Source of the DNA: Capnocytophaga catalasegens
GTDB taxonomy: Bacteria; Bacteroidota; Bacteroidia; Flavobacteriales; Flavobacteriaceae
Direction of reading: 5' to 3'
Assembly: GCF_026005215.1 (NCBI RefSeq)
Contig: NZ_BPMA01000027.1
Span: 1-64,000 of the forward strand
Length of the DNA: 64,000 nt
The translations under genes and the position numbers were made by a program. This document shows, piece by piece, positions 1-64,000 of this stretch. The stretch's first letter is position 1. Each line of letters starts with the position of its first letter. Below the pieces are notes generated by a model. The model had not been told where the DNA came from. It worked only from the letters and a program-made list of their open reading frames with translations, and did not search any database.

Positions 1-1543
1 GTTTTTTAGTTCCTTTATAGTTTTTAAGTATTTCTTTAATTTTATTTATTTGTATAGAAACCTCCACCACATTCGTTCCCGTCCTATCATAAGTTGTAAC
101 GAGCTTACCTTCAACGAGTTGGCGCTCGGTATTAAGGGTTATTCCGCTGAAAACTACTTTGATTTTGGTGTCCAACAAATAAGGTATTTGTATATAACCT
201 TCACCTGAAAATACACCATTGGAACCTGTGGCACGAAGTACCGTTACGGGGAAATCGCCCGCTGTAAAAGTCTCATTCACACCCAAAACTTCCTGCAAAG
301 GTTCTCTGTTTTTGATACGTATCTGCGGTTTTACCCCACATTGCACGCTGGTCGAATCGCTTTGTTGGTCGGTGAAAAATTCCTGTTCGGTGCTGTACAA
401 ATACGTCTGTTCGCTGAAAACACTTTGGCTCTGCTGTCCCAATCCGCACGAAATACCGACTTTGTAAATGTATTTTTTATTGCGTTTGAGCCCAACAAGT
501 GTTGTTTGCGCAAGATGCGAGGTCTGCGACTTCCACGCCTTGCCTTTTTCGCGGTACAAAATCTTATAAAGGCTTTTATTTCCGTCGGAATTAGAACGCA
601 TTGCCTGCGATGGCTCTCCGCTCCAACGTATTGTAGCCGATGTTCCTTGTGTGCTGGCTGTCAAGAACTTAGGTGCATCACAATGGCTTACATAATCAAA
701 AAAGAACGTTTCCGATTCACCATTATTCTTAAAATACGATTGCACCTGATTCGGATTATTCGGGTTTTGAGTAAATGCTCTTACGCGCCACACATAGCGT
801 TTGTTTTCGAGTAAAAAAGGTTTGTCAGGTCCGTACAAAATCGTATTGGAAGGCACTTTTCCTTGATAGACCAATCGTCCCGAGATAAAGGCTTCATCAG
901 CAGATAGACTCGTGTCCCAGACTTCTTTGAGAGTAAATTCGTACTGAACAAAAGGCGCAGGGTCACGCAACATCCATTGGAAAACAAGGTGCTGGAACTG
1001 ATTTTGCTTGCCGATAACCTCGCCTTTGGCAGGAAGAGTGGGTATTGGCGGGGTGTAACGACGAATTTGAACCAAGGTACGAGCTTTTGCCGAAAGAGGA
1101 GTTTGTGAAGCGACATCATAAGCGGTAAAGCACAGAAAATAAGCACCTTCGGGTAATAAATTCGTATAAAAATTTGGTGAAACGCCTTGCAGATTTTCTA
1201 ATTCAAACAGCGATTTAAAATCAATATTGGATAGATTTTTACGGACACCAGCCGTTAGTTGTGTTTGGAAAGGTAGCGCGTAAGAAGCTGTTTGAGCCAG
1301 TGGTTGTCCTTGCATATTTTCCAGTGAAAAACGCAAGGCTACATTTCGCACCGGGCTACTTAAGTCTCTCAAATGCAAAAAAACGTGCAATTTGGTTTCA
1401 AAAGAAACCGCATATTCTTTCAAACTTTGCAAATACGGCGGCGAAGCAAATACCTGAACATCAATAGGATATTGTTGAGCTTTTAAGATTAAAATGTTCA
1501 AGAATAAAAAGATGTAGGTCAAAAATCGTTTTAAAAAAAGCAT
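1..1543 (-). CDS. Secreted fibronectin-III-like protein, C-terminus outside window
   Basis: An open frame runs leftward from an ATG at 1543-1541 with no stop to base 1, giving at least 514 residues. I translated it directly by reverse complement and checked the first 700 bases codon by codon. The N-terminus (MLFLKRFLTYIFLFLNILIL, then KAQQYP) is a signal peptide. The body is beta-rich, with segments such as FQWMLRDPAPFVQYEFTLKE and ATIRWSGEPSQAMRSNSDGN that look like fibronectin type III strands. It lies 33 bp downstream of the PKD lipoprotein gene, so the two are probably co-transcribed. GC content is higher than in most flanking genes. Function is unknown; a large surface or secreted protein is likely in Flavobacteriaceae. 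The C-terminus, where a type IX sorting domain would be, is not visible. Confidence 0.8.
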   Translation of the reverse strand, partial: MLFLKRFLTYIFLFLNILILKAQQYPIDVQVFASPPYLQSLKEYAVSFETKLHVFLHLRDLSSPVRNVALRFSLENMQGQPLAQTASYALPFQTQLTAGVRKNLSNIDFKSLFELENLQGVSPNFYTNLLPEGAYFLCFTAYDVASQTPLSAKARTLVQIRRYTPPIPTLPAKGEVIGKQNQFQHLVFQWMLRDPAPFVQYEFTLKEVWDTSLSADEAFISGRLVYQGKVPSNTILYGPDKPFLLENKRYVWRVRAFTQNPNNPNQVQSYFKNNGESETFFFDYVSHCDAPKFLTASTQGTSATIRWSGEPSQAMRSNSDGNKSLYKILYREKGKAWKSQTSHLAQTTLVGLKRNKKYIYKVGISCGLGQQSQSVFSEQTYLYSTEQEFFTDQQSDSTSVQCGVKPQIRIKNREPLQEVLGVNETFTAGDFPVTVLRATGSNGVFSGEGYIQIPYLLDTKIKVVFSGITLNTERQLVEGKLVTTYDRTGTNVVEVSIQINKIKEILKNYKGTKK

Positions 1544-1576
1544 ATCTTTTATTGTATATAGATTGATATTAAAGAA

Positions 1577-2920
1577 CTAAGGTATTTTTTGTATTTTTAT
1601 ATCTACCAATATGTATGATTGTATTCCATCATTCACGTAGTTTTTTACTTTGATAGCTCCTTTCCTACCGTTAGAAGTTTGAAAAAGTACAATTCTGGGA
1701 ACCAGATTTTTGTTAAAAGGAGCTTTATTCGGGTTCGCCATCAGATTTATTGTCGCAATAGCACTTCCCGATTTCAGATTATCAAATTCATTGACACTTA
1801 ATAAGGGTTGTGTTAAGTTTTCTTGTTTATTGACAAAATGACTTTGTGTAGCTCCTGCAATAGGGTCAAAAACCGTATTTTGTGCCTCGTCGGGAGAGAG
1901 AAATACGTTGTGTAAAAAAGAAGCGTTTTGTCCAAAATAAATAAAATCAATGAGTTTACCTGTTTCAGAGGTAGTTTCTTGCACAGTTAAAGTCCTGCCC
2001 AAAAAAGAAGAAAAAAAGCAACCAATCGTATTTTGAGCTGTGTTGATACCCATTTTTACATTTTCAAACGTTATCAAATTTTGCCCTTGCTCAACAATAA
2101 TTTCTTTACTTAAAGAAAGGGTTTGTTTATCATTTTTGGCAGTCAGAGTTATTGTATATTTCCCAGCGCTTACAAGTAGAAAACTTGGATTTTCTTCGGT
2201 ACTTTCAAGGGTAGAAGCTCCATTGGTTACTTTCCAATGATAACCCAAAGTAGCACTTCGAGTACGATTTTTTAAAAAAATACGTACTGGTGCTTGATAA
2301 TTTTCAAAATATTCGTTTTCCCATTCAAAAGCAACTTCCAAAGGCGGATTTACATGAATAGTTTTTTCTATTTTTTCACGTTGAGAATGATTGATAGCCT
2401 CCAAAGTAATTTTAAAGTCTCCTCCTTCTGCAAATACAACTGTAGGGTTATCTTCAGCACTATATTCGGGCGTACCCCCTTGAAAATGCCACTGATAGGC
2501 TTGTGCTCCTTGGCTGTGATTTTGCATTATAAGAGTAAGCGGTGCGTAAAGGCTTCCCTGTTGTATCCAATCAAAAGAAGCTGATAGTTCTGCAAATGCT
2601 GTAAATTGATTTTGAAACGTTTTTTGTTCTCCGTCAACATTTGAAGCTTGTACAGTTATCGTATGAACTCCCGCCTTACTATATACGATTTCTTCGGGAT
2701 ATACCAAGTCTGATGAAGTGTAGTTCCCATTAGGAAATTCCCACTTGAATGTATCGGCACCTTGTATCTGATTAAGTATCCGAACTCGCACAGGAACATT
2801 ATAACGGTCATCAACCATTGAAATTTTAAAATCTCCTTCAATAGGTATATTTTGCTCTACGGCACATGAAGAAAATAGTAAAAATGAGAAAAAAGTAATA
2901 TAGAAAATCCGTAATGACAT
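1577..2920 (-). CDS. Lipoprotein with three PKD-like domains
   Basis: The protein starts MSLRIFYITFFSFLLFSSCA: a short lipoprotein signal with lipobox FSSC, Cys19. Three consecutive PKD-like beta-sandwich repeats follow, each with a W-x-F/V core and a Y-T/K-I-T-L ending (FKWEFPNGNY, YQWHFQGGTPEY, YHWKVTNGAS). The last ~160 residues are unassigned. An in-frame ATG also exists at 2944, but a TAnnTTTG-type promoter box lies at 2946-2953, so transcription should begin near 2939 and the ATG at 2920 is the better start. PKD domains usually mediate adhesion or glycan/protein contacts on secreted proteins. Length from this start is 447 residues. A perfect 15-bp hairpin separates it from the upstream barrel gene. 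Specific function unknown. Confidence 0.85.
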   Translation of the reverse strand: MSLRIFYITFFSFLLFSSCAVEQNIPIEGDFKISMVDDRYNVPVRVRILNQIQGADTFKWEFPNGNYTSSDLVYPEEIVYSKAGVHTITVQASNVDGEQKTFQNQFTAFAELSASFDWIQQGSLYAPLTLIMQNHSQGAQAYQWHFQGGTPEYSAEDNPTVVFAEGGDFKITLEAINHSQREKIEKTIHVNPPLEVAFEWENEYFENYQAPVRIFLKNRTRSATLGYHWKVTNGASTLESTEENPSFLLVSAGKYTITLTAKNDKQTLSLSKEIIVEQGQNLITFENVKMGINTAQNTIGCFFSSFLGRTLTVQETTSETGKLIDFIYFGQNASFLHNVFLSPDEAQNTVFDPIAGATQSHFVNKQENLTQPLLSVNEFDNLKSGSAIATINLMANPNKAPFNKNLVPRIVLFQTSNGRKGAIKVKNYVNDGIQSYILVDIKIQKIP

Positions 2921-2945
2921 TTTGATAAATGTTATAAAAAACATA

Positions 2946-2953
2946 CAAAAGTA
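2946..2953 (-). promoter_or_regulatory. Bacteroidota -7 box for the PKD lipoprotein gene
   Basis: On the minus strand this reads TACTTTTG, matching TAnnTTTG. No clear TTTG -33 box is seen. It places the transcription start downstream of the ATG at 2944 and so favours the ATG at 2920. Confidence 0.45.
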
Positions 2954-3018
2954 GTAAAACTCATGTGAAATTAAAAATTTTATACGTTAAAAGACATATT
3001 ATTAAAAATTCATATAAA

Positions 3019-3053
3019 ACAAAGTCGTTTAAAGAATATTTAAACGACTTTGT
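3019..3053 (-). terminator. Perfect 15-bp inverted repeat, probable terminator
   Basis: Arms ACAAAGTCGTTTAAA (3019-3033) and its exact complement (3039-3053) enclose a 5-base loop. On the minus strand a T-rich stretch follows, downstream of the barrel gene ending at 3083. This would separate that gene from the PKD lipoprotein gene. Confidence 0.65.
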
Positions 3054-3082
3054 AATGATAATTTTATGTATTTCGATAAAGA

Positions 3083-4399
3083 TTAGTTCCCAAATCGTAT
3101 TCCGAAGAAGAAATCCATTTGTTTAGAATTTCCTAAATGAGATAACAAACTACTTGATCCAACAACCAATGGACCTAAACGAACGGCAACACCTGCATTG
3201 AATTGACTCAATTGATTATAGCTTACAGGCAAATATCCTCCAAAATACTTGTTTTCAAAGCGAGGAGTTACTACAAATTCGTTTATATAATACGAATTTT
3301 CGGGTTTATTTTTATTCTTGCTAAGCCCTACAATTCCCGATATTTCTGCATAAAAATTATTCCAAATATGATAGTCAATACTTGATTGTAAAGCTGTTGG
3401 CAATGATGAATTGTATTTGCCTGTTACATCTGTACTTGTTACATTAGCTGTATTATTCAGATTTTTTTGAATATCATCAGAAATGATAATTCGTGAAGCA
3501 TTAACAATAGAATAATGATAAGCTCTATTTTGTAAAGGAGTGTATTTGAGAGTCCCTATATCAGTAACAGCCAAAGCAGCTTTAAGTGTATATTTTTCAT
3601 CGCTTGGATCAAGTCGATATTCATAAACAACTCCCAAGTCAAGCCCCAAACCAGTAGCGTGTGACTTTGTAATATCATCTGCTTGAAAACTCTCTATTAT
3701 ATCAACTCCCGAATTTACAAAACTTAATGACCCTGAAGCATTGTCTAAATACACTTCTTTTTTATTTACATCAGCATCAATAGTTGCCTGTAAATCATTT
3801 ATATAGAAGTGTGTATTTGCAATACCTTGAAGAAATTTAGCCGTAGCTCCAACTTTAATAGTATGTTTATCACTTTGAAAAACTGTTCCTGCCCATGTAG
3901 CTCCTATTTCTGAAAAAGCATTTATCATAATCCCTTGATTTTCAACTTTCAAAGTATATGGTAAACTTTTTATATTGTTTGTATCAAAAAATATTGCTTC
4001 AATAAGTTTTGCATTAAAATTATCTATATTGGCAAACAATCGTGCGCGAGTTGTCAATCCTACCGAATGTTTTTCATTGATGCGTACCATTGCCGAAGGA
4101 CCTAGAACGTCCAAGTGTAGATTTCCAGAAAAGTCCAAATCTCTAAAATTTGCTAAATCTGAAAACTTATGAATACTTTCTTCAAGATTAAAGTCTATAA
4201 GAATTCTATCAGTTACTATATTAGCATCTAACGAAACTAAATTAACATCCCATTTTCGGGGACTCCCTGCAATATTAGCTGGATTAGATAAGATGCTATG
4301 TGTGCCACTATAATAACCATTTCTAAATCCTGCAAAGGTTTGTTGAGCTATTGCCGAAAAAGAAATCAAGGCAAAAAAAGATATTATTATTTTTTTCAT
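3083..4399 (-). CDS. Outer-membrane beta-barrel protein, DUF5723-like
   Basis: A 438-residue protein with a Sec signal peptide (MKKIIISFFALISFSAIAQQ). The mature start carries SILSNPANIAGSPRKWDVNL, resembling the opening of DUF5723-type Bacteroidota outer-membrane proteins. Alternating hydrophobic/polar strands continue to the C-terminus, which ends FFFGIRFGN, typical of a barrel with a terminal aromatic strand. It resembles PorV/FadL-like barrels in general character, but I cannot assign a substrate or partner. A -7 box at 4424-4431 lies about 25 bp upstream, so it probably has its own promoter. Terminator hairpins flank both ends (3019-3053 and 4453-4486), suggesting a monocistronic unit. 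The family name is recalled from sequence character only. Confidence 0.75.
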   Translation of the reverse strand: MKKIIISFFALISFSAIAQQTFAGFRNGYYSGTHSILSNPANIAGSPRKWDVNLVSLDANIVTDRILIDFNLEESIHKFSDLANFRDLDFSGNLHLDVLGPSAMVRINEKHSVGLTTRARLFANIDNFNAKLIEAIFFDTNNIKSLPYTLKVENQGIMINAFSEIGATWAGTVFQSDKHTIKVGATAKFLQGIANTHFYINDLQATIDADVNKKEVYLDNASGSLSFVNSGVDIIESFQADDITKSHATGLGLDLGVVYEYRLDPSDEKYTLKAALAVTDIGTLKYTPLQNRAYHYSIVNASRIIISDDIQKNLNNTANVTSTDVTGKYNSSLPTALQSSIDYHIWNNFYAEISGIVGLSKNKNKPENSYYINEFVVTPRFENKYFGGYLPVSYNQLSQFNAGVAVRLGPLVVGSSSLLSHLGNSKQMDFFFGIRFGN

Positions 4400-4423
4400 C
4401 GAAAAATGATTTTAATTTGCGCG

Positions 4424-4456
4424 CAAAGATATAAAAAAATTATAAATAAAAACAAA
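4424..4456 (-). promoter_or_regulatory. Promoter of the outer-membrane barrel gene
   Basis: The minus strand shows TATCTTTG at 4431-4424 and TTTG at 4456-4453, 21 bp apart, in the Bacteroidota -33/-7 layout. The -33 box overlaps the base of the pckA terminator hairpin. Confidence 0.5.
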
Positions 4457-4486
4457 AAGTTGCCCTTTTGTAAGGCAACTTTTTTA
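4453..4486 (-). terminator. pckA terminator
   Basis: A hairpin with AAAAAGTTGCC and GGCAACTTTTT arms around a short loop, T-rich on both sides. It lies 33 bp past the pckA stop codon on the minus strand. Confidence 0.75.
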
Positions 4487-4518
4487 TTTTTAAATTTTAT
4501 GAAAAATCAATTCAAAAA

Positions 4519-6096
4519 TTACAATTTAGGAGCTCCTGCAAGTACTTGTGCATCAGCACCATTTTCGAATCCTTTGTCTTTGAAGTTTTGTAAGAATGCT
4601 TCTGCCAATTCTTTTGATTTTGCAGCGAATTGAGCTTTGTCATCCCAAGTGTTTTCTGGGTTCAAGATAGCTTGGTCAGAAACACCTTCGCAAGATTGTG
4701 GTACTTGGAATCCGAAGATAGGAAGCGCTTTGTATTCAACTTTGTCCAATCCTCCTGTCAAAGCAGCAGTGATTAAAGCACGTGTATCTTTCAAGCTGCA
4801 ACGTTTCATTTTTCCGTTGTATCCTGTATTTACTAACCATACATTCACGCCTGATTTCTGAATTTTCTCAGCCAGCATTTTTCCGTATTCCGCTGGGTGA
4901 AGAGGCATAAACGCAGCTCCGAAACAAGCAGAGAACGTTTTTTGAGGTGTTGTAATTCCTACCTCTGTTCCAGCTACTTTTGAAGTATATCCTGAAACGA
5001 ACTGATATGCAGCTTGTTCTGGTGTCAATTTAGAGATTGGAGGCAATACTCCGTAAGCGTCAAATGTCAAGAAGAAAATGTTTTTAGGATTTTTTCCGAT
5101 TGACCCTGGTTGGATGTTATCAATGTGGTGAATTGGATAAGAAACACGTGTATTTTCAGTGATTGTTGTGTCAGCAAAATCTACTTCACCATTGTGTATC
5201 ACTACGTTTTCAAGGATAGCACCTTTTTTGATAGCACGGAAGATTTCAGGTTCTTTTTCAGCTGTTAAATCTACTACTTTTGCGTAGCAACCACCTTCGA
5301 AGTTAAATACGGTGTTCTCTGGTGTCCAACCGTGCTCATCATCTCCGATTAGGTGACGATTCGGGTCAGCAGAAAGCGTTGTTTTACCAGTTCCTGAAAG
5401 TCCAAAGAAAATAGCCGTATCACCACCTTTTCCTACGTTAGCAGAACAGTGCATTGGCATTGTATTTTTGAACACAGGAAGCACGAAGTTAAGTGCAGAG
5501 AAAATACCTTTTTTCATTTCCCCTGGGTATCCAGTTCCACCGATAAGAGCGATTTTTCTGGTAAAGTTCAAAATTGCGAAGTTAGACTGACGTGTTCCGT
5601 CCACAGCTGGATCAGCTAAGAACCCTGGTGCATTTACCACCAACCAATCTTCTTTGAATCCTGCAACTTCGTTGTCTTCCAAACGCAAGAACATATTGTA
5701 AACGAATTGAGCACTCCAAGGAAGCTCTGCGATAGTACGCACATTGGTTCTGTAATTAGGGTCAGCACATACATATCCGTCGTGTACGAAGATTTCTTTT
5801 CCAGAAAGGTATGCCATTACTTTGTCATAAAGTGCATCAAATTTTTTAGAATCAAACTTGATATTCACTTTTCCCCACCATACGCGATCTCTGGTGATAT
5901 CGTCTTCAACGATGAATCGGTCTTGTGGAGAACGTCCTGTAAATTTACCTGTTTTGATTGATAAAGCACCAGAATTAGCTTCTTCTGCTAATCCTCTGCT
6001 GATTGATTCTTTGTGTAATTCATCGGCTGAAAGCTGATAATTTACTTTTGCATTTTTAATTCCGTAATTCTCAACTGAAATTGTTTTTGTACTCAT
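4519..6096 (-). CDS. pckA: Phosphoenolpyruvate carboxykinase (ATP)
   Basis: The 525-residue product catalyses oxaloacetate + ATP to phosphoenolpyruvate + ADP + CO2, in gluconeogenesis or, in CO2-requiring oral Bacteroidota, often in the carboxylating direction. The kinase P-loop GLSGTGKTTLSADPNR is at about residue 231, followed by GDDEHGW. GGTGYPGEMKKG, the metal-binding region and the C-terminal NTGYNGK segment are also present. Length fits the ATP-dependent family (~530-540). It is a single-gene unit with a terminator hairpin at 4453-4486. No lesion is seen. Confidence 0.97.
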   Translation of the reverse strand: MSTKTISVENYGIKNAKVNYQLSADELHKESISRGLAEEANSGALSIKTGKFTGRSPQDRFIVEDDITRDRVWWGKVNIKFDSKKFDALYDKVMAYLSGKEIFVHDGYVCADPNYRTNVRTIAELPWSAQFVYNMFLRLEDNEVAGFKEDWLVVNAPGFLADPAVDGTRQSNFAILNFTRKIALIGGTGYPGEMKKGIFSALNFVLPVFKNTMPMHCSANVGKGGDTAIFFGLSGTGKTTLSADPNRHLIGDDEHGWTPENTVFNFEGGCYAKVVDLTAEKEPEIFRAIKKGAILENVVIHNGEVDFADTTITENTRVSYPIHHIDNIQPGSIGKNPKNIFFLTFDAYGVLPPISKLTPEQAAYQFVSGYTSKVAGTEVGITTPQKTFSACFGAAFMPLHPAEYGKMLAEKIQKSGVNVWLVNTGYNGKMKRCSLKDTRALITAALTGGLDKVEYKALPIFGFQVPQSCEGVSDQAILNPENTWDDKAQFAAKSKELAEAFLQNFKDKGFENGADAQVLAGAPKL

Positions 6097-6227
6097 AAAT
6101 GTAAAAATTAATTGTTGTTTTATTATATTTTTTTATCTTACTGGTTTTCAATATTTTAACAAAAACAAAAGGCATTCTTTTTCGGAGAATAAAATTAGGA
6201 CGTTTTTTTCAAACGAAAATGGATAAA

Positions 6228-6614
6228 TCATTTTTTTTGTCGAAAAAATAAGATTATCGTTAAAGTCCAAGCAATAATAAGTAATAATCCGCCCACAGGA
6301 GTTAGCAATGCTATTTTTTTAAAATCGAAAAAATACGACCATTCATTGGTTGCTAATCCGTAGATAGATCCCGAAAATAAAAGAATTCCAATAAGAGTAA
6401 TTCCAAAGATATATTGTTTTTGTGTTTCTGACAATGAACTATTCCCTATGAAAAGTAAAAACAAAGCATGATACATCTGATAACGTACTCCAACTTCAAA
6501 CGAAGCTACGGATTCCGAATCCACTATTTTTCTTAACCCATGAGCTCCAAAAGCTCCCAATATAATTGCAGTGACTCCCAAAAAAGCTGCAACAACAAGT
6601 ATTTTTCTATTCAT
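6228..6614 (-). CDS. DUF423 small integral membrane protein
   Basis: A 128-residue protein with four predicted membrane helices and the DUF423 (YgdD-like) signature: ILGAFGAHGL near residue 20, then FEVGVRYQMYHALFLLF. Biochemical role unknown. It is the last gene of a tight minus-strand run (purK, mscS-like, yidD), 24 bp after yidD, so probably co-transcribed. It ends about 130 bp before pckA begins. Confidence 0.88.
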   Translation of the reverse strand: MNRKILVVAAFLGVTAIILGAFGAHGLRKIVDSESVASFEVGVRYQMYHALFLLFIGNSSLSETQKQYIFGITLIGILLFSGSIYGLATNEWSYFFDFKKIALLTPVGGLLLIIAWTLTIILFFRQKK

Positions 6615-6638
6615 ATGATAATATATTGTTTTTTTTCG

Positions 6639-6863
6639 TTAAGGAACAGGATCATAACCACTTCCCCCATATGGATGACAACTAAGTATTCGCTTGATAG
6701 CTAACCTTCCTCCTTTGAAAAGTCCGTATTTTTTGAGTGCTTCAAGGGTATATTGTGAGCATGTAGGAGTATAGCGACACGTTGGTGGTTTTAGTGGCGA
6801 AATAAACAGCTGATAAAACCGAACCAAAATCACAAAGGGCGCTATGGCTATTTTTTTTATCAA
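6639..6863 (-). CDS. yidD: Membrane protein insertion efficiency factor YidD
   Basis: A 74-residue protein with the whole family signature: [20 protein letters not shown], then [12 protein letters not shown] and [14 protein letters not shown]. Conserved cysteines are C28, C35 and C61, by my count. YidD family proteins are amphipathic, sit at the inner face of the cytoplasmic membrane and assist YidC-dependent insertion. Here it is not next to rnpA or yidC but in a purK-mscS-yidD-DUF423 operon, 7 bp after the channel gene. Confidence 0.94.
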
Positions 6864-6870
6864 AATAATT

Positions 6871-7419
6871 TTAATCTATATAATCTTTTTGAGTTTCTTC
6901 TGGTTTATTTTTCAAATTTTCAGGAATAATAACAATTCCTTTTTGAAGGAGCAAATTATTGGGATAAGATATTTCTTCTCCTTCGGAAGATTTTAATAAT
7001 GTATAAAATGATTTAATATCAATTATTTCAGCTTCAATAGGAAATTCTTTATCTAAAATACGTATTCTATCTCCTATTTTAAAAGGAAATGAAAAAAACA
7101 AAAGAATCCCCGCTGTTACGTTGCTAAGAATAGACCATTGTGCAAACAATGCTACACCAATTACAGTGAAAATAGATGATATTGCCAAAAAAGCTTGCTG
7201 ACGCTGCACTCCCCATATTCCTATAAGAGCAATTACAGCCAAAGAAGTAATGAGATAATCTATATACTTCATCACCAGATTGGTACGTGAGTGTGGAAAA
7301 TTGGATTGCTTACCAAAACGAGTAATAATGGCGTTAATAGTAAGTCGAATTCCTATAAAAGTCAGTATCACAACAAGTGTTGCAATAATTTCTTTCAAAT
7401 ATTCGTTTATAAAATTCAT
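6871..7419 (-). CDS. Small mechanosensitive ion channel (MscS family)
   Basis: A 182-residue inner-membrane protein. Three predicted helices occupy about residues 8-110; the last is the pore-lining type ([20 protein letters not shown]) followed by FKIGDRIRI, the start of the MscS beta domain. It lacks the long C-terminal alpha/beta domain of full MscS (~286 residues), as in minimal bacterial MscS-like channels. Expected role: pressure-gated ion release during osmotic downshock. It starts 16 bp after purK in the same transcription unit. Confidence 0.87.
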
Positions 7420-7435
7420 TATTTTTTTATTGATA

Positions 7436-8605
7436 TTATTTACTACGTACTTTTATAAGTTGTTTTACTTGCTGAGCTATTTGTCGAGCTTCCTTAAGTT
7501 CTGAATGTATGATAGTTACGTGTCCCATTTTACGAAACGGACGAGTCTCTCGCTTGCCATAGATATGAGGTGTAACACCTTTGATAGCCATAATTTTTTC
7601 TATATTTTGGTAAACAACATCTCCAAAGTAACCTTCTTCTCCAACCAAATTAACCATTACAGCTGCTGCTTTGTTTTGAGTACTTCCCAAAGGAAGATTT
7701 AGAATAGATCGTAAATGTTGTTCAAACTGGTTTGTATAACTTCCTTCAATAGAAAAATGTCCCGAGTTATGCGGACGAGGAGCTATTTCATTGACCAAAA
7801 TATCATCGGTTTGAGTTTGAAACATTTCTACGGCCAAAAGACCAATATGTTCAAGTGCTTGTGCTACTTGCAATGCTATTTTTTCTGCTTTTTCGGCAAT
7901 TTTTTTATCAATTCGAGCCGGACAAAGTACATATTCAACTTGATTGGCTTCGGGGTGAAACTCCATTTCAACCACAGGATAGGTTACCGTTTCTCCTTTG
8001 GGATTGCGAGCAACAATGACTGCCAATTCATTTTTGAAATCAACCAGTTGTTCTACGATGCATTCTACATCGGGTAATTGCTCTAAATCTTCGTATTTTC
8101 GCACAATCTTTACGCCATTACCATCATAGCCAAATTGTGCACTTTTCCAAACCAAAGGCAAAGTAATTTCTTTTTTTTCTAAACTTTTTTTGAAGTCTTC
8201 TTTTGAAGAAAATAATGAAAATGTTGCAGTGGGAATATTATTATTTTGATAAAATAACTTTTGTCGTCCTTTATTTTGAATAATTTTCAGATTTCTTGCT
8301 GAAGGAAATACAACAATCCCTTCTTTTTCTAATTGTTCGAGAGCTTGTACATTTACATTTTCTATTTCAATGGTAAGTGTATTGACATTTTTACCAAATT
8401 GATACACCGTCTGATAATCAAGCAAGTTACCTTGAACAAACTCATTACAAGCTATACGAGAGGGAGCTTCACTGCTGGGGTCTAAAACCTTGGTGCGAAT
8501 ATCGTACTTACGCGTTTCGTACAATAACATCTTGCCCAATTGCCCGCCTCCGAGTATCCCAAGAGTAAAGTCTGACGAAAAATAATTGGTTGTAAAATTT
8601 TCCAT
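7436..8605 (-). CDS. purK: N5-carboxyaminoimidazole ribonucleotide synthase
   Basis: A 389-residue ATP-grasp enzyme of purine biosynthesis, converting AIR + ATP + bicarbonate to N5-CAIR. The N-terminal GILGGGQLGKML nucleotide-binding loop, central LPLVWKSAQFGYDGNGV ATP-grasp lysine region, FKNELAVIVAR and NEIAPRPHNSGHFSIEG active-site segment are all present. Length is normal. No purE is adjacent. It is first in an apparent four-gene operon and has a good upstream promoter (8635-8664). Confidence 0.96.
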   Translation of the reverse strand: MENFTTNYFSSDFTLGILGGGQLGKMLLYETRKYDIRTKVLDPSSEAPSRIACNEFVQGNLLDYQTVYQFGKNVNTLTIEIENVNVQALEQLEKEGIVVFPSARNLKIIQNKGRQKLFYQNNNIPTATFSLFSSKEDFKKSLEKKEITLPLVWKSAQFGYDGNGVKIVRKYEDLEQLPDVECIVEQLVDFKNELAVIVARNPKGETVTYPVVEMEFHPEANQVEYVLCPARIDKKIAEKAEKIALQVAQALEHIGLLAVEMFQTQTDDILVNEIAPRPHNSGHFSIEGSYTNQFEQHLRSILNLPLGSTQNKAAAVMVNLVGEEGYFGDVVYQNIEKIMAIKGVTPHIYGKRETRPFRKMGHVTIIHSELKEARQIAQQVKQLIKVRSK

Positions 8606-8634
8606 TTGAAATATATCTTAGAAATCTGACCGAG

Positions 8635-8664
8635 CAAAAATACAAATTTTTTCTGATATTCAAA
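8635..8664 (-). promoter_or_regulatory. Promoter of the purK operon
   Basis: The minus strand has TATTTTTG (8642-8635) and TTTG (8664-8661) separated by 18 bp, an exact match to the Bacteroidota housekeeping promoter layout. Transcription would begin about 20 bp upstream of the purK ATG. Confidence 0.7.
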
Positions 8665-8770
8665 ATTTTATATCAATTGCTTTATTTTCAAAAATATAGA
8701 AAAAGGTTCTAACAAAATGTTGTATAATTGATAAAAAATAACGTAAATTTGCACGCCGAAAAATCCCAAA

Positions 8771-9280
8771 ATGACAGATGATTATTTCTTAATTCGTTAT
8801 GATTATCGTCGCCGTTTTCTCTGCTTGCATTGCAAAAAAAGTATTGAATTACCTAATGTTTCGCAAATAGCTGACCAAAACGGAGATGGGGATTTGTTGT
8901 TAAAAGCATTCAGCAAATACATCACAAGTTCTGAGAGAGATTACCTTACTACCTCATACTTTGAGGTTGTACATTATTGTCCTAGTTGTCAACGACCTAT
9001 GGTTCAAATTCCGCTTGATTATAAAATACCTCCCAAACGAGCCTTTGTCAAATGGAAACGAATTCAGTCTTTTTTCAGAGCCAAAGGATATGTACGCAGT
9101 TATTTACCTTTTGCCAAAGAAGATTTCAAAGAATTATTACAATTCGAATTAGAATGTACAAAACATCGGTTAAGAAATTTAGCCTATTTTACATATATTA
9201 ACGAGTCATTTCAAGAAGCAGAACAACGATTTGTTGATGAAATACGAAAAATTTCTGTCGAATTGCAAAAACTTCTATAA
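8771..9280 (+). CDS. Unrecognised protein with two CxxC zinc-ribbon knuckles
   Basis: A 169-residue cytoplasmic protein. Two CxxC pairs, CLHC near residue 18 and CPSC near residue 75, could together bind one zinc ion. Between them lies a low-complexity acidic stretch, and after them a helical, basic C-terminal half (residues 85-169). A TAAATTTG -7-like box lies at 8744-8751. It is divergent from purK and followed by the DtxR-family regulator about 160 bp downstream. I do not recognise a family; a small zinc-binding regulatory or ribosome-associated protein is possible but not shown. Confidence 0.75.
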   Translation: MTDDYFLIRYDYRRRFLCLHCKKSIELPNVSQIADQNGDGDLLLKAFSKYITSSERDYLTTSYFEVVHYCPSCQRPMVQIPLDYKIPPKRAFVKWKRIQSFFRAKGYVRSYLPFAKEDFKELLQFELECTKHRLRNLAYFTYINESFQEAEQRFVDEIRKISVELQKLL

Positions 9281-9439
9281 ACCATTATTTTATTCGACAT
9301 ACTTTTGACCAACTCCAAAACGAATCGTCATTACCAAAATGTAATAATTACACAAACAATCAAAAATAACAAATATTTAACTATAAAACAATTTTTTTGG
9401 TATATTTTTTGCTGCTCCTCGAAGAAGAAAATATCTCTT

Positions 9440-10096
9440 ATGACACTTTCAGAAGAAAATTACTTAAAAGCTATCTATCATCTGTCTAAAGAAACACCTA
9501 AAAGCGTAACAACCAATGCTTTAGCGCGAGTTTTAAAAACAAAAGCCTCATCAGTTACAGATATGATTAAGCGCTTAGCTCAAAAACAATGGGTTGTATA
9601 TAAACCCTATCAAGGTGTAGAGCTTTCAGAACAAGGACAGAAATCGGCTTTGAAAGTTATCCGTAAACATCGGTTATGGGAAGTTTTTCTGGTAGAAAAA
9701 CTTAATTTCTCGTGGGACGAAGTACACGAAGTAGCAGAACAATTAGAACATATACAATCGGATAAATTGGTAGAACAATTAGATATTTTTTTACAATTTC
9801 CAGACACAGACCCTCACGGAGACCCTATTCCAGACAAAAATGGAAATATGCCCATACGAAAAAAATTATTACTAAACGACCTTCGTGTAGGAGAACAAGG
9901 GTATTGTATTGGAGTAAAAAATACATCTAGTGAGTTTCTACAATATTTGGACAGAATAGATATTTCTATTGGAAAACTTATCAAAGTTGTACATTATGAA
10001 ACATTTGACAATTCAATACATATAATAACAGAAAATAAAGAAAAAAATATATCAGCGCTTATTGCAAAGAATATTTTTGTTAAAAAAGACGTCTAA
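9440..10096 (+). CDS. DtxR/MntR-family metal-dependent transcriptional repressor
   Basis: A 218-residue regulator. Residues ~1-65 form the winged helix (SEENYLKAIYHLS, TNALARVLKTKASSVTDMIK). The dimerisation/metal-binding domain follows (HRLWEVFLVEKLNFSWDEVH, AEQLEHI, DPHGDPIP), and a C-terminal FeoA/SH3-like domain is at about 150-218. Family members repress metal uptake genes when loaded with Mn(II) or Fe(II). The ATG at 9440 is preferred over an in-frame upstream ATG at 9305 because the extra 45 residues are unrelated to the family and the family starts exactly at MTLSEENYLKAIY. No metal transporter is next to it, so its targets are elsewhere. Confidence 0.92.
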   Translation: MTLSEENYLKAIYHLSKETPKSVTTNALARVLKTKASSVTDMIKRLAQKQWVVYKPYQGVELSEQGQKSALKVIRKHRLWEVFLVEKLNFSWDEVHEVAEQLEHIQSDKLVEQLDIFLQFPDTDPHGDPIPDKNGNMPIRKKLLLNDLRVGEQGYCIGVKNTSSEFLQYLDRIDISIGKLIKVVHYETFDNSIHIITENKEKNISALIAKNIFVKKDV

Positions 10097-10174
10097 GATA
10101 TAGAAATTTTCAACAAATATTTTTTTCCTTTAAAAAAATGCTATAATTTTGCCATCGCAAATTAAATTTAATTG

Positions 10175-10936
10175 ATGAGAAGTTCATTATTTATAAGTTT
10201 ATTTTTTCTTTTTACATCTTGTGAATGGTTCAAAAAAGATACGTTTGAGTTTGAGAATATAGCCCTTGAACAAACTTCAGAGCAGTGTGATACAACCGAT
10301 GATTGTCCTGTAGTTTCACTCAATTATTTGATAAGCAAAGCTCCTGAACCATTTGCTACAAAGTTCAACGAAACAATACGCAAGCGGTTACTGACTTTAT
10401 TAGAAATAGGAGGAGATAATTCGTTTGTAGAACATAGTAATATAGAAAAAGCCATTCAAACGTATTTCTATGAATATCAACAATTAAAAAAAATTTTCCC
10501 AGAAATGCCTGCATACGAAATAAATGTAGTTGATAGCATTTCGTTTCAGAATGATACATTGGTATCGCTGATGTCCAATGTATATACATATTCAGGAGGC
10601 GCACACGGGTATCAGTCGGTTACATTTCTAAACTTCAAACCTTCTGGAGTTTGTTATAGGAATGATGAACTTTTTTCTAATAAGGATAGTATTACACATA
10701 TTGCTGAACAATATTTTCGTAAGAAAGAACACATAGAAGGATTACTAAGTGAAAACGGATATTGGTTTGAACAAGACCAGTTTGCTCTTTCCAAAAATAT
10801 TGGTTTTGAGAAAGATTCGCTAATATTATATTACAATCCATATGAAATAACCTCGTATAGTGAAGGAGCAAAAATAATAAAAATACCTCTTGACCGAATA
10901 CAAAAATGGATTTTTATCAAAAACTTAAAAGATTGA
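10175..10936 (+). CDS. DUF4163/DUF3298-type lipoprotein
   Basis: A 253-residue lipoprotein: MRSSLFISLFFLFTSCEW, with the lipobox Cys at residue 16. The middle carries VMSNVYTYSGG-like residues (SNVYTYSGGAHGYQSVTFLN), the junction typical of PdaC/DUF4163 followed by DUF3298 domains. The C-terminus reads LILYYNPYEITSYSEGAKII, the usual DUF3298 ending. The domain pair occurs in RsiV and in peptidoglycan deacetylases, but no catalytic domain is present here. The ATG at 10175 is chosen over the TTG three bases earlier. A TAATTTTG box lies at 10144-10151. Confidence 0.83.
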   Translation: MRSSLFISLFFLFTSCEWFKKDTFEFENIALEQTSEQCDTTDDCPVVSLNYLISKAPEPFATKFNETIRKRLLTLLEIGGDNSFVEHSNIEKAIQTYFYEYQQLKKIFPEMPAYEINVVDSISFQNDTLVSLMSNVYTYSGGAHGYQSVTFLNFKPSGVCYRNDELFSNKDSITHIAEQYFRKKEHIEGLLSENGYWFEQDQFALSKNIGFEKDSLILYYNPYEITSYSEGAKIIKIPLDRIQKWIFIKNLKD

Positions 10937-11026
10937 CAAATTTTTCAGTTTCAGTTTTTGTTTTGAAAAATGTTTGTGCCAAAAACAATATTATTAAAAA
11001 ATAAACCCCAATTATATATTCAGAAA

Positions 11027-11377
11027 ATGAAGAAAGTGTATTATTTAAGTAATTGTGATACGTGTCAGCGTATTTTGAACGAAATTCATCTATCTGATGA
11101 TTTCGTTTTTCAAGACGTTAAACACCAACCAATTACAGAAGCAGAACTCGACTTTTTGAAGGGCGAGGTGGGTAGATACGAGCTTTTATTCAACAAAAGA
11201 GCGAAACTATACAGAGAGAAGGACATGAAAGCCGAAAATTTTTCAGATGATGATTACAAAAAACTTATTTTGGAGCATTATTCATTCTTGAAACGTCCTA
11301 TAATTATTATTAACAATCGAATAATTATAGGAAATGCAACCAAAATTATCAAAGAAATCCGAAAATATCTCGGATAA
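11027..11377 (+). CDS. ArsC/Spx-family thioredoxin-fold protein
   Basis: A 116-residue protein. The N-terminal MKKVYYLSNCDTCQRI contains a CxxC (C10, C13) in the arsenate reductase/glutaredoxin position, and the C-terminal half has FNKRAKLYRE and LKRPIIIINNRIIIGNA, the conserved cis-Pro region of the ArsC fold. An upstream in-frame ATG at 10970 adds 19 residues unlike the family, so 11027 is preferred. It may act as a small reductase or an Spx-like factor; no ars genes are nearby. A terminator hairpin follows at 11403. Confidence 0.87.
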   Translation: MKKVYYLSNCDTCQRILNEIHLSDDFVFQDVKHQPITEAELDFLKGEVGRYELLFNKRAKLYREKDMKAENFSDDDYKKLILEHYSFLKRPIIIINNRIIIGNATKIIKEIRKYLG

Positions 11378-11402
11378 TCAAGTTACTTAATTATTTAATA
11401 AT

Positions 11403-11445
11403 GGGAGTTTCGAATAAAAATATTTGTTTCGAAACTCCTTTTTTC
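11403..11445 (+). terminator. Terminator after the ArsC-like gene
   Basis: The arms GGAGTTTCGAA and TTCGAAACTCC form an 11-bp stem, followed by a T6 run. Confidence 0.85.
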
Positions 11446-11490
11446 AATTTTATATGTATCTTTGCAACAAGAAACCATAAATAGAAGCAT

Positions 11491-12300
11491 ATGTACAATT
11501 TATTGAAAGGAAAAAAAGGAATTATATTCGGTGCTTTAGATGAAAATTCGATTGCCTGGAAAACAGCAGAACGTGTATTTGAAGAAGGAGGAAAATTTGT
11601 CTTGACGAATGCTCCAATTGCTATGCGCATGGGGAAAATTAACGAACTTGCTCAAAAAACAGGAGCTGAAATTATCCCCGCCGATGCAACCAATATAGAT
11701 GATTTGCAAAACTTAGTAACCAAAGCAATGGAAATTTTGGGAGGAAAATTAGATTTTGTGCTTCACTCTATCGGAATGTCAGTCAATGTTCGCAAAAATA
11801 TTCCTTATACAGAATCTAATTATGATTTTACACTAAAAGGTTGGGACGTTTCGGCGCTTTCTTTCCATAAAGTATGTCAAGTTCTTTACAAAAACGATGC
11901 GATGAACCCTTGGGGAAGCATTGTTGCTCTTACTTATATGGCCGCTCAACGTACTTTCCCCGATTATAACGATATGGCTGATAACAAAGCCTACTTGGAG
12001 TCTATTGCTCGTAGCTTTGGTTATTTCTTTGGAAAAGACAAAAAAGTACGTGTCAATACTATTTCTCAATCGCCAACACCAACTACCGCAGGTCAAGGTG
12101 TAAAAGGATTTGATGGCTTTATTTCTTACGCAGAAAAAATGTCTCCGTTGGGTAATGCAACAGCTCAGGAGTGTGCAGATTATACTGTGAGCCTTTTCTC
12201 AGATCTTACTCGAAAGGTTACAATGCAAAACCTCTTCCACGATGGAGGATTTTCAAATGTAGGCGTTAGTCAAGAAGTTATAGAACAATTTTCAAAATAA
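11491..12300 (+). CDS. fabI: Enoyl-[acyl-carrier-protein] reductase (NADH)
   Basis: A 269-residue short-chain dehydrogenase-type enzyme performing the last reduction in each fatty-acid elongation cycle. It has the FabI-specific KGKKGIIFGALDENSIAW nucleotide-binding start, FVLHSIG, and the catalytic Y-x6-K in DYNDMADNKAYLES (Tyr ~159, Lys ~166). The TISQSPTPTTAGQGVKGF stretch lies in the substrate loop; the usual FabI SAGPIRTLA is replaced by a SQSPTPTTA sequence, as in the Bacteroidota branch. A TATCTTTG box lies at 11457-11464. Strong terminators on both sides suggest a single-gene unit. Confidence 0.96.
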   Translation: MYNLLKGKKGIIFGALDENSIAWKTAERVFEEGGKFVLTNAPIAMRMGKINELAQKTGAEIIPADATNIDDLQNLVTKAMEILGGKLDFVLHSIGMSVNVRKNIPYTESNYDFTLKGWDVSALSFHKVCQVLYKNDAMNPWGSIVALTYMAAQRTFPDYNDMADNKAYLESIARSFGYFFGKDKKVRVNTISQSPTPTTAGQGVKGFDGFISYAEKMSPLGNATAQECADYTVSLFSDLTRKVTMQNLFHDGGFSNVGVSQEVIEQFSK

Positions 12301-12325
12301 AAGAAAATTATATTTATTTATACAT

Positions 12326-12355
12326 AAGTCGTTAGTAATTAACGACTTTTTTTAT
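12326..12355 (+). terminator. fabI terminator
   Basis: The arms AAGTCGTTA and TAACGACTT are 9 bp each around a 5-base loop, followed by a T-rich run. Confidence 0.85.
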
Positions 12356-12535
12356 TTTTAATAATTCCTTCTTTTTGAATATAGAATTCTATCTCCCAAT
12401 ACAAACTATTTATTATTTTTCAATTGAAAGATATTTTTTTCGACACTTGTAGACGCTTTGTAGATGCTTTTTTTTAGGTTTTTCAGATATGTAGATGTAA
12501 ATTTGCCCCGAATTAACATTTTAAATTTTTTAAAA

Positions 12536-14671
12536 ATGACAGAAAAACAAATTTTAGCAAAAATCGACAAATGGGACAACGATGACAGAATTTCAGCCAT
12601 CATCGAGTTTGTGGAGGCGTTGCCCGTAGAAGAAAAAACACCTGCCGTACTGAGCGAACTCGGACGTGCGTACAACAATTTCTATTGGCTTGACCCTTCA
12701 GAAAAAAATCGAGAATATCTGCAAAAAGCCGTAAGCGTTTTCAATTATATCAAAGACGATATTAATCCGAAAAGTTGGCATTATCGCATTGGGTATGCAT
12801 ATTATTTTTTGGACAACATCGAAAAGGCAACAGAACATCTTTCGCAAACCGAAGAGTGCAACGCCAAAGAATTGCTTTCTTATCTTTCGATTGCCGTGGA
12901 AAAAGGGCTTAAACCTACGGAAGTAGCTCCGAGAGGCGAACTTAAATTCGAGTTTTTGTTGGAGCATTTTATAAAAGAAACCCAAACAAAAGCCGCTCCT
13001 TTGGCGGGTGTGTTGGCTCCCGGCGTTTCTGATGCCGAATTAGACAATTTTGAGCAAAAAATCGGAATAAAACTGCCTGAGTATTTCCGTACACTTCACA
13101 AAACTTTCAGCGGACAAACCGATAATAATGTACATTTTTTCAATAATCAACAGCGTTTTGTGGCTCTTTCGGAAATTGAAGCGATGCAACAACGATGGTT
13201 GGATTTCGTGGTGAAAAATTACGGCAACAATTGGCAAAAGAAACAACTATCCGCAGACGATTTTTTAGATGATGATATTATTAAAAATCAATTATTTAGC
13301 AAAAAATGGATTCCCCTTTTGGTTCGCACCAACGACCAAGGTATTGAGGAATTTCTTTGCTTTGATTTTGATGCTATCGAAAAAGAAGATTTCGGGCAAC
13401 TTATCGGCATATTGCCTAATCAGGAGCTTGAGAGTTATTTTATTGACTATGTGGAACAAAGCGTTTGGATGTGGTTTTACAACACTACCAATAGCATTTC
13501 CAGTGGAGAAATCGCTTACGATGAGGAGATTAACTCATTGATGTTCAGCAATGATAACGAAGGTTCGTTTGCACCAGCCTATTACGAAGAAGATGACCGA
13601 TTGGCTTTGGAGGATTACATTTCGGAGCATTTGGGCAAGTTTGACGATGTGCTTCACGAATTGGTTTCGCCTGATATTCATTGTGATATATACGTTATAA
13701 AACCTATGCCAGAACGAAATTATTACACTTTGGTAACGGGCGGTATGGGAGCTTTTGACATGTTTGTCCCAGAAGGATATCAAGGAGCTATCAATACCGA
13801 ACTGATGATTCACCTCCCTGCCTATTGGAATGTGAAAAGCGAGGAAGAAAAAGATTATTGGCCCATTCGCTGGCTGAAAATTTTAGCGAGATTGCCTATC
13901 GAACAGCAAACGTATTTGGGTTGGGGACACACCATTCCGACGGGCGAACCTTTGGAAGGAACGCAGTTTGATTGTTTTATGCTTATCGGGGCAGAAGATA
14001 AAAACAACGAAAACGCACTTGCTTCACTCCCAAGCGGACGCGAGGTACAATTCTTTACCTTAGTTCCTTTGTACGAACAAGAAACACTCTTCAAATTGGA
14101 AAATGGAGCAGAGGCTCTTACCGAGTTGTTTGAAGAAAAAAATATTCCTTATCCGCCAATAGTTGATGTAAATAGACCCAATATATGTCCTGACTACCAA
14201 GCATTGGAAAACAATAGTGCTTTGAACGATATCGCTTGGGCATTTAATCATACCAATTATCTTGGGCTTATGGCTTTCTGGGAAGATGTACGAGCGTATA
14301 ATGATGAAATTGAGCAAGATTTGGAAGATTTCAATCCGTTTGCAACCATTTTCAATACTCCGAAAGTAAAAGTGATTTACGAAGCTTGGGTAAAAAATGA
14401 AAAAGCCTTGTTCGCAATGGAACAATTTGTAGAAAGCCCCGAAGATATTTTTGATGAAGATAATGAAGAAGACGGACTTTATCAGGCAGAAATCATAGCC
14501 GAATTTACTGCTGGTGACAACAATAGCTTTGGAGCGTTGGAATTGCTTTGGAACATTCATAACTGCTTGCAAAACAAAGAACTCGGTGACCATATTTTCT
14601 TTGAAGGCTTCCAAATAGAAGGTTACGAAGAAGACGGAACTCCTGTTTTGTACTTGTATTTAGGCTCGTGA
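12536..14671 (+). CDS. SMI1/KNR4 plus Suppressor-of-fused domain protein
   Basis: A 711-residue cytoplasmic protein with no signal peptide. Residues ~1-130 are helical and TPR-like. Residues ~163-315 carry an SMI1/KNR4 (SUKH) domain (VSDAELDNFEQKIGIKLPEY). Residues ~345-540 form a Suppressor-of-fused domain (TGGMGAFDMFVPEG, WPIRWLKILARLP, LGWGHTIPTGEP). The acidic C-terminal ~170 residues are unassigned. SUKH and SUFU domains are known from immunity proteins of polymorphic toxin systems, and here both are fused in one chain. The ATG at 12536 is preferred over an upstream in-frame ATG at 12464 because the added stretch is AT-rich leader-like sequence. GC is higher than in neighbours. No toxin gene is seen nearby, so an immunity role is inference. 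Confidence 0.85.
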   Translation: MTEKQILAKIDKWDNDDRISAIIEFVEALPVEEKTPAVLSELGRAYNNFYWLDPSEKNREYLQKAVSVFNYIKDDINPKSWHYRIGYAYYFLDNIEKATEHLSQTEECNAKELLSYLSIAVEKGLKPTEVAPRGELKFEFLLEHFIKETQTKAAPLAGVLAPGVSDAELDNFEQKIGIKLPEYFRTLHKTFSGQTDNNVHFFNNQQRFVALSEIEAMQQRWLDFVVKNYGNNWQKKQLSADDFLDDDIIKNQLFSKKWIPLLVRTNDQGIEEFLCFDFDAIEKEDFGQLIGILPNQELESYFIDYVEQSVWMWFYNTTNSISSGEIAYDEEINSLMFSNDNEGSFAPAYYEEDDRLALEDYISEHLGKFDDVLHELVSPDIHCDIYVIKPMPERNYYTLVTGGMGAFDMFVPEGYQGAINTELMIHLPAYWNVKSEEEKDYWPIRWLKILARLPIEQQTYLGWGHTIPTGEPLEGTQFDCFMLIGAEDKNNENALASLPSGREVQFFTLVPLYEQETLFKLENGAEALTELFEEKNIPYPPIVDVNRPNICPDYQALENNSALNDIAWAFNHTNYLGLMAFWEDVRAYNDEIEQDLEDFNPFATIFNTPKVKVIYEAWVKNEKALFAMEQFVESPEDIFDEDNEEDGLYQAEIIAEFTAGDNNSFGALELLWNIHNCLQNKELGDHIFFEGFQIEGYEEDGTPVLYLYLGS

Positions 14672-14686
14672 TGAAGTTGTAAATAA

Positions 14687-14722
14687 CAAAAAAGGGCGAA
14701 AAGTTTTTTTCGCTCTTTTTTG
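14687..14722 (+). terminator. Terminator after the SMI1/SUFU gene
   Basis: Arms around GGGCGAAAA and TTTTCGCTC (one G-T pair) form a hairpin ending in a T6 tract, just past the stop codon at 14671. Confidence 0.75.
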
Positions 14723-14798
14723 AAAATTCGTAAATACACTCATTTGTAGTAGTTTATAATTTTAAAAATATTTTTTTAAGTAGTTTTTATATTTTTAA

Positions 14799-14828
14799 TT
14801 TGCATTTAAAAAAATCTTCTTACATTTG
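14799..14828 (+). promoter_or_regulatory. Strong promoter driving a short leader-like RNA
   Basis: TTTG at 14799-14802 and TACATTTG at 14821-14828 are 18 bp apart, a full consensus match. The expected transcription start is about 14835. The next terminator is at 14973-15006, so the unit is only about 170 nt. Confidence 0.75.
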
Positions 14829-14869
14829 CACCCGAAAATTATTGTCTAATATAATAAACAACGAAGAAA

Positions 14870-14947
14870 ATGCGTGTACTAAATTTTACATCTACAATTA
14901 CTTTCTCACGAAATCGTGAGTCGTTTCTTCGTGCTTCTCAATATTAA
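14870..14947 (+). CDS. 25-residue leader peptide candidate
   Basis: The ATG at 14870 opens a frame encoding 25 residues, starting MRVLNFTSTITFSRN and ending RASQY before TAA. It lies 35 nt after the predicted transcription start and 25 nt before the terminator stem. It is enriched in Thr, Ser, Phe and Arg (TSTIT; three Phe; four Arg), but no single residue forms the long run typical of classical leaders. Translation is not demonstrated. Ribosome position on this frame would change which of the two internal hairpins can form. Confidence 0.45.
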   Translation: MRVLNFTSTITFSRNRESFLRASQY

Positions 14948-14972
14948 CAGAACATTACAAAACAATATATTC

Positions 14973-15006
14973 AAGCCCGAAGATTCCAAAATTTTTGGGC
15001 TTTTTT
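14973..15006 (+). terminator. Terminator of the leader-like RNA
   Basis: AGCCCGAA pairs with TTTGGGCT (8 bp, one G-T) around a ~14-base loop and is followed by a T6 run. Confidence 0.8.
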
Positions 15007-15139
15007 GTGTCTTATCTGCACGGAAATCCCTGAAAAACTTAGAAAAAAATAAAATATAAAAGCTGTTGAGCTAATAAGGTTGTATTTTTTATAAATACAT
15101 CTATATCTGAATGTTACAGCATATTTTTAGAAAAGAATA

Positions 15140-15901
15140 ATGGGAAATTCATACATAGAAACTTCTCGAATTCGTTCCAAACGAACCAAAATACGATTAA
15201 AAAAGGAAGATTTCGAGAAATATATTCGTCAGCAAAATAAACTATGGCGAAAACTTTGGAAAATGCGTCAGGAGATTCCGTTGGTGCCACTTCCTGAGCC
15301 TTATCAAAAGGGATTTGTGCGTTTTTTTGTACTTCGGGACGATATAGCTCGGAGTAAAAGTGCCGATTTTTTCAATCAAATTTTAGAAAAAATCAATACT
15401 TACCAATATTCCGACAATCGTAAATTTCTGAAAAAGAAACGAAAACGAGGCAAAAAAATACAAGTTCCACGCGAACAAAAGTTACACAAAATCATCGAAT
15501 GGCAGTTTCCAAAATATAAAAAATTGGAATTTGACGAGAAGGAACAAGCCTATTTCATAAAAACCGAAGAATACAATCCGCAGCGGAAATCTTTTGAGAC
15601 TTTTTACGAATTTCGAGAGCCGTGGCGATTCGTTTTGCGTGTAAAGCCTTATATGATAACGCATTACAAACCTTTGGATATTGATTTGGAACGAGAACTT
15701 GCTCAGTTGAATAAGTTTTTGGACAATTACAAAGTTCGTGGAATTATACAGAAAAAAAACGTTGGGCATAGCTACGCTTGGAAAGATATTGAGAAGAAAA
15801 AAGGTAAGGAAAAATACAAAAATCCATTGCGGAATTTTAACTTTAAAAACCTTAATAATTCAGCAATGGAACTGGCAGAAATGCTTTTAAATTTTAAGTA
15901 A
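15140..15901 (+). CDS. Unrecognised highly basic protein
   Basis: A 253-residue protein with no signal peptide or membrane segment. It is very rich in Lys/Arg (for example SRIRSKRTKIRLKKEDFEKY at the start and FLKKKRKRGKKIQVPREQK in the middle) and aromatic residues. The motif REPWRFVLRVKPYMITHYKP at about residues 155-175 is the most conserved-looking piece. The basic character suggests nucleic-acid contact, but no known domain is recognised. It follows the orphan leader RNA terminator by 130 bp and precedes two small unknown genes. The region is accessory in character. Confidence 0.65.
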   Translation: MGNSYIETSRIRSKRTKIRLKKEDFEKYIRQQNKLWRKLWKMRQEIPLVPLPEPYQKGFVRFFVLRDDIARSKSADFFNQILEKINTYQYSDNRKFLKKKRKRGKKIQVPREQKLHKIIEWQFPKYKKLEFDEKEQAYFIKTEEYNPQRKSFETFYEFREPWRFVLRVKPYMITHYKPLDIDLERELAQLNKFLDNYKVRGIIQKKNVGHSYAWKDIEKKKGKEKYKNPLRNFNFKNLNNSAMELAEMLLNFK

Positions 15902-15939
15902 CAATAAAAAATAAAGAAACAAAAAATCATATAGAAAAA

Positions 15940-16095
15940 ATGTATCAATTGGAAATTCAGAAGAATGATTTGATTTTTGAATTTCAGAAATTGCCCCTTA
16001 ATGAGCAAGTTAGCGTTCTTAATGAAAAGCTGGATTTAAAAAATTACAACAAATGCAAAACAGACTTTTTGTTAGATATTTTAAACAGATACTAG
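15940..16095 (+). CDS. Small unrecognised protein (51 aa)
   Basis: An ATG at 15940 opens a 51-residue frame (MYQLEIQKNDLIFEFQKLPL ... LLDILNRY) ending in TAG. It is charged and helical, with no signal or membrane segment. It lies 38 bp downstream of the basic protein gene and 54 bp before the next small gene, in the same direction, suggesting one unit. Codon use looks coding, but the frame is short. It could be the remnant of a longer gene. Confidence 0.4.
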   Translation: MYQLEIQKNDLIFEFQKLPLNEQVSVLNEKLDLKNYNKCKTDFLLDILNRY

Positions 16096-16149
16096 ATTGA
16101 CAATCAAGTATTAATACAGATTTGGAAAAACTGGCTGGGAACAACTCTG

Positions 16150-16449
16150 ATGCACGAATTTAACAAGCGAGAGGGAATAATCTCCTTTTTTGGTTCAAAT
16201 CCTGAATTGAAGTCAGTGATGATTTCAGAAATTTTTGATTTTATTGAGCAATATTTAGTTGTGCAATATTCTGACAATGAAAGTTATGCTGATGAAATTA
16301 TCGTTTGTAATGCGGTTTTGCTTTTGTGGGATTTAGGTTATAAAAACGCCTTGCAATCGCTTATTAGAAAATATCAAACCGTTTGCGACGAATATTTCGA
16401 TGAAGAAGATTATCAAAAAATTGAGAATATTACAGAAAATGAAGGTTAA
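16150..16449 (+). CDS. Small acidic unrecognised protein (99 aa)
   Basis: A 99-residue acidic helical protein (EGIISFFGSNPELKSVMISE ... YFDEEDYQKIENITENEG). No family is recognised. Its size, acidity and position next to the SMI1/SUFU gene would fit an immunity-type protein, but that is only context. It is the third same-strand gene of the 15140-16449 group and is followed by an inverted repeat shared with the convergent fructokinase gene. Confidence 0.5.
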   Translation: MHEFNKREGIISFFGSNPELKSVMISEIFDFIEQYLVVQYSDNESYADEIIVCNAVLLLWDLGYKNALQSLIRKYQTVCDEYFDEEDYQKIENITENEG

Positions 16450-16466
16450 ATATAGTAAGAATAAAG

Positions 16467-16488
16467 ACTGTCTGATTTTTTCAGACAG
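16467..16488. terminator. Inverted repeat between convergent genes
   Basis: CTGTCTGA and TCAGACAG pair around a T-rich loop. It sits between the small acidic gene (plus) and fructokinase (minus). T-runs beside the stem are weak, so termination in either direction is plausible but not strong. Confidence 0.5.
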
Positions 16489-16536
16489 CCTGATTTTTAT
16501 CTAAACATAATGCTTTATGTATTTATTTCTTACCTT

Positions 16537-17412
16537 CTAAAAAAGCTCCACAAAAGCATCAGCAAGGCGAGGCATCGCTCCGTGTTGTTGGCATACGTAA
16601 GCAGCGACTTCCACAGCTAACTGATGCGCTTCCTCAATACTTTTGCCATTGAGATATGCTGCTACAAAAGCTGCCGTAAAAGAATCTCCAGCACCTACCG
16701 TATCGGCTACGTGTACTTTCGGCGAAGGCAGAAATGACGTTTTGGTATCGGTAAAAACATAGCTTCCTTGTGTTCCTTTGGTCAAAATCAGAATTTTTAA
16801 ATTGTATTCTTGTAATAATCTGGTGCAAATAGCTTCTTCTGTTCCGTTCCACCCGAAAAGAGTTGCGATTTTAACCACTTCCTCATCATTGAGCTTCATC
16901 ATATTTGCCAGAAGTAACGATTCGTGAATGACTTCTTGAGTATAATAGTCTAATCTCAAATTAATGTCAAATATTTTCAGACTATCCTCAGGCATAGCTT
17001 GTACAAACTTACGGATTGTAGCCCGTGACACTTCGCTACGCTGTGCCAATGAACCAAAACAAACCGTTTGTGTGTTTTTTGCCAAATTCTCGGTTCGGGC
17101 TGTGAATGGGATATTATCCCACGCTACATTCTGGCATATCTCATATTGCGGAATACCTGCTCCACTGAGTGTTATTTGCACCGTTCCTGTTGGGTAATCG
17201 GTTGTTTCGAGCAGATAATTTAGATTTTTTTCTTCTAAACTTTGCAGAATTTCTTTGCCCAAAAGGTCTTCGCCAATGGCACTTACCGCATAGCCGTTAA
17301 ACCCAAATTGCGATATGTGATATGCGAAATTGGCAGGTGCTCCGCCTAATACTTTCCGTTCAGGGAAAACGTCCCAAAGGATTTCTCCTAATCCTACAAC
17401 TATATTTTTCAT
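16537..17412 (-). CDS. Fructokinase (PfkB family)
   Basis: A 291-residue sugar kinase of the ribokinase/PfkB fold, phosphorylating fructose released by levan breakdown. The N-terminal GEILWDVFPERKVLGGAPAN substrate region and the C-terminal DTVGAGDSFTAAFVAAYL anion-hole/catalytic Asp motif (~residue 240) are intact. It is the last gene of the levan utilisation locus, 132 bp downstream of the permease. The locus logic (GH32 enzymes, permease, kinase) supports fructose as substrate. Length is normal for the family. Confidence 0.92.
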   Translation of the reverse strand: MKNIVVGLGEILWDVFPERKVLGGAPANFAYHISQFGFNGYAVSAIGEDLLGKEILQSLEEKNLNYLLETTDYPTGTVQITLSGAGIPQYEICQNVAWDNIPFTARTENLAKNTQTVCFGSLAQRSEVSRATIRKFVQAMPEDSLKIFDINLRLDYYTQEVIHESLLLANMMKLNDEEVVKIATLFGWNGTEEAICTRLLQEYNLKILILTKGTQGSYVFTDTKTSFLPSPKVHVADTVGAGDSFTAAFVAAYLNGKSIEEAHQLAVEVAAYVCQQHGAMPRLADAFVELF

Positions 17413-17544
17413 TGGCTTATTTTTTTCGTTTTTTGTGTTTTTGTGAATACCACCACAGATACAGCAAATATCGTAAATAATATTGATATGATAAACAAAA
17501 TATTTGAATATTTTTAGTTATTATACAAAATAAATATGAATGTT

Positions 17545-18705
17545 TTATTGATTTACTTTTTCTCTCAAATTCAGAGTCATCAAAATCAGATATGCCACAC
17601 CGATACTAAGTACCGCCAAAGCTCCCATTTGTGAAGCCGTCATATCCGAAGCTATTCCCATAAAGAACGGAAAAACAGTCCCTCCGAAAAGCCCCATAAT
17701 CATCAGTCCTGAAACCTCATTTTTCTTATCTGGCTTATGTAATAAGGCTTGCGAGAAGATTATCGGGAAGATATTCGAGTTCCCAAAACCTACCAAAGCC
17801 ACCGCTACATACAATGCCGTTTTGCTATCGAAAATAAAAAATCCTGCCATCGCGATAATCATACAAGCTACGCTCAGCCCAAAGAACTTTTTGGGAGAAA
17901 ACACTGACAGGATAAACGCTCCACTGAAACAACCTATCGTTCTGAATAAGAAATATACACTTGTGGCATACATCGAGTCGTCCAGCGGAATGTTTAAGCG
18001 TTCTTGTAGAAGTTTAGGAGCGGTTACGTTTACCCCAACATCAATTCCTACGTGGCACATAATTCCGATGAAGCACAGAAGTATGAATTTGTCTCCCAAG
18101 AGGGCGAAACATTCCGCAAAAGAAGCATTTTTGCTATCGGTTTTCTCTTCGTCAATAGAGGTAAAACCAAGCCACAGAATAGCTATCACCGAAACAATAG
18201 CAAACAAAGGAAATAACAATTTCCAATTTTCAAACATCAATGCAAAACGAATCATCAAAATAGTAGCAATAAACGAGGCTATCGCTTTGACAAACTGCCC
18301 AAAGGTAAGTGAACTTGCCAATTTATCACCTTTCACAATACTCGAAAGAAGCGGATTAAGAGATACTTGCATTAATGTATTTCCAATTCCTAACAATGAA
18401 AATGAAATGAGCATAGAGATATACGAATAATTAATAAAGGGAATTATAAGCGAAATCGCTGTCACGATAAGACTCAAAATCACAGTTTTACGCCTTCCGA
18501 TTTTACCCATAAGCACACCCGTAGGCACAGAGAAAAGCAAAAACCAAAAGAATACAATAGAAGGCAGAATATTCGCTATCGTTTCGCTTAACTGGAAATC
18601 GGCTTTCACGTAATTGGTCGCTGCTCCCACCAAATCAACAAATCCCATACAGAAAAATGCTAACATAACAGGGAGTAAAGTCATTAAATTATTTTTTTGT
18701 GTCAT
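17545..18705 (-). CDS. Fructose/hexose MFS permease (FHS family)
   Basis: A 386-residue polytopic protein with about 12 membrane helices. The first helix reads LPVMLAFFCMGFVDLVGAAT, followed by FSVPTGVLMGKIGRRKT, the FHS/FucP-like motif at the helix 2-3 loop. It would carry fructose across the inner membrane. The start lies 7 bp after the original stop position of the degenerate levanase gene (18712), so the two were tightly coupled in one operon. The gene itself is intact, so loss of the levanase frame has not destroyed it. Confidence 0.88.
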   Translation of the reverse strand: MTQKNNLMTLLPVMLAFFCMGFVDLVGAATNYVKADFQLSETIANILPSIVFFWFLLFSVPTGVLMGKIGRRKTVILSLIVTAISLIIPFINYSYISMLISFSLLGIGNTLMQVSLNPLLSSIVKGDKLASSLTFGQFVKAIASFIATILMIRFALMFENWKLLFPLFAIVSVIAILWLGFTSIDEEKTDSKNASFAECFALLGDKFILLCFIGIMCHVGIDVGVNVTAPKLLQERLNIPLDDSMYATSVYFLFRTIGCFSGAFILSVFSPKKFFGLSVACMIIAMAGFFIFDSKTALYVAVALVGFGNSNIFPIIFSQALLHKPDKKNEVSGLMIMGLFGGTVFPFFMGIASDMTASQMGALAVLSIGVAYLILMTLNLREKVNQ

Positions 18706-18711
18706 TTTTTT

Positions 18712-20916
18712 CTATTTTAAGTTATAAACTGATATGTTTTCTACATTAATTTTCCCTTTTTGAACATCAAACGATAATGAATTATATGTTTCAGTAGGGA
18801 GATAGTATTAGTTTGTACTAATTCTCCGTCATTTATGAAGATTTCTGTTAAGTTTTTATCAATGAATAATCTTATTTTGTATGATTTCTTATTTACCAAA
18901 GGTGATTTTATAATTTCTGAAGCGAAATTATTACTAAAATTTACATTTCCACTTTTGGAACGATCGAATTCAAGTGTTTTTTTGTTCAAATCAAAGATGA
19001 AACGTACTTCTTCATTATTCTGATTAAACAATTTGAACTCAAATACCGAACTTTGCTCAGGTTTTACAACGAACTCTACTTCGTAAGCTCCTTGATTTTC
19101 TTTGAGCAATCTTTCAATGATATAATTCGTATCAACAATCTTATTTTCAAATTTTTCGGTAGTGCGGCGTAGATTTTCTAACTCTCTCACAGGCATACTA
19201 TTTACTACTAAATGTTCACCATTGTGAGTTAATTTGAGTTCACGAGCAATGGTCATTGCACTTCGGAAGTGTTCCGTAGGTATATTGTTTGCATAATCCC
19301 AGTTGCTCATCCACCCGATAAAAAGGCGACGTCCGTCTTCACGTGGTATGTTGCTCCACGTAACACCCGCATAGTTATCACGTCCATAGTCAAGCCACAG
19401 CGGATAGTTCATCAGGTTTGAATGTTTTTCCATCAAAATCACCAATGAAATACTGCGTAGCACTTCCTCCATTAGGTCCGCCTGGGTTGATGCTTACGAA
19501 AAGTATCCATTTTGTTTTTCCATCATAAGTAAGTGGGAACAAATCAGGACATTCCCAAACGCCTCCGTGAGCTCCTAAGCCTTCACCGAATTCGCTAAGC
19601 TTTTCCCATTGTTTGAGATTTTTAGAGCCGTAAAAGGTAATCGTTTGCGAAGTAGCCAGTGACATAATCCATTGTTGGGTAGCATCGTGCCAAAATACTT
19701 TTGGGTCACGGAAGTCAACGATATTAGGGTCAGTAAGTACTGGATTTTGTGCATAAGGTGTGAATGTGCGTCCGTTATCAGTGCTGTATGCTATGGATTG
19801 GGTTTGGTTTTTTCCTGCCGAAGTATAGATAGCAATAATGGCATCTCTACCAAATCCTGCCGTATTGTTCTTATCTGCAATGGCACTTCCTGAGAAAATT
19901 GTTCCCAATGCATCTGGGCTTATTGCTGTAGGAAGATATTCCCAATGTACTAAGTCACGGCTTACGGCGTGTCCCCAGTGCATATTCCCTCATTTGGTTC
20001 CATAAGGATTGTACTGAAAATAAAGATGATATTCTCCATTGTGATATACCATTCCGTTCGGGTCATTCATCCAGCCATATTGCGGTGTGAAGTGATAGAG
20101 TGGGCGATAGGTTTCATTATAATTGAACTCATAGGTAGCTACCTGTTTTATTTCTTTATAGCCTATGTCAGTAGTTTTCAGGGAGCTGAAAAGCAGTGCC
20201 ACTTGTTGCTTGTTGTATTCCTTAACTGGGATAGGTATCCAATAATCTATTTTTGATTGTGCCAGTCGGATATCAATCGCTTCTCCTATTGGTTTGTTAT
20301 CGACCAGTAAGCGGATTTTAGTCTCGGGAGCTTCATTTTCTATTGGTATGAGCAGAAAATTATTATCAATTGTAAATGAAAGAGTATGATCCGTCATAAA
20401 AATACTTTTAGATTCGTTACTTTGTTCTATTTGGTCAATGAGGATATGTCCCCAGCTACCTCGTTGATTATCTACGATGCGTACCACAGCGGTCTTTCCG
20501 CCATAGTTCTGTACGTCCCACGATTGCCATTGTAGTGTTTCACTCTCTATCAAAGGGTGTGTCTTGTAAATACTTTGTCCATCGATTAGCAGTTCAATAT
20601 ATGTTTCTTGATGGGTTCCGCCACCGATAAGGAAGTTTATATACTTTCCGTTTATCGTGAAAGGATTTGAAGTAAGTACGCCTCTGGCATCGTCTCCGCC
20701 GTTGAAGCTATTTATCAGGAATTTTCCCTCAAATCCGCTTACGGATTGCTGTCCTGAATAGCTGCCTTGTGCAGGTGCGTCTCCGAAAGCGTCTCCTTCT
20801 ATAGTCCATTGATTATAATTCCCTGACTCGAAATCATCTATAATCTTATCTTGAGATGCTGTACACCCTATAAGAGTAATGGCAAATATACCATTTAATA
20901 TAAATTGTTTCTTCAT
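18712..20916 (-). pseudogene. Degenerate GH32 levanase lipoprotein, three lesions
   Basis: The reconstructed product is ~734 residues: a lipoprotein signal (ITLIGC), an N-terminal lectin-like module and a GH32 beta-propeller. Catalytic pieces survive in separate frames: WMNDPNG nucleophile, FRDPKVF, and WECPDLF acid/base. Lesion 1: TGA at 19992-19990 replaces an expected Trp codon; the frame continues in register as GNMHWGHAVSRD. Lesion 2: a net +1 (or -2) shift between about 19395 and 19425, between DGKTFKPDE and NYPLWLDYGRD. Lesion 3: a one-base loss near 18799; past it the original frame reads PTETYNSLSFDVQKGKINVE and stops at 18712. In B. thetaiotaomicron-type loci the equivalent surface enzyme initiates levan or fructan hydrolysis. 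Three independent lesions make a functional enzyme unlikely, barring base-calling errors. Confidence 0.9.
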
Positions 20917-21081
20917 TTGTGTATATTTATTAGTTTATATTTGTTTTGAAAGTACATCACAAACAGCATTTATTATTTGATTGTTTTCCGCAGAAGAAAA
21001 GCTATTTTTATCTGTTGTCATTTTGTTTTTCTTTATGGTAAAGAACTTATATATGAGCTATCTATGATATTCTGTAAGTGT

Positions 21082-22566
21082 TTATTTTGAAATTTTTACG
21101 TCTGAAAACGTTACTGCTCCATCGTTGGTAAATATACCCCAAGTATTTTGATTCATTCGGTAACAGCGTACTGATAATGCAGTTTGGTTATTTACATAAA
21201 TGGTAGCCACAGAGCCTTCTACAATAAGTGTAACATCAAATACCTTATCCGTAAGGATAGGTAGATGCACTGATGCAATGCTTACGAGCGACTGCTCTCG
21301 TGTATTTCTGTTGAAACTAAGTGTTTTTCCTTTTAGGTCGAAGAGCAAATCATAACTTTCGCGTAGGTTTCCACAAGCCCCAACTTTAATACCAAATTGT
21401 GTAGCAGTATCTGCCGTGATGCGGGTTGTTATCTTCTGAGGAGTTTTTTCCAATCTTTCAAAAACCTTAACCTCTAAGCCACTAAGTGAAAATGTCCCTA
21501 CCGGCTTATCATTAGATAATTTACTTGCTAATATATTAGCAACCCCGACACGTAATGTACCATCATCGTTCTGTGATAGTTGATGCACGGCAAGAGAACC
21601 ACCCCAACTCAAATCACTACCATCGTTATACGCATTGCGAGTAGGTATCCACCCTGTTAAATATCTGTTTTCCCCATTGGAGATAGTCTTTCCTCCATAG
21701 AAAAGGTCTCCGTCGAGAGCATCGTTTGAGGGTATTATCCAATCAGAATTACCTATTTTACGATAGCGATAAAGTATTTTCCTATTTTTATTTGCCCAAT
21801 CCCAATTGGAATAAACTAAATACTGATACTGACCCATAGTAAATACATCGGGGCATTCCAATACTCGCTCACTATTATAGTAAAAAGGGCTTTGGAGTTG
21901 CCAATGAATCAAGTCTGAAGATGTATAATGAGCTATGACGGCTTGCCAATCGTTCACTTCAGGTATGTATCCCCTTGTGGTAACAAGCATATTAAAGGTA
22001 TTTCCATCTTTAAATACGTAAGGGTCACGGAACTCATTAGCATCGTAATTATCTGATGCTTGTAAGCTAAAGTCATTTTTCTTTTGCCAAGATATTAAAT
22101 CCGTTGAGGTGGCTAAGTGTATCTTCTCCTTTGGATTAAGATTCCCATTGTGGGCAGTATAGAAAGCATAGTATGTTTCATTATGTTTTATAACAGAACC
22201 TGTACCTAATGCATCTTCTTGTGAGTTATCCGCTCCACAAGGAATAACTTTCCCTTTGTCTTCATAGGTAAATAGGTCGGTAGTTGTAGCTAAGTACCAA
22301 GGGTGAAAGGTTTCTCCAGCAGGTCGCGTATCGTGAAGATAGTATATATAGAACTTTCCGTTATCATAAAAAGGCATAGGGTCACCTACCCACGCTTTTT
22401 TCGGTCTGAAAAAAGTATGATAATCTGCCTCTGCATCATATATGTCATAACAGGTAGAGGCTTCGGGTGCTGCGTTAGGGTCATTGCTCGTGAAGTTATC
22501 ATCTAAACTGCACGATGTAACTCCTAATAGATTACAGATTATATCTAAATGAATATATTTTTTCAT
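21082..22566 (-). CDS. GH32-like beta-fructosidase lipoprotein with C-terminal beta-sandwich
   Basis: A 494-residue lipoprotein (lipobox GVTSC). The five-bladed propeller carries GDPMPFYDNGKFYIYYLHDT (nucleophile Asp region), DANEFRDPYVF (RDP motif) and RVLECPDVF (acid/base Glu). The C-terminal ~150 residues form a beta-sandwich (GACGNLRESYDLLFDLKGKT). It resembles the DUF4975-type GH32 relatives found in fructan loci. It is intact, unlike the neighbouring levanase. It lies downstream of the 42-bp repeat array and 166 bp upstream of the levanase pseudogene. Exact specificity (levan, inulin or short fructans) cannot be read from sequence. Confidence 0.88.
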   Translation of the reverse strand: MKKYIHLDIICNLLGVTSCSLDDNFTSNDPNAAPEASTCYDIYDAEADYHTFFRPKKAWVGDPMPFYDNGKFYIYYLHDTRPAGETFHPWYLATTTDLFTYEDKGKVIPCGADNSQEDALGTGSVIKHNETYYAFYTAHNGNLNPKEKIHLATSTDLISWQKKNDFSLQASDNYDANEFRDPYVFKDGNTFNMLVTTRGYIPEVNDWQAVIAHYTSSDLIHWQLQSPFYYNSERVLECPDVFTMGQYQYLVYSNWDWANKNRKILYRYRKIGNSDWIIPSNDALDGDLFYGGKTISNGENRYLTGWIPTRNAYNDGSDLSWGGSLAVHQLSQNDDGTLRVGVANILASKLSNDKPVGTFSLSGLEVKVFERLEKTPQKITTRITADTATQFGIKVGACGNLRESYDLLFDLKGKTLSFNRNTREQSLVSIASVHLPILTDKVFDVTLIVEGSVATIYVNNQTALSVRCYRMNQNTWGIFTNDGAVTFSDVKISK

Positions 22567-22649
22567 TATTATGTTATGTTAAAGATGTTTGTTACAATAT
22601 TTTGTCATTATTTCTCTATAAGAATAATTATAATCTAGATTGTATATTA

Positions 22650-22919
22650 CTTTTCCTAAATCGGAAAAGCATTATTCTACTAAGAATACTTCTTTTCCTA
22701 AATCGGAAAAGTGTTATACTACTAAGAATACTTCTTTTTCTAAATCGGGAAAGTGTTATTCTATCAAGAATTCTTCTTTTCCTAAATCAGTAAAGTATTA
22801 TTTTACTAAAAATTTTTCTTTTCCTAAATCAGGAAAGTATTATTCTACTAAGAATTTTTCTTTTTCTAAGTCAGTAAAGTATTATTCTATCAAGAATTCT
22901 TCTTTTCCTAAATCGGAAT
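22650..22919. repeat. Tandem array, 42-bp unit, six copies plus a partial
   Basis: Copies begin at 22650, 22692, 22734, 22776, 22818, 22860 and (partial) 22902. Each unit is CTTTTCC-6 nt-GGAAAAG (hairpin 1), 4 nt, ATTCT-ACTA-AGAAT (hairpin 2), 4 nt. Hairpin 2 stays paired in five of the six full units, and unit 4 changes both arms together (ATTTT/AAAAT). Hairpin 1 is perfect in units 1-2, wobble-paired in unit 3, and keeps the CTTT/AAAG base in all. The array fills the 383-bp gap between the DUF4960 gene and the GH32 gene. A 93-residue frame (22640-22921) spans it on the plus strand with 14-residue repeats, but the paired changes favour a structured nucleic-acid role. Confidence 0.9.
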
Positions 22920-22949
22920 GATATAAAACTATACTTTAAAAGAACGTTC

Positions 22950-24314
22950 TTATTTGGATAAATACTCAATAATATTTGTGGTTAATCTTTCGATATTACC
23001 GAAATAGGTATTTTCAGGCGAATTATCTTCGTTGTGCCAGTCGTAAGCCTCTATCCCTACACAGATAGTTTTCCCCGATGTTCCGTCAGAGGGATACTCA
23101 AATATGGCAGCTCTGTTCATCGCATCATTCCAATGAAAACTTGCTAAGTTAATTGCACCATTCTCGATAGACCAACGTGGCACATCATTGGCATAATCAC
23201 CCCATTCAAAGTTCCATAAAGCATTATGTGCCTTTACCTTAGTCCCTTTGCTAATCAGGAATGCGATGTTGTTAGAACCTGCTTTTTTTGTCAGTCCTGC
23301 AAAGATAGGGTGCGATTCATTGCCTTTATAACAAATACCCCAATCATCGGCAGTAGCAAAAGGAGCGTCACCTTCTCCCCACATATTATTTACTTTTTTC
23401 CCATCTTTGGCAATTCCTAAATTGGCAACATATTGCACAGCCCACGATGATAGAAATAGAGAACCTCCAGCACGATAGTAGTTTTTTATCTTGTTGATAA
23501 CCTCTGCGTTGGTAGCTTCACTTGGCAAATCTTGTGAGTCGCTATCAAGATGCCACCAAATGGTTTTATAATCCGAAAGTTTAACCTTTCCGCTTTTAAT
23601 ATCATCGAATGAAATATAAGTATGATTATCAAAGTTCTCACTAAACCACAGAAAAGCTTTCTTTTCATCATCATTTGTGATAGCAGAAGAAGATTTGGAA
23701 GTACCCAAGAAAGCTAATGCCTCAAACTGAGTAGGAACAAGAGTTACCACATACTTAAACTCCTCTCCAGCATATTGCATTGTATAAGTGACCGGATTTG
23801 TGAAATCGTGAGCAGTTCCTGAACTGGGACTTACCACAGCACCAGGAGTAGTCACAAAAGTGGGAGATAAATCGGTTACGGATTGCCCCATCGGATATTT
23901 GATAGTAATTTTACCAGTGGAGTTATCTATTTTTCCTTTGTAGTTTCCTATGTCGAAGGAAAGCATTTGGCTATATTGAGCTTTGACATTATAGTCCCAA
24001 TATAGGTTTCCATTCAATACTCGATAGGTTTTCCCTTTCGATAGGTCGATATTAGTGGTATTGTTAGGCATAATTGTAGCTCCAGAGGGGATTTCTATTG
24101 CCACATTCATTGCAGTAAAGTCGTGCGACCAAGGTGCATATACATTTATCTCCTGCTTTGTGTGGTCAATAATCCCTTCAATAGTGTTATTGACTTTAAA
24201 GGATACTATATAAGGTTCTTTGTCTATTATCAAATTCCCTTCGTGGTTTTTGTTACAGGCGATAGCTACCGCCAATAGTGTAAGTCCTTTGCAAATAGTG
24301 ATTACTGATTTCAT
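22950..24314 (-). CDS. Surface glycan-binding lipoprotein with DUF4960-type C-terminus
   Basis: A 454-residue lipoprotein: MKSVITICKGLTLLAVAIAC, lipobox Cys20. Two N-terminal DUF5018-like sandwich modules (about residues 30-200) are followed by a ~250-residue domain containing KTIWWHLDSDSQDLP, GGSLFLSSWAVQYV, DDWGICYKGNESHPIF and FEWGDYANDVPRWSIE, which resembles DUF4960. It occupies the SusE-like position after susD and would bind levan at the cell surface. The ATG at 24314 is preferred over 24338, since the latter adds eight residues before the signal peptide and overlaps the susD stop. Levan binding is inferred from context. Confidence 0.82.
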   Translation of the reverse strand: MKSVITICKGLTLLAVAIACNKNHEGNLIIDKEPYIVSFKVNNTIEGIIDHTKQEINVYAPWSHDFTAMNVAIEIPSGATIMPNNTTNIDLSKGKTYRVLNGNLYWDYNVKAQYSQMLSFDIGNYKGKIDNSTGKITIKYPMGQSVTDLSPTFVTTPGAVVSPSSGTAHDFTNPVTYTMQYAGEEFKYVVTLVPTQFEALAFLGTSKSSSAITNDDEKKAFLWFSENFDNHTYISFDDIKSGKVKLSDYKTIWWHLDSDSQDLPSEATNAEVINKIKNYYRAGGSLFLSSWAVQYVANLGIAKDGKKVNNMWGEGDAPFATADDWGICYKGNESHPIFAGLTKKAGSNNIAFLISKGTKVKAHNALWNFEWGDYANDVPRWSIENGAINLASFHWNDAMNRAAIFEYPSDGTSGKTICVGIEAYDWHNEDNSPENTYFGNIERLTTNIIEYLSK

Positions 24315-24324
24315 ATATTTCTGA

Positions 24325-25989
24325 TTAAAATCCGACATTTTGTTTGTAAATTCCCCTCACGTACCCGATTTGGTTTTGTGGTATAGGGATGTATTCATTC
24401 TTATTTTTGGTAAATCGAGCGTTGCTGTATATAACTGGGCGACGTGTTGCCTCTGTAGTATAATAGGTATTCATCACTTCATCAGCGATTCCCCATCGCA
24501 CTAAATCAAAGAAACGCTGTCCTTCCATAGCAAATTCCAATCGTCTTTCCCAGCGAAGTGCTTGTCGGGCTACCTCTTGTTTCCACGTGATGTTAGCACC
24601 AGGTACGTACGTAGCGATTTGGATGTTGGGGGCATAGCCTATCAATGAAATACTTTGTGCTGCTCTTTGGCGTACTTGGTTTATGTATTGTAGTGCTTCC
24701 TCGTGTCGATTAAGCTCTATGAGTGCTTCGGCACGCATAAGTAACACGTCGGCATAGCGTAAAACGATTCTGTTTTTGGAATTACCTCTGAAAGGGTTGA
24801 TATTCTTAAAGCAACTGCACGAAGGGTCTACGTTTTCCTTCAAGGAAGCATATACGCCGTATACATTGACATTCCTATTCCAATCCTCCTGATAAATAAG
24901 CTCGGTATTGTACTTATACGGAAGCCCTGGGATTGCTACGGTGTGGAACAAACGCGGGTCGGTTTTGTCGCTTGTAAGGTTGTAATTGTTTGTGTTGTAC
25001 GTATCAAACTGAGGTACTCCATTAGTAGTTTTGAAGGCATTTACCAAATTTTGGCTTGGTTTGTGGAAATCACAGCATCCTACTTTTTGTGGAGCGGAAA
25101 GTACATCGCCCCAATTAAGCCGTCCGTACATAGTTCCGTCCTCCGCAGAATACTGAACCGCAAAGATGGACTCTTTTCCGTTCTCATACCCACCAGGGAG
25201 AAAGTTGAAAGCAAAATCGTCTTCCAATCCGTATGGGGAGCTTAGCACCTCGTTAGTATATTTGAGCACTTGGTCAAGGTCGGTAGCGTCAATTGAGGTT
25301 ACATTGTTTGATTGGTCTTGTCGGTAGGCTTTGTACAAAAAGGCTTTGGCGAGATATGTTGCTGCGGCGTATTTGTTGGCACGTCCTTTTTGTGTTTGAC
25401 TTGGAGGAAGCAAATCGTATGCTTTTTTGAAATCATTTGTAATCCACGCCCATTGCTCGTCATTAGGCAGTGTGTTGGGAGTTTTTTCATACTCTTTGTC
25501 GGGAGTGTTTTCATCTACAAAAGGAATATGCCCGAAAACTTGTTTCAACATAAAATAGAAATGTCCTCGCAAGAAATACATTTCGCCCATACGTACATTT
25601 TTCAATGGTAAGTCGGCTTCTGAAATTTTTTGTAAAGCAGCCAGAGCGGTATTGGTACGTGAAATAGCTTTGTAGCAGTTGAACCATAATTTGTCTGCTT
25701 CGGCAAATGTAGGGTCAATATTCTGAGAGGTTTCGTAAAAGTGAAATGCTTGAATGTCAGAGGTGTCACTTCCTCCTTTGTACGCATCATCAGAGCGAAC
25801 ATTTCCGTAAGGCCAAAGGCTAAAAGGCACATCGTAATGGTCGTTTCCCAATGCAGAATATGCTGCTGTGACTAATCCTTCAACTTCGGATTGAGCCTGT
25901 TCTTGTGTCATAATTCCTTGTGGTGCATCATCAAGGAAATTACAACTTGCTAATGTAATAGCCAATGTGGTGTATAATATCTTTTTCAT
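24325..25989 (-). CDS. SusD/RagB outer-membrane starch-binding-like lipoprotein
   Basis: A 554-residue lipoprotein (MKKILYTTLAITLASCNFLD). The early TPR-like helices include AAYSALGNDHYDVPFSLWPY and MGEMYFLRGHFYFMLKQVFG, a SusD hallmark. The late segment RFTKNKNEYIPIPQNQIG is the usual SusD ending. SusD proteins cap the SusC channel and present oligosaccharides. It starts 18 bp after susC and is followed directly by the DUF4960 lipoprotein gene, forming the uptake core of the fructan locus. Confidence 0.95.
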   Translation of the reverse strand: MKKILYTTLAITLASCNFLDDAPQGIMTQEQAQSEVEGLVTAAYSALGNDHYDVPFSLWPYGNVRSDDAYKGGSDTSDIQAFHFYETSQNIDPTFAEADKLWFNCYKAISRTNTALAALQKISEADLPLKNVRMGEMYFLRGHFYFMLKQVFGHIPFVDENTPDKEYEKTPNTLPNDEQWAWITNDFKKAYDLLPPSQTQKGRANKYAAATYLAKAFLYKAYRQDQSNNVTSIDATDLDQVLKYTNEVLSSPYGLEDDFAFNFLPGGYENGKESIFAVQYSAEDGTMYGRLNWGDVLSAPQKVGCCDFHKPSQNLVNAFKTTNGVPQFDTYNTNNYNLTSDKTDPRLFHTVAIPGLPYKYNTELIYQEDWNRNVNVYGVYASLKENVDPSCSCFKNINPFRGNSKNRIVLRYADVLLMRAEALIELNRHEEALQYINQVRQRAAQSISLIGYAPNIQIATYVPGANITWKQEVARQALRWERRLEFAMEGQRFFDLVRWGIADEVMNTYYTTEATRRPVIYSNARFTKNKNEYIPIPQNQIGYVRGIYKQNVGF

Positions 25990-26007
25990 TTTTCTGAGAA
26001 TTTAATA

Positions 26008-29000
26008 TTAAAAAGAAGCATTAAGTCCTATAGTGAATGTCATCGGGATAGGATACCCATAGTTCGGGTTTTCAGGGTCTTGCCCTGTAAAGTTTTTACT
26101 TTTGATAGTAAATAGGTTTTGCCCACTTACATAAAAACGCAATTTACTCATTTTGAAATTCGCTAAAATATCTTTTGGTAAAGAATATCCTAATTGAACG
26201 TTACGCAGTTTTAAATACGAACCATTTTCTACATAATATGTAGAGAATCTATCTTCCTGATTGGTATTAGAATACGTAACACTCGGAATATCAGAATTGG
26301 GATTTGTTATGGGATCAAAAGCATCAAGCAGGCGTTGTCCTTTATTGGAATGTGTATCCACAGCACTCCAAAAATCTGTGTGTTTTTTTACATCATTAAC
26401 AACGCTCACGTTATGTACTCCTTGTAAAAATAAAGACAAATCAAAATTTTTGTATTCCAAATTGACATTTAATCCGTAAATAAAGTCAGGATATGGGCTA
26501 CCTATCCACGTGCGGTCATCTTCATCTACTACGCCGTCATTGTTTAGGTCTTTGTAGCGAATACGCCCGATGGCTTTTCCGTTTTGCAATGAATGTTTGT
26601 CCAAATCATCTTGCGTTTTAAAGATTCCGTCAGCTACATACCCATAATGAGAACCATAAGGACGCCCAAGTATGTTATCCCATTTTCCATTTCCGCCATA
26701 GGCATTTATTACTGATTCGGGAAGTTCTGTAACTTTGTTCTTATTGGTGGAGAAGTTAGCATTGATGTCATATTTCAATCCAGATGCGGTTTCATTTCTG
26801 TAACCCACAGAAAGTTCAAAACCTTTGTTTTCCATACCCGCTCCATTTACCCACTGAGTGGCTCCCTCGCCTTTTATTCCTGCATAAGGAGGTTCTACAA
26901 GAATATCTTTTGTTTGTTTGATGTAATATTCGGCAGAACTATAGAGGGTATTATCAAAGAAAGCGAAATCAATCCCAAAGTTGGTTTGTGTAGTTGTTTC
27001 CCATTTAAGCTCTTGATTTCCGAGTCTATCGCGTTTGAATCCTGAAGCCAATTGTCCCGTTCCCTTTCCTTCAATATCGTATGAAGTATTCCAAATGGCA
27101 TTCCAAATATAATCGCCTGTAACTCCGTAATATGGATTGTAAATATTGTGGATAGAATAATTGCCTATTTCTTGGTTTCCGTTTTGTCCCCAACCCAAAC
27201 GCAATTTTAAGTCAGAGATGGTACCACGAAGGTTTTCCATAAAAGCCTCTTGCGAGATACGCCAGCCCAAGTTAAAGGCAGGGAACGTTCCCCAGCGGTG
27301 GTCTTTATGAAAGCGTGATGACCCATCATACCGAAGTGTAGCAGAAGCCAAATATCGGTCGGCATACGCATAGTTTATTTTACCGAAGAAAGACATCAGT
27401 TTGTACCCTGTAGCATTACCATTGCCAGTTACTGAGCCTGTTCCCAGACTTGGCCACATATAATCGGGGGTTTCGATGGCAAAATTATATGATTTTACAC
27501 CGAAAGAAATATCATTTTGCTGGAACATTTCCATTCCTGCTAAGGTTTCAAAACGATTGTCTCCTATTTGAAAATCGTATGTAAGGGTGTTCGACCAATT
27601 CCATTTTGTCCAATGTGCTTGTTCAAGAGCCGATGAAGTGCGATCTTTGGTTTCTTCCAAAAATCCAGAAACGTACGAGCGATTAAGCACTCGTTTGTAG
27701 AAATTTCCGTAATCTAACCCAAAGCTGGAACGAATGTTAAACTTCTCGATAGGCTGTATATTCACGAAAGCATTCCCGAAGATACGCCAATAATTATATC
27801 TATTGTCTTGATTATCATAAACTAATCGAGCAGGATTTTGGCGGTCGTTCAGGATTTTTACAGGACCAGCCCAACCTTTTCCGTCAGCAGTATGTACGGG
27901 AATGAAAGGCACAGCAATCATCGCAGCTTCTGTAATTTGATAAGGCTGTTCTACTTCGCTGGTGCGGTTGATGGTGAAGTTTTCGCCTATGGTAATTACA
28001 TCGCCCAAGAGTTTGTAATCTGAATTGATACGAGCAGAAAGCCGTGAGAAATCGGTATATTTCACCAATCCTTCGTTATTATAATATCCTAACGAGAAGA
28101 AATAATTGCCTTTTTCAGTTCCATTCATCACAGATAAGTTGTAAGATTGAGCCACTCCCATACGCGTAATTTCGTCAAACCAATCCGTATTGGAAGGAAT
28201 GATAGGACGCCCTATTCTGTCATAATATTGTTTCGGAAAGTACAGATTGTTCAATGTTTTATAGCCATTGGCATCGGTAGATTCATCATAATAAATGCCT
28301 AATCCGTTGGTATTGGCATCTCTGCCGTCATTTACGGAGGCTTTCCAAAGAATTCGGGCGTATTCTTCCGAATTTAGCATTTTCATTCGTGATTGAAACA
28401 TCGAAACGGTGGTGTAATGGTCGAAATCAATTTTCAATACGCCTTGTTTTCCTTTTTTGGTAGTAACGATAATTACGCCATTAGCGGCACGAGACCCGTA
28501 AATACTTGCTGCCGAAGCATCACGAAGTACCTGAATGCTTTCAATATCGTTCGAGTTTAGCTCGTGCATACCGGCTTGTGTGGGTACGCCATCGATAATG
28601 TAAAGTGGGTCGTTATTGTTAAGCGTTCCTACACCTCGGATACGAACGGTTGTTTTCCCTGCGGGATTCCCGTCGTTACTCACTTGCATACCTGCTACAC
28701 GTCCTTGAAGGGCTTTTATTGGGTTATTTTCTGAAGCCGACATCATCTGGTCGACATCTACCACCGAAACAGCTCCTGTTAAATCCGCCTTACGCTCGGT
28801 TCTGTAACCCACAGTGACTACTTCTTCCAGCATCTGTGCCTCTTCTTCCAGCGAAATGTTAATTTGTTTCCTTCCCTGAACAGGCACTTCCAATGTTTTA
28901 AAACCGATATACGAAAAGGTCAAAACATCGTTTTCACTAACTCGCAATAGGTAGTTTCCGTCTATATCGGTTGAAGTACCGATAGTTTTGTCTTTTACGA

Positions 29001-29133
29001 TAACACTTACCCCCATAAGTGGTTGGTTATCTGTTTTGGATATGACGACTCCTTTTACTTCAATTTGCTGAGCTGAAAGCCAACCAAAGCAAAAGAAACA
29101 CATCCAAAACATCTGTTTCATTTTTTGTTTCAT
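26008..29133 (-). CDS. SusC/RagA-family TonB-dependent outer-membrane transporter
   Basis: A 1041-residue protein. After the signal peptide comes a carboxypeptidase-like regulatory domain (VKGVVISKTDNQPLMGVSVI). The TonB-box/plug follows (LEEVVTVGYRTERKADLTGA, with VRIRGVGTLNNNDPLYIIDG), then a 22-strand type barrel ending in PMTFTIGLNASF. It would import levan-derived oligosaccharides with TonB energy. It is the first gene of the seven-gene fructan locus and has 324 bp upstream shared with the divergent serine hydrolase gene. No hybrid two-component or ECF regulator lies beside it in this window. Confidence 0.96.
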   Translation of the reverse strand: MKQKMKQMFWMCFFCFGWLSAQQIEVKGVVISKTDNQPLMGVSVIVKDKTIGTSTDIDGNYLLRVSENDVLTFSYIGFKTLEVPVQGRKQINISLEEEAQMLEEVVTVGYRTERKADLTGAVSVVDVDQMMSASENNPIKALQGRVAGMQVSNDGNPAGKTTVRIRGVGTLNNNDPLYIIDGVPTQAGMHELNSNDIESIQVLRDASAASIYGSRAANGVIIVTTKKGKQGVLKIDFDHYTTVSMFQSRMKMLNSEEYARILWKASVNDGRDANTNGLGIYYDESTDANGYKTLNNLYFPKQYYDRIGRPIIPSNTDWFDEITRMGVAQSYNLSVMNGTEKGNYFFSLGYYNNEGLVKYTDFSRLSARINSDYKLLGDVITIGENFTINRTSEVEQPYQITEAAMIAVPFIPVHTADGKGWAGPVKILNDRQNPARLVYDNQDNRYNYWRIFGNAFVNIQPIEKFNIRSSFGLDYGNFYKRVLNRSYVSGFLEETKDRTSSALEQAHWTKWNWSNTLTYDFQIGDNRFETLAGMEMFQQNDISFGVKSYNFAIETPDYMWPSLGTGSVTGNGNATGYKLMSFFGKINYAYADRYLASATLRYDGSSRFHKDHRWGTFPAFNLGWRISQEAFMENLRGTISDLKLRLGWGQNGNQEIGNYSIHNIYNPYYGVTGDYIWNAIWNTSYDIEGKGTGQLASGFKRDRLGNQELKWETTTQTNFGIDFAFFDNTLYSSAEYYIKQTKDILVEPPYAGIKGEGATQWVNGAGMENKGFELSVGYRNETASGLKYDINANFSTNKNKVTELPESVINAYGGNGKWDNILGRPYGSHYGYVADGIFKTQDDLDKHSLQNGKAIGRIRYKDLNNDGVVDEDDRTWIGSPYPDFIYGLNVNLEYKNFDLSLFLQGVHNVSVVNDVKKHTDFWSAVDTHSNKGQRLLDAFDPITNPNSDIPSVTYSNTNQEDRFSTYYVENGSYLKLRNVQLGYSLPKDILANFKMSKLRFYVSGQNLFTIKSKNFTGQDPENPNYGYPIPMTFTIGLNASF

Positions 29134-29410
29134 ACAAGTAGAATTTTTTGTTGGATAAGTTTATATTAGTTTTAATTAAACACATAACTAATGTATGACA
29201 TTAAGTATATTGCAAAGTTCCTGTTATTTAGGTAATAAGACTATAAAAAATAGGTCAAAAACAATCAAAAATGTTGCAATGAAAAAAAATATTAAATTAT
29301 AAATATAATCTATTATTACATTCTATATTCAAAAAATAATCTATTTATTGGTATCATCAAAAATCTGTCAAGAAGTAATATTAAATTTTTCTAAAATAAT
29401 TTTGGACTGA
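29134..29410. other. Intergenic region upstream of susC
   Basis: AT-rich, no open frame of note. It must hold the promoter of the fructan locus, but I see no convincing minus-strand TAnnTTTG box with a matching -33. Confidence 0.5.
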
Positions 29411-29440
29411 TTTGTACATCTGAAAATAATTGTATCTTTG
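29411..29440 (+). promoter_or_regulatory. Promoter of the serine hydrolase gene
   Basis: TTTG at 29411-29414 and TATCTTTG at 29433-29440 are 18 bp apart. The predicted start is ~10 bp upstream of the ATG at 29458, giving a very short 5' leader. Confidence 0.75.
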
Positions 29441-29457
29441 CCCAAAGAAAAGCATTT

Positions 29458-30639
29458 ATGAACTTAAAATATATCGTATTGTTTAGTACTATTCTTTCTT
29501 TTTTTCAACAACTTTTGGGACAAGAAAATACTTCTAAGAAACAAGATACGCTTACTCTTAAAATTAGCTCATTTGAAGAAGCACAACAAAAAGCAGAGCA
29601 AATAATTACTCATTTATTAGAGAGCAAAACCATTCCTGGTATGTCTATTTCGGTAACCAAACAAGGTCATACAATTTGGGAGCAAGGATATGGTTGGGCT
29701 GATATAGACAATAAAAAGACTATTCGTCCAAACTCAACACTTTTTCGTATAGCAAGTGTTTCTAAGCCGTTGTCAGGAGTAAGTTTAGCCAAAATGCAGG
29801 CGCAAGGCATTATAGATTGGAACAAATCTTTGTACGAATATGTACCTTATTTTCCTAAAAAGGAATATGACTTTACTATAAAACAATTAGCAGGGCACTT
29901 AGCTGGTATACGGGGTTACAAAGGACGTGAAGTTTTTAGTAACGAATCTCTGAGTATACGTCAAGGTATCGAAATGTTTGCTAAAGATTCTTTACTTTTT
30001 GCTCCAGGAACTAAATATTTTTATAATAGTTTTGACTGGAATCTCATATCTCTTGCAATGCAAGAAGCTGCAAAGATGCCTTTTGAGCGTTATGTAAAAG
30101 AAAATGTTTTACTTCCGTTAGGAATGTACCAAACACGTGCCGATATGGGCGGAATGGTAGAAGAACAAGCTATTCCTTATACCAAAGGAAAAACATCTTT
30201 TTACAAATCGACAGAAGTGAATAATTTTTACAAACTAGCTGGTGGAGGTTTTCTCTCTACATCGCACGAAATGGCTATTCTGGGCAATGCTATTCTGGGA
30301 CGAACCTTCTTACCAATAGATATTCAGAATGAAATGCTTCAATCACAATGCTTAGATACTGGTAACGAAACCGGATATGGCATTGGTTGGCAATCATCTG
30401 TTGATTGGAACAACCGACTTTATTACGGACATATTGGTAATGGAATAGGAGGATACGCTTGGTTTTATATTTATCCTGAAAATCAGGTGGTTATAGCAAT
30501 GTGTTTTAATGTAACTAATCCGTCAATGGATAAATATTTACAACAAATAGTTGATTACATACTTGAAGGAGCTACATACAAATCATTTGATTCATTTGCA
30601 GATAAATACACAAAAATAGTTTGCCAGAGTGAGTTTTAA
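29458..30639 (+). CDS. Secreted serine hydrolase, class C beta-lactamase/LACTB-like fold
   Basis: A 393-residue protein with a Sec signal peptide (cut near LLGQ). The catalytic S-x-x-K is SVSK at residues 100-103, within LFRIASVSKPLSGVSLAK. The second motif Tyr lies in FYNSFDWNLIS, and the third motif HIG in YYGHIGNGIGGYAWFY. The general fold covers D-alanyl-D-alanine carboxypeptidases, esterases and LACTB-type peptidases; the substrate cannot be told from sequence. True AmpC beta-lactamase activity is not implied. It has its own promoter (29411-29440) and a shared bidirectional terminator downstream. Confidence 0.9.
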   Translation: MNLKYIVLFSTILSFFQQLLGQENTSKKQDTLTLKISSFEEAQQKAEQIITHLLESKTIPGMSISVTKQGHTIWEQGYGWADIDNKKTIRPNSTLFRIASVSKPLSGVSLAKMQAQGIIDWNKSLYEYVPYFPKKEYDFTIKQLAGHLAGIRGYKGREVFSNESLSIRQGIEMFAKDSLLFAPGTKYFYNSFDWNLISLAMQEAAKMPFERYVKENVLLPLGMYQTRADMGGMVEEQAIPYTKGKTSFYKSTEVNNFYKLAGGGFLSTSHEMAILGNAILGRTFLPIDIQNEMLQSQCLDTGNETGYGIGWQSSVDWNNRLYYGHIGNGIGGYAWFYIYPENQVVIAMCFNVTNPSMDKYLQQIVDYILEGATYKSFDSFADKYTKIVCQSEF

Positions 30640-30644
30640 GCAAA

Positions 30645-30689
30645 AATAATTCCGCAGGAAGTTTTTATGCAAATCCTACGGAAATTATT
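30645..30689. terminator. Bidirectional terminator
   Basis: AATAATTCCGCAGGA and TCCTACGGAAATTATT pair with one mismatch and one bulge between two convergent genes. Confidence 0.7.
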
Positions 30690-30707
30690 CATTTTATGGA
30701 AAACATT

Positions 30708-32975
30708 TTACTTATTGTCTATTGCTTTATATTGATCTTTGAAATCTTTGAAAAGACTCATAAGATTAATTGTTGAGCGGATAAGCACTTTGGTCTCTAA
30801 GAGCAAACTGAAATATAATTTTGTGTTTTTCGGACTGGAATCAGTTGTGCGTATTTCTTTAATTTGTTTTTCAATAAGTGCTGAAATATCAGCTTTTATG
30901 GCATTTTCTTCGGCAATGAGTTTGGTTATTGAGTTTGAATACATTGATATGTTCAAAATCTCCAAAATAATTTGAAATTGTTTATGTATCTTTTCGGAGA
31001 GATTTTTTAAATCGCGTATTTGATTGTACTTGAGTTTTTTGTGATTATTATTCACGTGTGTATAACTCGTATCAGCAATAAATCCAATAGATTGAGACAT
31101 ATTGTGCAAATAATCTAATATTAAAATATAAAACTTGCTTGAAGCCACCGACCTGTCATCAAGAGATTTAATAAATCGGTAAATATTGCTTTTGAGCTCT
31201 TCAATATCAGACTCTAATGATTTAGCTTTTTTCTTGCAAGATTTCAGTTCAGCTAAGTTTTCTGTTGCCAGATGGTTAATAACATTAACAAATATGTTAT
31301 CAATACGTTTAATGGCCTTAGCAATATTCTGTGAACTGATTTGTACAATTTCTTTAATGGTAATCAAATCATTATATTCAAAAATTTTAGCTCTTTCTTC
31401 TTTAGCTTCTTGCTTTTTTCGATAAATTTTGGCGCTACGAATAAGCAGAAATGTTACCAAGATCACCAATGCAATAAGTGCTATAACTTCTCCAAAGAAA
31501 AGTAAAGTCGAAACGGCAAAAGCCATAATAAAAGCAGCTCCTGCTGTCAAAAACCATCCTCCCACTACATTAAATACTCCTGCTACTCGATACACAGCAC
31601 TTTCTCTACCCCAAGCGCGGTCAGCAAGCGAAGTTCCCATCGCAACCATAAAAGTAACGTATGTGGTTGATAAAGGTAGTTTTAACGAAGTTCCCATTGC
31701 TATTAACGCACTGGCAAGTACCAAGTTAACCGCTGCTCGAATCAAATCAAATGCAGGTTCTTCGGCTTTTTCTTTATTTGATTTTTTTTCTTGAGGTTTC
31801 TGAAAACGGCTATCTATTTTTCTTGATAGACTTGGCGGAATCATTTTCTCAAAAACCGTAGATGTCCAAACTGCTGAACGAACAACTACTCGTGAAAGCG
31901 CATTGGCTTCAAATTTTTCATTGGAACCTTCATCTTGTCGAGAAAGACTTACACCTGTTTCAATTACATTACGAGCCTTTTTCGAAAACCAAAGGGTTAT
32001 AACCATTATGGCTCCTGCTACAAAAAGGAATATTTGTGGAGTTTGAACACTATGTCGAAGTGATTCCATTGTCATCCCTACTTCAGGAGAACCATTTGCT
32101 TGCCAAATATTGAACGAATCCCATGCCGCAATAGGTACTCCGATAAAATTTACCATATCATTTCCAGCAAAAGCCATGGCTAAACCAAACGTGCCGACTA
32201 AAATAATTACTTTAAGAATATTTACTCTGAACGAATGTAATAACTGAGAAAGAATAGTGAAACTTACAAGAAAAATACCCAAAAGTAACGGAGTATGTGT
32301 ATCAACCCAAAGGTATTGTTCTTTTGACACAAAAGACACATCTTTTAATCCTTTGATTATTAGAAAGTAAAAAAGAAATGTGAGCGAAATACCTCCGAAA
32401 ATTCCTGCCAAATATTTCATTTTCCCCTGATAATTGAACGTAAAGATAAGGCGTGAAATATATTGAACAATGGTTCCTATGGTAAAAGCTATCCCCACAG
32501 AGACAAATATCCCTATTATAATTTGTAAAGCTTTAGCATTATTGATATAATCAAAGACTAAATTAAGATTTTGGTCTGCACCTACTACTTTCATTACTGC
32601 TACGGCAACCGATGCTCCTAACAATTCAAAAACAATAGAAACCGTAGTTGAAGTAGGCAATCCCATTGAATTGAAAAAATCTAAAAGAATAATGTCAGTA
32701 AGCATTACTGCTACAAAAATGTACATTATTTCTTCAAAATAGAACTTCTCAGGATTGAAAATCCCTGATTTGGCTATTTCCATCATTCCGTTGGAGAAAA
32801 CAGCCCCAATAGCAACTCCAATACTAGCTACAATAAGAATTGTACGAAGATTGGCAGCTTTTGACCCCACAGCCGAGTTTAAAAAATTGACAGCATCGTT
32901 ACTTACTCCAACCATTAGGTCAAAAATAGCAAGCCCAAACAAGACTATCAACATAAAAATATAGATTTGCTCCAT
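30708..32975 (-). CDS. Inorganic phosphate transporter (PiT family) with PhoU-like tail
   Basis: A 755-residue protein. The N-terminal part has the PiT signature (FDLMVGVSNDAVNFLNSAVG), repeated around residue 270 as MAFAGNDMVNFIGVPIAAWD and later as STTYVTFMVAMGTSLADRAW. At least ten membrane helices extend to about residue 520. The last ~230 residues are soluble and helical, with residues such as LDYLHNMSQSIGFIADTSYT, resembling a PhoU-like helical bundle. The fusion suggests self-regulated phosphate (or Na/Pi) import. There is no adjacent pst or phoB gene. Confidence 0.9.
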   Translation of the reverse strand: MEQIYIFMLIVLFGLAIFDLMVGVSNDAVNFLNSAVGSKAANLRTILIVASIGVAIGAVFSNGMMEIAKSGIFNPEKFYFEEIMYIFVAVMLTDIILLDFFNSMGLPTSTTVSIVFELLGASVAVAVMKVVGADQNLNLVFDYINNAKALQIIIGIFVSVGIAFTIGTIVQYISRLIFTFNYQGKMKYLAGIFGGISLTFLFYFLIIKGLKDVSFVSKEQYLWVDTHTPLLLGIFLVSFTILSQLLHSFRVNILKVIILVGTFGLAMAFAGNDMVNFIGVPIAAWDSFNIWQANGSPEVGMTMESLRHSVQTPQIFLFVAGAIMVITLWFSKKARNVIETGVSLSRQDEGSNEKFEANALSRVVVRSAVWTSTVFEKMIPPSLSRKIDSRFQKPQEKKSNKEKAEEPAFDLIRAAVNLVLASALIAMGTSLKLPLSTTYVTFMVAMGTSLADRAWGRESAVYRVAGVFNVVGGWFLTAGAAFIMAFAVSTLLFFGEVIALIALVILVTFLLIRSAKIYRKKQEAKEERAKIFEYNDLITIKEIVQISSQNIAKAIKRIDNIFVNVINHLATENLAELKSCKKKAKSLESDIEELKSNIYRFIKSLDDRSVASSKFYILILDYLHNMSQSIGFIADTSYTHVNNNHKKLKYNQIRDLKNLSEKIHKQFQIILEILNISMYSNSITKLIAEENAIKADISALIEKQIKEIRTTDSSPKNTKLYFSLLLETKVLIRSTINLMSLFKDFKDQYKAIDNK

Positions 32976-33058
32976 ATATAATCCTTTTTTTGCAAATTTC
33001 TAAATTTTCTCCAAAAAGAACATTTCCTTAACGTTAAATAATTATTAACTCGCAAGTG

Positions 33059-34042
33059 TTACTCATACAATCTCTCAATGTGTGGTACAAGTTCGGGACT
33101 ATGAATCGTTCTACTTACAATAATTCCATTTTTGTCAATGAGAATACTTGTAGGTAACCAACGAATGGCATAAGTTTGTGGAGCATCTGCTTTCCAATTG
33201 CCTTCTACTAATCCGTGGTGCCATGTAAGTCTATCTTTTTCAATAGCTTTGAGCCAGCTTTGGTAATCACTATCAAGAGAAATACCCAATATAGTAAAAT
33301 TTCGGTCTTTATATTGATTGTATAGTTCTACTAATAGCGGATTTTCTTTTCGACAATCAGGGCACCACGAAGCCCAAAAGTCAACCAGTACAATTTTTCC
33401 TTTCAAGTCACTTAAGCGAATGGTTGTTCCCTGAGGCGTTTGTGCGATAATATCGGGAGCAGGGTTCCCTGGTTGTAGTTTTTCTAATTGTTCAATAAGA
33501 TTATCCAACTCGACTACATACGTGTAAGTATTTAGCGAATTGGAAAGTTTTTCACGTAATGATTTCAGACTTTGATATTCATACAAATACGATTTGGTTG
33601 CCAAAAAATAGGCAGTAACCGGTGAATTGTTATGTGTTTGTAGCAAATGTTCTACATTTAATGCTTTGTCTTTATTTAATTGTTGGCATTCCCTGAAAAA
33701 ACGAGTATTCTCACTCCCTGTGATATACTCAATATCCCATTCAGAATTGAGTTTTACCTCAATTGGAGTATTTTCTAAAAAGAAAAAAGTGCGTTTTCTG
33801 AGCGAATTCAGTTGTAATGTATATACCATTGGTTCGTTTGTTGAACCCTTGAAATGAAATTTACCTTGCGAGATTTCGGTAGAATCCACAGGGATAAATT
33901 CCCTATTTTTGTATTGCATAAGATATACTTTTCCTTTGATATCGGAAGGAATTTCGCCATTTATTACGTATTGTGAAGTGTTTTTTTGGCAAGAAACGAT
34001 ACCCAATGCGATACCTAACAAAGTAAAAATTTTTCTTGTCAT
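33059..34042 (-). CDS. TlpA-like thioredoxin lipoprotein with N-terminal DUF4369-like domain
   Basis: A 327-residue lipoprotein: MTRKIFTLLGIALGIVSCQK, lipobox Cys18. Residues ~25-120 form a small beta domain of DUF4369 type (IKGKVYLMQYKNREFIPVDS). The C-terminal thioredoxin domain (VDFWASWCPDCRKENPLLVE) carries the CPDC redox pair and the cis-Pro motif WLPTSILIDKNG. Such proteins act as periplasmic disulfide reductases. A TATATTTG box (34064-34071) lies just upstream, so the in-frame ATG at 34066 would be before or at the transcription start, and 34042 is the start. Confidence 0.88.
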   Translation of the reverse strand: MTRKIFTLLGIALGIVSCQKNTSQYVINGEIPSDIKGKVYLMQYKNREFIPVDSTEISQGKFHFKGSTNEPMVYTLQLNSLRKRTFFFLENTPIEVKLNSEWDIEYITGSENTRFFRECQQLNKDKALNVEHLLQTHNNSPVTAYFLATKSYLYEYQSLKSLREKLSNSLNTYTYVVELDNLIEQLEKLQPGNPAPDIIAQTPQGTTIRLSDLKGKIVLVDFWASWCPDCRKENPLLVELYNQYKDRNFTILGISLDSDYQSWLKAIEKDRLTWHHGLVEGNWKADAPQTYAIRWLPTSILIDKNGIIVSRTIHSPELVPHIERLYE

Positions 34043-34063
34043 TATGCTTGTTTTTTGATATTG

Positions 34064-34071
34064 CAAATATA
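34064..34071 (-). promoter_or_regulatory. -7 box for the TlpA-like gene
   Basis: Minus strand TATATTTG, with no clear -33. It supports the start at 34042 by placing the transcript 5' end after the ATG at 34066. Confidence 0.45.
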
Positions 34072-34349
34072 AAAATATCTTTCAGAAAAGAAAACATTTT
34101 TGGAGAAAAAATAGAGCACTTTCGATAATCTGTTTAAAGGTTTAATATTTCTTAAATATAAATTTGCTAATTATCCATATTTATTTGAATATGAGTACGG
34201 TTTGAATAAACTTGCCAAATATTTATATTTCAGTTGTAAAATTTAGGATAATTAGTTTCAAATCAATTATTTGTGTTTTTTATGTTAAATATAAAATTTT
34301 TTTTACTTTTATTCAATATATACGGAGATTGAAATTTAATAAAAAATCT
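34072..34349. other. Intergenic region, AT-rich
   Basis: No open frame, repeat or hairpin that I can support. It separates divergent transcription units. Confidence 0.5.
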
Positions 34350-34379
34350 TTTGTTTTTTAAAAAAAATCAGTACCTTTG
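34350..34379 (+). promoter_or_regulatory. Promoter of the DUF6341-like gene
   Basis: TTTG at 34350-34353 and TACCTTTG at 34372-34379 are 18 bp apart, a full match. Confidence 0.75.
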
Positions 34380-34404
34380 CACAAAATATATTTATTCATA
34401 ACTT

Positions 34405-34635
34405 ATGACAGCGTTTTTTAAAGCGATTCAATATTTTTTTGAAAATATAATCTTTGTCCCTCTTGACGCTATTCGTCAGTTGGAACTGAGCAATTGGTGG
34501 GTAGCCAATACCATTACTTGGATTATGATTTTTATTTTGTTTGGTTTTTTCTTTTATTGGATTGGACAATTGCATAAGTTCAACAAAGAAAAAACAGAAC
34601 GTATTGATGCTACTGCGCATTCGTTTTTCAAATAA
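34405..34635 (+). CDS. Small single-pass membrane protein, DUF6341-like
   Basis: A 76-residue protein: an amphipathic start (MTAFFKAIQYFFENIIFVPL), one membrane helix (WVANTITWIMIFILFGFFFY) and a charged tail (LHKFNKEKTERIDATAHSFF). It looks like the small flavobacterial family DUF6341; function unknown. It has its own consensus promoter and terminator (34670-34706), so it is expressed alone, apparently constitutively. Confidence 0.75.
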   Translation: MTAFFKAIQYFFENIIFVPLDAIRQLELSNWWVANTITWIMIFILFGFFFYWIGQLHKFNKEKTERIDATAHSFFK

Positions 34636-34669
34636 TCTCAGAAAGATTTTTTAAGCCATAATAAATAGA

Positions 34670-34706
34670 AGCAACTCAATTATTTTTGTTGGGTTGCTGT
34701 TTTTTT
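34670..34706 (+). terminator. Terminator after the DUF6341-like gene
   Basis: AGCAACTCAA pairs with TTGGGTTGCT, followed by a T-run. Confidence 0.8.
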
Positions 34707-34728
34707 ATAACAAATAGTTTTGCAAAGT

Positions 34729-36351
34729 ATGATACGAATTATCATAATATTTTTCATTTTTTTGACTCCTGTTTTTCTTCGGGGACAAACCAATGATTCC
34801 ATTGTGAAACATCTTGTCAAGGTAATAGAAAACAGTTCCATTTATTCGAAAGAGAAAGAAAAATATATTCTTTCACTAAAGGCTATGCTCCAAATGAGTG
34901 ATGTGTCAGAAACACAATTGTTCCATATCAACGAACAAATTAGTGAGCAATATCGAAAATACAAAGTTGATTCAGCGATTCATTATACACTGAAAAACAA
35001 AGAATTAGCAATACATTTAGGGAGTAATTTGTCTGAAAAAGTAAATTTGCAATTGGCAAAACTCTACGCAGTTAAAGGATTGTATGTAGAGTCGCGCAAA
35101 CTATTAGATGCTATTGAGAAAAATAAATTAGATACACTTCTTTTACAAGAATATTACATTATAAATAACAATTTTTATAGCAATTACGGACTTAGTACCA
35201 ATGACCGAACGTATTTTAAGCTAAGTGAAGAATATAGAGACTCTTTACTGATGCTCTTGCCCGAGCATAGTTTTTTATATCAATTAGAAACTTCTACAAA
35301 GAATATAGCACCTTTACAAAACTACGAATTAGCTCAAAAACAATTACTTACATTGTTAGAAAAAACACATGATGATGATCCAAATCGAGCTATTATTGCG
35401 TATTTTCTTGGGCTTATTTACAAGCGAAAAGGCAATATTAAATTGCAAGAAAAATATTTTTCTATTTCAGCTATTGCAGATATTAAAAATAGTATTAAAG
35501 ACAATGCTTCTTTGCAGAGTTTAGCACTTACTTACTACGAATTGGGAGATATAGACAAAGCCTATTTATTTATCAAAGCGGCTATTGATGATGCTGTTTT
35601 TTGTAATGTTCGCTATCGAGAACAAGAAGGAACTTCTTTTTACACAATTATAAATACTGCTTACGAAGAAAAAGAACAACGTCAGAAAAAACAATTACGA
35701 AATTATCTCTTACTGATTAGTTTCTTGTCCATTGCACTTATCGGAATGCTTTGGTACGTGTATAAACAAATGAAACACCTAATACAAGTTCGTCGAGAAC
35801 TCCGTCACACCAATATACAACTCAAAGAACTTAACTCTGAACTGAGTTTTATCAATCAAAGTCTGCAAGAGTCAAACCATATTAAGGAAGAATATATTGC
35901 TCATTTTTTCAATTTGTGTTCTTCGTATATTGATAAAATAGAAAACTATAGAAAATTATTGTACAAACGTGCGTTGAACAATCAGTTTCAAGAAGTAACC
36001 AAGTTGCTGAAATCAACAACTTTGGTTGAAAAAGAATTGGAAGAATTATATAAAAATTTTGATGCTATTTTTTTGAATATTTATCCGAATTTCGTTGAAG
36101 AATTTAATAATTTGCTACAACCTCAAGAACATATTTTTCCCAAAAAAGGAGAACTTCTTAACACTGAATTACGTATCTTTGCACTGATTCGTTTAGGAAT
36201 TACTGACAGCTCGAAAATAGCTGATTTTCTGCGATATTCATTACGTACGGTTTATAATTATCGTGTAAAAGTGAGAAATAAATCAGCCGTTTCACGCGAC
36301 GAATTTGAAGAGCAGGTGCAAAAAATAAGCGTATTTAGTACGAAAAAATAA
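34729..36351 (+). CDS. TPR-membrane-HTH regulator, DUF6377-like
   Basis: A 540-residue protein. A signal peptide (to VFLRGQ) is followed by TPR-like helices (residues ~30-310), one membrane helix (LLLISFLSIALIGMLWYVYK), a short coiled coil, and a cytoplasmic C-terminal domain with EEYIAHFFNLCSSYIDKIEN and a helix-turn-helix ending SKIADFLRYSLRTVYNYRVK. This is the DUF6377-type Bacteroidota regulator layout: a periplasmic TPR sensor coupled to a DNA-binding tail. The ATG at 34729 is used rather than a TTG at 34720. The ABC ATPase follows within ~30 bp. Confidence 0.85.
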   Translation: MIRIIIIFFIFLTPVFLRGQTNDSIVKHLVKVIENSSIYSKEKEKYILSLKAMLQMSDVSETQLFHINEQISEQYRKYKVDSAIHYTLKNKELAIHLGSNLSEKVNLQLAKLYAVKGLYVESRKLLDAIEKNKLDTLLLQEYYIINNNFYSNYGLSTNDRTYFKLSEEYRDSLLMLLPEHSFLYQLETSTKNIAPLQNYELAQKQLLTLLEKTHDDDPNRAIIAYFLGLIYKRKGNIKLQEKYFSISAIADIKNSIKDNASLQSLALTYYELGDIDKAYLFIKAAIDDAVFCNVRYREQEGTSFYTIINTAYEEKEQRQKKQLRNYLLLISFLSIALIGMLWYVYKQMKHLIQVRRELRHTNIQLKELNSELSFINQSLQESNHIKEEYIAHFFNLCSSYIDKIENYRKLLYKRALNNQFQEVTKLLKSTTLVEKELEELYKNFDAIFLNIYPNFVEEFNNLLQPQEHIFPKKGELLNTELRIFALIRLGITDSSKIADFLRYSLRTVYNYRVKVRNKSAVSRDEFEEQVQKISVFSTKK

Positions 36352-36380
36352 AAATGACTTTTCAAAAATTAGGAACAAAT

Positions 36381-37316
36381 ATGCTACAAATAAAAAATCT
36401 GTCTTTTGCATATCAGGACAAAAAAGTTTTGGACACAATCAATTTTTCTGTCAAAAATGGTAGTCATTTGTCTATTATTGGAGAGAGTGGTTGCGGAAAA
36501 AGTACATTACTCAAAGCTATTTACGGGCTTTTTGATATTGAACAAGGAACTATTTTTTTTGCAAATGAAAAAGTTACAGGACCTGCAAAGAACTTAGTAC
36601 CTGGACATCCAAAAATGAAATATTTGGCACAAGATTTCGGACTGATGCCCTATATTACTGTGGCAGAAAATGTGGGAAAGTTTCTCTCAAATCTTGATTT
36701 GAAAAAAAAGAAAACACGTATTAACGAGCTTTTGCAAATGGTTGATATGCTTGATTTTGCCAACACAAAACCTTTGAACCTTAGTGGAGGACAACAACAG
36801 CGCGTGGCTCTGGCTATGAGCCTTGCCAAAGAACCTCAGGTATTGCTTTTAGATGAACCTTTTAGTCAAATTGATACATTTCACAAAAATTTTTTACGTC
36901 GTAATTTGTTCTCATATCTCAAAAACAAAGGGATTACTTGCTTGGTTGCTACGCACGATGTTACCGATGCACTGGCTTTCTCTGACCAAATATTAGTTCT
37001 AAAAGATGGAAAAATACAACAATTAGCACCAACTGAAAAACTCTACAATGAGCCTGCTAACCGGTATGTAGCTTCCCTTTTTGACGAAATAAATCTTATT
37101 GGTCATAATGGAAAAGAGAAAATATTATTTCCTCATCAAATTTCAATAATTGACAAAAGTAATTGGCAAGCTCAGGTAGTACAATCGTATTTTCAAGGTG
37201 GTTTTTATCGAATAGCGTGCCAGAGCAATGGAAATACTTTATTTGTAAATTATAACAAATCACTGCCTGTGGGCAAAATTATTTATTTGAAAGAAATTAA
37301 AAAAAATATATTTTAA
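36381..37316 (+). CDS. ABC transporter ATP-binding protein, Fe3+/polyamine-type
   Basis: A 311-residue ATPase: Walker A GESGCGKST (~residue 35), signature LSGGQQQRVALAMSLAKEP, Walker B VLLLDEPFSQID, and H-loop ATHDVTDAL. A C-terminal ~75-residue extension resembles a short TOBE-like domain. The nearest relatives in style are FbpC/PotA-type importer ATPases. No permease or binding protein is next to it, so it is an orphan ATPase here. The ATG at 36381 is chosen since the nine residues upstream precede the family start. Confidence 0.9.
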   Translation: MLQIKNLSFAYQDKKVLDTINFSVKNGSHLSIIGESGCGKSTLLKAIYGLFDIEQGTIFFANEKVTGPAKNLVPGHPKMKYLAQDFGLMPYITVAENVGKFLSNLDLKKKKTRINELLQMVDMLDFANTKPLNLSGGQQQRVALAMSLAKEPQVLLLDEPFSQIDTFHKNFLRRNLFSYLKNKGITCLVATHDVTDALAFSDQILVLKDGKIQQLAPTEKLYNEPANRYVASLFDEINLIGHNGKEKILFPHQISIIDKSNWQAQVVQSYFQGGFYRIACQSNGNTLFVNYNKSLPVGKIIYLKEIKKNIF

Positions 37317-37326
37317 AAATAAAAAA

Positions 37327-38397
37327 ATGATACATACTGAGTTTGTGCTTCCTGTATATGCGACCAAAATACTCGACAAAACCTACCAACACAAAGCACC
37401 GAGCAATATTGCTTTGGTCAAATATTGGGGAAAAAAAGAAAATCAAATACCTGCTAATCCGTCTGTAAGTTTCACATTAACAAAAAGTTATACGGAAACT
37501 TCTGTTAAACTGTTCCCTAAAAAAAATACAACAACTTATAGTTTTGATTTTTATTTTGAAAATAAGCTAAACGAAAGTTTTCGAGCCAAAATACATGCTT
37601 ACTTTGAACGAATTGCAGTATATTTGCCTTTTTTAAGTGAATTTCATTTTGAAATTCGTTCCGAAAATTCGTTTCCGCACAGTAGCGGTATTGCCTCTTC
37701 GGCAAGTGGTATGGCGGCTTTGTCAATTTGTTTGATGCAAATAGAGCGTGATTTTTGCCCAGAAATATCCGATGATTTCTTCTGGAAAAAAGCCTCTTTT
37801 CTGGCTCGCTTAGGCTCAGGAAGTGCTTGCCGAAGTATGCTTTCTGACCTTGTGGTATGGGGCGAACATACCGATATACAAGGGAGTTCTAACTTATATG
37901 GCATACCTTATCCCGACAAAGTACATTCTGTTTTTGCTCAATATCAAGATACGATTTTGCTTATTGACAAAGGGCAAAAACAAGTTAGTAGCTCGCAAGG
38001 ACATAACCTAATGCACGGGCATCCTTTTGCAAAAGAACGATTTGAGCAAGCACATTCTAATATTTCAAAACTTAAAAAAGCATTGCATCAAGGAGATATC
38101 GAAAGTTTTATACAAATTATTGAAAGTGAAGCTCTTACATTGCATGCAATGATGCTAACAAGTTTGCCTTATTTTATCTTGATGAAACCCAATACGTTAT
38201 CTGTTATTGAAAGAATATGGCGTTTTCGTAAAGAAACAAAAATTCCTGTTTGTTTTACCCTTGATGCAGGAGCTAATGTTCATCTCCTCTATCCAAAGCA
38301 ATACGAAGAAGAGGGAATTACCTTTATCAAAAGAGAATTGGTTGCTTTTTGTGAAAATGGTGAGTATATCTGCGATGAGGTAGGAGCTACTCTATAA
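37327..38397 (+). CDS. mvaD: Diphosphomevalonate decarboxylase
   Basis: A 356-residue GHMP-superfamily enzyme making isopentenyl diphosphate from mevalonate diphosphate. It has the family start KAPSNIALVKYWGKKENQIP, FPHSSGIASSASGMAALSIC (ATP-binding loop), LGSGSACRSM and late FTLDAGANVHLLYP. It lies 10 bp after the ABC ATPase gene and 26 bp before mutY. The mevalonate route is usual in Flavobacteriia. No other mevalonate genes are in the window. Confidence 0.94.
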   Translation: MIHTEFVLPVYATKILDKTYQHKAPSNIALVKYWGKKENQIPANPSVSFTLTKSYTETSVKLFPKKNTTTYSFDFYFENKLNESFRAKIHAYFERIAVYLPFLSEFHFEIRSENSFPHSSGIASSASGMAALSICLMQIERDFCPEISDDFFWKKASFLARLGSGSACRSMLSDLVVWGEHTDIQGSSNLYGIPYPDKVHSVFAQYQDTILLIDKGQKQVSSSQGHNLMHGHPFAKERFEQAHSNISKLKKALHQGDIESFIQIIESEALTLHAMMLTSLPYFILMKPNTLSVIERIWRFRKETKIPVCFTLDAGANVHLLYPKQYEEEGITFIKRELVAFCENGEYICDEVGATL

Positions 38398-38423
38398 TCT
38401 TTCGATATAATTACTTAAAATCA

Positions 38424-39470
38424 ATGACACATCATCAGTTCGAGTTTTCACAAATATTACTCAATTGGTATAATGTACAGAAGCGTAATCTGCCTTGGCG
38501 ACATACAACCAATCCGTATTATATTTGGCTTTCAGAGGTTATTTTGCAGCAAACCCGAGTAGTTCAGGGACTTCCGTATTATCAAGATTTTGTCAAAGCC
38601 TTCCCTACTATTGAAGATTTGGCAAATGCTTCCGAAGAAAAAGTATTAAAACTTTGGCAAGGACTTGGTTATTATTCACGAGCAAAAAATCTCCACGAAA
38701 CAGCCAAAATAGTTGCTTACACGTATCAAGGAGTTTTTCCAAAAACATATGATGAAATTATCAAACTAAAAGGAATTGGAGATTATACAGCCAGCGCTAT
38801 TGCATCTATTTGCTATCAAGAACCCCGAGCGGTGGTTGATGGCAATGTATATCGGGTTTTGAGCCGAATATTTGATATTGAAATACCTATCAATAGTTCA
38901 AAAGGAAATAAGTATTTTAAAGCGCTTGCCACAGAGCTTTTAGATAAAGAAAAAGCAGGACTATACAACCAAGCTATTATGGATTTTGGAGCTGTACAAT
39001 GCAAACCTCAATCTCCTGATTGTCAGCAGTGTGTGTTTTCTGAAAAATGCTTAGCGTATGTTCAAAACAAAATCTCGCAACTGCCTGTAAAAACAGGGAA
39101 AACAAAAGTACGCAATCGTTATTTTCATTATTGTATGGTTTTAGACCAAGAAAACAAAACCACTATTTTTCAAAAAAGAAAAAATAAAGATATTTGGCAA
39201 GGATTGTATGAATTTCCTCTGATTGAATTTGCCGAAGAGGTTTCTGACTTAGAAGTTATTAAGCTTATTCAAGCAAATTTTCCAGAAATAATTTCAATAG
39301 AAAAGAAATCAGAAAAAATACTTCATAAGCTATCACATCAAAATATTTATTCTTATTTTTGGATTATTTCTGTAAAAAAAATACATAAAAACGCTATTTG
39401 TTTAGAAAATATAAATAATTTTCCCACATCTATTTTACTAGCAAATTTTTTAAAAAACTTGCAAATATAA
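38424..39470 (+). CDS. mutY: A/G-specific adenine glycosylase
   Basis: A 348-residue base-excision repair enzyme removing A opposite 8-oxoguanine. The helix-hairpin-helix region has KLKGIGDYTASAIASICYQE, the catalytic Asp is in VVDGNVYRVLSRIF, and the 4Fe-4S ligands are C-x6-C-x2-C-x5-C in the stretch starting CKPQSPDC. The NUDIX-like C-terminal domain (residues ~230-348) is present. Order mutY-ssb-gldE-gldD is recognised in gliding Flavobacteriia. Confidence 0.95.
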   Translation: MTHHQFEFSQILLNWYNVQKRNLPWRHTTNPYYIWLSEVILQQTRVVQGLPYYQDFVKAFPTIEDLANASEEKVLKLWQGLGYYSRAKNLHETAKIVAYTYQGVFPKTYDEIIKLKGIGDYTASAIASICYQEPRAVVDGNVYRVLSRIFDIEIPINSSKGNKYFKALATELLDKEKAGLYNQAIMDFGAVQCKPQSPDCQQCVFSEKCLAYVQNKISQLPVKTGKTKVRNRYFHYCMVLDQENKTTIFQKRKNKDIWQGLYEFPLIEFAEEVSDLEVIKLIQANFPEIISIEKKSEKILHKLSHQNIYSYFWIISVKKIHKNAICLENINNFPTSILLANFLKNLQI

Positions 39471-39480
39471 ATTTTTTTAG

Positions 39481-39488
39481 TACCTTTG
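39481..39488 (+). promoter_or_regulatory. -7 box upstream of ssb
   Basis: TACCTTTG, 22 bp before the ssb ATG; -33 not clear. It would give ssb expression independent of mutY. Confidence 0.5.
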
Positions 39489-39510
39489 GAAAAAATATTA
39501 GGTATTTATT

Positions 39511-39903
39511 ATGAATAATTCTTTGAACAAAGTAATTTTGATAGGTCGCTTAGGTGATGTTGTAAAACTAACGTATTTTGACAATGGAAATTGTGTTGGT
39601 CGTTTTCCGCTTGCAACCGAAGAATCTTACACCAATCGAGAAGGACAGAAAACTACTTCGGTTGATTGGCATACCATTGTAGTTCGTAATAAAATGGCAG
39701 AAGTTTGTGAAAAATATTTGACCAAAGGTGATTTGATTTATATAGAAGGAAAACTTAAAAATCGCCAATGGCAAGCCGAAAACGGAGTTACTCACAACAT
39801 TACAGAAGTATATGCTACGGAATTCAAATTTTTGAATACTCGTTCGCAAGCACAGAAAGATGCAAATCAAGCGCAATACAATAGCAATCAAAACGAAAAA
39901 TAA
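39511..39903 (+). CDS. ssb: Single-stranded DNA-binding protein
   Basis: A 130-residue OB-fold protein: NKVILIGRLGDVVKLTYFDN, then SVDWHTIVVRNKMAEVCEKY and GDLIYIEGKLKNRQW, the core of bacterial SSB. The tail is short, ending QAQYNSNQNEK, and lacks the acidic DDDIPF-like tip used by SSB to recruit repair and replication proteins. That may mark a secondary paralog or a divergent tail. It sits between mutY and gldE. Confidence 0.93.
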   Translation: MNNSLNKVILIGRLGDVVKLTYFDNGNCVGRFPLATEESYTNREGQKTTSVDWHTIVVRNKMAEVCEKYLTKGDLIYIEGKLKNRQWQAENGVTHNITEVYATEFKFLNTRSQAQKDANQAQYNSNQNEK

Positions 39904-39933
39904 TCAAAATTTGTTTAACAAAAATAAATTATT

Positions 39934-41238
39934 TTGGATACAGAACCTCCCAATTTACAGATAGAATTTCTTCAAGACTCATTACTTTTACAAGGTATTA
40001 TTTTCTTTGTGCTTTTAGCTTGTTCAGCATTGATATCAGCATCAGAAGTAGCCTTATTTTCGCTTTCACAAACTGAAGTTAATACAGAGAAAGAAAGTAA
40101 TAACCCTTCGGGGGTTCTTATTGCAAAAATGCTTTCTAATCCTAAAAAATTATTAGCTACTATATTGATAGCTAATAATTTGGTAAATATCTCTATTACC
40201 TTAGTTTTTATCCCTATTGGCAATTTTCTCTTTGAAGGAATAGACCCAATTCTTCATCTTATTTTTGATGTTGGAGTAGTTACATTTTTTATTTTGCTTT
40301 TTGGAGAAATACTACCCAAAATCTATGCAAATCGGAACAATCTGTCTTTTGCTCAATTTATTATAAAACCTTTGCGTGTTTTGGAGGTGATTTTTTCTCC
40401 ACTTAGTATTCCTTTAACAAAGGGTATTTCTTTGATTAACAACAAATTAGGAAAACAAAAATCAAATATTTCTATCGGACAGCTCTCACAAGCCTTGGAA
40501 CTTACTTCTGAAGAAGAAACCACACAAGAAGAGCAAAAAATTCTTGAAGGCATTGTTTCTTTCGGAAATACAGAAACACGTGAGGTAATGCGCCCTCGTA
40601 TTGATATTTGCGCTATAAACGAGAATCTTTCTTTTGCTGAAATTTTGTCTATTATTGTTGAAAATGGATACTCGCGCGTACCTGTTTTCAAAGAAAATAT
40701 CGACAATATAACAGGTGTTATCTATGCTAAAGACTTGTTACCTTATCTGAACGAAGAAGATTTTGACTGGAAAACTATCAAACGTAAAGCAATTTTCGTT
40801 CCTGAAAATAAAAAATTAGATGATTTACTTTCCGAATTTCAAGCTAAGAAAATTCACTTGGCTGTTGTTGTTGATGAATATGGAGGCACTTCAGGAATTA
40901 TTACTCTGGAAGATATCATTGAAGAAATTGTAGGAGAAATAAGTGATGAGTACGATGTTGATGATTCTTTTTTCTCAAAAATAGACGAAAAAACATTTCT
41001 TTTTGAAGGAAAAACTCCAATGAAAGACTTTTACAGAATATTGAATATGCCTTCTGAGGTAGAACTTCTTTTTGAACAAGCACGTGGTGAGGCTGAAACT
41101 ATTGCAGGGTTTTTGTTAGAAATAGCTGGTGTTTTCCCTGAGAAAGGACAACAGATTTCTTTTGAAAATTACTTATTTGTTATAGAAAATATTGATAAAA
41201 AACGTATTAAACAGATAAAAATCATCAATAATGAATAA
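39934..41238 (+). CDS. gldE: Gliding motility-associated protein GldE (CNNM/CorC-like)
   Basis: A 434-residue membrane protein starting at a TTG codon (39934); no in-frame ATG lies between the preceding stop and the family start. An N-terminal DUF21/CNNM membrane domain (SALISASEVALFSLSQTEVN) is followed by two CBS domains (IDICAINENLSFAEILSIIV; DLLSEFQAKKIHLAVVVDEY) and a CorC-HlyC tail (GEAETIAGFLLEIAGVFPEK). GldE is linked to gldD in gliding bacteria. It overlaps gldD by 8 bp, so they are translationally coupled. Confidence 0.88.
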   Translation: MDTEPPNLQIEFLQDSLLLQGIIFFVLLACSALISASEVALFSLSQTEVNTEKESNNPSGVLIAKMLSNPKKLLATILIANNLVNISITLVFIPIGNFLFEGIDPILHLIFDVGVVTFFILLFGEILPKIYANRNNLSFAQFIIKPLRVLEVIFSPLSIPLTKGISLINNKLGKQKSNISIGQLSQALELTSEEETTQEEQKILEGIVSFGNTETREVMRPRIDICAINENLSFAEILSIIVENGYSRVPVFKENIDNITGVIYAKDLLPYLNEEDFDWKTIKRKAIFVPENKKLDDLLSEFQAKKIHLAVVVDEYGGTSGIITLEDIIEEIVGEISDEYDVDDSFFSKIDEKTFLFEGKTPMKDFYRILNMPSEVELLFEQARGEAETIAGFLLEIAGVFPEKGQQISFENYLFVIENIDKKRIKQIKIINNE

Positions 41239-41794
41239 ATTTTTTATCCTAATACTTGGAGTATGTTTTATAAGTTGTAAGAATGAAAATCTTCCCAAAC
41301 CCAAAGCCATGTTACGGCTCAATTACGGAGAAGCTCTATATGACACACTACATACGAATTGCCCTTTTTCTTTTGAAAAAAATACTAAATCCTTTCTCAG
41401 AAAAGAAAAAAATTGCAATATGGATATAGAATATCCTGCTATGAAAGCCACCGTTTATCTTACGTATCGAGCGATTGACAACAATCTAGATATACTACTT
41501 CGTGATGCACAAAAACTCACTTACGAACATGTTATCAAAGCCAGTAATATTATTGAACAACCGTATATTAACGCTAAGAGTCGAGTTTTTGGAATGTTTT
41601 ATGAAGTTGACGGAAATGCTGCATCACAATCACAATTTTATGTAACTGATAGCGTACATCATTTTCTTACAGGCTCTATTTATTTCAAGGTGAAACCCAA
41701 TTTTGACTCCATACAACCTGCAGCCAATTATCTAAAAAATGATATTCGGCACATAATGGAAACAATTGTATGGTCAAAAACACTCAAAAAATAG
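41231..41794 (+). CDS. gldD: Gliding motility lipoprotein GldD
   Basis: A 187-residue lipoprotein: MNKFFILILGVCFISCKN, lipobox Cys16. Family segments PKPKAMLRLNYGEALYD, CNMDIEYPAMKATVYLTYRA and VFGMFYEVDGNAASQSQFYV are present. GldD is required for gliding and is associated with type IX secretion in Flavobacteriia. It overlaps gldE and ends 19 bp before the convergent TatD gene. Confidence 0.92.
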   Translation: MNKFFILILGVCFISCKNENLPKPKAMLRLNYGEALYDTLHTNCPFSFEKNTKSFLRKEKNCNMDIEYPAMKATVYLTYRAIDNNLDILLRDAQKLTYEHVIKASNIIEQPYINAKSRVFGMFYEVDGNAASQSQFYVTDSVHHFLTGSIYFKVKPNFDSIQPAANYLKNDIRHIMETIVWSKTLKK

Positions 41795-41813
41795 TAGTTA
41801 TTGATAGTGAAAA

Positions 41814-42431
41814 CTATAAATTAAATAACGAAAGTTGTGTTTTTTTTAACTTCTCTACGGAAATATTACGTATTTGTGCTACTTTTTCGTATATTTCTTC
41901 TATTTTTATAGAACTATCATCAGTTTCAAGGAAAAAATCTGCATCAGAAAGCGAAAAAACAAGTTTTTGCAATTCGATTTTATATAAAATGGCTTTCCCA
42001 AAAGACAATTTGATATTGTTTTTTAGCAATTCGCATGCAATTTGTTCATTTTTTTGAAATCCGTGAAGAATCCACATTTGTCTTGGAGCAAATCTCTTCC
42101 GAAGAGCAATTACTTCTGAAAAAGATTTTACACAGTGAATAATCAAAGGTTTTTTTATTTCTTCTGAAAGGAGAATATGTTGCTCAAAAACAGCTGTTTG
42201 AATATCCAATCTTGTCAAAACATTCTTATCTAAACCACACTCTCCTATCAGTTTGCAATTTTCAGATTGGCTTTTTTTAATAACTTCTTGCATTTGTAAA
42301 TCCCAATTTTCAGCAATAAACCAAGGGTGTATTCCTATGGAAAAATAATGAGATAAAGGCGTGTCTTGCGGAAAATAATTCTGTATATCGCCCTGATTTA
42401 CAGCGTTGTGCGTGTGAATATTCAAATACAT
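41814..42431 (-). CDS. TatD-family metal-dependent hydrolase
   Basis: A 205-residue TIM-barrel hydrolase. Metal ligands are visible as HTH (MYLNIHTHN), the Glu in LIGECGLD, His in LIIHC, His in ILHGF and Asp in LETDDS. It is shorter than typical TatD (~255-265) but carries every ligand, so it is a compact member rather than a fragment. Family members are 3'-5' DNA exonucleases. It is the last gene of gpsA-flippase-tatD (gap 12 bp). Confidence 0.88.
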   Translation of the reverse strand: MYLNIHTHNAVNQGDIQNYFPQDTPLSHYFSIGIHPWFIAENWDLQMQEVIKKSQSENCKLIGECGLDKNVLTRLDIQTAVFEQHILLSEEIKKPLIIHCVKSFSEVIALRKRFAPRQMWILHGFQKNEQIACELLKNNIKLSFGKAILYKIELQKLVFSLSDADFFLETDDSSIKIEEIYEKVAQIRNISVEKLKKTQLSLFNL

Positions 42432-42443
42432 AAATAGTGGAAG

Positions 42444-43880
42444 TTATTTTAGAACCTTCTTTTTTTCAGAAAAATAAACTATCCCGACAAAAAGAAAAAG
42501 AAAAAGCGTTCCTGTAATCATATTTCGATTCAGTAGGTAAAAATTTAGCATAGTTGTCCCTACACTGAATAACAAGTACAATCCTATTTTACGTAGATTG
42601 TAAGGAATTGGATACTTCTTCTGCCCAATAACAAAAGATAACGTCATCATAGTAGCGTAAGCAAGTAAGGTGGCTATGGCTGCGCCACGATAGCCTATTA
42701 GCGGAATTAAAGCCAGATTAGCTACAATGGTTACTACTCCTCCGACAATAGAAATTACTGCTCCATAGTGAGTTTTATCAGTTATTTTGTACCAAACGGA
42801 CAAGCTATGATAAATACCTAAACATAAATTGGCAAAAAGAACAAAAGGCACTATCCAAAGAGCTTCCCAATATGTTGGGTTAGGTATTAGAATTCTCTTC
42901 AAAATATCGGTATATACACTGACAAACAACAAAATAAACGAACCAAAAATAATAAATACCCGTGTTATTTTGGCGTACGACTTGGGCGCATTTTTATCTT
43001 GTGCCGTACTAAAAAAGAAAGGCTCTATTCCTAACTTATATGCCGTTATGAAAAGCGTCATAAAAACACCCATTTTGTAACAAGCTGAGTAAATACCAAC
43101 CGTTGCATCGGCAACTTCGGGTGGATACAACATTCGAATAAAAATTCGGTCAAAGGCCTCATTGATTGAAAAAGCAATTCCAGCAATAAGAATAGGTAGT
43201 GCATATCGTATCATTTTCTTCCAGAGAGAGAAAGAAAATTCTAATTTCATTTTAAAATAAATCGGTAATAAAACCAAAAAAGTCATCAAACTGGCAATAA
43301 AATTGGCAATAAATATATACGTAACCAAATCTTCTTGTTCTAAGAAATTATATATTTGTGGGGCAAATTTTGCCATATCGGGCATCATTTTGAAATAAAA
43401 TACATTGATTATCAAATTCACAAAAACATTGCCTGTTTTGATAATTGTGTATGAAACTGATTTTCCTTCGTTGCGCAACCAAGCCAGAGGAATAGCTACC
43501 AATGTATCTAAGGCTAAAATACCGATGGCGTATTTTATAAATAACTCCGAATACTGAAAATGGAAAGCAATGTTACTTTTGAATATCCAGAAAAGTATAA
43601 AAAACAAAAACGTAGTTGCTACAATACTTAGCATCGTTGTAGATTTTACGTTTTCTTTATCTGTTTCTTTGTTAATAAAACGAAAAAAAGCCGTTTCCAT
43701 ACCATACGTAAGCAACACATTGCCCAATATCATATAAGCAAAAATGCCTTGATACACTCCATATTGTTCTTTTTCCAAATTATCAATGTGCAATGGAGTA
43801 AGTATCAGATTCAATATACGAGGCAAAACGGTGGCTATTCCGTAGATAGCAGTATGTTTGAAAAGGCTGCTTAGTTTCAT
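42444..43880 (-). CDS. Polysaccharide flippase-like membrane protein (MOP superfamily)
   Basis: A 478-residue protein with about 14 membrane helices and a start typical of Wzx/O-antigen flippases (FKHTAIYGIATVLPRILNLI, YGVYQGIFAYMILGNVLL). It would export a lipid-linked oligosaccharide or related lipid. No glycosyltransferase genes are next to it, so the substrate is unknown. It lies 45 bp after gpsA and 12 bp before tatD. Confidence 0.86.
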   Translation of the reverse strand: MKLSSLFKHTAIYGIATVLPRILNLILTPLHIDNLEKEQYGVYQGIFAYMILGNVLLTYGMETAFFRFINKETDKENVKSTTMLSIVATTFLFFILFWIFKSNIAFHFQYSELFIKYAIGILALDTLVAIPLAWLRNEGKSVSYTIIKTGNVFVNLIINVFYFKMMPDMAKFAPQIYNFLEQEDLVTYIFIANFIASLMTFLVLLPIYFKMKLEFSFSLWKKMIRYALPILIAGIAFSINEAFDRIFIRMLYPPEVADATVGIYSACYKMGVFMTLFITAYKLGIEPFFFSTAQDKNAPKSYAKITRVFIIFGSFILLFVSVYTDILKRILIPNPTYWEALWIVPFVLFANLCLGIYHSLSVWYKITDKTHYGAVISIVGGVVTIVANLALIPLIGYRGAAIATLLAYATMMTLSFVIGQKKYPIPYNLRKIGLYLLFSVGTTMLNFYLLNRNMITGTLFLFLFVGIVYFSEKKKVLK

Positions 43881-43925
43881 TTTTTAGTATTAAAATGTTT
43901 ATTTTTCTGTCTGTTACAAAAAAAT

Positions 43926-44927
43926 TTAATCTAGTACTTCGGTTAATTGGTTAAATGTATTGCGTATATTTTTATTCTGATACAAAACAGCAAAAACAGC
44001 ATCTAAAATGGGTGTAAAAGCAGGTTTTTTTTGTTCTTGATTGATTTTATAAGCACTTTTGACCGCATAGTATCCTTCGGCGACCATATTCATTTCCATA
44101 AAAGCACTTTTGACCGTATATCCTTTGCCAATCATATTACCAAACATACGATTACGGCTGAATGTTGAATATCCTGTAACGAGCAAATCACCCAAATAAG
44201 CTGATGCATCAATATTTCGGTCAATGTTTTGTATATTGGAAATATATCGCTCCATTTCGCGAATAGCATTACTCATTAGTACAGCTTGAAAATTATCTCC
44301 GTACCCGAGTCCGTGAGCAATTCCTGCTGAAATTGCATAAATATTTTTGAGCATCGCCCCGTATTCTATCCCGATAATATCTTCTGATATTTTGGTACGG
44401 ATAAACGAAGCTGAAAGCATTTTTGCCATTATTTCAGCTTTACGAGAATCTGCACAAGCAATAGTCAAATACGAAAGACGCTCCAATGCTACTTCTTCGG
44501 CATGGCAAGGACCAGTTATTACCCCAATGTTTTCAAGAGGAATATTATATTCTTGTAAAAAATGTTCGCCAATAATACGCCCACTCTGAGGAATAATTCC
44601 CTTTATTGCAGAAAAAATAATTTTATTTCTTAGCGAAGTTGTAAGTTTTTGCATTTCATCACTCAAAAATGCTGATGGAATAACAAAAACCAGATAATCA
44701 GCATACGAGACAGCCTCATCAATGTTTGAAGTTAAGTGCAATTTCTCTGTATGAAGTTCTACCGAACTGATATAATTAGGATTGTGTTTGTATTTTTGAA
44801 TATGAGCTATTGCAGAATCATTGCGCATATACCAATAAATATGCGAGAGGTTTTCACACAGAATTTTAACCAAAGCCGTTGCCCAACTTCCTCCACCTAT
44901 AACTGCTAATTTTGGTTCTTGAATCAT
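43926..44927 (-). CDS. gpsA: Glycerol-3-phosphate dehydrogenase [NAD(P)+]
   Basis: A 333-residue enzyme making sn-glycerol-3-phosphate for phospholipids. The nucleotide loop VIGGGSWATALVKIL, SAIKGI lysine region, GPCHAEEVALE and GIEYGAMLKNIYAISAGIAH are all present. The minus strand has a TACTTTTG box (44951-44944) shortly upstream. Normal length. Confidence 0.96.
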   Translation of the reverse strand: MIQEPKLAVIGGGSWATALVKILCENLSHIYWYMRNDSAIAHIQKYKHNPNYISSVELHTEKLHLTSNIDEAVSYADYLVFVIPSAFLSDEMQKLTTSLRNKIIFSAIKGIIPQSGRIIGEHFLQEYNIPLENIGVITGPCHAEEVALERLSYLTIACADSRKAEIMAKMLSASFIRTKISEDIIGIEYGAMLKNIYAISAGIAHGLGYGDNFQAVLMSNAIREMERYISNIQNIDRNIDASAYLGDLLVTGYSTFSRNRMFGNMIGKGYTVKSAFMEMNMVAEGYYAVKSAYKINQEQKKPAFTPILDAVFAVLYQNKNIRNTFNQLTEVLD

Positions 44928-44951
44928 AATTGAAAATTTTGCTCAAAAGTA

Positions 44952-45360
44952 CAACTTTTAATCAGAAAAAAAAATTATATCCGTTGTTTCACTATAATTT
45001 TCCGTTTGAAGTGATTTTAACTTAAATATTATGAGATTGTTTTTTCATACCGAGTAGGATAATGATACTATTCAAAAAGGTAAATTCTTCTCATTCAAAA
45101 TAAAGTCTGCGCTTTGAAGTATATAACGAAGTGGAAAAATCGAAACAAATTGACAAAATAATTTTTAAATCATTGAATTTTAGAAATTCCTTCTTCCGAA
45201 TGGTATAACACATAATTTGGCTTTTCAGAATATCTTAAAGATTTGAAAAAAACAAAAAAATTTCTCCGAAAATGTTCCGATGAATGTCTGTTATAAAAAA
45301 GAGAAACTAATAAGAATAAAAGTAGTATTGATGTGTATTTCCGTTGTACTATGATGAAGA
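44952..45360. other. Long intergenic region
   Basis: About 400 bp of AT-rich sequence without a supportable frame. It separates gpsA from the GC-richer efflux cluster and ends at the palindromic element at 45361. Confidence 0.5.
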
Positions 45361-45415
45361 GCTTCGACTTCGCTCAGCCTGACAGGAGGTTTGTCACGCT
45401 GAGCGGAGTCGAAGC
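45361..45415. repeat. Palindromic intergenic repeat (REP-like)
   Basis: GCTTCGACTTCGCTCAGC (45361-45378) pairs with its complement at 45398-45415 with one wobble. TGACA and TGTCA inside give a second, inner stem. The sequence (CTTCGACTCCGCTCAGCGTG-type) is a familiar dispersed palindrome of Bacteroidota. It lies just beyond the efflux cluster's 3' end. Confidence 0.85.
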
Positions 45416-45482
45416 GTTATGAATTATTGTAGTAATTTTAAATGGTTACTTCACAAAATCCCCCTTTGAAGGAGGAATCAAT

Positions 45483-46874
45483 TTACCACGCTTGTCCGCC
45501 GCCCAACGCCATATACAGGTTGATACGCTCGATGCGGTTTTGCAATTCCAAATCGATAAGGCTCATTTCTTTACGAAGCAAATTGCGTTGTTTTTGCAAA
45601 AGGATAAAGCTGTCTGCCGTACCCACTTGGATTTGTTTTTTGGTGAGGGTTATGTTCTTTTCCAGCTCGGCAACGGCTCTTTGTCCGAAGTCGATTTGCT
45701 TTTCTATCGAAACGCTGTTGCTCATCGCCGATTCTACTTCTGCCAAGGCATTAAGCATCGTTTTGGCGTACATTTCCACTGCCTGACGCTCTTGCGAGTT
45801 GCGGATTTCTACATTTCGTTTCAAAGCTCCGTAATTGAAAATCGGTGCTACAACGCCTCCGCCCAAATTTACCAACGGATTGGAATACAAAGTATTTAAA
45901 GCGTCGATATTGGTAAAAGCCGCTCCTTCCGATAGTCCAATGTTGATAGACGGAAGTCGCGAAAGTTTTGCCTCTTGCACTTGGTAAAAAGCACTTTCTA
46001 TCAAATACTGATTTGCCAATACATCGGGTCTGTTTTCCAATAATGAAAAAGGGAAACTCTCGGGCAAAGCGGTTTTCAGCTGGGTAAATTGTTCGGCGGT
46101 GGGTTGCGTTCCTTGCGGATATTTGCTGGTGAGCAGTTCCAAGGTGCGTTTTGCCTCGCGGTTGGCGTTTTGGATGCGTTCCAACTGTCCTTCCAAAGCG
46201 ATAATCTCCGAGCGAATGTTCGACACATCGATGGCGTTTGCCGTTCCTACTTTGGCTCTAAGCGTGTAGAGTTTTTCCAAATCTTGGGTCAAAGTAAGAA
46301 AATGAGCCACTTTCTCCTGTTGGATATGCCCTGCTACACTCAGAAAGTAGGCTTTGCACACCATCGCCGTGATGGATTGTTTCAGTTTTTCGTTTTGATA
46401 TTTCAATGAAAAATACTGAGCCTGATTTGCCATTTGCCCCGATTTGTTCTTTCCCCAAATGTCCAATTCCCAATTGGCTTTCAATGCTAAGTTGTGAATA
46501 TGACTTCCTTTGATAAGGTTGTTGGTGGTATTGGCTACGGCATTTACGCTCGGATAGAGGTTGCTCGCTGCGATTTGCATTGCCAATTCGGCTTGGGTGA
46601 GTTGCTCCTGAGCGATGATCATATCGGCGTTGTACTGATGAGCCTCTGTGATGAGGGCATCGAGCTGCGGGTCTTTCAAATCGTTAATCCAATCGAATGA
46701 AAAATCCGTTGATGAATTTCTATCGGTAATCCATTTGTCTGAAATTTTGACATTCTGCATACTCTTTGCCGATGCTTTCAGCTCGTCCGTTCTTTCGGGC
46801 GAAACTTCTTTGTACATCAAACACGATGAGCAACACAATGCCACCACAGACAAGGAAATGATTTTTGACTTCAT
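45483..46874 (-). CDS. Outer-membrane efflux lipoprotein, NodT/OprM-type TolC
   Basis: A 463-residue lipoprotein (VALCCSSCLM). It has two OEP repeats of long helices with DFSFDWINDLKDPQLDALIT, PSVNAVANTT and LLENRPDVLANQYLIESAFY, the last a strong NodT-family marker. It forms the outer-membrane duct of a tripartite pump. It is preceded by HlyD in the same operon (3 bp gap). GC is clearly higher than the genome around it. The inner-membrane pump component is not in the cluster. Confidence 0.93.
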   Translation of the reverse strand: MKSKIISLSVVALCCSSCLMYKEVSPERTDELKASAKSMQNVKISDKWITDRNSSTDFSFDWINDLKDPQLDALITEAHQYNADMIIAQEQLTQAELAMQIAASNLYPSVNAVANTTNNLIKGSHIHNLALKANWELDIWGKNKSGQMANQAQYFSLKYQNEKLKQSITAMVCKAYFLSVAGHIQQEKVAHFLTLTQDLEKLYTLRAKVGTANAIDVSNIRSEIIALEGQLERIQNANREAKRTLELLTSKYPQGTQPTAEQFTQLKTALPESFPFSLLENRPDVLANQYLIESAFYQVQEAKLSRLPSINIGLSEGAAFTNIDALNTLYSNPLVNLGGGVVAPIFNYGALKRNVEIRNSQERQAVEMYAKTMLNALAEVESAMSNSVSIEKQIDFGQRAVAELEKNITLTKKQIQVGTADSFILLQKQRNLLRKEMSLIDLELQNRIERINLYMALGGGQAW

Positions 46875-46877
46875 TGA

Positions 46878-48026
46878 TTAGTGTAATTTAGGAATGAAAT
46901 AATTCATATTACTTGTCATACGCACCATTACTTTTCGTACCAAATGCAACGGCTTGATATTATCCGAATAAATCACGGCTGTACCTCTGGCACCTGTGGT
47001 AAGTGGCGGATGGTTTTCGCTCAACACAAATTTTGCTATCAATCGCGATTCGATTTCTGGCAATGGCTGTGCGGTATTCGGAATCCCCGAAGTACTTCCC
47101 GATAAGGCACTTGTAGCGTTGTTCATAATCCCTTGATTGGTTGCCTCGATTACATATTCCAATTTGGCTTTTACCACTTTCCCTGGTTTGGTTCTGAGGG
47201 CAATTTCTACTTCATCACCTGGTTTTACGGCTTGTAATTCGTTTTGTGCAAAATATCCGATTACCGATTGTTGTTTTTGAATCAACACAAAAGCCGATTT
47301 CATTGGCAATAACAACGCTCCTTCGTTGAGCTGTACGTTCGGAATAATTCCGTCTGTTGGTGCGAGTACTACGGTTTGGTCTAAATTCCAACGTGCTTGT
47401 TCCAATTTGGCTCTAAGTTCCGATACCGAAGCGTTTTCGCCGTTGTGTACTACGCTCGATTTGATTTGTAACGACTGCATTTGCGATTGAGCGGTTGCCA
47501 ATTGAGCTTGTAAATTGTGAGCCGTGGTGATGGCTTGGTCAAGGTCAAAACGATTGGCTGCTCCTGCCGCAACTAATTCTTGAAATTGGGTAACGCGTTT
47601 GTTTGCCAAATCCAATTGAGTTTGTATCGATGAAATTTGGCTTCGTGAAGCGGCGATGTCTTTGTCATACGAATTGACCGTCGCAAGAGTAGATTCTATT
47701 TTTGCTTCTAACGATTTGATTTCTTGCACGAAAGGCGTTTTATCCAACACAAAAAGCGTATCTCCTTTCTTTACTTCTTGATTAGTTTCTACATATACTT
47801 TTTTTACCTTTCCTGTAATTTGGCTGGCGATGTCCACACTACGATTTCCTACGCGTACATCCGAAGTAATCGGCGTGTAATAGTTCAAACTCAAAATCAT
47901 TGCAATAGACCCGAAAATCCGTGAATACACAATAACTTGTGTGGTAAATGTCCAAGGAATGAGCTTTAATTTTTTAATCAAAAGCCAACAAATTCCTGCA
48001 TATATAGCGATAATTAACTCTAACAT
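46878..48026 (-). CDS. HlyD/EmrA-type membrane-fusion protein
   Basis: A 382-residue adaptor. Two N-terminal membrane segments (ELIIAIYAGICWLLI and the next hydrophobic stretch) precede the biotinyl-lipoyl-like half (VGNRSVDIASQITGKVKKVY), a coiled coil (LEAKIESTLATVNSYDKDIA) and the second lipoyl half (VLAPTDGIIPNVQLNEGALL). Architecture matches YibH/EmrA-like proteins that pair with DUF3302. It connects to the NodT lipoprotein. Gap to the upstream lipoprotein gene is 6 bp. Confidence 0.92.
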   Translation of the reverse strand: MLELIIAIYAGICWLLIKKLKLIPWTFTTQVIVYSRIFGSIAMILSLNYYTPITSDVRVGNRSVDIASQITGKVKKVYVETNQEVKKGDTLFVLDKTPFVQEIKSLEAKIESTLATVNSYDKDIAASRSQISSIQTQLDLANKRVTQFQELVAAGAANRFDLDQAITTAHNLQAQLATAQSQMQSLQIKSSVVHNGENASVSELRAKLEQARWNLDQTVVLAPTDGIIPNVQLNEGALLLPMKSAFVLIQKQQSVIGYFAQNELQAVKPGDEVEIALRTKPGKVVKAKLEYVIEATNQGIMNNATSALSGSTSGIPNTAQPLPEIESRLIAKFVLSENHPPLTTGARGTAVIYSDNIKPLHLVRKVMVRMTSNMNYFIPKLH

Positions 48027-48032
48027 TTTATA

Positions 48033-48683
48033 TTATTTTTTATTAGGGGTTGCTACCAATCCTTTGTTTTGTAAATCTTTTGCTACGGTTTGCAAAGTAG
48101 CCGAAATGGTTTCGTTAAGTCCTGACCCTTTGAAAGAAGAAGTCATTGCCGAGTATACCAAGGCTTTTTCTTTGGTGGAATAGACATTGGTTTCGATGGT
48201 ATATTCTACTGATTCTTCGTAAGAAGCTGGTGCATAGTATGATGATGGCCACACTCTTCCGAAGTAAGTTCCGTAGTAACCATAATACGAAGGATAATAT
48301 CCGTAACCACCTGTGTAATAAGTGCCTAGTGTATAGTTAATATCTTTTTTTACATCGGCGATACGCATTGTAACAATGTGCGTAAAATTTCCTAATTCTA
48401 TCAGTTCCACCATTTCTTTTGTGTCTGTACCGTATTTTATGAACGGATACGAAACCTGTACTTTTGGAACATTTCCGTAGAAAGCATTTCTCATTTCGTC
48501 TTCCACACGATTGCGGATAGATTCGTCTTTGGCGATGGCTACCAAGAATACTTTTTCTGCTTTATCGTTGGCGAAAGTGTATTTTTCTTTTACCCAGCTA
48601 CTTTTTAGAGTTGATGTGCTTCCGCAAGAAACCAATAAAAGTGTAAAAACGCCTAATAATGTGATGATATTTATTTTTCTCAT
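48033..48683 (-). CDS. Tyr/Gly-rich lipoprotein, DUF4136-like
   Basis: A 216-residue lipoprotein (LLGVFTLLLVSCGS). The folded part contains SSWVKEKYTFANDKAEKVFL and NRVEDEMRNAFYG, recalling DUF4136-type proteins. The middle is a Tyr/Gly-rich stretch (TYYTGGYGYYPSYYGYYGTY) of unknown role. It lies between the broken DUF3302 gene (5 bp upstream) and HlyD, so it belongs to the efflux operon. Function unknown. Confidence 0.78.
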   Translation of the reverse strand: MRKINIITLLGVFTLLLVSCGSTSTLKSSWVKEKYTFANDKAEKVFLVAIAKDESIRNRVEDEMRNAFYGNVPKVQVSYPFIKYGTDTKEMVELIELGNFTHIVTMRIADVKKDINYTLGTYYTGGYGYYPSYYGYYGTYFGRVWPSSYYAPASYEESVEYTIETNVYSTKEKALVYSAMTSSFKGSGLNETISATLQTVAKDLQNKGLVATPNKK

Positions 48684-48688
48684 TTTTC

Positions 48689-49084
48689 TTAAAATTGTTT
48701 TATTTCTTCTGTTTTATTTGTTTCCACTGGTATTTTAATAGGTTGATTTTCTGTGGGTTCTATTTCTTCTTTGTGTTTTTTAGCTTTTTTGTCGCCGTAG
48801 TTGTAATTTGCCCAGATTAAGGCAACAGGCCAAAGCAATCCGCCAAAGAAAAGCGATAGCAAACACATTGTTTTGATGGCTTACAGCTGTGGGTGATGCT
48901 TCTTTTCGGCTACTTTTTCGGGGTAAATGTGTGCTTGCCAAAACAGGTAAATCCCACCTATGGGCAAGAGGATAATCACTACCCAAGTCATAAAATCGGC
49001 TACTTTGTCGGCAGTTTCGCCACTAAACGCATAAGTGGACTGAAAAAGCAGTAGCATACTAAGTACAATAACTTTTTTGGTCAT
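48689..49084 (-). pseudogene. DUF3302-type membrane protein with in-frame TAA
   Basis: The start MTKKVIVLSMLLLFQSTYAF and WVVIILLPIGGIYLFWQAHI match DUF3302 (YiaW/YibI) proteins that pair with YibH-like HlyD adaptors. A TAA at 48883-48881 (codon 68) interrupts after KKHHPQL. The same frame continues without any shift as AIKTMCLLSLFFGGLLWPVA, the expected second membrane helix, to a natural stop at 48691-48689 (131 codons in all). One base change from AAA, CAA or GAA explains it. The shortened product would lose its second helix. A sequencing error is the main alternative. Confidence 0.82.
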
Positions 49085-49377
49085 ATATAAAAATTTAATT
49101 TAGAAAAATATGCAGAATTCGAGGGGCAAAGGGACAATTTTTTTTGTAATAAAAAATATACAAAAGTTAATTTTTTGATACACAAAGGTTTAAAATATAA
49201 ATGAGAAGGGGTAAATACTTGGTTATCAGTTTGTTGTAAAATAGATTTTTTTTAGAAAAAATACAAAAAAAATCCTTATTGAAAAATTCTCCGAAAAAAA
49301 TCCATTCCAAAATATACAAAAGAATAGCATTTTATGAAAAAAATGTATTTTTGCGACTAAATCAGTTTTGTATTATA

Positions 49378-49918
49378 ATGGATTGGGGCAATACTTTACA
49401 GACAAAATACAACACTTGGGAGGAGAATGACGCGCTTCTTTTAGAAAAACTAACGACCTTTAAAACCTTCCGAAAAGGCGAAATCATCATCAAAGAAGGC
49501 ACAAACGACAAGTATATTTACTTCCTTACCAAAGGATTTGCCAGAGGTTTTCCTACCCGAAGAAGGCTTCTTTTTTGCCGCTCCCGAATGTCTGCTGATG
49601 GAAGAGAAGTCCACCAAATACACCTTCGAAGCCCTGACCGATGTGGAGGTGAGCTGCATTTCGTTCAGACAATTGGAGACCGCCGCCCGTACCAACACCT
49701 ACGCTTTTGACTTCTACCACACGGCACTGAAAAATGTGGTGATGGCGTTTATCTACCGCTTGGAGGCGTTCATCGAAGAGTCGCCCGAGGAGCGTTTTCA
49801 AAACATCGGCAAGATACGCCCGAGTTTGCCCACTCGCCCCTTGCGTAAGTACCTCGCCAGCTTTTTGGGAATCTCACCCAATTCCCTTTCGCGTATCGTA
49901 AAACGGCTGAATAGATGA
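49378..49918 (+). pseudogene. Crp/Fnr-family regulator, frame-disrupted
   Basis: From the ATG at 49378 the frame reads MDWGNTLQTKYNTWEENDAL, then EIIIKEGTNDKYIYFLTKGF (cyclic-nucleotide-binding barrel), and then loses sense near 49545. The rest lies in another frame: VFLPEEGFFFAAPECLLMEE, then HTH-like LRKYLASFLGISPNSLSRIV to the stop at 49918. About ten barrel residues appear missing at the junction, suggesting a deletion with frameshift rather than a single indel. It is divergent from the efflux operon and GC-rich like it, so it probably regulated that operon. Confidence 0.85.
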
Positions 49919-49938
49919 TTAATTGTTAATGAAATATC

Positions 49939-50037
49939 GTAGGGGCGACCCGAACGAAGTGAATTGGCGAAGCAATTATATACGCCCTTTTCAATATCAA
50001 TCCATATTATCATTGGGTGTATTGCATACGCCCCTAC
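49939..50037. repeat. Palindromic intergenic repeat near the regulator pseudogene
   Basis: GTAGGGGCG (49939-49947) pairs with CGCCCCTAC (50029-50037), and inner arms around ATACGCCC and GGGTGTAT add a second stem. It resembles GTAGGGGCG-type dispersed palindromes common in bacteria. It lies just after the regulator pseudogene and before msrAB. Confidence 0.75.
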
Positions 50038-50281
50038 AATCGTCCATTGGAAACATTGGGAATCTTTCGGAGTAGTCGGAAATCTTGCGGACACTTGTCG
50101 AGAGACTTTCAGAGTAGTCGGAAGTAATTTTAGATTCTATTATAAACAAAGCCAACTAAATTTATCTGTTGGCTGTTTTTGTACATTTAAAATAAAAGTC
50201 ATAAATTTGTCAGGTTTCAGAATTTTTATCGACATCAATAGTAAAAAAAGCTGTTTAATTTATAAAAAAGTTTTATTTGTT

Positions 50282-51349
50282 ATGAAGAATTTTTTATTTT
50301 TGCATTTGATTTTGATATGGACTATTAGTTGTAATGGAAAACCAACCCATCGAGTAGAAAATCAAACAAATAACGATATGAAAGAAATTCAAAAAGAAAA
50401 TAAATCAGAAATTTATTTCGCAGGAGGCTGTTTTTGGGGGACAGAGCATTTTTTTAAACAAATACGAGGTGTTATTTCAACCGAAGTTGGTTATGCCAAT
50501 GGAAAAATTAAAAATCCAACCTACAAACAAGTTAGTTCAGGCGATACGGGTTTTGCAGAAACAGTCAAAGTTGTATATCATAGAAAAAATATCAATTTAG
50601 AAAAACTAATTGACTTATATTTCAAAACAATTGACCCAACTTCGCTGAACAAGCAAGGTAATGATATTGGTACGCAGTATCGAACAGGAATTTATTACAA
50701 AAACACTTCCGATTTGCCTATTATTCAGGCGTCTATTTCTGAATTGGCTAAAAAATATTCGCAACCTATTGTAATAGAAGTACTTCCGTTAGATAATTTT
50801 TACAGAGCAGAGGAATATCATCAGGCGTATTTAGATAAAAATCCGGGAGGATATTGTCATATATCAACAGAATTGTTTGATTTGGCTCGTAAAGCAAATC
50901 CTGTTAAATCGTTTCAAAAACCCAATGAAGAAACACTAAAAAAACAACTAACGGCAGAACAATATGCTGTAACACAAGAGAATGCTACTGAACGTCCTTT
51001 CAAAAATGAATATTGGAACGAATTTCGTCAAGGAATTTACGTAGATATTACTACGGGTGAGCCTTTATTTGTTTCATCTGACAAGTTTGATTCGGGGTGT
51101 GGTTGGCCAAGTTTTTCAAAACCTATTGATAAGAATTTAATAAAAGAAAAAACAGATACTTCACACGGAATGCAACGAATTGAAGTTAGAAGTAAAACAG
51201 GTAATTCGCATCTTGGACACGTATTTGATGACGGACCCAAAGAATTAGGAGGTTTGCGTTATTGTATCAATAGTGCTTCTTTGCGATTTATTCCCAAAGA
51301 AGAAATGGAAAAAGAAGGATATGCAGATTATATTTCACTTGTAAAATAA
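50282..51349 (+). CDS. msrAB: Bifunctional peptide methionine sulfoxide reductase MsrA-MsrB lipoprotein
   Basis: A 355-residue lipoprotein ([19 protein letters not shown]). MsrA domain ~residues 40-195: [18 protein letters not shown] with catalytic Cys, then [20 protein letters not shown]. MsrB domain ~225-350: [27 protein letters not shown], and catalytic Cys in [11 protein letters not shown]. It repairs oxidised methionine in envelope proteins; the lipobox places it in the periplasm or at a membrane. An in-frame upstream ATG at 49964 would add 106 residues across the palindromic repeat, so 50282 is used. Its stop abuts the convergent nuclease gene. Confidence 0.95.
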
Positions 51350-52312
51350 TTATTTTTTTAGTAACAGATATACAGGCAAATGATCTGAATAACCTCCTGT
51401 ATATCTGCCCTTTGTCATACTACGGCGAGGTGCTATGGGTTTTAGTCCATTATCGTACAACAGATAAGATGGGTTAAAAACATACGATTTTACAAAATAA
51501 AATGTTCCTTTGGTAGTGTATAAAAGTGTTCCTGTAAAGTACATTTGGTCGAACAAATCCCATTTCCCTTCAAAAACAAGTGTACCCATACCTCTTTGAT
51601 ACATAGCTTCCATCGGGTTGAACAAATCTTGCTCAGATACTTCTTTTCGTTTTCCTTTAGTTTTTAAAATATGCTTAAAACTTGTATCAAAGGCATTGTC
51701 GTTAAAGTCGCCCATGCTTATAATCTTTGCTTTTGGATTGTGTTGCTGAAACCCTTCTATAAGAGATTTGTTCAGTAAAGCAGCAACTTCACGGCGTTTT
51801 CGAGTTTTCTTTTTCCCTTCTCTACGAGATGGCCAATGATTTACTATAAAATGTATCTCTTCTCCATCTAACAAACCCGAAACTGCAAGTATGTCACGCG
51901 TGAAAATACGTGCACCTTTTTCATTGTACAATTCCAAAGGATGCGTACTGTGATGTGTAGGTGTAAAGACCGATTTTTTGTACAAAAGAGCTACATCAAT
52001 TCCGCGAGCATCGGGAGAGTTATAATGAATAAATCCGTAATTATATGGAGCAAGTGCTTTGGTACGAATTAAGTCTTTCAGAACATTTTTATTTTCGACT
52101 TCGGCAAGTCCAACAATGTCAGGAGCTGATTTACGTTCTTTTTTTCCTATTTTGGAAATTACGTGCGCGATTTTGTTTAGATGGTCATTATATTTGCTCT
52201 GAGTCCATGCAAATTTTCCCTCCGGAGTGAAATCATCATCTTGTGCGTATGAGTTACTGAAAATATCAAAAAGATTTTCTACATTATAAAAGGCAATAGT
52301 TCGGATTATCAT
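51350..52312 (-). CDS. Endonuclease/exonuclease/phosphatase family protein
   Basis: A 320-residue protein of the DNase I-like fold: FYNVENLFD, PDIVGLAEVENKNVLKDLI, VNHWPSRREGKKKTRKRREV, IISMGDFNDNAF and a late SDHLPVYLLL with the catalytic Asp-His. There is no signal peptide, so it may be cytoplasmic. A basic stretch (GKKKTRKRRE) sits near the active site loop. It starts 9 bp after the tiny Cys-rich membrane protein and probably shares its promoter. Confidence 0.9.
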   Translation of the reverse strand: MIIRTIAFYNVENLFDIFSNSYAQDDDFTPEGKFAWTQSKYNDHLNKIAHVISKIGKKERKSAPDIVGLAEVENKNVLKDLIRTKALAPYNYGFIHYNSPDARGIDVALLYKKSVFTPTHHSTHPLELYNEKGARIFTRDILAVSGLLDGEEIHFIVNHWPSRREGKKKTRKRREVAALLNKSLIEGFQQHNPKAKIISMGDFNDNAFDTSFKHILKTKGKRKEVSEQDLFNPMEAMYQRGMGTLVFEGKWDLFDQMYFTGTLLYTTKGTFYFVKSYVFNPSYLLYDNGLKPIAPRRSMTKGRYTGGYSDHLPVYLLLKK

Positions 52313-52321
52313 ATAAGTACA

Positions 52322-52435
52322 TTATCCACATTTACAATTTCCGTTACCACATTTGTTTTTTTTAGTGAAAAAAATTTTTCGCAAAAGAAAAACAACTGCA
52401 ACAGCAAGTGCTGTATATACAATAAATTCTTGCAT
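52322..52435 (-). CDS. FeoB-associated-type Cys-rich membrane protein (37 aa)
   Basis: The reverse complement from an ATG at 52435 gives a 37-residue protein: a membrane helix (FIVYTALAVAVVFLLRKIFF) and a tail KKNKCGNGNCKCG with three Cys. This is the pattern of the small FeoB-associated Cys-rich proteins of Bacteroidota. No feoB lies beside it here; it precedes the nuclease-family gene by 9 bp. A TACCTTTG box (52464-52457) is upstream. Its role in iron handling is inferred from family only. Confidence 0.75.
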   Translation of the reverse strand: MQEFIVYTALAVAVVFLLRKIFFTKKNKCGNGNCKCG

Positions 52436-52456
52436 AAGAAAGGATTTTTGTTTAGG

Positions 52457-52464
52457 CAAAGGTA
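52457..52464 (-). promoter_or_regulatory. -7 box for the Cys-rich protein/nuclease unit
   Basis: Minus-strand TACCTTTG, about 22 bp upstream of the start of the 37-residue gene; no clear -33. Confidence 0.5.
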
Positions 52465-52585
52465 CAAAAATATATTGAAAAAGTTGTCGCTACTTTGAGT
52501 TACTTGGTTTTTATCTATTTTTTCGTATCTTTGGCAAAGTTTTTGTAATGACAAAATACTGAAAACATCTAAAAATGACTGATTT

Positions 52586-53710
52586 ATGAAATATTTTCAA
52601 TTTATACTATACAGCTTATTGTCTATCCATTACATACAAGCTCAAAGTGAAAGCCCACAGATAGTTATGTCAAAGCGAATGCAATATTCGCAATTAGCAA
52701 GCCCTGATGATAAGCAACTTTTTTTGATAGATTTCTGGGCTACTTGGTGTGCCCCTTGTATTACTGTTTCAGAATATCTCAACGTAGTTCAAGCCAAATA
52801 TGCTAAAGAATTGTATGTACTTTCTCTCTCGGAAGAAAATCCTGAGATTGTTGAAAAATTTTTGAAACGGCACAAAACCAAACTCGCTGTAAGTCTTGAT
52901 TATGATAATCAAAATTTTAAACAATACAATATCAGAGCTTTGCCTTCGGGGGTATTGCTCAATGCTGAAGGAAAAATTATATGGAGAGGCAATCCTGCTG
53001 ACCTTAAAGACAGACAGATAGACCAATTTTTACGACAAAATCAAAGAAAAGTTCCGATTTATAATTTTTTACAATATAAATCATACGAAACAGAAACGAT
53101 ACAATCAATTGAAATAGAAGGAGATTACAAGTTAAATGAGATTACTTACAATCCGCAAACATTACCTATTGTTGAGCAACTCAATGACCAATTGACTTCT
53201 GTTAAAGGCTCTTTGCAACAAATTTTGGCATATTTGTTAGATACTGGTCAGCAACAGGTACAAGTTCGCAAACCTTTAAATCAATCTTATCAACTTATCA
53301 TCAATCAACAAGCTGATAAAAACGAAATTGTTTCTGCTATAAAAAAACAATTGGGACTCAAAAGTGAACAAACTCAAAAAACAGATGAAATCCTTGAAGT
53401 TACACTTGTTTCATATGATTTACTTTGGGATAAAAAACAAATAAATTGGGGGACTCCCAATGCTAAATTTTTGGTTGATGACAATCAAATAACAGCCGAC
53501 AATATGAGTATCCGCGAAATATTGGCTTTGATTTCCGAATTGCACAATATACCTATTCAACTTATGAATCAAAACCAATATATCAATTCTTATCCTTATG
53601 ATTGGCAGGTTCATTATCGGTTTAAAGATTTGTTAATCAGTAATTTGAATGATTATGGATTTAAAACAAATTTACAAAAAGGTAGTTTTCCTATTTATAT
53701 TTTTAATTGA
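52586..53710 (+). CDS. Secreted thioredoxin-like protein with DUF3738-like tail
   Basis: A 374-residue protein with a Sec signal (MKYFQFILYSLLSIHYIQAQ). The thioredoxin domain (FLIDFWATWCAPCITVSEYL, CAPC redox pair; YNIRALPSGVLLNAEGKIIW cis-Pro region) covers residues ~30-155. The C-terminal ~200 residues resemble TIGR03435/DUF3738 (QSYQLIINQQADKNEIVSAI; VSYDLLWDKKQINWGTPNAK). It is probably a periplasmic redox protein. It is monocistronic, divergent from the nuclease unit. Confidence 0.82.
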   Translation: MKYFQFILYSLLSIHYIQAQSESPQIVMSKRMQYSQLASPDDKQLFLIDFWATWCAPCITVSEYLNVVQAKYAKELYVLSLSEENPEIVEKFLKRHKTKLAVSLDYDNQNFKQYNIRALPSGVLLNAEGKIIWRGNPADLKDRQIDQFLRQNQRKVPIYNFLQYKSYETETIQSIEIEGDYKLNEITYNPQTLPIVEQLNDQLTSVKGSLQQILAYLLDTGQQQVQVRKPLNQSYQLIINQQADKNEIVSAIKKQLGLKSEQTQKTDEILEVTLVSYDLLWDKKQINWGTPNAKFLVDDNQITADNMSIREILALISELHNIPIQLMNQNQYINSYPYDWQVHYRFKDLLISNLNDYGFKTNLQKGSFPIYIFN

Positions 53711-54176
53711 TTGAAAAATTGGAGCTAATTGCATTGAGAAGTTGTATTATTATCTTGTCAATCACAAACAAAATTTAAAAAATCAAATAAGAATTTATCT
53801 GAAAAACTAGTTTTTGATACGATTTACAAATGATCAAATAAAATAGTTTAATAATGAAAATATAACCAATGAAACTTTTTTACAATAACAGGTATTATGG
53901 ATATAGCATACATAAATATATCGAAAATGGTATAATAAAACACCCAAAAGAAGGCATTATTTTTATCAAAGCAAACTAAATTAATTAGATTCAATATACT
54001 TAAAAACAACTTAGAAAATATAAAATTGAGTATATTAGAATCTCCTTTTTCTAATGTAAATGCTTGGTTTTAAGAAAAATAAAAATTTTATTAAAAAAAT
54101 GTATTACCATAATCTCAAATACAAAAAAGTAAAAAACAAAAATACATAGAAAATTTAGAATTTGATATTCTTTTTC
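53711..54176. other. AT-rich intergenic region with a 36-codon frame
   Basis: A 466-bp gap. The only frame of note is 53869-53979 (plus), 36 residues ending GIIKHPKEGIIFIKAN, with no family match that I recognise. It may be a remnant of a lost gene, or chance. Confidence 0.35.
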
Positions 54177-55379
54177 TTAGAATTGAATACGCCTTGAACC
54201 AATCCATGAGGCTATGGTGCCAAGTATCAAAATAGTACAAAATACGATAAAAACATCTATTGCGTTAATTTCAATCGGATAAGGAATAGGGGTAAGTGAG
54301 TTAGGATTTATCAAAAGTAAATGATATTTCTGTTGAAACCAAGCAATGCAAACCCCTAATATTACACCACATATGGCTCCAATAAGCGAAATTAAAAATC
54401 CTTGCAAGAAGAAAATTTGTTTCAGTTTGTAAGTTGTAACTCCCAATGCATAAAGTGTTTTCAGATTATGATGTTTGTCAAGAATCATCATAATAATCGC
54501 TCCGACCAAATTAAACAATGCAACAATCAGTACAAGCGTAAAAATAAGATACGTGGCTAAGTTTTCTGTATTGAACATTTTGTGCAAGTCTTCATTAAGT
54601 TCCATTCGATTTTTAACAATTACAGAATTGTCAAAAAGGGTGTTTATTCGTGATACAACTTCTTTTTCAGAGTCTTTTGAATCAATTTTTAACTCAATTC
54701 CAGAAATTTCTTTTTCGGAAAGCCCTAAAAGACGCTGTGCCAAGGGCAAAGAAGCGAAAACATATTTCCCATCTAAATCTTCGGTTACTCGATAATAATC
54801 AGAAACCAAAACCAACTCCTCTCGGTAAGGTCGTGTGTCAGAAGTAATACTCCCTTTGCCTGATTTTGGAACAATAATCTGTAAAGGAGACAAAGAGGTA
54901 TGAAGCCCCAAATTTAGATTTCGAGCAATATAATCACCTACAATTACATAATTGTCATCTAAAAACCAGTTATCAGGTTGTACAACCAAAATACTATCTA
55001 CCTGATTTACTTGCGGATAGTTTTCATCTACCCCTTTTATATATGCGATGTAATTCTTCTGATTATGACTTAGAAAAATGCGTTCTTCCAGCACTTGACT
55101 ATAAGCAATAACTCCTTTTAATTGTTTTATTTTATCCAATTTTTCTTGAGAAATCGTAATAAATTTTCCTGTTTTAGGTAGAATTTTTAAATCAGGGTCA
55201 AAAAAGGTTGAAAATGACAAACTGAATGCTTTGAGTCCTGCAAATCCTGCCAAAACAATCATCAGTGAAGCTCCTCCTATAATAAGTACAAAGGCAGACA
55301 TTCGATTGATAATATTTATTACATTCTGCGAACTTTTGGACTTAACATATCGCCATGCTATGTAGAGAGATATTTTCAA
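54177..55379 (-). CDS. LolC/LolE-type ABC transporter permease (FtsX domain)
   Basis: A 400-residue protein: N-terminal helix (SAFVLIIGGASLMIVLAGFA), a large periplasmic domain (residues ~50-260), then three C-terminal helices with the FtsX signature (NLKTLYALGVTTYKLKQIFF). It would act in lipoprotein release from the inner membrane or a related lipid export step, with an ATPase elsewhere. It starts 3 bp after rbfA. Confidence 0.87.
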   Translation of the reverse strand: MKISLYIAWRYVKSKSSQNVINIINRMSAFVLIIGGASLMIVLAGFAGLKAFSLSFSTFFDPDLKILPKTGKFITISQEKLDKIKQLKGVIAYSQVLEERIFLSHNQKNYIAYIKGVDENYPQVNQVDSILVVQPDNWFLDDNYVIVGDYIARNLNLGLHTSLSPLQIIVPKSGKGSITSDTRPYREELVLVSDYYRVTEDLDGKYVFASLPLAQRLLGLSEKEISGIELKIDSKDSEKEVVSRINTLFDNSVIVKNRMELNEDLHKMFNTENLATYLIFTLVLIVALFNLVGAIIMMILDKHHNLKTLYALGVTTYKLKQIFFLQGFLISLIGAICGVILGVCIAWFQQKYHLLLINPNSLTPIPYPIEINAIDVFIVFCTILILGTIASWIGSRRIQF

Positions 55380-55382
55380 ATA

Positions 55383-55775
55383 TTACGATTTTTTACGACG
55401 TTGAAGTAATTCAGGGTTTTCAATCGGATTATCAACTCCTGTAAGCGAACGTTCAATTTGGTTTAGATATTCCAATGAATCATCTATGAAAAATTCCAAT
55501 TCAGGCATTTTTCGAAGTTGATGGCGAGTAAGTTGCGCTATTTCGTGTTTGATAAGATGCGCATTGGAGCGTATTCCTGCTATTATCTCTTGTGATTTTT
55601 CATTTGGAAAAATACTGATATAAACCTTAGCAATAGTCAAATCAACCGTTATATGAACTTTCGTTACCGAAATAATCAGATTGGTTAATCCTCCTTGACG
55701 TACTGCTTTTTGAAGAATTTCTGCCAATTCTTTTTGTAATATTCCTGCTATTTTTTTCTGTCTGTTACTTTCCAT
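55383..55775 (-). CDS. rbfA: Ribosome-binding factor A
   Basis: A 130-residue KH-like protein: SNRQKKIAGILQKELAEILQ, VTKVHITVDLTIAKVYISIF, then LRKMPELEFFIDDSLEYLNQ. It binds the 30S subunit in late 16S maturation. A TACCTTTG box lies just upstream (minus, 55787-55780). The permease gene follows in the same unit. Confidence 0.94.
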   Translation of the reverse strand: MESNRQKKIAGILQKELAEILQKAVRQGGLTNLIISVTKVHITVDLTIAKVYISIFPNEKSQEIIAGIRSNAHLIKHEIAQLTRHQLRKMPELEFFIDDSLEYLNQIERSLTGVDNPIENPELLQRRKKS

Positions 55776-55908
55776 AGGGCAAAGGTAATGGTTTTGTACG
55801 AGATTTTAATATTTTTGGTCAATTAAATATCAAAATCAATAAAAAATCCGTTTTTCTTTTTCTGAAAAAGAAAAATATTTGTACCTTTGCAATCGCAATT
55901 TTTGAAAA

Positions 55909-56358
55909 ATGAATTTACAAACCAAAATCACTGAAGCCCTAAAAGAAGCTATGAAAGCCAAAGATACCATGGCATTGGAGTCTTTACGAGCTATAAAATC
56001 AGCTATCTTACTAGCAAATACAGAAGCTGGAGCTTCGGGAGAATTGTCAGAAGAAGACGAAATAAAACTTTTGCAAAAATTAGTCAAACAACGCAAAGAA
56101 AGCGCTTTGCTTTATCAACAAAAAGGAAGAAAAGACTTAGCTACGCCCGAATTGGCACAAGCAGATATCATTTCGCAATTTCTACCTAAGCAATTGGACC
56201 AAACAGAAGTAGAAAAAATAATTAAAGAAATTATCGCAAAAGTAGGTGCTTCGGGAATGAAAGACATGGGAAAAGTAATGGGCAATGCTTCAAAAGAATT
56301 GGCTGGAAAGGCAGACGGAAAACTTATTTCTTCTATTGTAAAGAAATTATTATCATAA
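55909..56358 (+). CDS. yqeY: GatB/YqeY domain protein
   Basis: A 149-residue helical protein with the YqeY signature: ALKEAMKAKDTMALESLRAI, RKESALLYQQKGRKDLATPE and GASGMKDMGKVMGNASKELA. It resembles the tRNA-binding tail domain of GatB; its role as a standalone protein is unclear. A TACCTTTG box (55882-55889) is upstream. It lies directly before tRNA-Arg. Confidence 0.92.
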   Translation: MNLQTKITEALKEAMKAKDTMALESLRAIKSAILLANTEAGASGELSEEDEIKLLQKLVKQRKESALLYQQKGRKDLATPELAQADIISQFLPKQLDQTEVEKIIKEIIAKVGASGMKDMGKVMGNASKELAGKADGKLISSIVKKLLS

Positions 56359-56364
56359 CTATAA

Positions 56365-56438
56365 GGCCGCATAGTTCAACTGGATAGAATATCAGATTTC
56401 GGCTCTGAGGGTTGGGGGTTCGAATCCTCCTGCGGTCA
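56365..56438 (+). tRNA. tRNA-Arg (anticodon TCG)
   Basis: 74 nt fold as a cloverleaf: acceptor GGCCGCA/TGCGGTC, D-stem GTTC/GAAT, anticodon stem TCAGA/TCTGA with loop TTTCGGC (anticodon TCG, reads CGA), T-stem GGGGG/CCTCC with TTCGAAT loop, and discriminator A. The CCA end is not encoded. A terminator follows at 56472. Confidence 0.95.
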
Positions 56439-56471
56439 CAAAGGATTATTTATTTAAAGTTAAAAAATTAA

Positions 56472-56507
56472 AACATCAATAGAATTTGTGTTTATTGGTG
56501 TTTTTTT
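56472..56507 (+). terminator. tRNA-Arg terminator
   Basis: AACATCAATA pairs with TATTGGTGTT (one wobble) and is followed by T7. Confidence 0.75.
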
Positions 56508-56657
56508 ATATCTGTTTGCATTCTAAAATTTAATATTGATAATAACTTGTTTACACTTTTCCGATAAATTTTCATCAAAATAAAAATACTAAAATTTCTT
56601 GAAACTTTTACTTTTTAGAAAAATTTAGATAGGTTTCCAATTAAAAATATAAAAGAA

Positions 56658-56936
56658 ATGGAAAAAAAAGAAGAAAAAATGAATAAATTCATCTCTATCT
56701 TGGGTTGGATAGGTACAGCAATGTCTGTGGCAATGTACGTAGCTTATATAGACCAAATTGGCAGAACACTTGGTGATGCTACAGGACCTTGGATACAACC
56801 TCTTGTAGCGGGAATTAACTGTACCATTTGGACATGTTATGGACTTTTTAAAACGCCTCGTGACCTACCAATAGCATTTGCCAATATGCCTGGTGTTTTT
56901 TTCGGATTTACCGCAGCAATATCAGCACTTATATAA
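56658..56936 (+). CDS. SemiSWEET-type sugar transporter
   Basis: A 92-residue, three-helix protein: LGWIGTAMSVAMYVAYIDQI, WIQPLVAGINCTIWTCYGLF and FANMPGVFFGFTAAISALI, the half-SWEET pattern that works as a dimer. In the first helix the usual PQ pair reads DQ (codon GAC), losing the hinge Pro known to matter for SemiSWEET gating. It may still transport sugar, or be altered. A second in-frame ATG at 56679 (MNKFISILGW) is also a possible start. A strong terminator (56936-56967) follows. Confidence 0.85.
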   Translation: MEKKEEKMNKFISILGWIGTAMSVAMYVAYIDQIGRTLGDATGPWIQPLVAGINCTIWTCYGLFKTPRDLPIAFANMPGVFFGFTAAISALI

Positions 56937-56967
56937 AAAGGAGGAAACAACCATTTCCTCCTTTTTT
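56936..56967 (+). terminator. Terminator after the SemiSWEET gene
   Basis: GGAGGAAA and TTTCCTCC form an 8-bp stem with a 6-base loop and a T6 tail. Confidence 0.9.
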
Positions 56968-56989
56968 AAATAAATAATTAGTTTCGTTA

Positions 56990-57799
56990 TTATTTAAAAT
57001 ACTCTAATGTTTGTTCAAATTTGGCAACAATTTTATCTTCAAGATACTCTTTTTTGAGTATCCAATTTTTCTTTTTATCGTATTGGTACGTGAGTGTTTT
57101 TTTGTCAATAATTATATTACTTGCATCGTATTCTACAACTTCGGTTTCATTTCCGCGTTTATCAAACTTGTAGGTGAATTTCTGAATAAGTTCGCCCTGT
57201 GGATATACAGCTACAATTTCTGTACGATTATTTCTCTTATCGTTGTAGGTAATTGTTTCAAAAAGTTGGTGTTTTTCGTCGTATTTTAATTCTTTTATTA
57301 CATTACCTTTCGAATCGTATGAAGAAACTATTCGTTCAAAACAATTATCAGCACTACAAAGTTTTTTCTCTATTTCATTTCCTTTATTATCGTATTTCCA
57401 AAGAATTTTTTGTAAAAGAGAACCATCAGGGAATAATGCTTTTTCTTCTATTTTATTACCTTTATCATCGTAAGATAATTCGTTTAAAAAAACAACTTCT
57501 CCTTCGGGATTATATGAAACGGATTTGACAATCAACTTTTTATCATTGTATTGTTCCACTATTCGGGTTTTTGAACCTTGTAAGTTTAGTTCCATTTCGG
57601 TAATGTTTCCCATAGTGTTGAATGTTGTAAATTGTTCAGTGTATGAGCTCCCAACATTATCATTGAGCATTGGTCGATATTCTACAATGTGAGAAGTTTT
57701 TACTTTTCCGTTGAATTTAGCTACTTGCCAATGATTTTTATTTTTTTGTGCAAAACCTGCAATCGAAAAAGTAATAAGGAATAAAAATATTTTTCTCAT
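56990..57799 (-). CDS. Secreted protein with YD/RHS-like repeats
   Basis: A 269-residue protein with a signal peptide (MRKIFLFLITFSIAGFAQ). The body has about seven ~20-residue repeats of the form Y-D-x-K-G-N-x-I/E (YDDKGNKIEEKALFPDGSLL, YDNKGNEIEKKL, YDSKGNVIKELKYD). This is the YD/RHS-like or MORN-like pattern, but with no toxin tip or shell domain. It may be a surface or periplasmic binding protein. Minus-strand TACTTTTG (57831-57824) and TTTG (57850-57847) lie upstream, 15 bp apart. Confidence 0.75.
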   Translation of the reverse strand: MRKIFLFLITFSIAGFAQKNKNHWQVAKFNGKVKTSHIVEYRPMLNDNVGSSYTEQFTTFNTMGNITEMELNLQGSKTRIVEQYNDKKLIVKSVSYNPEGEVVFLNELSYDDKGNKIEEKALFPDGSLLQKILWKYDNKGNEIEKKLCSADNCFERIVSSYDSKGNVIKELKYDEKHQLFETITYNDKRNNRTEIVAVYPQGELIQKFTYKFDKRGNETEVVEYDASNIIIDKKTLTYQYDKKKNWILKKEYLEDKIVAKFEQTLEYFK

Positions 57800-57912
57800 T
57801 ATTTAAATAAATTAGAATTTGTACAAAAGTAAAAATTTTTACCATACAAAAAAATAAATCATACAGATTTTTCGTATTTATCAATATTTTAAAGAGAAAT
57901 GATTTGAAAATA

Positions 57913-58812
57913 TTAAATACCCAAACGATTTTTATATTCTTTTTTAAAACGTCGATAGAATAGGGGATATGTGAGCAAATGAAAGATATACACAATGGGC
58001 ATCAGTATCCAAATAGCAAAATACAAATATAAGTGAAATCCTTTAAGCCATTGCTTTCGGTAAGAACTTTGATAGGCGTTTTTTGCCCAAAAATGAAAAA
58101 TATGATTGGCTTTTTTGTCTGCCGAAATAAGAAATGGATTTGTTTGTACTCCTTTGTTAGCGATGATTTTGTCTTGTAATCCTTCGTAATGATTTGATAC
58201 TAAATGGGGGAGAAGTACTTCTCCAAATTTACCTGCCTCTTGTATGTCTTTTTCAGAAACGCCAGGGCGGGGGAAAATACCTAAATATTTTGTCTTTTTA
58301 CCCGAAAACATCCAATGAACGATTGTAATTACACTTATATGATTGATATGTGGGTCAGTAAGTGCTATATTTCCTATAAGAGTAGCTTGGTTTTGACTCA
58401 GAAGCGTTTTTATTTTCTGTTGTGCCATTACCCACATATTGCGCGTTCCCGAAATGGTCAATACGGGTTTTTGAGCTAATATTTTTTTAGCTTCAAGACT
58501 TTTCAAAAAAGAAGTAATAGGTATAGAAGGCGATAGAAACCAAACCTGATACGCCAGAATAATCAAATCATAGTTTGTTGAAACAATGTCAGATGCAACA
58601 GGGACAATCGGTTGGGCTATTTGCAAAAATGATTCAGGAAAAGCACCAAAAAAACTTTCACTTGACCAAGGAAATGGATACTCTTTTTCCATCAGTATCT
58701 GATAATAATCAATAGAAATGGAAGAATTGACTTGCAAAGGAGCAACCACACGATCGACAATCTCTTTAAGTTGCCCTGTTTGCGTATAGTAGATTACTAA
58801 TATTTTTTTCAT
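57913..58812 (-). CDS. DarA-like dialkylresorcinol/pigment-associated flavodoxin-fold protein
   Basis: A 299-residue protein: a flavodoxin-like start (KKILVIYYTQTGQLKEIVDR), LIILAYQVWFLSPSIPITSF and PVLTISGTRNMWVMAQQKIK, then a C-terminal membrane hairpin (YLYFAIWILMPIVYIFHLLT). It resembles DarA-type proteins from flexirubin/dialkylresorcinol clusters. It is on the same strand as the acyltransferase, ACP and ketosynthase genes but separated from them by the methyltransferase gene. Its function in resorcinol or pigment formation is inferred. Confidence 0.78.
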   Translation of the reverse strand: MKKILVIYYTQTGQLKEIVDRVVAPLQVNSSISIDYYQILMEKEYPFPWSSESFFGAFPESFLQIAQPIVPVASDIVSTNYDLIILAYQVWFLSPSIPITSFLKSLEAKKILAQKPVLTISGTRNMWVMAQQKIKTLLSQNQATLIGNIALTDPHINHISVITIVHWMFSGKKTKYLGIFPRPGVSEKDIQEAGKFGEVLLPHLVSNHYEGLQDKIIANKGVQTNPFLISADKKANHIFHFWAKNAYQSSYRKQWLKGFHLYLYFAIWILMPIVYIFHLLTYPLFYRRFKKEYKNRLGI

Positions 58813-58899
58813 TTTATTTCTTTAAAAACCTATATTCAAGTTTTATATAAGGTCAAGAATTCATTTTATATAAATAAGGCATGCTTTGTTTGTACACAT

Positions 58900-61479
58900 T
58901 TATGCTTTCAAAAATCCGTACTCATACACTTTGGGTTGTATTTTTTCAGCCAATACTTTTAGAGCTTCGCGCAGGTTGCCGATGAGCTGGTTATAATGCT
59001 CGTCTTCGCTTTTGTTATTCATACGCCCTTTGGTATTATTGCCTGTCAGTGCTACCGACCGTCCTTGGAAGTACTCGCGAATGTCGTAAAGCGAGGCATT
59101 TACATTGATGTTTTCTTGGCTGTAATAGTATCGCCAAAGCTCTCGCCCTGCATCGAAAACGGCGGTGGCTTCCTCTGAAAAAATAAGCGCCCCAGCTTTC
59201 TCCCAAAGAGAGGGAGCTTTTGATTGTTCAAAATTCATTGTCATTTGTGAGCCAGTTTCCCTTCCTTCGGAGGGGTTAGGGGAGGCTTGGATTTTCCCTT
59301 TGATAAAATCGGTCATAAAATGAGAGGCAAACCGCTCGGGAGCATTGACTTCTGCTTCCGTAAAGGGTATCCAGTGGTTCCCCCTAACCCCCGAAGGAGG
59401 AACAGCTCCCTCTCTTTCGGAGAGGGCGGGGGGTGAGGAACTTATTCTATTCTGCCCGTGGAAAAGGGTAAACGCTAAACAATCACTCTGAAACTCCGTG
59501 TCGGTCTGCCAATTATCATTAGGATATAAAAACTGGTCTCTATCATTTAGCCAATCCGCAGCGATGCAATGGCGTACGGCGAAGAATATTGATAGAATAC
59601 TTAAATTATTTATGTTAAAAAATTCGTGTACTCCTCCTCCTTTTACCCCATCTTTATTTAAGAAATTATCTATAAAAACCGCTCTTTGATTTTGAAAGTC
59701 GTTATTTCTTGATGCGAGATGCCCAATGGTTGGAAGATTGGGATTTCTAAAAGTTTTACTCCAAGCACTTATAAGTTTTTTGCCATCGGTATTATAAAAA
59801 GCCTTACCTTGAGTATAAAATCCTTTTCTATTATAAACATCAGAAATAATTTCCTTAAAATTTTCCTTAATTTCATTATTCCAAATTTTGAAACCAATAG
59901 GAAATTCTCCCGTAACATTATCAAAAGTATTGGCTGGAACTACAAAAATTTTTTCGAGCTTCGCTCGATACACCTTTCGGAAATCCGAAAAGTTAGGAGA
60001 TTGCAGAATTTTCAAAGTTGAAAATTCTGCAATCTTGCATTGAGGTATTTCACAATAAATTCGTATTAAAAACTGGGCGTAAAGTTCATTTCCTCCTTTT
60101 TTAATTATTGTTTTATATTTTTGGTAAGTTTTGTTGTCAATACTTGTTCCTGCTTTATTCTCTCCTGTTCCTGCTAATTGTTTTGCATTCCCTGCCTCCG
60201 CATACGGTGGGTTAATATAGATGACTAATTTTTTGCGTTTTTCTTCGCTGTTTATAATATCAAAAAGGCTGTCAGGCAGTTTGCCTCCTTTTGAAATCGG
60301 TACAAATTCGTCATTCAGAAAATCAAACTGAAAGCAGTGGTTTTTCAGTAGGTTAGCTCCGTGTTCGGCTCTTTCGTGCATTACATTGACATCGGCTTGG
60401 TCAAGGGTAGAGGCGTAAATGTTGTATTTGTTGGAAAGTCCTGCCAAAAGGTTGCCCGTACCAGCGGCACAATCCCAAATGTAGTAATTGTCTTGCCAAT
60501 CTTCCCCAAAATAATCGGTGAGGTATTTTTGCGACAGCTCTACCCATTGACGTGGGGTAAAGAATGCCCCTTTGCGTTCGCGTATATCTTGTGGCACGAG
60601 GAGGTCTCTCCGTTCAATGATGTACTCTTGGTAAGCCTCTACAGGTGGGCGTTTGTAGATTTTCCAGAAATTCTGATAAATTTCTTTATTGCCAATACGA
60701 ATAAAGGCATCGAAACCAAATAGATTGCTGAGGTTTTCTTTCGCAATTTTGTATCCTTGATGTTCAAATATTACAAATAGACTCTTGCGAATTGCCTCAT
60801 CGTCTTCTATGTTGGGGGTGTTGTTGTCATCAACAAAGAGATCAGCAAGGAAGAAATCGCTATCAAGAATGTTTTGCTTTTTCAGGTTATCCCAATCGAT
60901 TTGTATAATGGGTTTTACCACCATAACCCATTTCATATAGATATTGAAAAAGTTGTTTTTGTCAATTTTTATTTTATTATGCTCACTTCCTTGTATCAGA
61001 TTATTTTTGATGAAAAAACGGAGTTGTTCGGCATCATTTTCCCAATCATAAATAAAGGCGTTTAGATTGAGTATTGCCTCGATACGGTCTTTAATGAGTT
61101 TGAACTCACGTGTTTGGTGGTTAGAGGGGGTTACATTCCAGTTAAAATCGTTTATATAAAAGATATCCTGAATGCTATCGTATGCCACAAAGGCAATTTT
61201 CTGAAAGTCGAATGCTCCAAGAAAGGCTGGCGGAAGGGTTTTGTCAAAAGTTCTCGCCTTGCCGATAGTCAGTAGCAGCTGTACAAACATTTCGACTACC
61301 TCGGAAGTATTTCTTTTTGCTTCAGCCCATAAAAGGGGAATACGTGCAAAGAGTGTATCGTCTTTCGGATATACAGAAAAATCAATATTACCAATGATTT
61401 CGGTGGTGTTGAAGTCGGTAAACCATTCGGCACCTACTTTGTTTTTTAGTTCTTCCTCGCGTATGTTGTTGTATTTCAT
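58900..61479 (-). CDS. Single-chain DNA methyltransferase-nuclease (type IIG-like)
   Basis: An 859-residue protein. N-terminal residues ~20-60 hold a PD-(D/E)xK-like pattern (IDFSVYP with D33; WAEAKR with E53-x-K55). The methyltransferase core has motif I WDCAAGTGNLLAGL (~335) and motif IV INPPYAEAGN (~423), the NPPY of N6-adenine enzymes. The ~678-763 region contains three translated palindromic repeats (separate entry). It likely restricts and modifies DNA at one site type. It is an isolated gene between pigment-type genes, suggesting insertion. Confidence 0.82.
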   Translation of the reverse strand: MKYNNIREEELKNKVGAEWFTDFNTTEIIGNIDFSVYPKDDTLFARIPLLWAEAKRNTSEVVEMFVQLLLTIGKARTFDKTLPPAFLGAFDFQKIAFVAYDSIQDIFYINDFNWNVTPSNHQTREFKLIKDRIEAILNLNAFIYDWENDAEQLRFFIKNNLIQGSEHNKIKIDKNNFFNIYMKWVMVVKPIIQIDWDNLKKQNILDSDFFLADLFVDDNNTPNIEDDEAIRKSLFVIFEHQGYKIAKENLSNLFGFDAFIRIGNKEIYQNFWKIYKRPPVEAYQEYIIERRDLLVPQDIRERKGAFFTPRQWVELSQKYLTDYFGEDWQDNYYIWDCAAGTGNLLAGLSNKYNIYASTLDQADVNVMHERAEHGANLLKNHCFQFDFLNDEFVPISKGGKLPDSLFDIINSEEKRKKLVIYINPPYAEAGNAKQLAGTGENKAGTSIDNKTYQKYKTIIKKGGNELYAQFLIRIYCEIPQCKIAEFSTLKILQSPNFSDFRKVYRAKLEKIFVVPANTFDNVTGEFPIGFKIWNNEIKENFKEIISDVYNRKGFYTQGKAFYNTDGKKLISAWSKTFRNPNLPTIGHLASRNNDFQNQRAVFIDNFLNKDGVKGGGVHEFFNINNLSILSIFFAVRHCIAADWLNDRDQFLYPNDNWQTDTEFQSDCLAFTLFHGQNRISSSPPALSEREGAVPPSGVRGNHWIPFTEAEVNAPERFASHFMTDFIKGKIQASPNPSEGRETGSQMTMNFEQSKAPSLWEKAGALIFSEEATAVFDAGRELWRYYYSQENINVNASLYDIREYFQGRSVALTGNNTKGRMNNKSEDEHYNQLIGNLREALKVLAEKIQPKVYEYGFLKA
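59190..59446. repeat. Three palindromic repeats inside the methyltransferase frame
   Basis: At 59378-59446, 59255-59295 and 59190-59220 lie GC-rich palindromic pieces, e.g. CCCTCTC-TTTCG-GAGAGGG near 59408 and CCTTCGGAGGGGTTAGGGG near 59263. The coding strand translates them in frame as SSPPALSEREGAVPPSGVRG, ASPNPSEGRE and APSLWEKAG. These strings are typical of dispersed Bacteroidota intergenic repeats translated by chance, here kept open within a protein. Confidence 0.75.
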
Positions 61480-61661
61480 TTTCTTGGGTATCGGTTTGAT
61501 TGTTTAGTATCAAACGAGTGTAAAAGTAGTAAAATATTTTTTAAAGTAAAGCTTATCCTATAATATTTTTTATTTTTTCGTGGAAGAAATTTAATTTTTT
61601 TCATGAAGTTTCTTTTATTAAAATACGCAGATTTTGTATTTTATAAACACTAGTTACGATA

Positions 61662-62582
61662 TTATTTAGCTTTGTCAGACGAATCATCATTCCAAAAATC
61701 AAAATAATTAAACCATTGAAGTGGATATTTTTCTAGCATTTGTTGCATATTTTCAGTATAAGCATTCAACAATCCTTGCGAATCACGATGCTTAGTTTGT
61801 GCCACTCGTGCATACAAGTGATAGTGAGAGGCTGTTTCTTTCATTACATAGACAAAAATTACAGGGACACCCAAGCGAGAAGCAATCAAAAAAGGACCTA
61901 TGGGGAAGTCTGTTTCCTTGCCCAAAAGAGTACCCCGCAACGATTTTGTTCCTTGAAAATATCTATCGCCTGTAAAACAAATTATTTCATTGTTAGAAAG
62001 AGCATTATTTATTTCATAAATATGAGACATATCATATTTTACAAAAATAAATTTATTTGTTGATTTTTCAGTAGAAATACGTTCCAAATATTCTTTAATA
62101 ACCGAATGCTCTAAGTCTGTCGTTACCATATTGATTTGATAATCGAAATCAATATCTGCAAAAAAATGTTCTGCAATTTCAAAATTACCAATATGAGCGC
62201 TTATAAGCACACCACCCTTGCGTGCTTTTAACAATTTATGAAGATTTTCAATTCCGTCAAACTCGTAAGTGAATTTGTGACGAAGTCCCACACTAATAGC
62301 TATTTTGTCAATGATTGTTTGCCCAAAGGTAAAATAGTTCCAATATCGTTTTTTGGTGGCTTTCCAATGAGAATATCCCAATCGTTTTTCAAAGTAATAT
62401 TGCAAATAACGATTTGATTTGCGTTCGAAAATAAAATAATAAAATGCAACAAAGTACAGAACTACGTATGCTGTACGTACACCCAATTTTTTGATACAAA
62501 AAACGAAAATCTGGTATCCTAAAAGAGTTCCTTTGGATTTACCTGCCCATTTTCGATTTGTTGTATCATTAGTGTTTTGCAT
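61662..62582 (-). CDS. LpxL-like lysophospholipid acyltransferase
   Basis: A 306-residue membrane-linked acyltransferase: a hydrophobic start (RTAYVVLYFVAFYYFIF), GGVLISAHIGNFEIAEHFFA with the H-x4-E/D-type catalytic pattern, and ICFTGDRYFQGTKSLRGTLL. Such enzymes acylate lipid A, and homologues appear in flexirubin/aryl-polyene clusters. It overlaps the ACP gene by 14 bp, so the two are coupled. It lies beside a ketosynthase, supporting a pigment or lipid role. Confidence 0.87.
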   Translation of the reverse strand: MQNTNDTTNRKWAGKSKGTLLGYQIFVFCIKKLGVRTAYVVLYFVAFYYFIFERKSNRYLQYYFEKRLGYSHWKATKKRYWNYFTFGQTIIDKIAISVGLRHKFTYEFDGIENLHKLLKARKGGVLISAHIGNFEIAEHFFADIDFDYQINMVTTDLEHSVIKEYLERISTEKSTNKFIFVKYDMSHIYEINNALSNNEIICFTGDRYFQGTKSLRGTLLGKETDFPIGPFLIASRLGVPVIFVYVMKETASHYHLYARVAQTKHRDSQGLLNAYTENMQQMLEKYPLQWFNYFDFWNDDSSDKAK

Positions 62583-62820
62583 TGATTTTATTTTCTATTG
62601 TTACATAGAAATCATCAAAGGTTACAATGTGTTTGAAATCCGATTCAGTAAGTTTCACCCCGAAATTATCTTCAATAATTACAACCAAATCAACATAGTC
62701 AAGACTATCCAAGTCTAGTGTTTCTCGTAAATTGGCTGTGGGTGTGATACTCAGTTTTTCTATTTCAAATTCATCAACCAAAAATCCGTCCACAATTTTG
62801 ATAATTTCGTCCTTATTCAT
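62569..62820 (-). CDS. Acyl carrier protein of the pigment/lipid cluster
   Basis: An 83-residue ACP. The phosphopantetheine Ser is in LDLDSLDYVDLVVIIEDNFG; the rest fits the four-helix fold. It is distinct from the housekeeping AcpP type and translationally coupled to the acyltransferase. It would carry the growing chain made with the adjacent ketosynthase. Confidence 0.92.
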   Translation of the reverse strand: MNKDEIIKIVDGFLVDEFEIEKLSITPTANLRETLDLDSLDYVDLVVIIEDNFGVKLTESDFKHIVTFDDFYVTIENKINAKH

Positions 62821-62950
62821 AACTATTTAGCATTCTAATTTTACTTTAACTCTGCCCAAAAAGGAAAGTATTTACAAAATGCAAAATTAGAAAAAATATT
62901 TGGAAAAAGTTAATTATTCAAAGTTAAAGTTTTGGACAAATTCAAAAGAA

Positions 62951-64000
62951 TTATTTTTTAAATTTTTTTAGTATCAAAGCCGAATTTGTTCCACCAAAAC
63001 CAAACGAATTGGATAGAAAAGAATTTATTTTACGTTGCTGGGTCTCGGTGATAATATTCAGTTTTTTGCTATCTTCATCAAGGGTTTCAATATTGATATT
63101 GGGTGCAATAAAGTCGTTATTCATCATTAGTATCGAATAGATAATTTCGCTGGCTCCCGCCATCCAACATTCGTGTCCAGTCATTGATTTTGTAGAACTT
63201 ACAGGAGTATTACATTCGCCAAAAACCTGATAAATCGCTTTGGCTTCATTGGCATCACCAAGTAAAGTTGAAGTAGCGTGTGCGTTGATGTAATCAATTT
63301 CCGATGCAGGCATATCAGCCTCACATAAAGCCCGTTGCATAGCCATTGCAGGCCCTTCAACGTTGGGCGTAGAGATGTGTCCTCCGTTGGAAGAAAAACC
63401 ATATCCGACAACCTCTGCCAGTATGTGAGCACCGCGTTTTATGGCCGATTCGTAACTCTCAAGAATAAGTGTAGCACCTCCACCACTGGGTACAAGACCA
63501 TCGCGATTTGCATCGAATGGGCGCGAGGCTTTGGTAGGTTCGTTTTCTCGCATTGAAAAGACGCCCAATCCATCAAAACTGCTCATTCCGTAGGGATTTA
63601 TTTCTTGTGCTCCTCCACAAATAATTAGTTCTTGCAATCCATTTTTTATCAGAAAATAACCCAATCCGACCGAGTGAGACCCACTAGCACAGGCGGCACT
63701 TATTGTCATATTTATTCCACGAAGCTGAAACAAGGTTGAGAGATTCATTGTTATGGTCGAATTCATCGTTTGGAAAATAGCTCCCGAGCCTACGAGTGTG
63801 GTGTCTTTCTTTTCTCGAATTTTGTCAGTAGTTTCAACAACGGCTTTGGCAGTACTATCATTTCCGTATAAAATACCCACTTCGTTGGTTTGAAAAAAAT
63901 CTTTATCAATTTTTGCCAAACGAAGAGCCTCACAGGTAGCCATATAAGCAAATTCGGTTTCTTGTCCAATAGAAACACGTTGTCTGCGCGTTAGAAAAGG
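62951..64000 (-). CDS. Beta-ketoacyl-[ACP] synthase, N-terminus outside window
   Basis: The frame stays open from the stop at 62951 to base 64000; an internal Met at 63943 is not the start, as 19 more codons (PFLTRRQRVSIGQETEFAY) precede it in frame. Thiolase-fold active site: Cys in ISAACASGSHSVGLGYF, His in NAHATSTLLGDANEAKAI, His in SMTGHECWMAGASE. It would extend an acyl or aryl-polyene chain on the adjacent ACP. The C-terminus is complete (SFGFGGTNSALILKKFKK). Confidence 0.93.
   Translation of the reverse strand, partial: PFLTRRQRVSIGQETEFAYMATCEALRLAKIDKDFFQTNEVGILYGNDSTAKAVVETTDKIREKKDTTLVGSGAIFQTMNSTITMNLSTLFQLRGINMTISAACASGSHSVGLGYFLIKNGLQELIICGGAQEINPYGMSSFDGLGVFSMRENEPTKASRPFDANRDGLVPSGGGATLILESYESAIKRGAHILAEVVGYGFSSNGGHISTPNVEGPAMAMQRALCEADMPASEIDYINAHATSTLLGDANEAKAIYQVFGECNTPVSSTKSMTGHECWMAGASEIIYSILMMNNDFIAPNINIETLDEDSKKLNIITETQQRKINSFLSNSFGFGGTNSALILKKFKK

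Follow-up and report, generated by a model that had tools for sequence, protein, structure and literature searches.

What is the tandem array that lies between a DUF4960 and a GH32 gene of Capnocytophaga catalasegens, and does it belong to anything wider than this locus? We analysed a stretch of 64,000 nucleotides (contig NZ_BPMA01000027.1 of assembly GCF_026005215.1, positions 1 to 64,000), referred to here as the window. The DUF4960 gene (22950–24338, minus strand; Pfam PF16324) lies upstream of the array and the GH32 gene (21082–22566, minus strand; PF00251, PF16346, PF08244) downstream. The array fills most of the 383-bp spacer that precedes the GH32 gene (22567–22949, minus strand), with 84 bp between its end and the GH32 start codon. 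The 42-bp repeat of six units and a partial one recorded in the initial annotation is real and beyond chance: TRF places it, without assigning a strand, at 22650–22918, with a period of 42 bp, 6.4 copies, 86% match, 0% indels and a score of 370. A superperiod of 126 bp, or three units, obtains the higher score of 412, and by unit distances the nearest unit pairs are 1-2, 4-5 and 3/6. Each unit contains two dyads, neither assigned to a strand: dyad A (CTTTTCC...GGAAAAG; 22650–22669 in unit 1) and dyad B (ATTCT...AGAAT; 22674–22687 in unit 1) recur every 42 bp, B being broken in unit 2, and their centres are 21.0 bp apart.

The array sequence was found by nucleotide search at a single place in its own genome, unlike a MITE or a dispersed repeat such as BrickBuilt or REP, which would have many genomic copies. 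The gap between the DUF4960 and GH32 matches, 386 bp here, measures 18–136 bp in seven other Capnocytophaga genomes; the array is absent from the orthologous spacer of all seven, and TRF detected no 42-bp array at the orthologous loci examined in relatives. A single ancestral unit was sought in relatives, none of which is sufficiently close. Plasmid sequences contained no relative of the array, and the Rfam search at gathering thresholds matched one tRNA elsewhere in the window and nothing at the array. The units lie head-to-tail, without the unique spacers of a CRISPR. The early impression that this is not a known element thus holds within the Rfam, plasmid and literature searches that we ran. 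Other repeats occur around the same genes in relatives: a 7-bp repeat near the GH32 start at the orthologous locus of genome G011, and, at four loci (L030, L035, L037, L038), 11/22/33-bp repeats on the downstream side of this GH32 gene.

The period of the array is much less private than its sequence. Among 58 tandem arrays detected in 814 kb of the same genome (28%; TRF score 60, overlapping rows merged with the shortest period retained), 19 have a period of 41–43 bp, 18 a period of 21–22 bp, three a period of 32–33 bp and 18 other periods, in a non-random sample made up of the contigs named in the search with the window array and the starts of contigs 1–13. The units of the 41–43-bp arrays are mostly unrelated to one another. 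Over all samples, adjacent copies in such arrays differ, as calculated from TRF percentages, by about 749 substitutions and 66 indel positions, the latter mostly in AT-rich arrays. A sequence common to the arrays was considered and rejected: only 15 of 861 pairs among 42 units exceeded z 4 against 25 mononucleotide shuffles per pair, some of them within one locus and some AT-rich runs. The scores of the window unit against L149 of genome G009 (z 6.1) and L080 of G008 (z 5.5) come from the same 25 mononucleotide shuffles only and are not used as evidence. L149 itself has a unit similar to that of L209 in a second species (z 7.6, again a weak null), the two arrays standing on opposite sides of TonB-type receptor genes whose proteins are 77% identical. 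The preferred short tandem period varies within the genus, being 7 bp in G012 (L151–L153, L221, L222) and 11 bp in G002 (L010), G010, G011 and G017 (L132–L140).

Besides their length, the arrays have a tie to one gene family. Of the neighbouring genes of 18 arrays, three are mutually paralogous and belong to DUF6261 (PF19775). The C. catalasegens genome carries 29 DUF6261 genes, and a TRF array with a period of 40–44 bp lies upstream of 17 of them, 16 of these arrays being −21 to 356 bp and one 745 bp from the start codon. A profile search of loci from other Capnocytophaga recovered 19 distinct DUF6261 genes, nine of which have a 41–43-bp array upstream; of the remaining ten, one has an 86-bp array, one a 215-bp array and eight none by TRF. 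The association extends to a second order: one DUF6261 gene of Parabacteroides distasonis is preceded by a 42-bp array of four copies that ends 98 bp before the start, and another in the same species shows, on visual inspection, degenerate dyads spaced at roughly 21 bp, with a best autocorrelation lag of 41. Two DUF6261 genes on faecal scaffolds (L292, L293) gave best lags of 42 and 41 without an array by TRF, the start codon of L293 being placed by estimate. Both scaffolds were deposited as unverified bacteriophage and may be bacterial DNA.

Autocorrelation gave the same picture without requiring an array call. Over the 450 bp preceding each DUF6261 gene, the best lag was 41–43 bp or two or three times that value in 45 of 50 regions (24/28 in the genome itself, 17/18 in other Capnocytophaga and 4/4 outside the genus), as compared with 24 of 153 other genes of the same genome whose spacers exceed 200 bp; chance alone would let 15 of 120 lags count. 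At z>=3 the figures are 40/50 and 11/153 (Fisher 6e-23), for a control that is not array-free, because some control spacers contain arrays of their own, and for a set of 50 in which gene calls are simple ORFs and the upstream regions of orthologues depend partly on one another. L289, at a contig end, holds no full gene, the upstream region of L168 was too short for autocorrelation, L287 is seemingly truncated, and L163, L176, L181–L183 and L243–L260 duplicate genes seen at other loci. The repeats themselves differ from gene to gene: similarity was seen in only 15 of 378 pairs of DUF6261 upstream regions, and for many of these 15 it lies close to the start codon instead of in the array. The orthologues L172 and L178, from two species, have arrays with a common unit and gene distance. 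Our analysis therefore reveals a class of intergenic arrays tied to DUF6261, in which a unit of about 42 bp, or four turns of B-DNA, is kept while its sequence is free; such arrays stand upstream of most DUF6261 genes examined, in two orders. Two side features of these loci can be mentioned: L090 contains a 204-bp coding repeat (15610–16178) within the gene of a 1546-residue protein, immediately upstream of a DUF6261-linked array, and a segment upstream of a DUF6261 gene in L106 (17965–18070), perhaps a common AT-rich promoter region, gives numerous scattered short matches in most Capnocytophaga genomes.

DUF6261 has a scattered distribution. It was detected in 6 of the 296 genomes of a phylum sample, C. 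catalasegens included. Among 19 other Capnocytophaga genomes, 13 carry it, with 1 to 25 copies each, and none of five genomes from other genera of the same family does. Searches of Pfam, NCBIfam and PDB assigned DUF6261 to no named family and returned neither a DNA-binding domain nor a relative of solved structure. In the literature searched, the name DUF6261 occurs in one paper, whose title concerns streptococci.

Where do the linked arrays lie with respect to transcription? The Bacteroidetes promoter consensus is TAnnTTTG. Of the 40 DUF6261 genes for which an array was detected, 15 have a promoter-like motif of this form no more than 160 bp from the start; in 14 of these 15 the array comes first and the motif after it, so that those 14 arrays would sit outside the mRNA. 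The motif is rarer at DUF6261 genes than in control spacers (82/159) and commoner than in shuffled sequence (about 5/46), and with 15 of 40 genes carrying it, the placement does no more than suggest that linked arrays lie outside the transcript.

Arrays of the same period, or of double that period, also occur without an adjoining DUF6261 gene, and we call these solo. There are 14 in the 814 kb of C. catalasegens, including one (L095) that lies 745 bp ahead of a DUF6261 gene located in the following stretch. Seven were found in 740 kb from six relatives with at least nine DUF6261 copies and none in 860 kb from thirteen genomes with zero to three copies (P 0.0045, C. catalasegens excluded). We compared 12 solo arrays of this genome (all but L095 and L104) with the 50 upstream regions against dinucleotide shuffles, and two of them match a specific DUF6261-linked array of their own genome: L088 matches L269 (z 20) and also L279 (z 10), and L091 matches L278 (z 18). 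Further solo arrays reached z 4–5 with one or two upstream regions and were left uncounted because 600 comparisons were made. The window array is solo in this sense, as no DUF6261 gene adjoins it. It shares with the DUF6261-linked arrays the form of a noncoding tandem array of 41–43 bp; it is not upstream of a DUF6261 gene and shows no sequence match to a linked array.

The protein-binding array mentioned as an option in the initial annotation fits this wider evidence, and it is the reading that we favour. We propose that the helically phased arrays before DUF6261 genes are bound, as DNA, each by the protein of its own gene, and that the array of the window represents a solo site of this kind upstream of GH32. 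We regard this proposal as about as likely as not. Most likely, each DUF6261 protein would bind its own repeat as double-stranded DNA, with one assembly per four turns on a single face of the helix, and would in this way control its own promoter. As a unit spans four turns and the dyads of the window array stand two turns apart, all sites would fall on one helix face, aligned as in a cooperative protein array. Solo arrays, including that of the window, may be sites of DUF6261 proteins acting in trans, as the two matches among 12 suggest. Once bound, the window array could adjust transcription through or from the DUF4960–GH32 junction and so tune GH32, which is the weakest step of the proposal.

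Several observations count against this reading. The window contains no DUF6261 gene by profile search, the neighbours of the array being GH32 and DUF4960, and the array matches none of the 50 DUF6261 upstream regions above z 4 (best in its own genome, z 1.5). The period is lacking in five of the 50 regions, and one DUF6261 gene (L169) has a 43-bp array downstream. At L264 and L285 the array extends to the start codon of the linked gene and would therefore be transcribed there. Within the genus alone, the low-copy genomes give no solo array in 460 kb and the contrast falls to P 0.034. The lack of a recognizable DNA-binding domain in DUF6261 points in the same direction, as do the dyads, which fall short of significance over the linked arrays (combined P 0.06).

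The presence of arrays of about 42 bp before most DUF6261 genes examined nevertheless points to a DNA-recognition system that, as far as we searched the literature, has not been described: no account tying such arrays to DUF6261 was found. One can imagine, more tentatively, a genome-wide set of private recognition pairs in which each DUF6261 paralogue reads the four-turn repeat before its own gene and solo arrays recruit other genes, such as those of fructan utilisation, the geometry (42 bp, one face) being kept while the sequence drifts in both Capnocytophaga and Bacteroidales. If the pairs are specific, one small genome would contain up to 29 protein–site pairs. These would represent a natural experiment on the divergence of binding specificity, might supply orthogonal DNA-binding proteins and would add, for Bacteroidota, a level of gene control undescribed in the literature searched. 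In any case, an uncharacterized family gains a strong and testable lead through its tie to DNA arrays of constant length and variable sequence.

Such an arrangement would have precedents in plasmid biology. The iteron arrays of plasmid Rep genes and the centromere arrays parC and tubC are short repeats spaced by whole helical turns directly upstream of the gene of their binder; the protein is controlled through the repeats, and each protein has its own repeat. By analogy with Rep–iteron and ParR–parC, DUF6261 arrays would work in a similar manner, binding being inferred in their case. They differ from Rep–iteron, parC and tubC systems in belonging to a chromosomal multi-copy family and in having a four-turn unit. 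No Rep or other known initiator gene adjoins the window array, and DUF6261 has no Pfam match to Rep or ParR and no other relative in Pfam, NCBIfam or PDB; because it lacks any such domain, we do not claim membership in either group. BrickBuilt, a minisatellite-MITE of Porphyromonas gingivalis, is likewise an intergenic tandem array near gene starts in an oral Bacteroidota bacterium, but it consists of one 23-nt sequence in many copies within an element with inverted ends (PMC4596501). There one sequence is copied, whereas here the period is kept and sequences vary. The TAACTGA heptamers are also tandem direct repeats in spacers before genes, some Bacteroidetes included (PMC4679880). They conserve one 7-nt sequence, in contrast to the one length and many sequences tied to a single gene family that we observe.

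The window array could also be an ordinary minisatellite, functionless and produced by slippage or unequal exchange, with a period that reflects a mutational preference of the lineage. This has precedent in the heptamer and other short bacterial repeats, for which polymerase slippage has been proposed (PMC4679880), and it would agree with the mostly unrelated units, the lineage-specific occurrence of the window array and its three-unit block structure, as well as with the other periods favoured in other species (7 bp in G012; 11 bp in G010, G011, G017 and G002). A mutational preference leaves unexplained, on the other hand, why arrays are linked to DUF6261 on the upstream side across Flavobacteriales and Bacteroidales, and why some solo arrays match a linked one. 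We thus consider this explanation unlikely, albeit a serious one.

That the array acts as RNA, being transcribed in the leader with hairpins that set the processing, stability or translation of GH32, or that DUF6261 proteins bind such RNAs, seems to us improbable. The array does lie between co-directional genes, and both of its strands fold better than dinucleotide shuffles (z −3.34 for the minus strand and −3.88 for the plus strand). The initial annotation had seen two stems in every unit; stems are present, but stem 1 (CTTTTCC/GGAAAAG) is perfect only in units 1 and 2, with defects in each of units 3 to 6 (two non-Watson–Crick cells in unit 4, two in unit 5, three in unit 6), and unit 2 breaks stem 2 without compensation. 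The paired change ATTTT/AAAAT by which unit 4 keeps hairpin 2 is real and compensated. The G-T pairs credited with keeping hairpin 1 in unit 3 exist on the plus strand only; since GH32 is on the minus strand, they are A-C mismatches in its transcript. Over six units of 12 pairs, the plus strand has 62 of 72 Watson–Crick pairs, four G-T, three A-C and three others, and the ten mispaired cells of the GH32 strand are three G-U, four A-C and three others, that is, without wobble bias. The best stem of the window unit gives P=0.115 against dinucleotide-shuffled units and, with a different score, P=0.03 against mononucleotide shuffles.

Hairpins fare no better across the class. Covariation over 24 arrays (23 linked to DUF6261 and that of the window) counted two compensated changes against 108 one-sided changes in dyad arms, with P 0.77 relative to random centres. 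Dyads can be seen by eye in many linked units and are not claimed, because the shuffle test gives a combined P of 0.06 (2/29 arrays at P<0.05). Dyad arms are slightly less variable than rotated masks (0.076 vs 0.095, P 0.02), a point in favour of the protein-binding reading. Palindromy is not general in 41–43-bp arrays (2/19 at P<0.05 with mononucleotide shuffles, the window array being one of the two). Shuffles, arm substitution rates, compensation and pair tables do not support hairpins as the feature generally conserved. The RNA processing or stability block suggested earlier thus finds no support, given the absence of wobble bias, compensation that does not exceed that at random centres and the array preceding the promoter-like motif in 14 of the 15 DUF6261 genes that have both.

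We give little credence to a selfish or mobile cassette composed of a DUF6261 gene and its array, of which solo arrays would be footprints after gene loss. Scattered copies, from 0 to 29 per genome within the genus, would suit such an element, but most copies do not share units, the few similar upstream pairs often resemble each other near the start codon, the short spacers orthologous to that of the window leave no room for a gene, and no relative was confirmed in viral contigs. Finally, the 93-residue frame running through the array (22640–22921, plus strand), although open, can be dismissed as a translated repeat protein: it starts with TTG, is antisense to both neighbours, and is missing from the seven relatives because the array is absent from their orthologous spacers; sister arrays of 41 and 43 bp would be unable to keep a frame.

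Elsewhere in the window, two weak tandem repeats with a period of 20–21 bp occur at 50061–50299. Three neighbouring minus-strand frames (19990–20916, 19390–19983 and 18741–19472) look like one GH32-type gene in pieces, either broken or misread.
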